From a virus, in the IMG/VR virus record IMGVR_UViG_3300028829_004296, positions 1 through 31,760 of that record: a stretch of 31,760 nt of DNA. The stretch is one strand, 5' to 3'. This document shows, piece after piece, positions 1 to 31,760 of this stretch. The translations under genes and the position numbers were made by a program. Position 1 is the first letter of the stretch. Every line of letters starts with the position of its first letter. The notes beneath the pieces were generated by a model. The model did no database searches. It had not been told where the DNA came from and saw only the letters and a list, made by a program, of their open reading frames with translations.

Positions 1-1239
1 CGCGCATACCAAGAAGAAGATTACAGCCGAAGTGTCATGCACTCTAAGGAAGACTTCTACCGCGCCCGTCGTCATCAGACCGCAGACTTCCACAGAAACA
101 TGGAGCGCCAGGAAGAGGCGTACCAGATTCGTCTGCAACGGATGATTGCTGACTATGCCAAGAGTATGTATGACCCGTACTCACGAATGATGGGCCAAGG
201 CTCTCGTAGCGGTGGCTCCATGCTATTCAATCTCGAACACCAAGAAGAAATCTTGTCGGCGCAATTAGAAAGCATTGAAAAACTCAAAGAGAAAGGATTG
301 AGCGACGAAGCCATTGAAATGCTTGACTTGCTCAATCCCAATAAAGCGCAGCAAGCAAATCACTGGGCTAACGCGGGTGAACTCAGCGATAAAGAAATTA
401 AGGAACTAAACTCTGCTGTAGGCAGGCGCACGGAACTGTCTGAAGAGTTTGTTACTCACGACAACAACACGCAATTTCAACGCATGGAAGAAGACCGAGC
501 GCGTCAGATCAAGCACGCCGTCGAAGACTTCACCCGTGGTATGCGCCGCAGCCAGCGTCAGTTCCAAAGAACTATGCGCCGTAGTTACGAAGCCTACCTA
601 CGTGGTATTGCACGAGCCGATTTCCAAAGAGAACTATCGCTGAAGCGAGCCAAAGATGATTTGCTTGGTTTTGCTGAAGACACCGCTAAGAGTGTTGATA
701 AGCAGGCGGAATACGTCATGGGCAAATTGAAAGAAATGAACACTGGCGTTGCTGACCAACTCTTAAGACTTATGGAAAAGGGCGTTAACGACCTACTGAA
801 CTACAACATTCCAGACAGCAGTTCAGCGCCAAAGGGGACTAGGACTGCTCCTGGCTCCGGCGGTGACGGTGCCACAGTCATTCTTCCACCAACTCATCCA
901 GATCATCCTGACTATGTGCCACCCAAGCGCGCTAGTGGCGGTATTGCTAGACGCGAGCAATTAGCGATTATTGGTGATGGTGGACCAGAAGCCGTTATTC
1001 CACTCAACTCATTTGGTGCTGAGTTCATGGCTGACATGCTGAAGTCTATGTACACAAGTAACAAGAACATGCCAATAGGCGAGTCTGCCGGTGCAATGCA
1101 GGTCTACAACAACTCCACCAACTTCAATGGCGAAATCCACATCAAGGCTAATAACCCGAATGAGATCGCTGATCAGTTGAAGCACCGTAAGCGCATGGAC
1201 TCGCTACGAGGCGGCAAGGGAACTACCGTCTTTTCCTGA
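1..1239 (+). CDS. Tail tape-measure protein, C-terminal part (5' end outside window)
   Basis: The reading frame is open to the left edge, so the gene begins upstream; the first in-window ATG at 37 is internal. About 410 residues are visible. The first two thirds are highly charged and helical (many E, R, K, Q), as expected for a rod that sets tail length. A Gly/Pro-rich linker follows near residues 275-310. The C-terminus then carries GGIARREQLAIIGDGGPEAV followed by IPLN, a signature seen at the end of many phage tape-measure proteins. In this family the protein fills the tail tube during assembly and is ejected during DNA entry. It is the last plus-strand gene before the leftward accessory block, and no obvious terminator follows it on its own strand. 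Confidence in the role is high; the full length is unknown. Confidence 0.88.
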   Translation, partial: RAYQEEDYSRSVMHSKEDFYRARRHQTADFHRNMERQEEAYQIRLQRMIADYAKSMYDPYSRMMGQGSRSGGSMLFNLEHQEEILSAQLESIEKLKEKGLSDEAIEMLDLLNPNKAQQANHWANAGELSDKEIKELNSAVGRRTELSEEFVTHDNNTQFQRMEEDRARQIKHAVEDFTRGMRRSQRQFQRTMRRSYEAYLRGIARADFQRELSLKRAKDDLLGFAEDTAKSVDKQAEYVMGKLKEMNTGVADQLLRLMEKGVNDLLNYNIPDSSSAPKGTRTAPGSGGDGATVILPPTHPDHPDYVPPKRASGGIARREQLAIIGDGGPEAVIPLNSFGAEFMADMLKSMYTSNKNMPIGESAGAMQVYNNSTNFNGEIHIKANNPNEIADQLKHRKRMDSLRGGKGTTVFS

Positions 1240-1267
1240 AAAAAGACAGTGAAACTTGAAACACAAC

Positions 1268-1297
1268 GAGCAGCCTGACCCGTAGGCCAGACTGCTC
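1268..1297 (-). terminator. Hairpin terminator at the end of the leftward gene block
   Basis: On the minus strand, GAGCAGTCTG pairs with CAGGCTGCTC, giving 10 bp including one T-G wobble, around a 10-nt loop. A moderately T-rich stretch follows. On the plus strand the same position is a C-A mismatch, so the fold favours the leftward transcript. It lies just past the stop of the last minus-strand gene, between that gene and the converging tape-measure gene. Confidence 0.6.
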
Positions 1298-1304
1298 ACC
1301 ATGC

Positions 1305-1439
1305 TCACTCTTGTGCTTCTGGTATGTCTTCTAGTCTGGCGATTACGCATTCGCTCAATGATAGATAGGTACCAGTCCCCGGATGATAGATGTAAAGGTC
1401 CGAGACTCCTTCTATTTTGTTTTTTGCTTCTTCACTCAT
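1305..1439 (-). CDS. Small hypothetical protein (44 aa)
   Basis: This ORF starts at an ATG (1437-1439) and ends in TGA. Its start lies 8 nt inside the 3' end of the upstream gene. AGGAAG precedes the ATG at good spacing. The protein begins MSEEAKNKIEG, has a Tyr/Gly-rich centre (LYIYHPGTGTYLSL) and an acidic C-terminus. The tight coupling and ribosome site argue that it is real. I do not recognise the family. It is the last gene of the leftward block and is followed by a hairpin. Confidence 0.65.
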   Translation of the reverse strand: MSEEAKNKIEGVSDLYIYHPGTGTYLSLSECVIARLEDIPEAQE

Positions 1440-1656
1440 ATAAACCACTTCCTGCCATACAGCACGGACAATTGACATCTCCTACGCAACTGTCGTGATG
1501 CTTTGTTTGGCAATGCCTGCAATTTTCAGGCATTTTCTTTCGCTCCTTTTTAGGGACGTAATTGACGCACCGTTGACCGCAGGCGCGCGGGTGCCCTTTC
1601 AGACACCCGCACAGCCATTGGTACTTACCCCGGCGCGGGGCTGGTTTGTCATCCAC
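1432..1656 (-). CDS. Cysteine-rich small protein (74 aa)
   Basis: The GTG start shares one base with the TAG stop of the upstream gene, which is typical translational coupling. The protein is basic and cysteine-rich. It has CGCLKGH and ACGQRC early, CRHCQTKHHDSC in the middle and CPCC near the C-terminus: nine Cys plus several His in 74 residues. That content points to a metal-binding (zinc) fold, but the spacing matches no family I can name. It may act as a small host-interaction or nucleic-acid-binding protein, which is inference only. Confidence 0.6.
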   Translation of the reverse strand: MDDKPAPRRGKYQWLCGCLKGHPRACGQRCVNYVPKKERKKMPENCRHCQTKHHDSCVGDVNCPCCMAGSGLYE

Positions 1657-1967
1657 TAGCAGACCAACCGAAGGGCTTGCTTAGTGCCTTTACGCACATT
1701 GCGCTTGGGGTAGAACCCCTCGCGCGTAAAGATGCGCGCAACAATTTTCGTAGCCTTACGAGGCTTGATTCGGTATGCACGACATACCTTGTTCTTTAGG
1801 CTCTTGTCCCAGTATTTTGCAATACCGGCAGTAACTCCTTGCCGCGCTGTATGTACTGAGACCCAACCGCCTGTAGGCAGTTCAGGCACGCGCACCTGTG
1901 ACGATGCTTCAATTGGTGCTAGCAACACCGCTAGCGATAGACCAATTACTACCAATATCTTATTCAT
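1656..1967 (-). CDS. Small exported protein with signal peptide (103 aa)
   Basis: The N-terminus MNKILVVIGLSLAVLLAPIE is a textbook signal peptide: one Lys, then a hydrophobic core of about 15 residues. It is followed by ASSQ, a plausible signal peptidase I site; there is no lipobox Cys. The mature part of about 80 residues is basic (many K/R), with two Cys, at VCRAY and at the extreme C-terminus, that could form a disulfide. The start overlaps the upstream gene by 8 nt. A phage-encoded secreted protein could act at the envelope, for example in superinfection exclusion, but no family is recognised. Confidence 0.68.
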   Translation of the reverse strand: MNKILVVIGLSLAVLLAPIEASSQVRVPELPTGGWVSVHTARQGVTAGIAKYWDKSLKNKVCRAYRIKPRKATKIVARIFTREGFYPKRNVRKGTKQALRLVC

Positions 1968-2388
1968 TATTTTCTCCTTTTTCTTTTGCGGCTAGTCGTT
2001 CCTTGATTGGATCGACCTCGAACGCGCTTCTAATGTTGTCCCAGTCATCAGCATTGAACAGAATTTGCAGGCGCTCTTGCGATGATGTCAGGTCGTAAGA
2101 GCGCCTGCAAATGTTGTCCCAGTCATCAGCATGAATGTCCATAAACAGTCTGTAAGGTTCATTCGTGTCTTCGAGTTTGAGAAGTGCGTTACAACGGTGA
2201 TGTGGATGCTCAGCAAGTTCACCGTTGTGGAATGGAATAGCGACATTGAAGATGCTAAGACCGTTCTCATCTAGCCTGTCTAATACTGACTGCGGAACCA
2301 ATCGATTAAGTTGGCATTCATAAGAACGCTTAGCAATCTTGATTAGTTCTCTTGAATTACAACAACCTGCTTCAGATAAATCTGGCAT
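1960..2388 (-). CDS. Hypothetical protein with a 26-residue internal repeat (142 aa)
   Basis: The ATG start is preceded by AAAGG; the 3' end overlaps the exported-protein gene by 8 nt. The N-terminal half has two adjacent Cys and an HPHHRC cluster. The C-terminal part contains two copies of ADDWDNI exactly 26 residues apart, each followed by an ERL motif 15-16 residues on. This reflects an in-frame 78-bp duplication. The DNA between the copies is a perfect 16-bp inverted repeat. No family is recognised. The repeat suggests a short helical unit with exposed Trp/Asp, possibly protein-binding. Confidence 0.62.
   Translation of the reverse strand: MPDLSEAGCCNSRELIKIAKRSYECQLNRLVPQSVLDRLDENGLSIFNVAIPFHNGELAEHPHHRCNALLKLEDTNEPYRLFMDIHADDWDNICRRSYDLTSSQERLQILFNADDWDNIRSAFEVDPIKERLAAKEKGENNE
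2032..2132. repeat. In-gene direct repeat with a perfect 16-bp inverted repeat
   Basis: A 23-bp exact direct repeat occurs at 2032-2054 and 2110-2132, with a 78-bp period (26 codons). Between and partly overlapping the copies is ATTTGCAGGCGCTCTT (2063-2078) and its perfect reverse complement (2097-2112), separated by 18 nt. All of it lies inside a minus-strand coding gene and keeps the reading frame. It could form a strong cruciform or mRNA hairpin. Confidence 0.85.
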
Positions 2389-2400
2389 GTTTACCTTTTT

Positions 2401-2589
2401 CTATTCGTGATATTCGTTTGGGTATGCGTTATGGCATATAACGCATACGTCTTCACCAGCCACACCACAACGAGCGAAGGGTGTGGGATTGTCGCAGAGT
2501 TCGCAAATTGCAAACCCATGCGTGAGAACGTTTGCTGTCAAATGTTCGTTCTCTACAATTTTGCATTTTTCCTCAACTTGACCAGTCAA
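2401..2589 (-). CDS. Small zinc-ribbon-like protein (62 aa), TTG start
   Basis: I place the start at TTG (2587-2589). A perfect AAGGAGG lies six bases upstream (2596-2602), whereas the longer frame back to 2628 would put that ribosome site inside the gene. The start lies 17 nt inside the end of the preceding gene. The protein has CELC, a single Cys about ten residues later, then CVIC near the C-terminus, a probable Cys4 zinc site. The role is unknown; it resembles the other small CxxC proteins of this block. Confidence 0.65.
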   Translation of the reverse strand: MTGQVEEKCKIVENEHLTANVLTHGFAICELCDNPTPFARCGVAGEDVCVICHNAYPNEYHE

Positions 2590-3262
2590 GTTCAACCTCC
2601 TTATTGGTTTGGATGATTGAGATTGCACGCGCTATAAAGCGCACGGCTGCTTCAGCAGCCATGACGTAATGTTGCTTCCACTCTTCTGTCTGCCTATAAA
2701 TCAGGCTCACTGCCGGGTAACCGTAATAGTGAGTCTTGATTGCAGCAAGTACCTCTAGCCCGTCATGCCAGAAGATACCTTGACCACGTGAATACCGTGG
2801 CATCTCATTTTGCAGGTCTTCAGTCCAATGTTTTTCCTGCTCCCGCAAATACAGATTGACCGCTTTATCGTGCGGTTCTAGCGCTGAAGTATCCGTCTCT
2901 TGGAACTCAACGCCATTGTGATTCGGGCTAAGGCCCAAGGAGGCGAAATTAATCGTCTCAGCCATGATTGGCTCTGCTGCCTTTATCTTCTGCACTACAT
3001 CAAGCGCTTTGTCCTTAGCGCGCCGTAGCGCCTCTAGGGAGTAAGCACCTAGCCAATACTGGCCGTCCTCTTCTCGCGCGCCGTCAAGCACTTCAGAAAA
3101 GACGGTATTGAATGTGGCATCTGAGTCACCCGTTAATACCGGCACTGCATTATTGAATCCGTACTCGTTGTACGAACTACGCAGATATGCAGAGTTCATA
3201 GAGAACTCTGGTTCGTTATCTAGTGCTTCTAGGTTGTCACCTAAGTAAATGTCTAGGCCCAT
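2573..3262 (-). CDS. Conserved phage-type hypothetical protein (229 aa)
   Basis: The ATG start has GGAG upstream and lies 2 nt past the preceding stop. The opening MGLDIYLGDN recalls the recurrent MGLDxY opening of an uncharacterised family in many phage and bacterial genomes. That is recognition from memory, not a search. The protein is acidic, has no transmembrane segment and has several Trp/Tyr-rich stretches (for example GQYWLGAYSLEALRRAKDKA near residues 67-86). The C-terminal half looks helical. No catalytic motif is visible, so function is left open. Confidence 0.7.
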   Translation of the reverse strand: MGLDIYLGDNLEALDNEPEFSMNSAYLRSSYNEYGFNNAVPVLTGDSDATFNTVFSEVLDGAREEDGQYWLGAYSLEALRRAKDKALDVVQKIKAAEPIMAETINFASLGLSPNHNGVEFQETDTSALEPHDKAVNLYLREQEKHWTEDLQNEMPRYSRGQGIFWHDGLEVLAAIKTHYYGYPAVSLIYRQTEEWKQHYVMAAEAAVRFIARAISIIQTNKEVELDWSS

Positions 3263-3264
3263 AT

Positions 3265-3429
3265 TTATTTCTCCTTTTCTTTGATTTCTTCTAGTACTTC
3301 CTCAAGTAACTTGAGTGCCGTACTGACTTTCATTTTGGCGTGGCAACCCAAAGCGCCCCAGTAATCACTTGCTTTGAGCGCTTTGAGTTCGTTGACTGAT
3401 ATTTCGTAGCGGTTGGCTTGCTTGCCCAT
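3265..3429 (-). CDS. Small hypothetical protein (54 aa)
   Basis: The ATG start lies 2 nt after the stop of the upstream gene and the TAA stop lies 2 nt before the next ATG, so the ORF fills the gap exactly. The protein starts MGKQANRYEISVNELKALKA and ends in a charged amphipathic helix (LLEEVLEEIKEKEK) that could form a coiled coil. The family is not recognised. The exact fit between neighbours supports a real gene. Confidence 0.65.
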   Translation of the reverse strand: MGKQANRYEISVNELKALKASDYWGALGCHAKMKVSTALKLLEEVLEEIKEKEK

Positions 3430-3431
3430 GA

Positions 3432-3674
3432 TTAGCGTGCGTTAGGACTAACCTTGACCCCAGTACGAAGGTGAAGCCATCCACCAATGCCATACGCTTC
3501 TGTCACTTGTTCCATCTCAATGACCTTGTGATTCTCACCGCGTACTGCACGCTTGATGATGACCAAGACACCATCGGGCGTGATCTCGTGCTTGTAGTTG
3601 TCGTCGGAGTACGAGGTAATACGCATCCCGGTTGTCTCGACCGTGAACCCTTGCTTTCTTTCGTCATTACTCAT
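3432..3674 (-). CDS. Hypothetical protein (80 aa)
   Basis: The ATG start is preceded by AAGGAGG and overlaps the upstream stop by 3 nt (ATGA). The protein looks like a compact beta-rich domain: alternating hydrophobic and polar residues (GVLVIIKRAVRG) and a basic C-terminus. There are no cysteines and no membrane segment. The family is not recognised; it belongs to the tightly coupled leftward block. Confidence 0.6.
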   Translation of the reverse strand: MSNDERKQGFTVETTGMRITSYSDDNYKHEITPDGVLVIIKRAVRGENHKVIEMEQVTEAYGIGGWLHLRTGVKVSPNAR

Positions 3675-3832
3675 TTTGTTCCTCCTTTGTATTCACCGCG
3701 ACACACTGCCGCATGTAGTTGTGCTTCATCTATCACTATAGATTCATCCGTGTGTGGGGTACCTTGTCTTTTGCAACCAGGGCAATCCCAGTACCGTAGC
3801 GTTTCTAACGCCTTGATTTCAACTAAACTCAT
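3671..3832 (-). CDS. Small CxxC protein (53 aa)
   Basis: An ATG start with GGAG six bases upstream; the TGA stop overlaps the next start. The protein begins MSLVEIKALETLRYW and contains DCPGCKRQG, a classic CxxC knuckle, with one further Cys near the C-terminus. That is too few ligands for a standard ribbon unless it dimerises. The gene lies just downstream of a strong hairpin (3848-3888), so it may begin a new translational unit. Confidence 0.62.
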   Translation of the reverse strand: MSLVEIKALETLRYWDCPGCKRQGTPHTDESIVIDEAQLHAAVCRGEYKGGTK

Positions 3833-3847
3833 TTTTTCTCCATAAAT

Positions 3848-3888
3848 GACAGCACCCAGAAGGCCGTGTAAACCTCCTGGGTGCTGCC
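3848..3888 (-). terminator. 16-bp hairpin between genes, no U-tract
   Basis: On the minus strand, a 16-nt arm at 3873-3888 pairs along its full length with 3848-3863, using two G-U wobbles, around a 9-nt loop. On the plus strand those wobbles become A-C mismatches, so the fold serves the leftward RNA. It begins 6 nt after the stop of the 49-aa gene. No T-run follows. It may terminate, attenuate or stabilise the transcript. Confidence 0.6.
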
Positions 3889-3893
3889 GTTAC

Positions 3894-4043
3894 TTATACT
3901 GCTTCGATGCTGCGCTGTGTCTCACGCAATAGCCAAATTGCGCGGTCTACAACAACTTCAGTGATGCTAGTCACCACTTGGTCATCAAACAATTCTTTGA
4001 CAAATCGAATGATTGCTCGCCAAATAATTTCTAGTGTTTGCAT
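3894..4043 (-). CDS. Small hypothetical protein (49 aa)
   Basis: The ATG is coupled to the upstream gene through a TAATG overlap and has AAGGAG at good spacing. The protein MQTLEIIWRAIIRFVKELFD... is one long amphipathic helix by appearance: hydrophobics alternate with charges and there is no Pro or Gly. This could be a peripheral membrane or oligomerising peptide. It is followed at once by a strong hairpin. The family is not recognised. Confidence 0.62.
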   Translation of the reverse strand: MQTLEIIWRAIIRFVKELFDDQVVTSITEVVVDRAIWLLRETQRSIEAV

Positions 4044-4474
4044 TACTGATTCTCCTTAACAAAAAGACACTCAACCGGCTTAAATGATTGAGCGTGATCG
4101 ATGCAAAACGCGATCCGTTCCTTCTGCACTTTGCATACAAAAGGACCGAACCGCGTGCATTCTTCATGCGAGCAGATTGGTAACTGCTCGACTTCCTTGA
4201 ACTTAGTGGACACTTCGCCATTCTGCTTGGACCACATAAGCAATTCGTACAATTGTCGTGGCAGTTGGAAATACCTGTCAGCATCAAACGATGCTAGGCG
4301 TTCTAATGACATCAACGGCTTTGGGGAGATCAAAGCACGAGCGTGTTCAACGTCAACGATGTATTCGTTGTTGTCGAGCAGTGCGTTGTTACCTATGTTC
4401 TGAGTCTTCAGTAATAGGTTTACTCCCCATAGATTCTTCAATTTGTTATTACTGCGATTTGTTTTGACTAGCAT
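4043..4474 (-). CDS. Hypothetical protein with C-terminal Cys/His cluster (143 aa)
   Basis: I take the ATG at 4474, which overlaps the upstream stop as TGATG; a GTG lies one codon earlier. The first 95 residues show no recognisable motif. The C-terminal 45 contain CSHEEC, FVCKVQ and FCIDHA, a C-H-C-C-C-H set consistent with a zinc site. It is coupled to the 49-aa gene downstream. Function unknown. Confidence 0.65.
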   Translation of the reverse strand: MLVKTNRSNNKLKNLWGVNLLLKTQNIGNNALLDNNEYIVDVEHARALISPKPLMSLERLASFDADRYFQLPRQLYELLMWSKQNGEVSTKFKEVEQLPICSHEECTRFGPFVCKVQKERIAFCIDHAQSFKPVECLFVKENQ

Positions 4475-4800
4475 CACAATCTCGGATCATGTGGCGATCC
4501 AATGCCTGTATCCTCTCTTTTTTCTTTTTTGCTCTCAAACTTCGCTCCAACAACGAAAGCATCCATCCATATTGCTGCAATGATGCCGATTGAATGTTTC
4601 GTTGCTGGGTCTTCTAAGTCCTGCTGTGTCTGGATATTCAGCGCACGGTAAGCACGCTGATTAGCCATATACGCCAGTGACTCTTTATCGACATGGCCAT
4701 CAAGGGCTGCATCTAGCCCTTCTTTCTCTGCCGCGTCATCACAGTCAATAATGATCTCCGATATTCTCCAAAAATCTGGATGATCTGGGCGATTAAACAT
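4474..4800 (-). CDS. Conserved phage-type hypothetical protein (108 aa)
   Basis: The ATG start lies 1 nt after the upstream stop, with AGGTG nearby. The protein begins MFNRPDHPDFWRISEIIIDC. From memory, HPDFW plus an acidic helix is a feature of small actinophage proteins of unknown function. The middle (YMANQRAYRALNI, then GIIAAIWMDAFVVGAKFE) is helical with a mildly hydrophobic segment, and the tail is basic and charged. No enzyme motif is visible. Confidence 0.65.
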   Translation of the reverse strand: MFNRPDHPDFWRISEIIIDCDDAAEKEGLDAALDGHVDKESLAYMANQRAYRALNIQTQQDLEDPATKHSIGIIAAIWMDAFVVGAKFESKKEKREDTGIGSPHDPRL

Positions 4801-4801
4801 T

Positions 4802-5530
4802 TCACACCTCCAATTTCTCTAGTTCGTTTGCATCCAGAAGCATCTGCCCGTTACCCACGCCAAGAGCAGGCATATTGAACAGCGCCTCCACAAAGGCACC
4901 GAAGTTGTCTGTCTGCTCACTAGTAGTGGCTTCGGGCGATGCCGGTGGGTTGTCAGTTACCTTTCGGTGGAGTTCCGCCAACTTCTCACGCAGTACTAGT
5001 TCAAGCATTGCGTAGCAGGTTGAGCAGAATTGCCCCCAACGCCCGTGTTGGCGGAAGACAACTTTTGCGTCGAAGCACGGCTCGCCTTCTTCGCAGGCAA
5101 CACAAGTTGAATCATCGAGCCATTCGGTAAACCAACCGTTTAGAGCCGAGCGGGTGATCGATGTAGTTTCACCATTTTCATCGACCTTGCCCATGATGAG
5201 CGCATCACCGACATACGGCTCAGCGACTGCATCAACCAATCGGCTAATCAGTTTACCGTTGGCCTCGGCATTGTCTAGTTCGTACATTAGTTCGTGGACT
5301 GTACGCCCTTGTAGAAGGCTGTTGCTCTGCATTGAGTGAATCAACTTGGTAACGCCGATGTTCAAGTTCAGATTGCGGAGCAGTCCTTCTTCGTTGAGGT
5401 AGATGTCGAACTTCTCGCAATTGACGGGCTGAATCAACCCGCCAACTACGCTTTGCATATCTTTAAGACCGCCAATATCAGTAACAAACGGTCGTCCTTG
5501 CTTGGGTACTACTAATCCTTTTTTCTTCAT
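4802..5530 (-). CDS. Hypothetical zinc-finger-containing protein (242 aa)
   Basis: I start at the ATG giving MKKKGLVVPKQG. It has GGAG about 8 nt upstream and avoids overlapping the preceding gene. The central part is helical and mostly acidic. Near residues 140-175 there is CVACEEGEPC and, 17 residues later, CSTC, a plausible four- or five-Cys zinc site. No nuclease or polymerase motif is visible. The genomic context suggests an early accessory protein. Confidence 0.65.
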   Translation of the reverse strand: MKKKGLVVPKQGRPFVTDIGGLKDMQSVVGGLIQPVNCEKFDIYLNEEGLLRNLNLNIGVTKLIHSMQSNSLLQGRTVHELMYELDNAEANGKLISRLVDAVAEPYVGDALIMGKVDENGETTSITRSALNGWFTEWLDDSTCVACEEGEPCFDAKVVFRQHGRWGQFCSTCYAMLELVLREKLAELHRKVTDNPPASPEATTSEQTDNFGAFVEALFNMPALGVGNGQMLLDANELEKLEV

Positions 5531-5547
5531 GTTTTTCTCCAATCTAT

Positions 5548-5841
5548 TTATCTGCAACACTGCACTGCTTCTGTTCTTTCCTCTGAGCGGTACAACGTAT
5601 CGCACTCACCGCAGGCGTAGAACTTGTTTTCTTCGTCGTAGGCTTCTTCGCCACAACATACCGACCGATAGAAGTTGACCGATTCTGGTTCTTCGGAAAA
5701 GAACCAGTAGTTACCGTCTTCTTGTGGTCCAGAAGTCTGATAATCAGAGTCTACCCGCCAAACCTCTACAAGTTCGGCTTCATCCCAGTTACCGCAATAA
5801 CTACAAAGATGTCGTTCTTCGTGTATTACTTCGATATTCAA
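5548..5841 (-). CDS. Zinc-ribbon protein (97 aa), TTG start
   Basis: The TTG start overlaps the upstream TGA as TTGA, with AGAGGTG just before it. The protein is acidic, with Cys pairs CSYC near residue 13, VCCG in the middle, and CGEC and QCC at the C-terminus. Its C-terminal segment (ACGECDTLYRSEERTEAVQC) closely resembles that of the protein at 6053-6349 (CGECDDKYEDRDEAVMC), so the two look like paralogues from a local duplication. It probably binds one or two zincs. Role unknown. Confidence 0.72.
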   Translation of the reverse strand: MNIEVIHEERHLCSYCGNWDEAELVEVWRVDSDYQTSGPQEDGNYWFFSEEPESVNFYRSVCCGEEAYDEENKFYACGECDTLYRSEERTEAVQCCR

Positions 5842-6044
5842 CTAACACCTCTTTTGTGAATCAATACTCCCCCTGTATTAGGGCCTTGTATTACCCGCCA
5901 GCATGAAGGCGAGAAGACGAACGCAGGCACGTTCTTGTTCTCTTTTAGAGAGACAGTAAGAACACCGTTGCGGACAAGCCATGTGTAGTCCTCATCGTCT
6001 ATGTTGAGATATTCGTCGTTAGTGAGTTCAATTCTGTATTTCAT
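5838..6044 (-). CDS. Hypothetical protein (68 aa)
   Basis: I choose the ATG giving MKYRIELTNDEYL. AAGGA lies five bases upstream, and the longer frame (to 6065) would overlap the previous gene. The protein is a short beta-rich, acidic-then-basic domain with WLVRNGVLTVSL and a single Cys. It sits between the two paralogous zinc-ribbon genes and is coupled to the downstream one. No family recognised. Confidence 0.62.
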   Translation of the reverse strand: MKYRIELTNDEYLNIDDEDYTWLVRNGVLTVSLKENKNVPAFVFSPSCWRVIQGPNTGGVLIHKRGVS

Positions 6045-6052
6045 ATCATTCC

Positions 6053-6349
6053 TTACTTGCAACACATAACCGCTTCGTCGCGGTCTTCGTATTTGTCATC
6101 GCATTCACCACACTGGTAAAGGCGTTCTGCTACCGGCATCTCACCGTCTTGGTAACTGTCCCCGCACTCATCGCACCTATGCAGATAGACAGCATTACAG
6201 TCGTACTCGTAGTAGTGGTGGTCGCCGTCATCACTTCTTACATTGATTTGGTCTTCGCTGTCATGCTGGTAAGCCCTGTCAGTAGTGACTTCGACCCAGT
6301 TACAGTCTTCGCAGTAGTACCACTCGCCTTGGGCAACACTAATGTTCAC
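6053..6349 (-). CDS. Zinc-ribbon protein (98 aa), GTG start, paralogue of its neighbour
   Basis: The GTG at 6349 (MNISVAQGEW) has AAGGA nine bases upstream; the frame extends to 6385 but that would run into the hairpin at 6373-6411. Cys pairs are CEDC near residue 13, CDEC, CGEC and a terminal CC: about nine Cys and several His in 98 residues, very acidic. The C-terminal third matches the protein at 5548-5841. The family is unnamed; it is likely a double zinc ribbon. Binding to a host RNA polymerase or nuclease would be speculation. Confidence 0.7.
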   Translation of the reverse strand: MNISVAQGEWYYCEDCNWVEVTTDRAYQHDSEDQINVRSDDGDHHYYEYDCNAVYLHRCDECGDSYQDGEMPVAERLYQCGECDDKYEDRDEAVMCCK

Positions 6350-6372
6350 TTTTAATTCCTTTCCATGTAAGT

Positions 6373-6411
6373 GTGTGCGGGGCAAGTAGAGGGACTACCT
6401 ACCCCGCACAC
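6373..6411 (-). terminator. 17-bp hairpin downstream of the AAA+ ATPase gene
   Basis: On the minus strand, GTGTGCGGGGTAGGTAG pairs with CTACTTGCCCCGCACAC around a 5-nt loop, counting G-U wobbles. On the plus strand the wobble positions become C-A mismatches, so the fold is specific to the leftward RNA. There is no U-run afterwards, as in many actinobacterial terminators. It separates the ATPase gene from the zinc-ribbon genes. Confidence 0.65.
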
Positions 6412-6419
6412 TGACTCAG

Positions 6420-8036
6420 TTACTTGGTGACAAGACCTGAGTCGGTGATGACAGTCTCGACGGCATCCTGTACCAGGGTGTCCATCGTGACTGTCTTCTT
6501 GGGCGTACCGTCCGAACGCTGCACGAGGTTGTTGAGATCAACAACGCTCTTGGCCGCGCTGAGCAGCACATCTTCTGTGATGACATCTAGCCGCTGGTCA
6601 ACGACGTAGCCGTTGGCCTTGCTAATTGTCTGTGAGACAGCCCACGGGCGGAAGTCATACTTCCGAACGAAGTCTACGAGTTGCTGCATCCTGGGATGCA
6701 GAGTCGCCTTGTGATCGGGCACGCGGTTGGGATCGAACTCAAACATATCGTTGGAGTATGAGACCTGACCGTGTAGTTCCCAATTCTCATCGAGGTAGAT
6801 AGCAAACAACGACTGCAACTGAATGTCAGTCACGTTGTTGTAGTCGATGTAGGTATCTACACGACGCAGGAAGGTGTTGCGGAACTCGTTGTTATCCGAA
6901 CCTGCGTTATTCGAGTTGATCCAGATGTCAATTGATTTGGACTTGGAAGTCACGCCGTCCAGCACCTCCAACATCTGCGAGTACTCAATCGGGTTTTGCG
7001 TATCGATCATCTTCTCGATGTCCTCGATAAGAACAAACGCCGGACCAATCTTGGCAGCAAACTCAAGGAACTTGCGGAAGTCATTCACATCTACCTTGTC
7101 AGGCATGTAGATGAGGAATGCTCGCCGGTTCTTGACTGCGTAAGCGCCAAGCGCACGAGCCGTCTCGGTCTTACCAACGCCACCTTCGCCGTGAGCAAGC
7201 GTGATGCTCTTGGACTTGGTAGCGGTGCGCTCGTCTAGAAGCGCGCGAGTCTCGTTGTTGAGACGGTTGGCTACTTCTGCGCGAACGCGGGTAGAGATGT
7301 CAGACGACAACGCAATTTTATTTGTGCTCTCGAAGTCCAAGTCAGACAAGAACTTCTTAGCGGAGTAGTCATAAGGAAGACCCTTATACACAGAGTTAGA
7401 AGCGATCTGTCGCTCGGTCTCCTGAATCAGGACAGCAACGATTGTCTCGTACTGGCGAGTACTCTTGACCATTAGCGTGAAGTCGCCATCATCTTCACCC
7501 AGGGCTGCCTCACCGAACGGCTTACCGTTCCTCTTGAGTGAGACATGACCAATAACCGCACTAAACTCCTTGGCAGTCACGCCGACGATTGGAGCGATAT
7601 TGGCAATCTTCTCGGCAATCTCGTACCGAGCAGAGGCGATATTCAGAGGAACGTCGATGGACAATTCTTCTGCATAGACCTTGAGCAGGTCGTCTGGCAC
7701 TACGTTCGCGTTCTCCAACTGAGAGCGTGTGAAAAACTCTCGACCGTTGGCGCTGACGAACTTATGCTCTACTCCGTCAATGGTAATGCTATTACCGAGA
7801 CCAACGGAGTCAATCGTGCTACCGAGGTGAATCTCAACAGCGCGTGCAAAGGCGCGCGCACCGTCGAGTACCGGAACGTCCTCGAAACGACGAGGACCGG
7901 CAACATACTCTGCTGTCATCTTCTTAATGAACTGATGGGTGGCTTCACCCAAAGTCGGCATATCCATTTCTGCCGGGACCAATACGTTTGAGTCAGTAAG
8001 CGTGCTGAACTCTGCTTTAGCGTTTTTATCCATCAT
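6420..8036 (-). CDS. AAA+ family ATPase (538 aa)
   Basis: I start at the ATG giving MMDKNAK, with GAGGA about eight bases upstream; a further ATG five codons earlier sits directly on its ribosome site and is less likely. The N-terminal 275 residues show no familiar domain. The ATPase core then has Walker A GEGGVGKT (about 283-290), Walker B FVLIEDIE (about 334-341), a sensor-1-like WINSNN (about 375) and a candidate arginine finger in FRNTFLRRVD (about 390). The shape fits a classic AAA+ remodelling ATPase that acts as a ring. The N-terminal half is presumably the substrate- or partner-binding region. It could act on host proteins or on DNA replication, and the sequence does not decide which. 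It is bounded downstream by a strong hairpin. Confidence 0.8.
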   Translation of the reverse strand: MMDKNAKAEFSTLTDSNVLVPAEMDMPTLGEATHQFIKKMTAEYVAGPRRFEDVPVLDGARAFARAVEIHLGSTIDSVGLGNSITIDGVEHKFVSANGREFFTRSQLENANVVPDDLLKVYAEELSIDVPLNIASARYEIAEKIANIAPIVGVTAKEFSAVIGHVSLKRNGKPFGEAALGEDDGDFTLMVKSTRQYETIVAVLIQETERQIASNSVYKGLPYDYSAKKFLSDLDFESTNKIALSSDISTRVRAEVANRLNNETRALLDERTATKSKSITLAHGEGGVGKTETARALGAYAVKNRRAFLIYMPDKVDVNDFRKFLEFAAKIGPAFVLIEDIEKMIDTQNPIEYSQMLEVLDGVTSKSKSIDIWINSNNAGSDNNEFRNTFLRRVDTYIDYNNVTDIQLQSLFAIYLDENWELHGQVSYSNDMFEFDPNRVPDHKATLHPRMQQLVDFVRKYDFRPWAVSQTISKANGYVVDQRLDVITEDVLLSAAKSVVDLNNLVQRSDGTPKKTVTMDTLVQDAVETVITDSGLVTK

Positions 8037-8057
8037 GTTTGTTTTCCTCATTCCTTG

Positions 8058-8327
8058 TTATTTATCTTCAGTAAAAGATCGCTGATCTTCCGCCAGTTGG
8101 AAGCAAGCGTTGCACCCATCATTCCCGTCGTGGGAGTGAATGAGCGGTACATCTCGATGCGGCACTTGAACTGCGTGAACAGCAATGCCCTGGTTGGGTA
8201 GCACTACTTGTTTGAGTGCAGTCTCTAGATGCTCTAGAACAATAGTGAAGTCCACTTTGCCCCAGTACTGATCTTCGTCAACCAGCACATCTACTACTAC
8301 CCTTTTTCTTTCTGTTCTATCTGACAT
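8058..8327 (-). CDS. Hypothetical protein (89 aa)
   Basis: ATG start with AAGGAG at good spacing, 2 nt after the upstream stop. The protein is acidic, with a basic N-terminus (MSDRTERKRVVVDVLVDE), a helix-like centre and a C-terminal HSHDGNDGCNAC stretch containing one CxxC. Function unknown. Confidence 0.6.
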   Translation of the reverse strand: MSDRTERKRVVVDVLVDEDQYWGKVDFTIVLEHLETALKQVVLPNQGIAVHAVQVPHRDVPLIHSHDGNDGCNACFQLAEDQRSFTEDK

Positions 8328-8329
8328 AT

Positions 8330-8563
8330 TTACTCCTTATCCATCATTGCCAAAACAGCGCGTTTTGCTTCATACAATTCTTTGTATGTTTCATCGATAG
8401 TGTCGCCACCAACGAAGTCGTCGGTGTCCTTGAGACACATCACAATCCACTCTTTGTGCGAACCGTTCTTATTCAGTGTGGGAAATACCATCCAAGACAT
8501 ATCCCACGCGACCCAAAATTCTCTTCCTTCGGGCCAACTCAATCTTTTTAGATCGTGTGCCAT
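8330..8563 (-). CDS. Hypothetical protein (77 aa)
   Basis: ATG preceded by AAGGAGG. The protein is Trp-rich in its first half (LSWPEGREFWVAWDMSWMVF), followed by a charged helix (ETYKELYEAKRAVLAMMDKE). There are no metal-ligand pairs and no membrane segment. Its C-terminal helix (ELYEAKRAVLAM) recalls ELYEEKQYLQYF in the upstream protein at 8594-9094, a faint hint of common ancestry. No family recognised. Confidence 0.62.
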   Translation of the reverse strand: MAHDLKRLSWPEGREFWVAWDMSWMVFPTLNKNGSHKEWIVMCLKDTDDFVGGDTIDETYKELYEAKRAVLAMMDKE

Positions 8564-8593
8564 TGCTTTTCCTCCTTTCGATACTGAAAAACT

Positions 8594-9094
8594 TCAGATT
8601 TCCGATTGATTACTTGGTATTTCTATCCATTTATTCGGACCAGTAGGGCTAATGTCTTCGCCAGACAGTCCGAGCATTGCTTCTTCGTTGCCACATTCAC
8701 TGCATATGTATGTGGAGTTATCCCAACGAGATAAAGCGCCTGGATCGCGCCCTACATTTAGCGCCGATGGCCTTGGCTCACTACAGCGCGGGCAGGAATA
8801 CCAATTATTTGCTATGGCTAGTGCCTGCCAGTGCTTGAAGTATTGAAGATATTGCTTCTCTTCATACAACTCGGTATAGCCAATGCCATAGACTTCTACA
8901 TCACCTGCTAGTTCAGTGAGGTACAAGTTCTTCTCGGCTGTGTTAACGACTGCCCAAGTCCAACCTTGGATTTCAACAGTAGTCACTGTTAGACCGATGC
9001 TTTTTGCGTCAACAATTGCATCCAGAGCAGTCTTGCCATGTGTTAGTCGAGGCGGTCCTGTTGGTGGTGCCTCACACGATATATCACCTATCAT
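8594..9094 (-). CDS. Zinc-ribbon protein of actinophage type (166 aa)
   Basis: The ATG overlaps the upstream stop by 4 nt (ATGA). The C-terminal half has CPRCSEPRP, then RDPGALSRWDNSTYICSECG and NEEAML. The pattern CPRC, LSR-DN-TYICS-CG-EEA is a zinc-ribbon signature that, from memory, recurs in small actinobacteriophage proteins. The N-terminal half looks beta-rich with a helix (ELYEEKQYLQYFKHWQALA). It is likely a Zn-bound nucleic-acid or protein-binding module; its biological role is undefined. Confidence 0.74.
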   Translation of the reverse strand: MIGDISCEAPPTGPPRLTHGKTALDAIVDAKSIGLTVTTVEIQGWTWAVVNTAEKNLYLTELAGDVEVYGIGYTELYEEKQYLQYFKHWQALAIANNWYSCPRCSEPRPSALNVGRDPGALSRWDNSTYICSECGNEEAMLGLSGEDISPTGPNKWIEIPSNQSEI

Positions 9095-9615
9095 CCTTTT
9101 TCTCTTTCTATTGCGATCACATCGTCGTTACAGAAGTCTTGCTTGCAAGACTCTGGTACTTCGGCGTATTTCAATCGGGCAATAATTTTGCACGTTGCGT
9201 AATGTGCATCGCGCCAGCCTTGCATTGAATCTGCATAGTTAAAGAGAGAATTCATCATCTCTCCATAGTCAACATCTGTCTCATGCTCATCGAGGAATTC
9301 TTTGGCGTAGTTGAGTAGTTTGTCACCGTAACTCAGGTGCTCCTGATACTTCTCTACCGGATACTCAATATCCGGGCCTTGATCCGCAATGAACTTCTGA
9401 CGGGCCAGAATCCCACCGATCTGATGGTTCTGGTGTTCCAGATAGTGCTCAATGAACGCATAGAGGAAGCGTCGCACCTCCACTTCGCTCACTGGCTCTA
9501 TCTGGAACTCCTGCTTGTTACCACAGTTGTGACAACGAACATTCCCCTCTGCATTATCTGGGGCATTTACAAACCCCGATAATCCGCAACCCAGGCAGGT
9601 CTGATGACTTATCAT
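9091..9615 (-). CDS. Protein with N-terminal zinc ribbon and helical body (174 aa)
   Basis: The ATG start overlaps the upstream gene by 4 nt. Residues 7-33 form a tidy Cys4 ribbon: CLGC, then CHNC. The rest is a helical, acidic domain rich in His, Tyr and Glu (YAFIEHYLEHQNHQIGGILA and so on) with two further Cys late (ESCKQDFC). No enzyme motif is visible. It may use the ribbon to dock on a host complex, which is inference. Confidence 0.7.
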   Translation of the reverse strand: MISHQTCLGCGLSGFVNAPDNAEGNVRCHNCGNKQEFQIEPVSEVEVRRFLYAFIEHYLEHQNHQIGGILARQKFIADQGPDIEYPVEKYQEHLSYGDKLLNYAKEFLDEHETDVDYGEMMNSLFNYADSMQGWRDAHYATCKIIARLKYAEVPESCKQDFCNDDVIAIEREKG

Positions 9616-10601
9616 TTGACCACCTGCATCGGCAGCATGTTCCTGCTGAAGCGCAGCAACTTAACGGGTTGACCGTCAAGCCACTTGTTCCAAGCACTGA
9701 CGGCAATGGCAACGTGGAACTGTTGTTCCCAGATGGATTGCGGTGCTTTGTTCTGCCGAATGAGATGACGACGCAGCGCATAGCGCGGATCGCCCTCCAT
9801 CAACATTTGACCACTAACCACGGCATCGTGGAATTGATCGAACATATACGGCTTGTCGGACAACTTCTTGACGATGTAAGCGAAACCGGCGTACCAGATT
9901 TTGCCCTTCTTGAATTCCTTGTGGAACTCGTGTGCGTAGGGCAGCAACTCTGCCAATTCTGCTTCGTGCGCCAACACATACTCGTCCGGCTCGGTCTTGG
10001 TAACCATGCCGTGCTGCCACGGCTTTATTTCCTTCCAAGGCTGACCCTTGATCGAGGTGTAAGGCTGAACGCCTTCTACCTCAAGGTTTAGCGACTTGAC
10101 ATACCGCAAGTACTTGTCAGCCATTCCGCGCACTATCGTGGGCTTATCAATGTTTTGCAGACCAAGGATTTGCGGACCTGTGCGGCGGCGTCCGATGTCG
10201 AATACCTTGTGAACGTCATTGCTCACCTCAGTGACGATGACGAACTCAAACTGGATTGGTTCTTCCTTGTTAGGGTTGTTGCTGTTGGCCTCCACGATTG
10301 CCCACAGGCGATGTTGACCATTCAACAGATTGCCGTCAGGCCCTATGTTGATGGGGTTACCGCACTCGCGCCAACGGCCTTCGAGCATATCGCGGGCGTA
10401 GTCATTGACACACGACTGTGACAATGTGCGGTTACCGTGATGGTTTTCCAGCAGGTGCATTGCTAGTTCGGTGTCAATCAATCTGACTTCGGCCTTCATC
10501 TTTGTCTGCGTTGACTTGTCATCTGTGTTTTCCACTGCTACTCCTTCTTCTAGTTGAGGTTTTTGCACTGTAAGTGCGGATACCTTGTTTTCGTTATTCA
10601 T
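9612..10601 (-). CDS. ParB-like nuclease-domain protein (329 aa)
   Basis: Residues about 35-130 have the ParB/sulfiredoxin-like layout: NRTLSQSCVNDYARDMLEGR, then W-ECGNPINIGPDGNLLNGQHRLWAI. The GQHRL box is the conserved core of this fold, and a FDIGRRRTG segment follows near 135. The C-terminal 190 residues are helical with no separate DNA-binding motif that I can identify. Phage members of this family are usually annotated ParB-like and linked to nuclease, CTPase or DNA-modification roles; plasmid-type partitioning is not implied because no ParA is seen. The start overlaps the upstream gene by 8 nt, and the stop is coupled to the next gene as ATGA. Confidence 0.78.
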   Translation of the reverse strand: MNNENKVSALTVQKPQLEEGVAVENTDDKSTQTKMKAEVRLIDTELAMHLLENHHGNRTLSQSCVNDYARDMLEGRWRECGNPINIGPDGNLLNGQHRLWAIVEANSNNPNKEEPIQFEFVIVTEVSNDVHKVFDIGRRRTGPQILGLQNIDKPTIVRGMADKYLRYVKSLNLEVEGVQPYTSIKGQPWKEIKPWQHGMVTKTEPDEYVLAHEAELAELLPYAHEFHKEFKKGKIWYAGFAYIVKKLSDKPYMFDQFHDAVVSGQMLMEGDPRYALRRHLIRQNKAPQSIWEQQFHVAIAVSAWNKWLDGQPVKLLRFSRNMLPMQVVK

Positions 10602-10833
10602 CTTTATCTACTCCAATTCTGGCGATTATTTCTGTGTGTTTAGTTGGGTTGTATTTAGTTATGTTTTTGGCGAACTCTGTCTCGCTGTACTGAGCACACC
10701 ACTGATCTGCAAAGACAGCCATCATTAGCAGCCGTGCTTGCTCTTCATCTTTTGCCACTACCACGACGTAATGGTTTCCGAGGCTAATACCGCCGTATCG
10801 GTGATCTGGACCGAACGTGAAGTACTGCTTCAT
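10594..10833 (-). CDS. Small conserved phage protein (79 aa)
   Basis: I start at ATG 10833 (MKQYFTFGPDHRYG), which has AAAGGAG about ten bases upstream; a longer frame would extend into the hairpin region. The opening FTFG-DHR-GG-LGNHYVVVVAKD recalls a recurring family of small phage proteins with FTFG near the N-terminus. The remainder is a short alpha/beta domain. It overlaps the ParB-like gene by 8 nt, so the two are probably co-expressed. Confidence 0.68.
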   Translation of the reverse strand: MKQYFTFGPDHRYGGISLGNHYVVVVAKDEEQARLLMMAVFADQWCAQYSETEFAKNITKYNPTKHTEIIARIGVDKDE

Positions 10834-10878
10834 GCTTCCTCTCCTTTCGATTCGGATGATGAAACTTGGAATCCACAC

Positions 10879-10919
10879 GCGGTCTCGTCTCTAGGTGTAG
10901 TTCCTAGTGACGAGACCGC
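10879..10919 (-). terminator. 11-bp perfect hairpin with extended inner stem
   Basis: GCGGTCTCGTC (10879-10889) and its perfect reverse complement (10909-10919) flank an inner CTAGG/CCTAG stem, separated by one mismatched pair. It lies between the small ribbon-helix-helix-like gene and the 79-aa gene in leftward transcription. There is no U-tract. The fold is equally stable on both strands. A terminator or processing site is likely. Confidence 0.6.
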
Positions 10920-10933
10920 ATGGGGTCCACTGT

Positions 10934-11074
10934 CTACGCTTCCCGAGCGAAGGCCAATCCAGCCTTCGTCAGGTAAGTGCTAACCGTCATACCGCGACGG
11001 TTAGCCGCTACCGTAACGATCCGCAGATCGTTGGCTGTGATTCTGATTCGGATTCGTTCTGTTGTTGTTGTCAC
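10934..11074 (-). CDS. Ribbon-helix-helix-like small protein (46 aa), GTG start
   Basis: GTG start with AAGGAGG five bases upstream, 0 nt after the upstream TAA. The sequence ERIRIRITANDLRIVTVAAN followed by RRGMTVSTYLTKAGLAFAREA has the layout of an Arc/CopG (ribbon-helix-helix) protein: a short beta strand of alternating residues, a helix, a GMTVSTYL turn and a second helix. Such proteins are DNA-binding dimers used as repressors or antitoxins. No toxin-like partner is identified next to it. It could regulate the leftward operon. Confidence 0.66.
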   Translation of the reverse strand: MTTTTERIRIRITANDLRIVTVAANRRGMTVSTYLTKAGLAFAREA

Positions 11075-11350
11075 TTACGCCTCCTTCCGAATGTAGGAGA
11101 CGTTCTCGGCGCTGTTGACATCAGCAAGATTGCTGTTGGCAACTTGTTCCTGTGCTGCGATCACTTGCTTTAACGCCTCGTGCTCAATCTGAATTTTCTT
11201 CAGATCGGCCTGAAGCGCTGCCAAATGCTCTTCCGCTTGCTGGCGGACCTTCGCCTCTTTGAGGCTGTAGGCCAGAGCCAAGGCTGCAATTTTTTTATTC
11301 AGTTTTTCGATCTTCTCTTCGTTCTTCTGAAGGATGTCCTTGGTAAACAT
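11075..11350 (-). CDS. Coiled-coil protein (91 aa)
   Basis: ATG with AAGGAG at good spacing. Residues 5-70 are an almost continuous heptad-like helix rich in K, E, Q, A and L (KNEEKIEKLNKKIAALALAY, then KEAKVRQQAEEHLAALQADL). It probably forms a dimeric or trimeric coiled coil. The stop directly abuts the GTG of the small DNA-binding protein. No family recognised. Confidence 0.66.
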   Translation of the reverse strand: MFTKDILQKNEEKIEKLNKKIAALALAYSLKEAKVRQQAEEHLAALQADLKKIQIEHEALKQVIAAQEQVANSNLADVNSAENVSYIRKEA

Positions 11351-11381
11351 ATTTCCAACTCCTTTTTCATTACCAATTGAA

Positions 11382-11404
11382 TGAGCAGTTTTATGTCATG
11401 CTCA
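11382..11404. repeat. Repeated hairpin TGAGCA/TGCTCA, copy 1
   Basis: TGAGCA and TGCTCA enclose an 11-nt T-rich loop. The sequence, including the CAGGAC that follows on the plus strand, recurs at 11754-11775. It lies in the intergenic gap upstream of the coiled-coil gene. Confidence 0.6.
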
Positions 11405-11411
11405 GGACGCT

Positions 11412-11434
11412 TGCCAGTGCATACGTCACTGGCA
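11412..11434. repeat. Repeated hairpin TGCCAGTG/CACTGGCA, copy 1
   Basis: An 8-bp perfect inverted repeat with a 7-nt loop (CATACGT), identical to the copy at 12491-12513, including the flanking ACCG. It lies 38 nt past the stop of the 67-aa gene in leftward direction. Likely a terminator or RNA-processing hairpin. Confidence 0.65.
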
Positions 11435-11472
11435 CCGGGCTGTTTAACGGTCAGCCTGCACCGCAGCGCGTG

Positions 11473-11676
11473 TCAGTCGAACCGGCACACGCTGAGCGGG
11501 CAATCGGCGCAGTACGCCATGCACGCAATCTTGAGGCGATTGATCGCCTCCGCATCGCCCGCAACTGGGTCGATGACTACCAACTTTGAGTTGGCTTGCA
11601 TGGCTGCCTCTTTCATAAGAAGCAGCATTTTTCCCTGCGAGGTAACCGCAGGCTGGGCAAAAACAGTGTTCGTCAT
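11473..11676 (-). CDS. Small protein with C-terminal cysteine cluster (67 aa)
   Basis: I start at the ATG giving MTNTVFAQPA. It sits 6-7 nt after GGAG within the repeated leader, matching the arrangement at 12841. The C-terminus reads CMAYCADCPLSVC (about residues 52-64). The CADCPLSVC part resembles the central CADCPVRVEC of the WhiB protein at 22510-22809. Only this cluster is shared, so a full WhiB fold is unlikely; it may be a minimal Fe-S or zinc site. A rival frame on the same strand is discussed among the rejected items. Confidence 0.6.
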   Translation of the reverse strand: MTNTVFAQPAVTSQGKMLLLMKEAAMQANSKLVVIDPVAGDAEAINRLKIACMAYCADCPLSVCRFD

Positions 11677-11746
11677 TGCGAACTCCATTCCAATAGTGGC
11701 ACGTGCCAAGTACCTGTGAGTGACCACTCCGTAGAGCCACCGGGCA
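11677..11746 (-). promoter_or_regulatory. Repeated 5' leader element, copy 1
   Basis: This is the leader of the 67-aa gene. In minus-strand order it holds a TGCCCGGT block, a short variable segment (possible CTC/GAG stem), then a conserved core of about 25 nt ending in the palindrome GGCACGTGCC (11698-11707), and finally TTGGAATGGAG with the ribosome site. The core is identical to that of copy 2 and differs by one base from copy 3. Confidence 0.7.
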
Positions 11747-11753
11747 AACCAAG

Positions 11754-11775
11754 TGAGCAGTTTTAGTCATGCTCA
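11754..11775. repeat. Repeated hairpin TGAGCA/TGCTCA, copy 2
   Basis: Second copy of the element at 11382-11404, with a 10-nt loop. It directly precedes repeated leader copy 1 in leftward transcription. The roughly 100 nt between it and the small membrane-protein gene (11776-11875) show no gene that I can support. Confidence 0.6.
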
Positions 11776-11875
11776 GGACTGTTAGCCACCACGGGGGAGG
11801 GACGGCCAGAGCGCAGTTTAGCCTCGTACTCGGGAGGGGGGATTGTTCCCTATGTACTAGGAAACTTCGGACAGC

Positions 11876-12025
11876 CTAGATTTCCAGGCCATCCGAATTA
11901 TTGTTACCGAGGCGCATTGCGCTCTCGATATGTAAGTGCCAGGAGACAGCCTGGTGCCACTTAATAGTGACCCAGGCTGCCCCGGCGAACAGCACAGCAA
12001 CTGCCGTCTCCAATAGGTCTAGCAC
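11876..12025 (-). CDS. Small membrane protein (49 aa), GTG start
   Basis: The GTG shares one base with the TAG stop of the upstream gene. Residues 4-23 (LLETAVAVLFAGAAWVTIKW) form one convincing transmembrane helix. A short hydrophilic tail (ESAMRLGNNNSDGLEI) follows. Size and topology would fit a small envelope-active phage protein such as an exclusion peptide or an antiholin-like factor, but nothing here decides that. It is co-transcribed with the 124-aa gene. Confidence 0.62.
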   Translation of the reverse strand: MLDLLETAVAVLFAGAAWVTIKWHQAVSWHLHIESAMRLGNNNSDGLEI

Positions 12026-12399
12026 TACGCAGCCATTACTGCGCGGTACTGAGCGTCGACCTGTTCAAGGTCGAAGAACTTGTCCATGACCTTGATCGAC
12101 AAGTTCCAGTGCGCCTTATTGAGCGGCTTGAGTGCTTCGTGCTGAAGCCGCGCAGCGGCCCAGTACACTTTCTGTAGGTACTCTGCCAAGGCGTCACCCT
12201 CGGCATCATAGTAGCCTTGAAGCAGATCAAACATATCTGTCTGAAGGCGGTCATTCTGATCGAAGGCTTCGGGGTTTGTGAGAACCCCTTCTTCGATCAT
12301 AAACTTTCCGTGCTCCATCATTAACTCGGTTACATCTTCGAGGTAGTCCTCGTTCGAGATCGGACCCGTAACAATTTCTACGTACTTCATAATGTTCAT
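12025..12399 (-). CDS. Hypothetical protein (124 aa)
   Basis: I use the ATG giving MNIMKYVEIVTGPISNED, which follows repeated leader copy 2; the longer frame to 12501 reads through that leader. The protein is acidic and predicted all-helical (DVTELMMEHGKFMIEEGVLT, DLLQGYYDAEGDALAEYLQK). No cysteines and no known motif. The ribosome site is weak (GGTAG). Confidence 0.64.
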   Translation of the reverse strand: MNIMKYVEIVTGPISNEDYLEDVTELMMEHGKFMIEEGVLTNPEAFDQNDRLQTDMFDLLQGYYDAEGDALAEYLQKVYWAAARLQHEALKPLNKAHWNLSIKVMDKFFDLEQVDAQYRAVMAA

Positions 12400-12485
12400 T
12401 TTCTTACTACCATTTCCATATCCAATGGCACGTGCCAAGTACCTGTGAGTCACAAACTTGCACTGACTGTGCAAGCGACCGGGCA
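12400..12485 (-). promoter_or_regulatory. Repeated 5' leader element, copy 2
   Basis: Same architecture as copy 1. TGCCCGGT is followed by a variable hairpin (CTTGCAC/GTGCAAG on the plus strand, 12457-12463 with 12469-12475), the conserved core with GGCACGTGCC at 12427-12436, then ATTGGATATGGAAATGG. The variable hairpin differs in sequence from copy 3 but occupies the same place, as expected of a conserved RNA structure. Confidence 0.7.
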
Positions 12486-12490
12486 TTGAT

Positions 12491-12513
12491 TGCCAGTGCA
12501 TACGTCACTGGCA
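12491..12513. repeat. Repeated hairpin TGCCAGTG/CACTGGCA, copy 2
   Basis: Exact second copy of the 8-bp stem and 7-nt loop at 11412-11434. It lies just upstream of leader copy 2 in leftward transcription. Confidence 0.65.
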
Positions 12514-12524
12514 CCGCTGTAGCC

Positions 12525-12550
12525 CCCCCGCAGCCAAGTTGCTACGGGGG
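12525..12550 (-). terminator. GC-rich hairpin after the 91-aa gene
   Basis: On the minus strand, CCCCCGTAGC pairs with GCTGCGGGGG (10 bp with one T-G wobble) around a 6-nt loop, 15 nt after the stop codon. It is followed by G residues, then the repeated hairpin. On the plus strand the wobble is a C-A mismatch. Likely terminator. Confidence 0.6.
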
Positions 12551-12565
12551 AATGGAAGAGAACGA

Positions 12566-12841
12566 CTACCAGTACAGGTCGTCATCCTCTTTCTCGGTCT
12601 CGACCTCGGACTCGATCTCGGACTCGACCAGATCGCCTACCTCTGTCAGAATCAATGTTGACTCTGAGTGGTAGTGATCCGTCAACCGCGAGATCACGAA
12701 GTCCAGCGAAACACTTTTGTCGAACTCAAGGTTTATGTTCGACTTCGGGGTGTCCAGTTTAATACCGGACCTCAGAATGACCGTATAGTAGCCGCTCTCC
12801 GTAGGGCTTGCGGGAACAACTTCGACCTTAATCCGCTCCAT
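12566..12841 (-). CDS. Hypothetical acidic-tail protein (91 aa)
   Basis: I start at the ATG giving MERIKVEVVP, five bases after GGAG in leader copy 3. The first 75 residues look like a beta-rich domain (YYTVILRSGIKLDTPKSNIN, then LEFDKSVSLDFVISRL). The end is strongly acidic (ESEIESEVETEKEDDD), a feature of some DNA-mimic or ssDNA-binding-related phage proteins, although the charge here is confined to the tail. No family recognised. Confidence 0.62.
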   Translation of the reverse strand: MERIKVEVVPASPTESGYYTVILRSGIKLDTPKSNINLEFDKSVSLDFVISRLTDHYHSESTLILTEVGDLVESEIESEVETEKEDDDLYW

Positions 12842-12912
12842 GCGAACTCCATTCCAATGTGGCACGTACCAAGTACCTGTGAGTCCAACCCGCTAATGCG
12901 GGCGACCGGGCA
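12842..12912 (-). promoter_or_regulatory. Repeated 5' leader element, copy 3
   Basis: TGCCCGGT, then a hairpin CCCGC/GCGGG (plus strand 12889-12893 and 12898-12902), then the conserved core with one change that breaks the palindrome (GGTACGTGCC on the minus strand), then TTGGAATGGAG and the start codon of the 91-aa gene. Confidence 0.7.
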
Positions 12913-12935
12913 TATGTCCCAGTCCCTCTGGGGCA

Positions 12936-12962
12936 TATATAGGGGGTTCTTCCTCCTATATA
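12936..12962. repeat. Inverted repeat TATATAGG/CCTATATA
   Basis: An 8-bp perfect outer stem, one mismatch, then 2 more bp around a 5-nt loop. On the minus strand it holds an AGGAGG motif. It sits between the G/T-homopolymer block and leader copy 3. No gene is assigned to it. Confidence 0.55.
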
Positions 12963-12977
12963 GGGAAACTTCAGAAG

Positions 12978-13073
12978 GCAAAAAGGGCCTTTTTGGGGCA
13001 TTTTTGGGCCAAAAAGGGGTGTTTTTAGGGGTAATTACCCTGCTTTTAGGAGTAAAAATGCCCCTTTTTGGGC
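12978..13073. repeat. Low-complexity A5G/GT5 block with palindromes
   Basis: The stretch is built from AAAAAGGG and CCTTTTTGG runs. It includes AAAAAGGGCCTTTTT, the perfect 12-bp palindrome GGGTAATTACCC (13029-13040), and CCAAAAAGGGG (13009-13019) facing its reverse complement (13061-13071). It lies between the stop of the 64-aa gene and leader copy 3, in 230 nt with no supported gene. On the minus strand GGGCT/AGCCC at the gene's stop could end transcription. Confidence 0.6.
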
Positions 13074-13268
13074 TTATTTCAGCCCTTTTTGGTGCTCTTT
13101 TTGGGTAATTAGACCCAGCATTTCCACTAATTCATCCCTAATTTCATCGGAAAAGCCTTGTTTATGCACAAGAATTGTTGCTTTTATGCGCTCTATTTCA
13201 GTAGGTGGTTGTACTACTGACTGCTCAAATGTCTGATCTAGACCCAGATTTGAGTATTTTGTAGCCAT
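13074..13268 (-). CDS. Hypothetical protein (64 aa), first gene of the leftward block
   Basis: ATG with GGAG six bases upstream. The protein starts MATKYSNLGLDQTFEQSVVQ and is helical and charged afterwards, ending in a basic tail (TQKEHQKGLK). Its stop runs into the low-complexity block. I found no confident sigma70 promoter on the minus strand upstream; a strong plus-strand promoter overlaps this 5' region. Family unknown. Confidence 0.6.
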   Translation of the reverse strand: MATKYSNLGLDQTFEQSVVQPPTEIERIKATILVHKQGFSDEIRDELVEMLGLITQKEHQKGLK

Positions 13269-13291
13269 TTTTGCTCCTTTTCTAGTGTTTT

Positions 13292-13320
13292 TTGACCTAT
13301 TTATGGCTTATTTATATAAG
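13292..13320 (+). promoter_or_regulatory. Sigma70-type promoter for the long RNA
   Basis: TTGACC (13292-13297), a 17-bp AT-rich spacer and TATAAG (13315-13320): five of six consensus bases in each box with ideal spacing. Transcription would begin at about 13327, running rightward into a gene-free, highly paired stretch that ends at a strong terminator. It is one of the best promoter matches I see in the window. Confidence 0.72.
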
Positions 13321-13326
13321 TTTTAG

Positions 13327-13884
13327 CCCCTCCCCCATCCCTCACTTGAGCAATATAGTCCTAACTAAAGAACTATATTTGCTCCTTCACTTGGAGTTTC
13401 TATTCATCGCCTTAGTAGTTAACTGAGGCCCAACGGACAAATACCGTTAATCTGACGAGAAACTGGGCGGTTGACCTTACCCAGACTTGTTAAACGGCTC
13501 TATTTCCTACTCAACATTGCTCGTACAAGCCAGCAGTTTAGGTATCTCGGTCCACCAAAAGGCAACTATCGCGTCAGAATCCGTCGTGGTAATGAGTAGG
13601 GATCGGGAGTTCGACTCCCTATAAGCACCCCTTCTTGTGGTCCCAACCATGACAACCGCAAGGGTTATAGCCACAAGGATTAGCCGCTTATACCGGAAGG
13701 GCTGTAACTGCTTCCGCCACAGTGTCCGTTTGTATGGAGTCCGGCATTTCCAGTGGGCCAGTGCGTTGACCTTGACGCTCGATCAGTACTACAATCAAGT
13801 TGTGTTTTTACTTTATTAAGTTGTGCGGTCAGACTATTGGCACGCGGTATCTGTAGTCAATAGTCTGGCCGCATTTCTTTTGCT
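13327..13884 (+). ncRNA. Candidate long structured non-coding RNA (about 550 nt)
   Basis: No credible gene is present between a strong promoter and a strong terminator, but paired segments run the whole length. They include GAGCAATATAGT with its near-complement at 13372-13384; AGTTTCT/AGAAACT (13395-13401/13458-13464) enclosing hairpins CCTTAG/CTGAGG and AACGG/CCGTT, each with a 7-nt loop; CTGGG/CCCAG (13463-13484); CCTACTCA/TGAGTAGG (13506-13513/13593-13600); GGGAG(TTCGA)CTCCC (13605-13619); TATAAGC/GCTTATA (13620-13626/13686-13692) enclosing CTTGTGG/CCACAAG and AACC/GGTT; CGGAAG/CTTCCG (13694-13716); and the terminator stem. Such length and helix density recall the large ornate phage RNAs (GOLLD, ROOL), but I see no sequence proof of membership. 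It could be a new class. Confidence 0.6.
13824..13884 (+). terminator. Strong intrinsic terminator of the long RNA
   Basis: TGCGGTCAGACTATTG (13824-13839) pairs over 16 bp (one T-G wobble) with 13858-13873 and is followed by TTTCTTTT. The 18-nt loop is unusually large for a terminator. It is the clearest U-tract terminator in the window and insulates the helicase gene from the upstream transcript. Confidence 0.8.
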
Positions 13885-13893
13885 ACTGTGGTA

Positions 13894-13950
13894 GCGCCCA
13901 AGGGAACTAACCAAGTCGGGGAAGACTGGCCCTTGGGCATCTTTAGTTCT
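13894..13950 (+). promoter_or_regulatory. Pseudoknot-capable leader upstream of the helicase gene
   Basis: GCCCAAGGG (13896-13904) pairs perfectly with CCCTTGGGC (13930-13938). Inside, AGTC/GACT (13914-13917/13924-13927) forms a second stem. AACTAA (13905-13910), just inside the first stem, complements TTAGTT (13943-13948), just outside it, giving a classic H-type pseudoknot. It sits 47 nt before the helicase start. It may be a 5' UTR regulator. Confidence 0.5.
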
Positions 13951-13996
13951 AATGGACTATATGCACCGTTAGCGGGTTAGTGATAGAAACTCCCTT

Positions 13997-15229
13997 ATGC
14001 GAATACGCCGTACCTCTGAGTCACTACTCATCTCCGCAATGCTCAATACAGCAACCGACCCATCAGTGCATGGTGTCTCCGACGAGATGATGGCTACCTA
14101 CGGGACCGAATACCACTGGCTACTCACCTACGAGAAAATCTATGGCACTGAACCGACCCGAGAAGCCTTTGCCCACAAGTTCCCTGACTTCCCGCTCCAA
14201 ACCGAAGCAGTTGACATTGCCTTCGCCGCAGAAGAAGTCATCTCTGAATACACTCGCCGCGAGTTGGTGAAGTCCATCAACAGAGCCGCCGATCATATTG
14301 AGCAGGGCGATGTTGAGCAGGCGATGTTGGCAGTATCCAGTTTCATCCCGCCAGCACGCACGCCGCTGATTACCAACGACCTGTCATCCCTTGACTTCCT
14401 CACCGAGTACGAGGCTCACGAAGAGCGCTTGTCAGTACCGTGGGAAGGACTTCAGAAGGTAACGGGAGGAATCCGAGAAGGTGATCTGTGGTACGTCGCC
14501 GCAAGACTGAGCCAAGGCAAGTCATGGATACTTGCCAACTTTGCCGCTACCGCATTACTAGAGGGCCACAAGGTGAGGTTCTACTCCCTAGAGATGAGCA
14601 AGGCTCAGGTGCTTACCCGTATGCACGTTCTCTTGGGCGCTCACTTAGGACTAGACGTTGACCACATTGCCATGAGGGACCGTGTGTATGACCCCATCGC
14701 TTACCGCAAGGTAGCCAACAAGATCAAAGAAGAAATACCGGGCGAACTCTCTATCGCTGATACCTCCAATGGCCGTGTATCACCCACCACCATCGTTCAG
14801 GACAAGAATTGGGCTGATCTGGTAATCGTCGACTACGCCGGACTGATGAGCACACCGATGGGCGGTAGGGCTATAGACGACTGGCGGAGTATGGGAGTAA
14901 TCAGCAACATGCTCAAGGAGGTTGCTGTCGCTCATGGGTTACGCATTGTCGCCGCCGCGCAGATCAACCGTGACGGAGATACCGGAACCAACAGCGTCCC
15001 ACCCAAGGTCAAGAACCTGGCTCAGTCTGACTCGCTCGGACAAGACGCCGATGTGGTACTTACCCATAAGCAAATGTCGAAGTCAGTCATGGTTTACGGA
15101 ATTGAGAAGAATCGCCACGGGGCTGCTGGGGATCGCCTCTACTCTCGTTTCCTACCTAACACTGGCCGTTTCAATGAGATCGATAAAGAGCGCGCACAAG
15201 ACATCAAAGATGAAGAAGATGACGATTAA
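13997..15229 (+). CDS. DnaB-like replicative helicase (410 aa)
   Basis: A hexameric 5'-3' DNA helicase of the RecA/DnaB superfamily, expected to unwind phage DNA and load the primase. Residues 1-120 form the helical N-terminal domain, with ESLLISAMLN and a G-PTREAF motif. The core has VTGGIREGDLWYVAARLSQGKSW (about 155-177), where RLSQGKS is the Walker A. SLEMS follows at about 197, LVIVDYAGLM (Walker B) at about 275 and AAAQINRDGD (motif H4) at about 319. The C-terminus is short and acidic. It is slightly shorter than bacterial DnaB (about 470 aa). No clear ribosome site precedes the ATG, so leader structure or a different start may matter. The primase gene follows almost directly. Confidence 0.88.
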   Translation: MRIRRTSESLLISAMLNTATDPSVHGVSDEMMATYGTEYHWLLTYEKIYGTEPTREAFAHKFPDFPLQTEAVDIAFAAEEVISEYTRRELVKSINRAADHIEQGDVEQAMLAVSSFIPPARTPLITNDLSSLDFLTEYEAHEERLSVPWEGLQKVTGGIREGDLWYVAARLSQGKSWILANFAATALLEGHKVRFYSLEMSKAQVLTRMHVLLGAHLGLDVDHIAMRDRVYDPIAYRKVANKIKEEIPGELSIADTSNGRVSPTTIVQDKNWADLVIVDYAGLMSTPMGGRAIDDWRSMGVISNMLKEVAVAHGLRIVAAAQINRDGDTGTNSVPPKVKNLAQSDSLGQDADVVLTHKQMSKSVMVYGIEKNRHGAAGDRLYSRFLPNTGRFNEIDKERAQDIKDEEDDD

Positions 15230-15238
15230 GGAGCAACA

Positions 15239-15364
15239 ATGCTAGGTATGTCAGGTGTATTCACCGAAGAAGAAATTGATGATATTTACGATTACTGCAA
15301 AGAGAAAGATATTCAATTCCACAGTCTGTTGAGGACCGTCCTTCTCGACGCTATTGCTGCCTGA
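15239..15364 (+). CDS. Small protein between helicase and primase (41 aa)
   Basis: ATG with AAGGAG at ideal spacing, 9 nt after the helicase stop. Its TGA overlaps the primase start (TGATG). The sequence MLGMSGVFTEEEIDDIYDYC, then KEKDIQFHSLLRTVLLDAIAA, is acidic then helical. Position suggests a small accessory of the helicase-primase pair; no family recognised. Confidence 0.68.
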   Translation: MLGMSGVFTEEEIDDIYDYCKEKDIQFHSLLRTVLLDAIAA

Positions 15365-16146
15365 TGTACGTCTCGCTAGAAGAGGCGCTTGGTACAGGAC
15401 ACGGGACATGGAGATCGTTCACCTGTCCCAACCATGACGACAACTCACCGTCTGCTCGCGTCAACGTCGAGACCGGCAAGTGGGTCTGCATGGTCTGTAA
15501 TACCAAGGGATTGCAGGAGAAGTACCAAGCGCCCGAGGCTCATGTACTGAACCGAGTTCGCCGTCTAGAGGAAACCCAGGAGACGATCTCTGAGTCCTAT
15601 CTCGATCTCTACGACGCATCCGGTCCTGGGGAGTATTGGAGTAACCGCTTCACTGCCGAGGCTTGTAAGCACTTCCGCTTGGGCTATGACGTTCTCAAGG
15701 ACATGCCGATCTATCCCATCCGTGACACCACCGGGAAGTGCGTAGGTATTGTGCGTAGGACCGAGAAGCCGAAGTACAAGTACCCGCGTGGTGTGCCGAC
15801 TAGCCAATACCTGTTCAACTACCACGAGGTTCCTAGCCAAGGTCCAATAGTGATCGTTGAGGGAGCGCCCGATGTTATTGCGCTATGGGAAGCAGGTATC
15901 CCAGCCGTAGGTACTTTCGGCGCGCGCCTGCTACCGATGCAATTGAACTTGGTAACCGCATTGCAGCCGACCAAGGTACTGCTGGCATTTGACCAAGACC
16001 GCGCTGGTAGAAAGGGCGGAAAGGAAGCCGTAGACGCCTTACGCCACCAAGGGATCATTGCCGAGCGCGCTATCTGGTCAGAAGAGAAGGACGTTGGGGA
16101 GATGGCCGTAGAGCGCCGCAAAAAAGTTTTTGATAATTTGGTCTAG
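15364..16146 (+). CDS. DnaG-type primase with zinc finger and TOPRIM (260 aa)
   Basis: It synthesises RNA primers at the fork. The N-terminal zinc-binding motif is C21-P-N-H24 with C42-MV-C45, as in CHC2 primases. The TOPRIM domain spans about 158-235: IVIVEGAPD (catalytic Glu about 166), then LLAFDQDRAG (Asp about 210 and 212) and GGKEAVDAL. At 260 residues it is much shorter than DnaG (about 600), lacking the C-terminal helicase-binding domain, as is common for small phage primases. The start is coupled to the 41-aa gene by TGATG. Function is confident from both signatures. Confidence 0.87.
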   Translation: MYVSLEEALGTGHGTWRSFTCPNHDDNSPSARVNVETGKWVCMVCNTKGLQEKYQAPEAHVLNRVRRLEETQETISESYLDLYDASGPGEYWSNRFTAEACKHFRLGYDVLKDMPIYPIRDTTGKCVGIVRRTEKPKYKYPRGVPTSQYLFNYHEVPSQGPIVIVEGAPDVIALWEAGIPAVGTFGARLLPMQLNLVTALQPTKVLLAFDQDRAGRKGGKEAVDALRHQGIIAERAIWSEEKDVGEMAVERRKKVFDNLV

Positions 16147-16150
16147 GCTA

Positions 16151-16178
16151 TTGACCTTCGGCCAGTTATGGTTAGACT
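16151..16178 (+). promoter_or_regulatory. Possible sigma70-type promoter
   Basis: TTGACC, 16 bp, TAGACT, in the 58-nt gap before the 142-aa gene. The -35 box equals that of the promoter at 13292. The -10 box matches four of six consensus bases. Confidence 0.35.
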
Positions 16179-16204
16179 GACATTACACATAGAAAGCAGG
16201 GAAA

Positions 16205-16633
16205 GTGAAGTTCAAGTTCTCACCAACAGTTGAAGCAGAAAAAGAAGTAGAAGTCGAAAAAGTTCTTGATGAACTAGCAGCAGCCAAACTAGAGCGCGAG
16301 TTGGTCGATAATAAAATCGGCAGGCTGCAAGAGGCGCTTCTGAAGTATGCAGAAACTACCGAGTCCAAGACACTCAGTAGTAAGCGCCACAAGGCGACCG
16401 TCGTTACCAGCGAACGGGTTACCTACAACAACGCAACGCTCAAGAAAGCGTTAGGAGCAAAACTATGGAATCGGATCAAAAGGGAGCAAGTGGACTCGTC
16501 CAAACTGAAATCCCTGGTATCCGGCGGTCTGATCGATCCGGTGATAGTGGCGCAGCACACGGAGATAACCCAAAGCAAACCGTATCTGCGAATAAGCGGC
16601 GGAGCGGACCCGACCCAGCAACAAGATTCGTAA
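16205..16633 (+). CDS. Hypothetical protein, coiled-coil N-terminus (142 aa)
   Basis: GTG start with AGGGA upstream. Residues 5-60 form a charged helix (EAEKEVEVEKVLDELAAAKL and beyond), likely a coiled coil. Residues 65-135 form a basic segment, with KRHKATVVTSERVTYNNATL and the helix AKLWNRIKREQVDSSKLKSL. Size and helix-then-basic layout loosely recall phage nuclease-inhibitor or recombination-accessory proteins, but I cannot assign a family. It opens the second part of the replication module. Confidence 0.62.
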   Translation: MKFKFSPTVEAEKEVEVEKVLDELAAAKLERELVDNKIGRLQEALLKYAETTESKTLSSKRHKATVVTSERVTYNNATLKKALGAKLWNRIKREQVDSSKLKSLVSGGLIDPVIVAQHTEITQSKPYLRISGGADPTQQQDS

Positions 16634-16656
16634 GGAGCCTGCCCGGTGATTACTTC

Positions 16657-17037
16657 ATGCTCCGTGAAGCGGCAGAGGAACTTAACCTCTCGCCGTACAC
16701 CTTGCGGAAGTACATCGTTGAGGACATCGACGGTCTTGTACCGAGCAAGGCAGTCATGTTCGGCAAGGTGCAGGTCTACCTTTACACCAAAGAGGACATT
16801 GAGCGTATGCGTAACGTGCTTGTCTCACGCGAGCAGGTGCGACCGTATGACCGTAAAGGCCGTCCCAGTAAGTACAGCCTGGAACAGCGCAACGAGAGAG
16901 CGCGCTTGTTCAGCCGCCGTCATTACTGGCGCAAAATGTTAGAGAAGGCACAGTTTATGGAAGATGAAAGACGCCTTATCGACGTAAAAGAAGAACTCGC
17001 CCAAATAGAAAAGGAACTCGCAAATGGCGAAAGTTGA
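16657..17037 (+). CDS. MerR/excisionase-like helix-turn-helix protein (126 aa)
   Basis: Residues 1-50 (MLREAAEELNLSPYTLRKYI, then VFGKVQVYLYTKEDIERM-like text) have the winged-helix layout of MerR/excisionase DNA-binding domains: LREAAEELNLS-YTLRKYI as the helix-turn-helix and VYLYTKEDIERM as the wing and next helix. A basic linker follows (RPYDRKGRPSKYSLEQRNER), then a charged helix. The start is uncertain. The frame is open to 16465, but the upstream part overlaps the previous gene and looks like a shadow. An AAGGAG (16632-16637) lies about 20 nt upstream of the ATG chosen. It may act as a transcription or replication-origin factor. Confidence 0.62.
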   Translation: MLREAAEELNLSPYTLRKYIVEDIDGLVPSKAVMFGKVQVYLYTKEDIERMRNVLVSREQVRPYDRKGRPSKYSLEQRNERARLFSRRHYWRKMLEKAQFMEDERRLIDVKEELAQIEKELANGES

Positions 17038-17278
17038 GATCGGGGTAACCCATCAAATTAAGATCGACAGGGAAGATGCTTGGATCAAACTGAGCATTAC
17101 CGATGACAGCGACAAGCACGGCGACATTGATGCTGCTATTGATGCGCTGACCGTAAAAGTCAATAAAAGAATCTTTGACATTATCGATGAGACAGTACAG
17201 AGTGTTCGAGACTCATTAGAGAGTGTTGAAGATTTCTATAAGCCAATGGCTTTGACCAAGAAGAAAGGAAAAAAGTAA
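17024..17278 (+). CDS. Small hypothetical protein (84 aa)
   Basis: ATG overlaps the upstream gene by 14 nt; the TAATG junction couples it to the next gene. It reads as a compact alpha/beta domain: beta-like KVEIGVTHQIKIDREDAWIK, an acidic turn, a helix (DAAIDALTVKVNKRIFDIID) and a basic tail (KKKGKK). Its position directly before the ssDNA-binding candidate suggests a replication accessory. No family recognised. Confidence 0.62.
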   Translation: MAKVEIGVTHQIKIDREDAWIKLSITDDSDKHGDIDAAIDALTVKVNKRIFDIIDETVQSVRDSLESVEDFYKPMALTKKKGKK

Positions 17279-17976
17279 TGCAATTCGGTACTAAAAAGGC
17301 AGATGCAGGAACGCAGTTTGTCGATAGCGGCGAGGTACTTCGGTACTTGCGAAACTTCCGTGAGGGAGACAACGAAGTTCGCTTCATTGAAGAGGTGGAT
17401 GACTGGATTAGTTTCAGTGAGCACTACTCCACTGATAACAAGTCCTTCCCATGCACGCTGGACCGTTCTGCCTGCCCAGGTTGCACTAGCGAGATCGAGA
17501 AGGTTCAGCGGGCCAGCCGTAAGTACGCCACCAACGTCAAACTTGTCGGTAATGGAATGGTGTTGCCGTTCCGTATCCCGATGAGCCTTGCCAAGAAACT
17601 GTTCAACCGCGCTGAGCGGAATGGCACCATCACCAACCGCGATTACGTCGTCATGCGCGAAGGTAAGGGACTCGATACCGAGTACGACCTAGAGCAGGGC
17701 GACCGTAGTGACGTTGATCTGGAAGCACTGCGCGAACAGGCAATGGACATTGAGGAAGTGCTGGTTACCGCATACGAGGAAGTATGGGGACCGATGGAGA
17801 AGGAGGAAGAAGAACCCCCTTTTGATTCCAGCGATGAGGTAGAGATTGACGAGGCGACGCTTCGCAAGATGAAGCGAGAACAACTCATCGCACTAGCAAG
17901 CGACAACGACATCGAGATTGACGTAGATGGGTCCAAGAACGAAATCTTGGACTCCATTTTGGAAGCCGCTGTCTAA
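17278..17976 (+). CDS. Putative gp32-like single-stranded DNA-binding protein (232 aa)
   Basis: The N-terminal 120 residues carry an H49-x9-C59-x6-C66-x2-C69 zinc motif (HYSTDNKSFPCTLDRSACPGC) followed by YATNVKLVGNG, which resembles the zinc-containing OB-fold core of T4 gp32 and its phage relatives. The 170-195 stretch is highly acidic (EKEEEEPPFDSSDEVEIDEA), like the acidic tails of SSB proteins that recruit partners. The last 40 residues (LRKMKREQLIALASDNDIEI...) look like a SAP/HeH-type helix-extended-loop-helix motif. Genomic setting among helicase, primase and polymerase supports an ssDNA-binding role. Not proven. Confidence 0.68.
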   Translation: MQFGTKKADAGTQFVDSGEVLRYLRNFREGDNEVRFIEEVDDWISFSEHYSTDNKSFPCTLDRSACPGCTSEIEKVQRASRKYATNVKLVGNGMVLPFRIPMSLAKKLFNRAERNGTITNRDYVVMREGKGLDTEYDLEQGDRSDVDLEALREQAMDIEEVLVTAYEEVWGPMEKEEEEPPFDSSDEVEIDEATLRKMKREQLIALASDNDIEIDVDGSKNEILDSILEAAV

Positions 17977-18173
17977 TGCCAAGATCGGGAATGAGCGCGC
18001 TAGAGAGAATGGTATTTCTTGCAAAAGCAGTACCAGACTACAAGGCTGGCGCGTCATTCACCGATCTGTCCGAGAAGTACAACGTGCCCAGAACAACCAT
18101 TCAGGGTTTATTCAAGAAGCATGGCGTAAAGGTCAGAAAGCGAGGACGTTACCGTGCAGGACAATATGATTGA
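17976..18173 (+). CDS. Small helix-turn-helix protein (65 aa)
   Basis: The ATG overlaps the previous stop by 1 nt. Residues 24-55 read AGASFTDLSEKYNVPRTTIQ, then GLFKKHGVKVRKRG, a clean resolvase/homeodomain-like helix-turn-helix with a strongly basic end. It is a likely DNA-binding regulator or origin-binding factor. The N-terminus is short, with no other domain. Confidence 0.72.
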   Translation: MPRSGMSALERMVFLAKAVPDYKAGASFTDLSEKYNVPRTTIQGLFKKHGVKVRKRGRYRAGQYD

Positions 18174-18441
18174 GATTTTCGAGGAAGAGTTGCAGGTTGC
18201 TGCAAACAGCCTTGAAATTGAAGAGGGTGAAGACGATCAGGAAGCATTACGCATGATGATCCTGTCGCTTCAGCAAGCAGCGTATGAACGTGGCTTGATT
18301 GACGGCAGCACTAATAACCTGCGCGACAGCCTATCCCAGGAGACTGTCGTCGCGGAGGTGCGTGCCGATCAAGTATCAGAAATGATGTCTTCCCTTCTTC
18401 GGGGCGGCAAAGCAAACCTTGCTATTGTCGTAGCCGACTGA
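18154..18441 (+). CDS. Hypothetical acidic protein (95 aa)
   Basis: The GTG at 18154 follows GAGGA at 7-nt spacing; an ATG four codons later is an alternative. It overlaps the helix-turn-helix gene by 20 nt. The protein is acidic and helical, with QEALRMMILSLQQAAYERGL as a long amphipathic helix. No motif recognised. Its 3' end lies within the hairpin at 18433-18458. Confidence 0.6.
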   Translation: MQDNMIEIFEEELQVAANSLEIEEGEDDQEALRMMILSLQQAAYERGLIDGSTNNLRDSLSQETVVAEVRADQVSEMMSSLLRGGKANLAIVVAD

Positions 18442-18458
18442 TTACCCTGTTAGTCGGC
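18433..18458 (+). terminator. Stop-codon hairpin GCCGACT/AGTCGGC
   Basis: A 7-bp perfect stem around a 12-nt loop that includes the TGA of the 95-aa gene. It has no U-tract. It shares bases with the alternative pairing CCTGTTAG/CTAACAGG (18446-18453 with 18499-18506), so it could switch with the downstream cloverleaf. Confidence 0.45.
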
Positions 18459-18526
18459 CCCGGTGGTCGTTAGAGACGAGCGCACCTCCCCCGTTGCGCT
18501 AACAGGTGCAAGCCCTGTCATCGGGA
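18459..18526 (+). ncRNA. tRNA-like cloverleaf in the polymerase leader
   Basis: A 7-bp acceptor-like stem CCCGGTG/CATCGGG (one G-U), a 4-bp D-like stem TCGT/ACGA with a 5-nt loop, and a 5-bp stem GCGCA/TGCGC. These are followed by a 5/7/5 T-arm ACAGG(TGCAAGC)CCTGT that abuts the acceptor exactly as in a tRNA. The anticodon loop is 10 nt; with a bulged T it becomes CTCCCCC, which would read as anticodon CCC (Gly). It lacks the D-loop GG, has G instead of T at position 55, and has A, not T, in the discriminator position of a glycine tRNA. It is either a degenerate tRNA or a tRNA-like regulatory structure. Confidence 0.42.
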
Positions 18527-18556
18527 CGTAATAAAAAACGAATAGAAAAGATCACC

Positions 18557-21199
18557 GTGTTAAAAATTAAACGTAACTATTTATTCAATCTGCATAGTCA
18601 TTCAAGATTCTCCGCTAACGACGCATTACCGCCGGTAGCGGATATGGTCAGCACCGTTGCTGGTTTTGGTCAGCCTGCGCTTGGTCTGACCGATCACGGC
18701 AACATGGCTGGGACCGTGCAGTTGTATAAGCATTGCGCCACCGCAGGCATCTTGCCGTTCCCTGGTACCGAGTTGTATATCGTCAAGGACCGCCAGGACA
18801 AGAAAGCAAAGCGCCATCATATGTGCGTCGTTGCCTTCACCACCGAGGGCTATGAGAACTTGGTTCGGCTCAATACCAAAGCGAACCAGAACTTCCACCA
18901 CAAGCCATTACTCGACCATGCCGATCTTGCCGAGTGTGCCGAGATGGGATTGCTCAAAGGCATTGCCGGTACTAGCGGCTGCTACTTCGGCTTTATTGCT
19001 CAGGGCGTTGTGAACGATGACCAGAGTTCAGCCGCACTGATGAAGACCTACTCCGGTTGGTTTGACCAGTTTTATGTCGAATTGCAGAATCACAACATCG
19101 ATCATGGTGATGGTTGGAACGATGACAAGTTGGCCGACGTTCTCCACGGACTAGCCGATGAGTGTGGTGTTCCAGTAATCCTGACTCAGGACAGCCATTA
19201 CTGCGATGTTCACGACAAGCCAGCCCACGATACGCTGAAGCAGTTGGTCGCCTTTGGTCCTGAACCAGATGATGCGATATTCCCTGGGGATGGATTTCAT
19301 TTAGCCGATACTGCTTGGTTCCAAGACCACCACCATGAGCAGAGGTTCATTGCCGGTAGTGACGGACTCAAGAACCTGATTGAGAGCCACGACCTGTCCA
19401 TCCGCCAACTCGATAACTACTCGTACAACATTCCCTTCACTACCGATGACCCGCAGCGAGCACTCCGTAAGCGCTGCACCAAAGAATTGCTGAACCGTGA
19501 CCTGAATAAGCCGCGCTATGTTGACCGGCTCAACCACGAACTAGAGATTGTTGAAGACACCGGCATGGCCGGTTACCTACTATTAGTCGCTGATGTGACA
19601 GATTGGTGTAAGGAGAATCGTGTTTTTTATCAGGCCAGAGGCTCTGCATCCGGGTCGATCTTGTGCTGGTTGCTCGACATCACACAAGTTGACCCTCTTA
19701 AGTATGGACTTCGTTTTGAGCGCTTTATTTCTCGGGATCGTACTAAGCCACCAGATATTGACTTGGACGTTGAACATCATCTTCGACCTGAACTAATCGA
19801 GTGGTTGGAGACCAAGTTCTCTGTTCACCAGATCGGTACTTGGCTGACACACTCGCTATCTGGTGATGAGAACGGCGGCAAGGGAAGTCTGCGTGTCCGT
19901 TACTTCTCCGCCGCCAATAGGACCGGCAAGAAGATCAAAGACTGGACAGAAGTACCGCGAGAGCATTTGCAGGAACTATACAAATTGTCTGACTATGGCG
20001 CGTGCTCTGCTTACGGGACACACGCCGCAGGGCTAGTGGTAACTACCAACAACCAAGAGTTCGACCGTCTAGTACCAACCATGAAGGTAGCGTCGTCCAA
20101 GACCTACGTTACCCAGTACGACATGGACGACATTGAGGCTTTGGGATTAGTCAAACTCGATGTTCTGGGACTCAAGACACTGACCGTGCTGCACAAGGCG
20201 CTGGAATTCATGGGACGAGATGTTTTTGAGGGGTTGGACTGGATACCGCTTGATGACTCCAAGACCTATGCCATGATCTCGTCTGGTAATACCGCCGGAG
20301 TCTTCCAACTTGAGGGCTGGTCAGCCAAAAAGGGTGTCCAAGACCTCAAGCCGACCAAGTTGGCTGACATCATTGCAGCGATGGCCCTATTCAGGAAAGC
20401 GACTATGGAATCAGGTGCCACCGAGTCCTACATCAGGCGTCGCCACAAACAAGAGAGGATTCCTGACCGACATGAATTACTGGAACGACATACAAAAGAC
20501 ACATACGGAATTGTGGTCTATCAAGAGCAAGTCATCAGCATCTTGCGAGACCTTGGGATGGACCCAGACAATCTCACGGCTTTTCTCAAGGCGATCAAAG
20601 CGAGCAACGCTGCAACTGGAAATGCTGCTGCTGTCATCTCAGGTTACCGTCAGCAGATTTTGGACAAAGCAGAAGAACAGGACATTACCGATGAAGATTT
20701 CAACTGGCTATGGTCGGCAATTGAGGGTTTTGCCGAGTACGGATTCAATAAAGCGCACGCCACCGCATATGGGTTGACCGCTTACCGTTGCGCTTACCTA
20801 GCCAGGAACCACCCAATCCCCTTTCACGCAGCCGTACTAGCCGTAGCAGCCGGTACCGACAAAGAGACCGATTACGTCAAAGCCACCCGAGCCAAGAAAA
20901 TTAGTATCCGCCGAGCCGACGTTAATCTGTCGGACGTTACCTATAGCGTTGACCCGAAGGGCAAGTCCATCAGAAAAGGACTGCTGGCAATCAAAGGAGT
21001 CGGCAAGGTAGCCGCTAACCATATTGTCAATAAACGACCCGAAGGCGGTTACCAGTCACTAGAGCATTTTTGCCAATGTGTCGGTAGCAAAGTCAGCGGA
21101 GTAAAGCCATATGTTGAGAGTGGAGATACCGAAGTAGGTAATTTCGGAGTCTTAATGAAGGTTGGTGCTTTTAGTAGTTTGCTGGGCGACGATGGGTAA
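18557..21199 (+). CDS. dnaE: DNA polymerase III alpha subunit, compact phage form (880 aa)
   Basis: A C-family replicative DNA polymerase. I place the start at GTG 18557 (MLKIKRNYLFNLHSHSRFS), because the frame's earlier GTG lies inside the tRNA-like T-arm. The PHP domain is at the N-terminus (LHSHSRFSANDAL; LTDHGNMAG; SHYCDVHD). The palm has PPDIDLDV (two catalytic Asp, about 405-410) and VKLDVLG (third Asp, about 540). The fingers include VYQEQVISILRDLG and EYGFNKAHATAYGLTAYRCA. A helix-hairpin-helix (LLAIKGVGKVAANHIV) lies near 820-835. Bacterial DnaE is about 1150 aa, so the C-terminal OB/tau-binding region is missing. It encodes the phage's own replicase. Confidence 0.92.
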   Translation: MLKIKRNYLFNLHSHSRFSANDALPPVADMVSTVAGFGQPALGLTDHGNMAGTVQLYKHCATAGILPFPGTELYIVKDRQDKKAKRHHMCVVAFTTEGYENLVRLNTKANQNFHHKPLLDHADLAECAEMGLLKGIAGTSGCYFGFIAQGVVNDDQSSAALMKTYSGWFDQFYVELQNHNIDHGDGWNDDKLADVLHGLADECGVPVILTQDSHYCDVHDKPAHDTLKQLVAFGPEPDDAIFPGDGFHLADTAWFQDHHHEQRFIAGSDGLKNLIESHDLSIRQLDNYSYNIPFTTDDPQRALRKRCTKELLNRDLNKPRYVDRLNHELEIVEDTGMAGYLLLVADVTDWCKENRVFYQARGSASGSILCWLLDITQVDPLKYGLRFERFISRDRTKPPDIDLDVEHHLRPELIEWLETKFSVHQIGTWLTHSLSGDENGGKGSLRVRYFSAANRTGKKIKDWTEVPREHLQELYKLSDYGACSAYGTHAAGLVVTTNNQEFDRLVPTMKVASSKTYVTQYDMDDIEALGLVKLDVLGLKTLTVLHKALEFMGRDVFEGLDWIPLDDSKTYAMISSGNTAGVFQLEGWSAKKGVQDLKPTKLADIIAAMALFRKATMESGATESYIRRRHKQERIPDRHELLERHTKDTYGIVVYQEQVISILRDLGMDPDNLTAFLKAIKASNAATGNAAAVISGYRQQILDKAEEQDITDEDFNWLWSAIEGFAEYGFNKAHATAYGLTAYRCAYLARNHPIPFHAAVLAVAAGTDKETDYVKATRAKKISIRRADVNLSDVTYSVDPKGKSIRKGLLAIKGVGKVAANHIVNKRPEGGYQSLEHFCQCVGSKVSGVKPYVESGDTEVGNFGVLMKVGAFSSLLGDDG

Positions 21200-21341
21200 G
21201 CATCAACACGAAGCACATTTCATACCGTGGAAGGAACACTGGCAGGGCTTCTGCTTTGACTGCCAATGGTCGATGTTGAGCAATTACACCAAGGTAGTCC
21301 AAGCAGTGATAAAACACCGGGAGTGGCGCAGTGCTGACTGA
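21192..21341 (+). CDS. Small Cys/His protein (49 aa)
   Basis: The ATG overlaps the polymerase stop by 8 nt. The protein MGKHQHEAHFIPWKEHWQGF continues with CFDCQWSM and ends in VVQAVIKHREW. HxH, CxxC and a later His give a plausible zinc finger. It overlaps the HNH nuclease gene by 11 nt. It may be a polymerase or nuclease partner. Family not recognised. Confidence 0.62.
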   Translation: MGKHQHEAHFIPWKEHWQGFCFDCQWSMLSNYTKVVQAVIKHREWRSAD

Positions 21342-21672
21342 GAAGTTGAGGCGGAAGATCAACGACCGTAGCGAATCTAAATGCGAGGCAATGGTAGTAA
21401 CGCCGCGCGGTATTTACACCCGCTGTTGGAGACAACCGATAGAGATACACCATCTGCTGACCAGGGCGCGTGGCGGGAACATTCTGGATGCTCAGGGAGA
21501 GACCTATCATTTGATTGCTCTGTGCAATGAGCACCATTCCATGAGCGATGGTGGCGATGCTTATGCAGGTGGCTTGCTCATTGATGGGTATGTCACCACC
21601 GGAAAGTATAGTCAGCCGATTTATCATGGTAGTGATGACGAACTCACGGCCAGATACCCACCGGATGACTGA
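21331..21672 (+). CDS. HNH endonuclease (113 aa)
   Basis: GTG start inside the preceding gene. The HNH core is IEIHHLLTRARGGN (His-His about 40-41, Asn about 50), followed by YHLIALCNEHHSMSDGG (metal-binding His about 68). An early C-x13-C plus a late Cys may form a structural zinc site. It could be a homing-type nuclease or a phage DNA-processing enzyme; its placement between polymerase and exonuclease favours a role in DNA metabolism. Free-standing, no intron detected nearby. Confidence 0.8.
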   Translation: MLTEKLRRKINDRSESKCEAMVVTPRGIYTRCWRQPIEIHHLLTRARGGNILDAQGETYHLIALCNEHHSMSDGGDAYAGGLLIDGYVTTGKYSQPIYHGSDDELTARYPPDD

Positions 21673-21778
21673 GGAACTACCCAGTTGCTCGGAGTGCAAT
21701 TGGGTGTCTGGAATCAATAACGACTGTCAATTATGTGTCAACGTGAGGAATCAAGATGAACCTGAAAGAGATGATTAG
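21665..21778 (+). CDS. Tiny zinc-ribbon protein (37 aa)
   Basis: The ATG overlaps the HNH stop by 8 nt and the gene runs 23 nt into the exonuclease gene. MTEELPSCSECNWVSGINND is followed by CQLC: two CxxC knuckles 13 residues apart, a minimal zinc ribbon, then an acidic tail. The tight overlaps on both sides support it as a real gene. Confidence 0.6.
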   Translation: MTEELPSCSECNWVSGINNDCQLCVNVRNQDEPERDD

Positions 21779-22517
21779 GGGAGCGAATCTTCCCATTACC
21801 ATGCGCCATGAGCGTTGGTTAGAAACAAACTCAACACCGAAGTACACCCAAACCGCATTGGAATTTGCCCGTGCTGCTTTGGCCCACGAACTAGGCGGTA
21901 ACCGTCGCCGTAGCAGCGACTTCCGTGCTAGCGGCGCAGGTAGTTGCCAGCGCAGGCAACTATTCACCGCTAACGATGTCCGTGGCATTACCGACATCAG
22001 TAGCGATCTTGCCAACATCTTCGCTACCGGCAACTTCATGCACCTCAAGTGGCAAATGGCCGGACTAACCGAGGGCTGGCTAGAAGCAGCCGAAGTGCCG
22101 TATGAATCTGATGAATACTCATTCGGTGGAACTCTCGACGGCATTATCTACGACGGCAGTCTTTTTGAGTTCAAGTCCATTAACTCTCGTGGGTTTAGTT
22201 CCGTACAGATGTATGGTCCTAAGCACGACCACATCTTGCAGGCTCATGCCTATATGTGGCTAGCCGATCTCCATGCCGTGTCGTTCGTTTATGAGAATAA
22301 AGACAACGGCGAGTGGCGCGAGTTCCGCATGGAGCGCGACGATCTTATTTGTGATGCCGTTGTAGGAATGATCGATGACATGACCGAGATGAAGCGCGGC
22401 CAGACGTATCCCGAACCTCTCAACAAGTGCCTCGACCGTGAAGGCTGGCAATACCGACAGTGCCCGTTCCGTGAAGTATGTCTTGACGAGAAATGGGAGC
22501 CTTGGGTGTATGAGTGA
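21756..22517 (+). CDS. Cas4/RecB-like exonuclease with probable Fe-S cluster (253 aa)
   Basis: A PD-(D/E)XK nuclease: SFGGTLDGIIYDGSLFEFKS gives Asp128, Glu138 and Lys140, and QAHAYMW (Gln162) is the QxxxY motif of RecB-like enzymes. Cys64 (GSCQRRQLF) plus Cys225, Cys236 and Cys242 (CLDREGWQYRQCPFREVC) form the four-Cys 4Fe-4S arrangement of Cas4/AddB-type nucleases. Phage members process DNA ends in recombination; no cas1 or CRISPR array is present here, so a CRISPR role is not implied. It sits in the replication/recombination block with HNH and RuvC-like genes. Confidence 0.84.
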   Translation: MNLKEMIRGANLPITMRHERWLETNSTPKYTQTALEFARAALAHELGGNRRRSSDFRASGAGSCQRRQLFTANDVRGITDISSDLANIFATGNFMHLKWQMAGLTEGWLEAAEVPYESDEYSFGGTLDGIIYDGSLFEFKSINSRGFSSVQMYGPKHDHILQAHAYMWLADLHAVSFVYENKDNGEWREFRMERDDLICDAVVGMIDDMTEMKRGQTYPEPLNKCLDREGWQYRQCPFREVCLDEKWEPWVYE

Positions 22518-22809
22518 TTGGATCAAGCAGGCTGCATGTGTTGGTCTCGACGTTGAGATATTTTTCGACATACGCGGCAAGAAAGTACAACTACCGCTAT
22601 CGGTCTGTGCTGATTGTCCCGTGCGTGTTGAATGTCTGAATGAAACTCTTAAAATTGAGAAAAATATACCGTATCGATCCGATTCAGTAATTTGGGGTGT
22701 CTTTGGTGGTGCTACGCCGAAAGACCGATATGAACTGGGCAAAATGGGCGACGTAGTAACCGTAGAGAAAGATGGAGCAATTAATGTTAAAAATAAAAAG
22801 ACCCACTGA
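22510..22809 (+). CDS. WhiB-family iron-sulfur regulator no. 1 (99 aa)
   Basis: I start at the ATG giving MSDWIKQAAC, 8 nt inside the exonuclease gene, with GGGAG ten bases upstream. Cys10, Cys33, Cys36 and Cys42 (VCADCPVRVEC) are the WhiB 4Fe-4S ligands in the C-CxxC-x5-C spacing. VIWGVFGGATPKDRYEL is the tryptophan/glycine turn plus basic helix. WhiB proteins bind the primary sigma factor and alter promoter choice; phage versions can block host WhiB functions. The family is diagnostic of an actinobacterial host. GVFGG replaces the usual GVWGG. Confidence 0.86.
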   Translation: MSDWIKQAACVGLDVEIFFDIRGKKVQLPLSVCADCPVRVECLNETLKIEKNIPYRSDSVIWGVFGGATPKDRYELGKMGDVVTVEKDGAINVKNKKTH

Positions 22810-23179
22810 GAGAGATGTCCAGTTTGGCCGCAAACTGTCGTCCGTGCCCGTAGGACTAGACCTACCGCCCGTTGACGAACTGTGGGAAGAACTTCAGGGT
22901 TATGTCGATGTAATCCTTGGCCGTACCGAGTCACCGATTGATTCGCCGTACCTAGCACTAGCCGAGGTAGCCACCGCGTATTACTGCCGTGCTCAGGAAA
23001 TGGATGCAAGAATCCACGCCGGAGAGCGTTCTGGTGATATTGTCAAGGGGTCACCGTATTACAGGTTTAGAACTGGCGAACTTCGATCCTTCATAGAACT
23101 AGCGAAAAAAGCAGCAGACTTAGGCTCACGAAGACTGACTCAAGAGACGTTGCTACAGCAGCAGAGGTTAGAAGGGTAG
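22784..23179 (+). CDS. Hypothetical protein (131 aa)
   Basis: I start at ATG 22784 (MLKIKRPTERDVQFG), which has GGAG six bases upstream; an ATG four codons earlier is possible. The start lies inside the WhiB gene. The protein is helical, with YLALAEVATAYYCRAQEMDA and SPYYRFRTGELRSFIELAKK as its best-defined parts. The N-terminal MLKIKR matches that of the polymerase gene, probably by chance. I do not recognise a family. Confidence 0.62.
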   Translation: MLKIKRPTERDVQFGRKLSSVPVGLDLPPVDELWEELQGYVDVILGRTESPIDSPYLALAEVATAYYCRAQEMDARIHAGERSGDIVKGSPYYRFRTGELRSFIELAKKAADLGSRRLTQETLLQQQRLEG

Positions 23180-23181
23180 CC

Positions 23182-23622
23182 ATGCGCGTACTCGGTGTTG
23201 ACATCGGAGTACGCTCCCTGCACGTTTCAAGCCCGCAATCCGCTATTTCTATTACCGTAGATAAAACGATGCGTAGCAATGAACTACAAAGCCTCATGCT
23301 TCAGTACGAAGCCTATTTTTCTGACAATAAAACAATTGTGTTCTGTGAAGAGCCGTTGGTTGCCGGAAAAAGGAATCTCCGTACCGCATTACAGATGGCT
23401 CAAGTTGCCGGTGCAATCATGCTGGCGCACCCTACTTACCTTGTGCCCGTATCGACTTGGAAGAAAGAAGTAGTCGGTAAAGGCAACGCATCTAAAGATG
23501 AAGTCCATGAATTTCTGAAAGACAAGCCAGGTTATTCCTACGCCGAAGGCTCCCAAGATTTGATAGACGCAACGTGTATCCGAATGTACGGGGAGAGAAT
23601 GGTTGCTAAGGCTCAGTTATGA
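23182..23622 (+). CDS. RuvC-like Holliday junction resolvase (146 aa)
   Basis: An RNase H-fold resolvase: VLGVDIGVRS at the N-terminus supplies the first catalytic Asp (D7). VFCEEPLVAGKRN supplies the Glu (about 56-57). QDLIDATCIRMYG supplies the final Asp pair (about 126 and 129). GNASKDEV at about 101-108 matches the conserved K-x-x-V-region of RuvC. In phages these enzymes debranch DNA before packaging. It lies between the 131-aa gene and WhiB no. 2, overlapping the latter by 4 nt. Confidence 0.82.
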   Translation: MRVLGVDIGVRSLHVSSPQSAISITVDKTMRSNELQSLMLQYEAYFSDNKTIVFCEEPLVAGKRNLRTALQMAQVAGAIMLAHPTYLVPVSTWKKEVVGKGNASKDEVHEFLKDKPGYSYAEGSQDLIDATCIRMYGERMVAKAQL

Positions 23623-23960
23623 ATCTATTGGACCTGACTAAATTCTTCCCCTCGTGGTGGTTTAATAGCCAGTGTTTTCAGACCGGAGACGACATCTTCT
23701 TCGGTAGTGATGAAGTGACCAGCAGCCTACGCAAGGCCCGTAAGTACTGTGAGACATGCCCAGCCATAAGGGATTGTTTAGAGCACGCGCTTACCCAGCC
23801 GGAAGAATACGGAATATGGGCCGGTACTTCCGCGCGATCCCGAGAACAAATGCGCTCATCTATTGACTCAGGGAGTCATACCTTGGAGCATGTTATTGAC
23901 AGAGTGTTAGAAAGCGGATTTAAGTGGAGGCCGCATGGATGGCGACCTGATACCGATTAA
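23619..23960 (+). CDS. WhiB-family iron-sulfur regulator no. 2 (113 aa)
   Basis: ATG overlaps the RuvC-like stop by 4 nt. Cys19, Cys44, Cys47 and Cys53 (YCETCPAIRDC) provide the Fe-S ligands. EYGIWAGTSARSREQMR carries the G-W-G turn (GIWAG, the common form) and the adjacent basic helix. The protein is only distantly similar to WhiB no. 1 (22510-22809), so the two probably entered the genome separately or diverged long ago. It immediately precedes the terminase-like gene, so it may be a late-gene switch. Confidence 0.86.
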   Translation: MNLLDLTKFFPSWWFNSQCFQTGDDIFFGSDEVTSSLRKARKYCETCPAIRDCLEHALTQPEEYGIWAGTSARSREQMRSSIDSGSHTLEHVIDRVLESGFKWRPHGWRPDTD

Positions 23961-24360
23961 TGACATCGCTACGAAGGAAGAGCGCGCTTACCGTGCTTAC
24001 CAGAAGCGATTAGCCGGTGAAGACTGGCGCGATATTGCAAAAACGCTGGAATATCCCAGCCCACGAACAGCCGAGCGCGAAGTTGAACTGCTTGTTGAGA
24101 AGTCGCTCAAGGTTGCCACCGAGGACCGTAAGCGTGAAGTAGTTGAGTTGGAACTCGACCGATTGAATGCGCTACAGAACGCCGTGTGGGGCATGGCACT
24201 GTCCGGTGAACTCAAAGCAATTGAGACAACTCTGAAGATCATGCAGCACCGTGCCCGTCTGCTACAACTGGGAGAAGAATCCAAAGATTCCTCCACCACT
24301 ACTGTTATCGTGGCAGGAGAGGATTACGTCGAAACCTTGCGAGGCGTAAGTGATTCTTAA
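23935..24360 (+). CDS. Terminase small subunit-like protein (141 aa)
   Basis: The ATG has GGAGG five bases upstream and overlaps WhiB no. 2 by 26 nt. The N-terminal helix-turn-helix-like segment (ERAYRAYQKRLAGEDWRDIA, then KTLEYPSPRTAEREVELLVE) is followed by ELDRLNALQNAVWGMALSGE and LKAIETTLKIMQHRARLLQL. This LDRL-ALQ-VW and IM-RRA-LLGL layout is the usual form of actinophage terminase small subunits, which recognise packaging sites. No large subunit follows in this window, which is unusual. Confidence 0.7.
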   Translation: MDGDLIPINDIATKEERAYRAYQKRLAGEDWRDIAKTLEYPSPRTAEREVELLVEKSLKVATEDRKREVVELELDRLNALQNAVWGMALSGELKAIETTLKIMQHRARLLQLGEESKDSSTTTVIVAGEDYVETLRGVSDS

Positions 24361-24571
24361 CGGTATTGCTATACCCGACCCGGAAGAGGGTTGGTTATAT
24401 CTAGACGCAATTATTCTTATCAAGTGTATGGATGACGAAGGCGAAGTTCGTTACCGCGAGATCAAATCTTCTGGCCTGACACCAGTTGAGGCTTTAGGCA
24501 TGACCGAGACATACAGCGACACTCTTCGCGCTCATTTGATGCGAAGGGCTACCCGTGGCGACTCCGACTGA
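24350..24571 (+). CDS. Hypothetical protein (73 aa)
   Basis: GTG start 11 nt inside the terminase-like gene, with GAGG just upstream. Beta-rich beginning (GWLYLDAIILIKCMDDEGEV), then a helix (TPVEALGMTETYSDTLRAHL) and a basic end. No family recognised. It links packaging to the tail block. Confidence 0.58.
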   Translation: MILNGIAIPDPEEGWLYLDAIILIKCMDDEGEVRYREIKSSGLTPVEALGMTETYSDTLRAHLMRRATRGDSD

Positions 24572-24827
24572 GAAGAACCTAGCCGTTATTGTTGGCGAGA
24601 CTCGTCTTACCGAGGAGCAGATGGTGTTTGCTATCCGTGACTTTCTCAAATGGTTAGACCCGAAGGCTGGACTCATCTACGTTGTTGACGCTGATGATGA
24701 GAAGTTATCTGCCTACAGCGTTGATCCCGAGAGATATGCCGTATTGGAACTAGACGAGCACGGGAGAATAGACGTTGACGGCGAGGACGAGGTTGGGCAT
24801 AGTCCTCGTCGTCATTTAGGAGGATAA
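24555..24827 (+). CDS. Hypothetical acidic protein (90 aa)
   Basis: GTG start 17 nt inside the previous gene. It has a helical first half (TRLTEEQMVFAIRDFLKWLD) and a strongly acidic second half (DEHGRIDVDGEDEVG) ending in basic residues. Its small size and location upstream of tail genes suggest a structural or assembly accessory, without direct evidence. Confidence 0.58.
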   Translation: MATPTEKNLAVIVGETRLTEEQMVFAIRDFLKWLDPKAGLIYVVDADDEKLSAYSVDPERYAVLELDEHGRIDVDGEDEVGHSPRRHLGG

Positions 24828-24828
24828 C

Positions 24829-25272
24829 GTGCCTGCTGACATAGCGTTGACAGCCAGTGTGACGCGCAGTGCTCTCGGCTTATCCAACCTAAATATAAAT
24901 GACAAAAAGAAGTACGACATTACCACCACCATGCTTGGCGGCAGCGTTGCATGGCAGAAGCAGCAAGTATCTAGTCCGTATGTAGATGGCGATGTCACCG
25001 TGACTCGCCGTAGGCCGACAGTCACAGAGCCGCTAGAAATCTACGTCTATGGCAAGACCGGCACTGAACTCACAAACAACATCAAAACTCTTATTGACGC
25101 TTTCATTCAAGACACCTACAACCTATTGATCTCCATTGACGGCTCTACGCGACAGTACCAATGCGAGTGTGCGGATTACACCATTGAGTACGCCAATACC
25201 AAGTTTGCTTCCGGCATGACCTTGGTTCGTCTCTCCGTGCCGCGCAATCCCATACCAACGGTAGGTGTGTAA
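24829..25272 (+). CDS. Putative minor tail protein (147 aa)
   Basis: GTG start with AGGAGG ahead. The protein is beta-rich and low in charge (VTRRRPTVTEPLEIYVYGKT; YNLLISIDGSTRQYQCECAD; YTIEYANTKFASGMTLVRLS). That layout is typical of tail-tube-associated or distal tail proteins. The role is inferred mainly from position, as it starts a run of structural genes that overlap by single bases. Confidence 0.6.
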   Translation: MPADIALTASVTRSALGLSNLNINDKKKYDITTTMLGGSVAWQKQQVSSPYVDGDVTVTRRRPTVTEPLEIYVYGKTGTELTNNIKTLIDAFIQDTYNLLISIDGSTRQYQCECADYTIEYANTKFASGMTLVRLSVPRNPIPTVGV

Positions 25273-25682
25273 TGCCCATATCTCAGACCGGAGAAGACCT
25301 TCTCTTGGATGCCATTACCGGCTTCGCTACTCTTCCGACCGCTTTGTACTTAGCGCTTTCGACAGGAGTGCCGGAACCATTCGACAACGCCAATGGCATT
25401 GCTGAACCAACAGGAGGATATGCACGCCAGGAGGTCTTGCAGGCTAACTGGACCCAATCTTCTTCCGGTTCTGCTGTTTATTCCGATGCCATTCAATTCC
25501 CTACCGCCACCGCCAACTGGGGCGTTATTAAGACATGGGTGTTGTGTACCGCATTGACTGGCGGCAACATCGTCGTTTGGGAAGAACTTGATACGCCGAT
25601 AAATGTCTCTAGCGGACAAATGCTGACAATACCGGCTGAATCATTTGGGCTTACTGTAAGCAGTCTTGAAGATTCGGATTAA
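25272..25682 (+). CDS. Phage structural protein of the tail/head-fibre type (136 aa)
   Basis: The ATG shares a base with the previous stop (TAATG). The sequence has the recurring order of this family: LLLDAITGFATLPTALYLAL near the start, GGYARQEV, IQFPTATANWGVIKTWVLCT, then TGGNIVVWEEL and SGQMLTIPAESFGLTVS. Such beta-sandwich proteins occur near tail genes of many phages. A second member begins at 31649, so the family is duplicated around the tail-fibre block. Confidence 0.72.
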   Translation: MPISQTGEDLLLDAITGFATLPTALYLALSTGVPEPFDNANGIAEPTGGYARQEVLQANWTQSSSGSAVYSDAIQFPTATANWGVIKTWVLCTALTGGNIVVWEELDTPINVSSGQMLTIPAESFGLTVSSLEDSD

Positions 25683-25684
25683 CT

Positions 25685-27073
25685 ATGGCCGATGTCTTCG
25701 TCGCTTCTCTTCCGAGCACCGCAATAGTTTCTGACCTCAAGGTTCCTACCGAGTATGACCCGACCAGCATTGCATCTACCGCTTTCGTTAGTGGTCTGCC
25801 GCGATTCGTTGATGTCACCGGCATTGCTCCCACAGCGTTAGTAGCCGATTTCGATGGCCGTAAAAGCAGGCATTACGACCTTGCGCCGGTTCAGCCCACC
25901 AGTGTTGTTAACAGCATTTTTGAGTGGCAGAACCAAGTCTCGATGTACTCGATCAAGTTATACCCGCGAGTATCGCCCCTCACTTGGATCAGGACACATC
26001 TCTTCGCTGGTGACTTAGCCGGTTTTGCCGTAAGCGGTTTTCTTTCGTACAAGGTCGATGACATGGCACCGGGCGCTGGCTTTATCTCTGCTTTAGGTAG
26101 AAGGAGATCACCAACATTAGCGTTTGCTGAAGCCGAGGCGATTCATGTTCGTGCCATGCCGAACACCGTCATTCAGATGGATGCGCCAGCGATCTACCAC
26201 GGAGTACCGCGTATTCCGTTGATTCACTCCACATCTGATGCGTCTGTCAGTACTAGTGGCGGTTCTGGCGTTAAGCCCGATGATGACTTAGACGATATGT
26301 CTCAATTCCTGCACCGCTTCAAGGTGGGAACGCTAGCCGATGCTTCATCTGGCGAGTATTGGTTGGAGTCGTGGAAAGACACTGATGACGATTGGGAGTG
26401 GAAGTCTGCTTACCCGTATCGACCGTGGGTACAGAAACGCACTCAGCGCCTCAAGGATCACACCGACCGGGTTTACACCCGTAGCCTGCACTTCAACAAC
26501 AGGTTTGTGGAGCATATGTGGCTCAACATGGGTGCAGAGCATGAAGAACTCACCGTCATCGTCGCCGGTATGTTTCATGGGTACCGCAATTCCAAGCACG
26601 GTCACTACTTGTTAGACGCTGGCAAAGCCACACCGATTTATGAAGATGTAGTCAATGGCAAGAAGCATAAAATCGATGACAAGTTGGATTACCGCGCGAC
26701 CATGCTGTACCGCAAAAGGAAAGCATTCTTTGGCACCGCAGACGCTAAAGACATCCGTAACAAAAAGCACATTAAGGTCAGGCACGATGAAGGCCGTAAG
26801 CCCAAAGTCTTGTTCGCCGTATTCAACGGCGCTAACAGCATGGCTGGATCATGGGACATTGACGACTTTGAGGTGAAGTACGGCGGTCTGAACCCCAAAC
26901 CGATCAAGAGGCTTGTCTTAGGACGCGCCAGGAACAAGATCAACCGTAAATTCGCATCAGACATGACCTTGTTTGAGATTATGATTTTCACCAAGGCTCT
27001 CGACAAGAAGCAGATCAAAAAGCGTTGTAAACGCTTAGCCGGTCGCTACAAGTTCCAACGGTATTGGGATTGA
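25685..27073 (+). CDS. Minor tail protein with lectin-like C-terminus (462 aa)
   Basis: ATG 2 nt after the previous stop. The N-terminus has degenerate repeats of the type STAIVSDL, STAFVSGL, PTALVADF and PTSVVNSI (spacing about 18-26 residues), suggesting a short beta-repeat rod. The middle is beta-rich. The C-terminal 200 residues resemble a concanavalin-A/laminin-G-like fold: LTVIVAGMFHGYRNSKHGHY, LLDAGKATPIYED and, near the end, LFEIMIFTKALDKKQIKKRC, the usual terminal strand-helix of that fold. Such domains bind surface glycans, so this is a candidate receptor-binding or adhesion protein. Confidence 0.7.
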   Translation: MADVFVASLPSTAIVSDLKVPTEYDPTSIASTAFVSGLPRFVDVTGIAPTALVADFDGRKSRHYDLAPVQPTSVVNSIFEWQNQVSMYSIKLYPRVSPLTWIRTHLFAGDLAGFAVSGFLSYKVDDMAPGAGFISALGRRRSPTLAFAEAEAIHVRAMPNTVIQMDAPAIYHGVPRIPLIHSTSDASVSTSGGSGVKPDDDLDDMSQFLHRFKVGTLADASSGEYWLESWKDTDDDWEWKSAYPYRPWVQKRTQRLKDHTDRVYTRSLHFNNRFVEHMWLNMGAEHEELTVIVAGMFHGYRNSKHGHYLLDAGKATPIYEDVVNGKKHKIDDKLDYRATMLYRKRKAFFGTADAKDIRNKKHIKVRHDEGRKPKVLFAVFNGANSMAGSWDIDDFEVKYGGLNPKPIKRLVLGRARNKINRKFASDMTLFEIMIFTKALDKKQIKKRCKRLAGRYKFQRYWD

Positions 27074-27074
27074 T

Positions 27075-29261
27075 ATGTGGACACCCGATATTCAGCGCAA
27101 TAACGACGTAGGACAGTTTGCCGTCTATGCGTATGCACCAGGCAAGCCGTACACCAATGTCACGATCTTTCGTGACGCGCTAGTAAAAATCGTGTCGTAT
27201 TCATACGGTGACCCGTTCTCCGACGCAACCGCTGAACTTACCTTCCCGCAGTTGACACCGTTCGATGATCCCGAGTCACCGAACTTATGGTTCATTAAAG
27301 AGTGGACTCACTACGACATTTACTGGGTACCCGCTACGACAACCAAGAAGTCCGACCGTGACCTTCCCGTTGTCAATCCAAACACCAACAAGAAGGATAT
27401 GTGGCTGAATTACGGTGACAAGGGTGATCCGATTTGGGAGGGATTCAGCGTCTCTTACACCCCAGCCGAAGGTGGAATGCGGCTACAACTTCAAGGTGCG
27501 CTGTATCAACTTGACCGTTACCTGGCTAAGCCGTTCTATCCCAACCGCCCCGTTGTGATGGAGCGCCTTATCAAGAAGATGTTCAACCCGAACAAGCGCA
27601 AATTAGAGACAAAGAAACTGAAGTACAAGTGGCCTACTGGATACAACAAGGTTGCCCCGGACAAGAAAGAACGCACGATATATTCACCGAAAGGTGTTAA
27701 GCCAGGTAACAGATGGTCTGGCATGGCAACCAGAGATACTGGCACTTGGCAGCGAGCACTCACCGGATTCGTTCAAGATTTGCTTGCCAATATGTACACA
27801 GATGATGAGTCTGGCGTTGAGGCTGGTAACCAGTGGACTGTCCGTAAGCGACCGGGACGACGACCCGTACTGGAAGTCAGAGACCGATTCCGTCCACCGG
27901 ACTTTGAGGTCTGGTATGGCACACCGGGCGTTGAAGCCAGCCTGACCCGTGACGGAATGGCTACCGTCAATATCATCTACGGCCAAGGCGTGAGTTATGA
28001 AGGCGTAACGTGGACGCGCTCACTGTTCTTGAACAAGGGACGCTTCACCGATTACGACCCTGTTGCTGCTGACCCGAACTTCTTTCCATACAAGAACAAG
28101 AAGACGAAGAAGAAAGAGGGAATGCCCGCCGAGACGTTGATTAAGTTCAACAACGGCGTTGGCGAAGACGAGGGCGTTAAGGCAGCGGAGAAGATGCTGT
28201 TGCGCGACATGGACCCAGGTTGGACCGGCAACATCACACTCAAAGCCGATGCAACAGCCAGCATGACTAAATGGAAGATCACCGCAGGCATGACCTTGTT
28301 GCTTCGTGGCTGGGCAGGCAATACCGATGGTTTGCGACTCCATATCTCTGAAGCCATTCATAACGTAGAAGACAACTCAGTGAGTCTGCGAGTTGATACT
28401 CGTTACCGTGATCTGTTAACGCTGGAGCAAGTACAAGCCACCGTGCGTGATCCGTTGACTCCGGTAAAGATGCTGCAAGTCAACAAGCGGTCATTGCTCA
28501 TTGAAGACCTCTTAGTGCCGTGGGACTACAACCAATCAGGGATTATTCCACTAGGCGCTAAGTCATTCTTCAATGAATTACCGGACCATGCACGTTATCC
28601 GTGGGAAAGGTGGACTAAGAAGAATCCACCGAAAGACAACGAAGAGTTTTATATCCGCTGTGACGCTAGCGAAGATAAAGCCAGTGAACGCTGGGGCAAA
28701 GGTAAAGTCATCATGTCTCAGGCTGGCTCAGCCAGAATGATGCAGATTATGGCCGTTGACCGTAACGGCAACAGGCTCAAAATACCGTTCCATGTCTCTA
28801 TCTACTACGACGAAGAAGTTACTTATCCGACAAGTTCTATAGGTGATCCTCCTCAAAGCGAGATGACCTCACCGTGGTTGCCGTACACCTTTGAGGTTAT
28901 TGGCCCCGATGGTGAGCCAATTGCTCCTACTGGTGACGGTCCAGAAACACAACCAGACCCGACGTTTATCGTTGGCTGGGGTAACTGGGAACAGAAGGCT
29001 GGGTTCTCACCTAACCGTGAATCAGATGGCGCTTCACCGACAGGAATGTTGTGGGATGAATCTATCTGGTCGTGGAACATGGCTAGTCAGCGCGCTGGTA
29101 ATTTTGAGCCGTTTTATTACAGCGACGAAGACGACATGATTAATCGTGACAAGAATAATCAAAGAGCAGAAGCCCGTTCGTTGTGGGTTCATTGCTACGC
29201 CGAGCACACCGCAGATGTGTATTTCGTTGGCCGTATCTACCGACTAGAGCCGGGAACTTAA
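27075..29261 (+). CDS. Minor tail / baseplate hub-like protein (728 aa)
   Basis: ATG 1 nt after the previous stop. The N-terminal half recalls the tail-hub family (gp27/Gp37-like): a PFSDATAELTFPQLTPFDDP segment, WTHYDIYWV, WEGFSVSYTPAEGGMRLQL and GALYQLDRYLAKPFYP. The middle has ITAGMTLLLRGWAGNTDGL and DNSVSLRVDTRYRDLLTLEQ, also usual in hub proteins. The C-terminal 250 residues are Trp/Tyr-rich beta structure, possibly a carbohydrate-binding extension. It probably forms the tail-tip ring that connects to receptor-binding proteins. Confidence 0.74.
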   Translation: MWTPDIQRNNDVGQFAVYAYAPGKPYTNVTIFRDALVKIVSYSYGDPFSDATAELTFPQLTPFDDPESPNLWFIKEWTHYDIYWVPATTTKKSDRDLPVVNPNTNKKDMWLNYGDKGDPIWEGFSVSYTPAEGGMRLQLQGALYQLDRYLAKPFYPNRPVVMERLIKKMFNPNKRKLETKKLKYKWPTGYNKVAPDKKERTIYSPKGVKPGNRWSGMATRDTGTWQRALTGFVQDLLANMYTDDESGVEAGNQWTVRKRPGRRPVLEVRDRFRPPDFEVWYGTPGVEASLTRDGMATVNIIYGQGVSYEGVTWTRSLFLNKGRFTDYDPVAADPNFFPYKNKKTKKKEGMPAETLIKFNNGVGEDEGVKAAEKMLLRDMDPGWTGNITLKADATASMTKWKITAGMTLLLRGWAGNTDGLRLHISEAIHNVEDNSVSLRVDTRYRDLLTLEQVQATVRDPLTPVKMLQVNKRSLLIEDLLVPWDYNQSGIIPLGAKSFFNELPDHARYPWERWTKKNPPKDNEEFYIRCDASEDKASERWGKGKVIMSQAGSARMMQIMAVDRNGNRLKIPFHVSIYYDEEVTYPTSSIGDPPQSEMTSPWLPYTFEVIGPDGEPIAPTGDGPETQPDPTFIVGWGNWEQKAGFSPNRESDGASPTGMLWDESIWSWNMASQRAGNFEPFYYSDEDDMINRDKNNQRAEARSLWVHCYAEHTADVYFVGRIYRLEPGT

Positions 29262-31652
29262 ATGCCCGAGATGAAGTGGTGGGGGTACTACCTCAAACGG
29301 TACTCTAACCAAGCATGGCAAGTAGACGAAGACTCTTTTGCTGCTTACTTCACAGGTGGGAATAACAACGGCAAAAATGGCACAGCAGTAATTCACGGTC
29401 GCAACCAGACAAGCGCAATTGGTCCAACTTGGTATTTCCCACATACCCTTTATAACCTCGACAAAATTTTCAATAATGTGACTTATGCGCTGACTGAAGA
29501 AGACCCAAGAGTCAATTACATGGTTATTGATTGCCAGAACTATCCTGAAAAATGGCGCAGTGACAGCGGTGGTCTTCGTGCGAACTTCTGGCGATATAAC
29601 GGCCAGAACGCCGGAGCCTTTCAAGGCTACTATGCAGGATACATCGCTCCTATGCTCCAAAATGTTGCCTCAGTTCCTTTTACTAAATACGGCATCGAGG
29701 GCAAAACAAGAATCAATTATAGACCGGGTTATCGCTCGGGTACTGACTCAGAGAACAGGGGTTACTTCGATTCTGATGAGGTGTTGGTTAGGCCAAACCC
29801 TGAAGAATACATAATGATTGGTGCGTGCCATCCCAGATGGGGTACCGGCGGTAACGCGCCACGATATGTCCGTCATCCTGGCGATGACTCACCAAACACC
29901 AACAATGAAGAGATTTATCCAGTAGGTTCAAGCACTACAGAATATGTAGGCAACGCGGTGTTCTATTACGCCGCGCGTGCTCGCGCACAAACTAGAGAAG
30001 ACCTCAAGCCTGACCGTAAGCAGCCACCGAGAACTTTGACGTTGCGTACCTTTTGGCGAGAACCGATGGAGAACGTCGTAGCCAACTTGGTCGAAGGCGA
30101 GCCAAGCACCGTCACAGTGACATACGACCCCGACACATGGGGAATACAATTTGACGAGCAAGGCAATTCTTATTGGCGCAATCCCGACTTAACATTTACT
30201 AACTACACTTTAGGCGCTAGGCCAGCCGAAGCAGGTCCAGACTGGATGCCTATAAGCAAATTGCGGATAACAAGTTATCTTGAGCCAGAAACATGCGATA
30301 TTAAAGGTAATATCGGAACTCATAAGTACCACTACATTGAGTTCTCGCCGATGGAGCAGGTTGAATGGCGAGGCGTAGGCGCTCAGTTCAGTCAGCCTAA
30401 CGGATATGACGACCAACATCTGAAGTTCTACGAGACGCGCGGCTACACGAATCAAACAGGTAGTTACGACACTAGAGGCTTGCCTTACAACAAAAACGGC
30501 ACCAACTATCACATGAGCGGCGGTGTGTTCTTGTGTACCGGAACGTCTATTACCGTGCCGATGGAAGGCAGATTCAGAAGAACCAGTGACGATCCTGACA
30601 TACCTGTATGGACATACTCTTTTGCATCTTGGGATAATTTCACCGGCACCTTTATTAGTGGATATACGTCTAGCAATGCGTGGGCTGCTTTTGATACTAA
30701 TTTTTATTTCTCGTCTAACAAAAACCCATATCCGCGTCCAGCCGGAGTCTCTACCGATGTGATGAAAGACGCTGATGTACTTAATTACCACACTTGGTAT
30801 CCAGCAGAGCGCGGCTCGCTTCTGAACTACTGCCCGTACAGGAATGGGGCAGCGCCGTACACATATAACAACAACTACCGCGCACCTTTCGCTAATCCCG
30901 TCATCATTGATAACAAGGCGTACACATGGACGCTCAACTATCAGAAACAGTACATATTGGTCACCGTTGATATGGGTGAAGAACTGTCTATGGAAGTTGA
31001 AGTGCGAGATGAGTTACCGAAAAAACTCACTGACGAGATGCCACTGTTTAAGATTCTGACAGAGGGTAAAACTCCCGAGGGCTTGTACTATCCAGAGCCG
31101 CAGATGTTCTTGTATGAGTCTGCTGGCAAAAGGCACATAGAAAGAAAGAACTCTGCTTATTACTGGGTTCAGGCTTTTAGCGGTAACGGTCAAACTGGCG
31201 GTGACCGCACTACAAGAGTGCCTCAAGCGATTGCTCCAAACGAATCTGGCACCATTGTGGTTACCGAGACGTATTACCACGGTTGGCAGTTACCTATCGA
31301 GCCTGTGACGTTTGTGCGCGCTTCGCGGGTAGACGGCAAAACTATTCGTACAGATACTTACGGTGCAGGAACGTCGTATTACGGCAATGGTTATTGGGCA
31401 CAACCACCTATCACTCGTGGTTCGGAATACTTTCGAGACATTGAATTTGGTGGCTGGGATTATCATTACTCTAGAGGCTCACATCGCGTTTTCATTTTCG
31501 ATTACAAAGATGTGGGGTATGGCGAGCCGATCCCTCTCAAGTTGAATCAAAGAGATGACGGCTTAGGAATACATGGTGGCCCTGGTCGCTTGGGGTATTT
31601 TGGGCAAAGTGGGGGCTGGTCTTCCAGATTGAAGAGCGGAGGCTCGTGGTGA
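29262..31652 (+). CDS. Large tail-tip / receptor-binding candidate (796 aa)
   Basis: The ATG directly abuts the previous stop. The protein is very rich in Tyr, Trp, Asn and Gly, with few charged runs and no coiled coil. This composition is common in beta-structured tail-tip and fibre proteins. The C-terminal 45 residues are glycine-rich (GLGIHGGPGRLGYFGQSGGW). No catalytic motif, glycosidase signature or peptidase box is visible to me. Position at the end of the tail block suggests host recognition. It may be a new family. Confidence 0.6.
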   Translation: MPEMKWWGYYLKRYSNQAWQVDEDSFAAYFTGGNNNGKNGTAVIHGRNQTSAIGPTWYFPHTLYNLDKIFNNVTYALTEEDPRVNYMVIDCQNYPEKWRSDSGGLRANFWRYNGQNAGAFQGYYAGYIAPMLQNVASVPFTKYGIEGKTRINYRPGYRSGTDSENRGYFDSDEVLVRPNPEEYIMIGACHPRWGTGGNAPRYVRHPGDDSPNTNNEEIYPVGSSTTEYVGNAVFYYAARARAQTREDLKPDRKQPPRTLTLRTFWREPMENVVANLVEGEPSTVTVTYDPDTWGIQFDEQGNSYWRNPDLTFTNYTLGARPAEAGPDWMPISKLRITSYLEPETCDIKGNIGTHKYHYIEFSPMEQVEWRGVGAQFSQPNGYDDQHLKFYETRGYTNQTGSYDTRGLPYNKNGTNYHMSGGVFLCTGTSITVPMEGRFRRTSDDPDIPVWTYSFASWDNFTGTFISGYTSSNAWAAFDTNFYFSSNKNPYPRPAGVSTDVMKDADVLNYHTWYPAERGSLLNYCPYRNGAAPYTYNNNYRAPFANPVIIDNKAYTWTLNYQKQYILVTVDMGEELSMEVEVRDELPKKLTDEMPLFKILTEGKTPEGLYYPEPQMFLYESAGKRHIERKNSAYYWVQAFSGNGQTGGDRTTRVPQAIAPNESGTIVVTETYYHGWQLPIEPVTFVRASRVDGKTIRTDTYGAGTSYYGNGYWAQPPITRGSEYFRDIEFGGWDYHYSRGSHRVFIFDYKDVGYGEPIPLKLNQRDDGLGIHGGPGRLGYFGQSGGWSSRLKSGGSW

Positions 31653-31760
31653 GTTTAGGTAACTACTGGGGTAATGAGGCTCTGGACTTCTTACTTAACG
31701 GCAGAAAGGTGTGGGTATCACTCCACACAGCCAACCCAGGAGCAACAGGCCAGGTATCTA
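31649..31760 (+). CDS. Tail/head-fibre-type structural protein, N-terminal part (runs off right edge)
   Basis: GTG start overlapping the previous TGA by 4 nt; 37 residues are visible before the window ends. The sequence MSLGNYWGNEALDFLLNGRK, then VWVSLHTANPGATGQVS, matches the opening of the family seen at 25272 (LLLDAI, LYLAL, T-PE-PF), with the typical SLHTANPG motif. Partial at the right edge. Confidence 0.68.
   Translation, partial: MSLGNYWGNEALDFLLNGRKVWVSLHTANPGATGQVS

Follow-up and report, generated by a model that had tools for sequence, protein, structure and literature searches.

Locus and transcription signals

The window, by which we mean the whole stretch of viral DNA that was analysed (31,760 nt, or 31.8 kb, possibly a genome fragment), holds at 13292-13884 a unit that begins with a promoter, ends with a terminator and lies between a leftward gene cluster and the replication genes. 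The features of the locus are as follows.

13074..13268, minus strand: ORF of 64 aa, preceded by a good Shine-Dalgarno, at the head of the divergent leftward gene cluster
13292..13320, plus strand: sigma70-like promoter TTGACC-17-TATAAG with 10/12 matches (-35 at 13292-13297, -10 at 13315-13320)
13327..13822, plus strand: RNA body, noncoding, without credible ORF (ORF scan; helix excess; no Rfam match)
13823..13882, plus strand: intrinsic terminator (arms 13824-13839 / 13858-13873; T-rich tail)
13997..15229, plus strand: DnaB-like replicative helicase, the first gene 3' of the RNA unit
15364..16146, plus strand: DnaG/Toprim primase

The gene of a PolIII-alpha polymerase is also found to the right of the unit, together with helicase and primase, and that of a WhiB-like protein nearby points to an actinobacterial host. 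These genes agree with the actinophage origin suggested by an earlier sequence-only reading of the locus, which had called the unit a probable new long structured phage RNA. The sigma70-type promoter that it named is in place, and transcription is expected to start near 13327. The plus strand of the window has four sites of 10/12 quality, where shuffles lead one to expect 3.3; the match alone is near chance level, a weak sign that counts only together with its position. The claim that about 550 nt lack a credible ORF was confirmed, the longest ORF between promoter and terminator having 60 aa and a GTG start (13637-13819). The terminator with its U-tract was recovered as well: the hairpin at 13823-13874 (16-19 bp) extends over 19 positions with 1 mismatch and is followed by TTTCTTTTG, and the element as a whole is the strongest of its type detected on the plus strand of the window.

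A second hairpin, CCCAAGGG...CCCTTGGG, follows the terminator at 13886-13945, ahead of the helicase start, and may belong to the helicase leader. On the other side of the unit, imperfect repeats rich in CCTTTTTGGGGC/AAAAAGGGG and with several hairpins are clustered at 12979-13104, adjoining the 64-aa leftward ORF. Leader-like repeats were also seen at 11411-11437, 11697-11724, 12426-12453, 12490-12516 and 12860-12887, with TTGCCAGTGCATACGTCACTGGCACCG in two copies and TGGCACGTGCCAAGTACCTGTGAGT (palindromic GGCACGTGCC) in three; at least two of the TGGCACGTGCCAAGTACCTGTGAGT copies lie directly upstream of small leftward ORFs, and the repeats are perhaps operators or duplicated gene leaders.

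Predicted fold of the RNA

The elements of the predicted fold, in order along the RNA, are listed below.

13348..13384, plus strand: 5' hairpin GAGCAA(T)ATAGT...ACTATATTTGCTC (MFE helices of 6+6 bp, in the 5' domain with z about -4)
13395..13464, plus strand: AGTTTCT/AGAAACT helix (13395-13401/13458-13464), located in the sequence
13432-13439 (AACGGACA) with 13723-13730 (TGTCCGTT), plus strand: possible long-range closing helix, present in the MFE fold
13504..13602, plus strand: 10-bp helix TTCCTACTCA/TGAGTAGGGA of the predicted fold
13605..13619, plus strand: hairpin GGGAG-TTCGA-CTCCC, tRNA T-arm-like (B-box with 1 mismatch; loop 2 nt short)
13620-13626/13686-13692, plus strand: 7-bp helix TATAAGC/GCTTATA, surrounding the helix CTTGTGG/CCACAAG
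13694..13716, plus strand: hairpin CGGAAG/CTTCCG of the predicted fold

The AGTTTCT/AGAAACT helix encloses a hairpin at 13409-13429 (GCCTTAGT/ACTGAGGC) and the pairing AACGG...CCGTT, and it is an alternative to the long-range helix, which can optionally be extended by 13427-13432 (GGCCCA) with 13754-13759 (TGGGCC; span 13427..13759). The helices singled out in the sequence-only reading (AGTTTCT/AGAAACT, TATAAGC/GCTTATA and CTTGTGG/CCACAAG) were located, and the MFE fold of 13322-13820 contains 10 perfect helices of at least 5 bp, against 7.2±1.9 in shuffles, 10% of which have as many. Perfect Watson-Crick helices of at least 6 bp number 8, where dinucleotide shuffles average 3.2±1.5 and not one in 200 equals this count, and those of at least 7 bp number 4, a count reached in 5% of shuffles. 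By its helices of at least 6 bp the segment belongs to the top 3% among 136 same-size genome windows, on the plus strand only, the opposite strand having 5. The free energy is ordinary, with 74% of genome windows folding equally well or better. The z-score without the terminator is -2.3 against a genome-window background of -1.6±2.1, and the value of -4.5 for the unit counts in the terminator, which helps it. The fold z-score was dropped as evidence for a structured RNA, given that genome windows yield similar values; the best-folded part is the 5' domain 13322-13486. The folding models suggest a structure that is partly beyond chance.

A perfect complementarity of 11 nt was seen between 13393-13403 of the RNA (GGAGTTTCTAT) and 13983-13993, immediately before the helicase start. 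Antisense pairing of these segments was considered and rejected, as it has no equivalent in the related viruses L002 and L008 (see below) and the total duplex energy is not above that of shuffles.

Searches for homologues and for known large phage RNAs

The RNA was without a match among all Rfam families at gathering and permissive thresholds, even at E<=10, in keeping with the sequence-only reading, which had claimed no membership. DNA homologues were found neither in 50,697 phage records nor in 21 related IMG/VR records reached via the helicase nor in 55 loci reached via the polymerase, the relatives having been collected with a helicase alignment and, separately, a polymerase alignment; very near relatives may be hidden from the tools used in these searches. 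Helicase relatives in bacterial genomes came down to one distant match of no use. Because no homologue of the RNA was found, its helices are not assessable by covariation.

A likeness to GOLLD and ROOL had also been proposed. Each of these families is defined by a covariance model, and ROOL molecules form a homo-oligomeric nanocage. GOLLD and ROOL usually occur near tRNA islands, and many GOLLD members are longer than 800 nt (PMC12286853). The window unit is like ROOL in being phage-encoded, of similar length and rich in helices, and like GOLLD, whose role is unknown, in being a large phage RNA, and to this extent phage origin and size range fit. However, the Rfam covariance models of the two families gave no match in the window even at E<=10, at about 550 nt the unit would be a short GOLLD, and ARAGORN found no tRNA in the window, so that the unit is not near a tRNA island. 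The corresponding regions of related viruses described below are likewise without Rfam match, both for families A and B (L002, L008 and L090, with only tRNAs matched elsewhere in the relatives) and for the Gordonia and Cantare gaps. The proposed likeness was not upheld, and it is very improbable that the RNA belongs, as a diverged member, to GOLLD, to ROOL or to any other large phage RNA already known.

Noncoding units before the helicase in related viruses

The sequence-only reading had further named intergenic regions next to actinophage helicase genes as the place to look for homologues. None was found for this RNA, but other noncoding units occur at the same spot, in two families. The helicases of L002 and L008 are 55% and 52% identical to that of the window.

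Family A, L002 2601-2942 and L008 306-692: noncoding, upstream of the helicase, with a terminator at the end
Family B, L090 4780-5215 and L115 4665-5045: noncoding, followed by a small ORF and then the helicase, with strong terminators

L002 and L008 have in common a core of 108 nt (E=7e-12) with a pairwise identity of 71%, the mean column identity being 85%; it reads CAAGAGCGGGCAGATACTG...GGCTCTCCGT and contains a 19-nt invariant run, CAAGAGCGGGCAGATACTG. The core common to L090 and L115 has 149 nt and is 81% identical (E=1.5e-27). In both families the helicase genes are less similar in DNA than the core, with 62% identity between L002 and L008 and 74% between L090 and L115. Four base pairs in two hairpins of family A are changed on both sides, a count reached in 5% of shuffles, and in one hairpin of family B 2 pairs are compensated and none is mismatched, a count reached in 23% of shuffles; each count comes from two sequences. 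Family B moreover has an H-type pseudoknot (ATAGG/CGTACCC..CCTAT/GGGTCG) that is invariant between L090 and L115. Sliding the partner strands destroys the pairing in both families, and the compensated pairs, with two sequences each, are suggestive of RNA structure. Pattern searches of IMG/VR gave no more copies of family A or B.

For the comparison with the window, family A was taken as L002 2617-2942 and L008 308-690 and family B as L090 4835-5210 and L115 about 4720-5040. The window unit is like family A in its syntenic position, in being noncoding and in having a terminator directly before a related helicase, but the conserved core is missing from the window: the best window match of a model of the 103-nt family A core (R1, filters off) scored 9.1 bits and lies outside the RNA. 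It is like family B in position, noncoding character and terminator, and differs in that the core is missing from the RNA and that in family B a small ORF precedes the helicase; the best match of the 109-nt family B model (R2, filters off) scored 14.6 bits at 7302-7402, again outside the RNA. An alignment made by eye between family B and window 13405-13480 was rejected by R2. Since neither model matched it, the window RNA is in neither family, and the slot would thus hold unrelated RNAs, or RNAs diverged beyond recognition. The noncoding gap is not universal, as L003 has a 183-aa ORF at that spot. The best support for a real RNA in the window comes from these other units, conserved and apparently covarying, at the same syntenic spot.

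Gaps in cultured actinophages

Cultured relatives, with helicases about 30% identical, are likewise noncoding at the spot before the helicase, over 0.4-1.2 kb.

Gordonia phages: noncoding divergent gap, 1.05 kb in GMA6, about 1.2 kb in Hanem and relatives and 0.4 kb in DalanDe
Brevibacterium phage Cantare: noncoding divergent gap of 0.66 kb

In the Gordonia Bendigovirus/Chidieberevirus group (L054 1790-2954 and relatives; L052 1971-3024) the gap is about 1.1 kb long and 84% conserved between subgroups. It has an internally repeated domain, AGCTCGCGTG, with two copies in Hanem and UBSmoodge and one in GMA6, as well as possible minus-strand promoters; when it is treated as RNA, covariation is equal on both strands. 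A compact fold in the Cantare gap (L053 3716-3816) is closed by ATGCAAA/TTTGCAT and carries a UUCG tetraloop; TACCTAG/CTAGGTA x GTGGTTT/AAACCAC may form a pseudoknot there.

The Pleft RNA of mycobacteriophages as precedent

Among RNAs studied by experiment, the Pleft RNA of L5 and D29 comes closest to the window RNA, with function transferred by analogy. In L5, D29 and StarStuff this RNA of about 500 nt, without ORF, is made from an early promoter; in L5 and D29 about 90% of it is terminated before the operon and it is the most abundant transcript, and no phage lacking the whole of it could be purified (PMC5712189). The two units are alike in their promoter, in about 500 nt without ORF, in termination before an operon (early in the case of Pleft), in belonging to an actinophage and in rapid divergence between relatives. 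They differ in that Pleft is at the right genome end, whereas the window unit lies beside the helicase, and a sequence comparison of the window RNA with D29 gives nothing.

The Pleft region of D29 contains a tRNA-like element (L164 376-485, minus strand, equal to AF022214.2 47975-48084), present also in the loci L165-L172 of Cluster A mycobacteriophages. It consists of a T-arm with a TTCGATT loop, a 6-bp acceptor-like stem GGGTAG/CTACCC and a hairpin with an invariant GGAATG loop. Across eight phages 100% of the cells are paired and 7 of the 16 pairs are changed on both sides, with 21 doubly changed cells against 7.2 in shuffles (0 of 500); the model also recovered, at E=5e-7, a ninth phage that had been kept out of it. 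ARAGORN and Rfam both miss the element, and the terms tRNA-like, tmRNA and secondary structure are absent from the D29 paper (PMC5712189).

A permuted tRNA-like domain, as in two-piece tmRNA, might also be seen in the window RNA, where the T-arm-like hairpin at 13605-13619 is followed by TATAAGC-A-CC, pairing with the downstream GCTTATA. For its B-box, with 1 mismatch, the two strands of the window offer only one further site of this kind, and the 7-bp acceptor-like helix comes directly after the hairpin, but the loop has 5 nt instead of 7 and the motif was noticed after the fact. ARAGORN and the Rfam tRNA and tmRNA models were negative on the window, relaxed ARAGORN runs that included circularly permuted joins of the window gave calls at background level only, and the model of the D29 element (R3) had no match in 13322-13820. 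Moreover, the motif is shared by none of L008, L090 and L115, and a scan of IMG/VR for the exact 18-mer of the hairpin gave no further copy. We consider a tRNA-like domain here highly unlikely.

Discussion

The explanation that we tentatively favour makes 13292-13884 a free-standing gene, in an actinophage of lytic type, for a noncoding RNA that is structured and ends before the replication operon. Promoter and terminator, the lack of an ORF, the helix excess, the synteny with L002/L008 and L090/L115 and the gaps in cultured phages argue for it; against it stand the lack of a homologue, the absence of R1 and R2 matches, the ordinary folding energy, the near-chance promoter and the ORF in L003. 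Such an RNA would probably be rapidly evolving, promoter-proximal, undescribed and structured. The noncoding unit with its signals and helix excess, on which the sequence-only reading had built, has stood, whereas the suggestion of a new class is not established, with no homologue found; a probable new structured phage RNA is a reasonable but unproven name for the window sequence.

Host RNA polymerase would start at the promoter 13292-13320 and make a structured RNA of roughly 500-550 nt that mostly ends at 13823-13882. The terminator would stop transcription just before the helicase-primase-polymerase operon, and read-through may feed the operon. Since Pleft has the same order of signals, we infer an early, stable and structured RNA ahead of the replication operon; like the Pleft RNA of L5 and D29 it may be transcribed early and abundantly, and its action may be in trans.

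The strongest competitor of this explanation is a cis-acting attenuator, because no consensus promoter was seen in scans between terminator and helicase in the window. The helicase operon would then have the RNA as its 5' leader, and a fold, a ligand or an antiterminator would decide the passage of 13823-13882. The order promoter, leader, terminator and operon fits this, as does the distance from the terminator to the downstream helicase start, about 65-120 nt in the window, L002 and L008. However, the leader would be unusually long, no alternative antiterminator pairing is established, a single sensor in common is not easily reconciled with unrelated cores at one and the same spot, and in L090/L115 the small ORF separates terminator and helicase; we hold an attenuator to be possible and rather unlikely.

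Less probable still is an element at the DNA level: the divergent junction might serve as a regulatory hub, or the locus as a replication origin or primer-RNA region, and its helices would be incidental or function in the DNA. The junction does adjoin the helicase, primase and polymerase genes and the GC skew turns near it, but the skew change also tracks the change in gene direction, few direct repeats lie inside the RNA, and in the syntenic cores the compensated pairs belong to the strand of the helicase. The locus might also be an unconstrained spacer between divergent modules, with promoter and helices arising by chance, as the near-chance promoter, the ordinary folding energy and the lack of detected sequence conservation would allow. 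About 500 nt would, however, be costly in a gene-dense phage, and the strong terminator, the excess of helices of at least 6 bp (0 of 200 shuffles) and the conserved RNA units that recur at the spot speak against a spacer, which we consider improbable.

Beyond the free-standing RNA gene in the window itself, a wider and more speculative possibility, which we do not think likely, is that a clade-wide slot at the head of the actinophage replication module holds a large structured RNA gene, its family replaced or remodelled beyond recognition. This slot would span the window, L002/L008, L090/L115, Cantare and the Gordonia phages, and slot and signals would persist while the RNA evolves like a component of an arms race, for example as a decoy, an anti-defence RNA or a regulator of polymerase or ribosome.

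The interest of the window RNA comes from the recurrent RNA slot before the helicase. If expressed, the RNA would join, as an undescribed one, the small number of large phage RNAs known so far, and it would mark a single slot in the genome, immediately 5' of the replicative helicase, at which such RNAs may be sought in cultured Gordonia and Brevibacterium phages. Such a slot would make the role of large phage RNAs testable by deletion in culturable systems.
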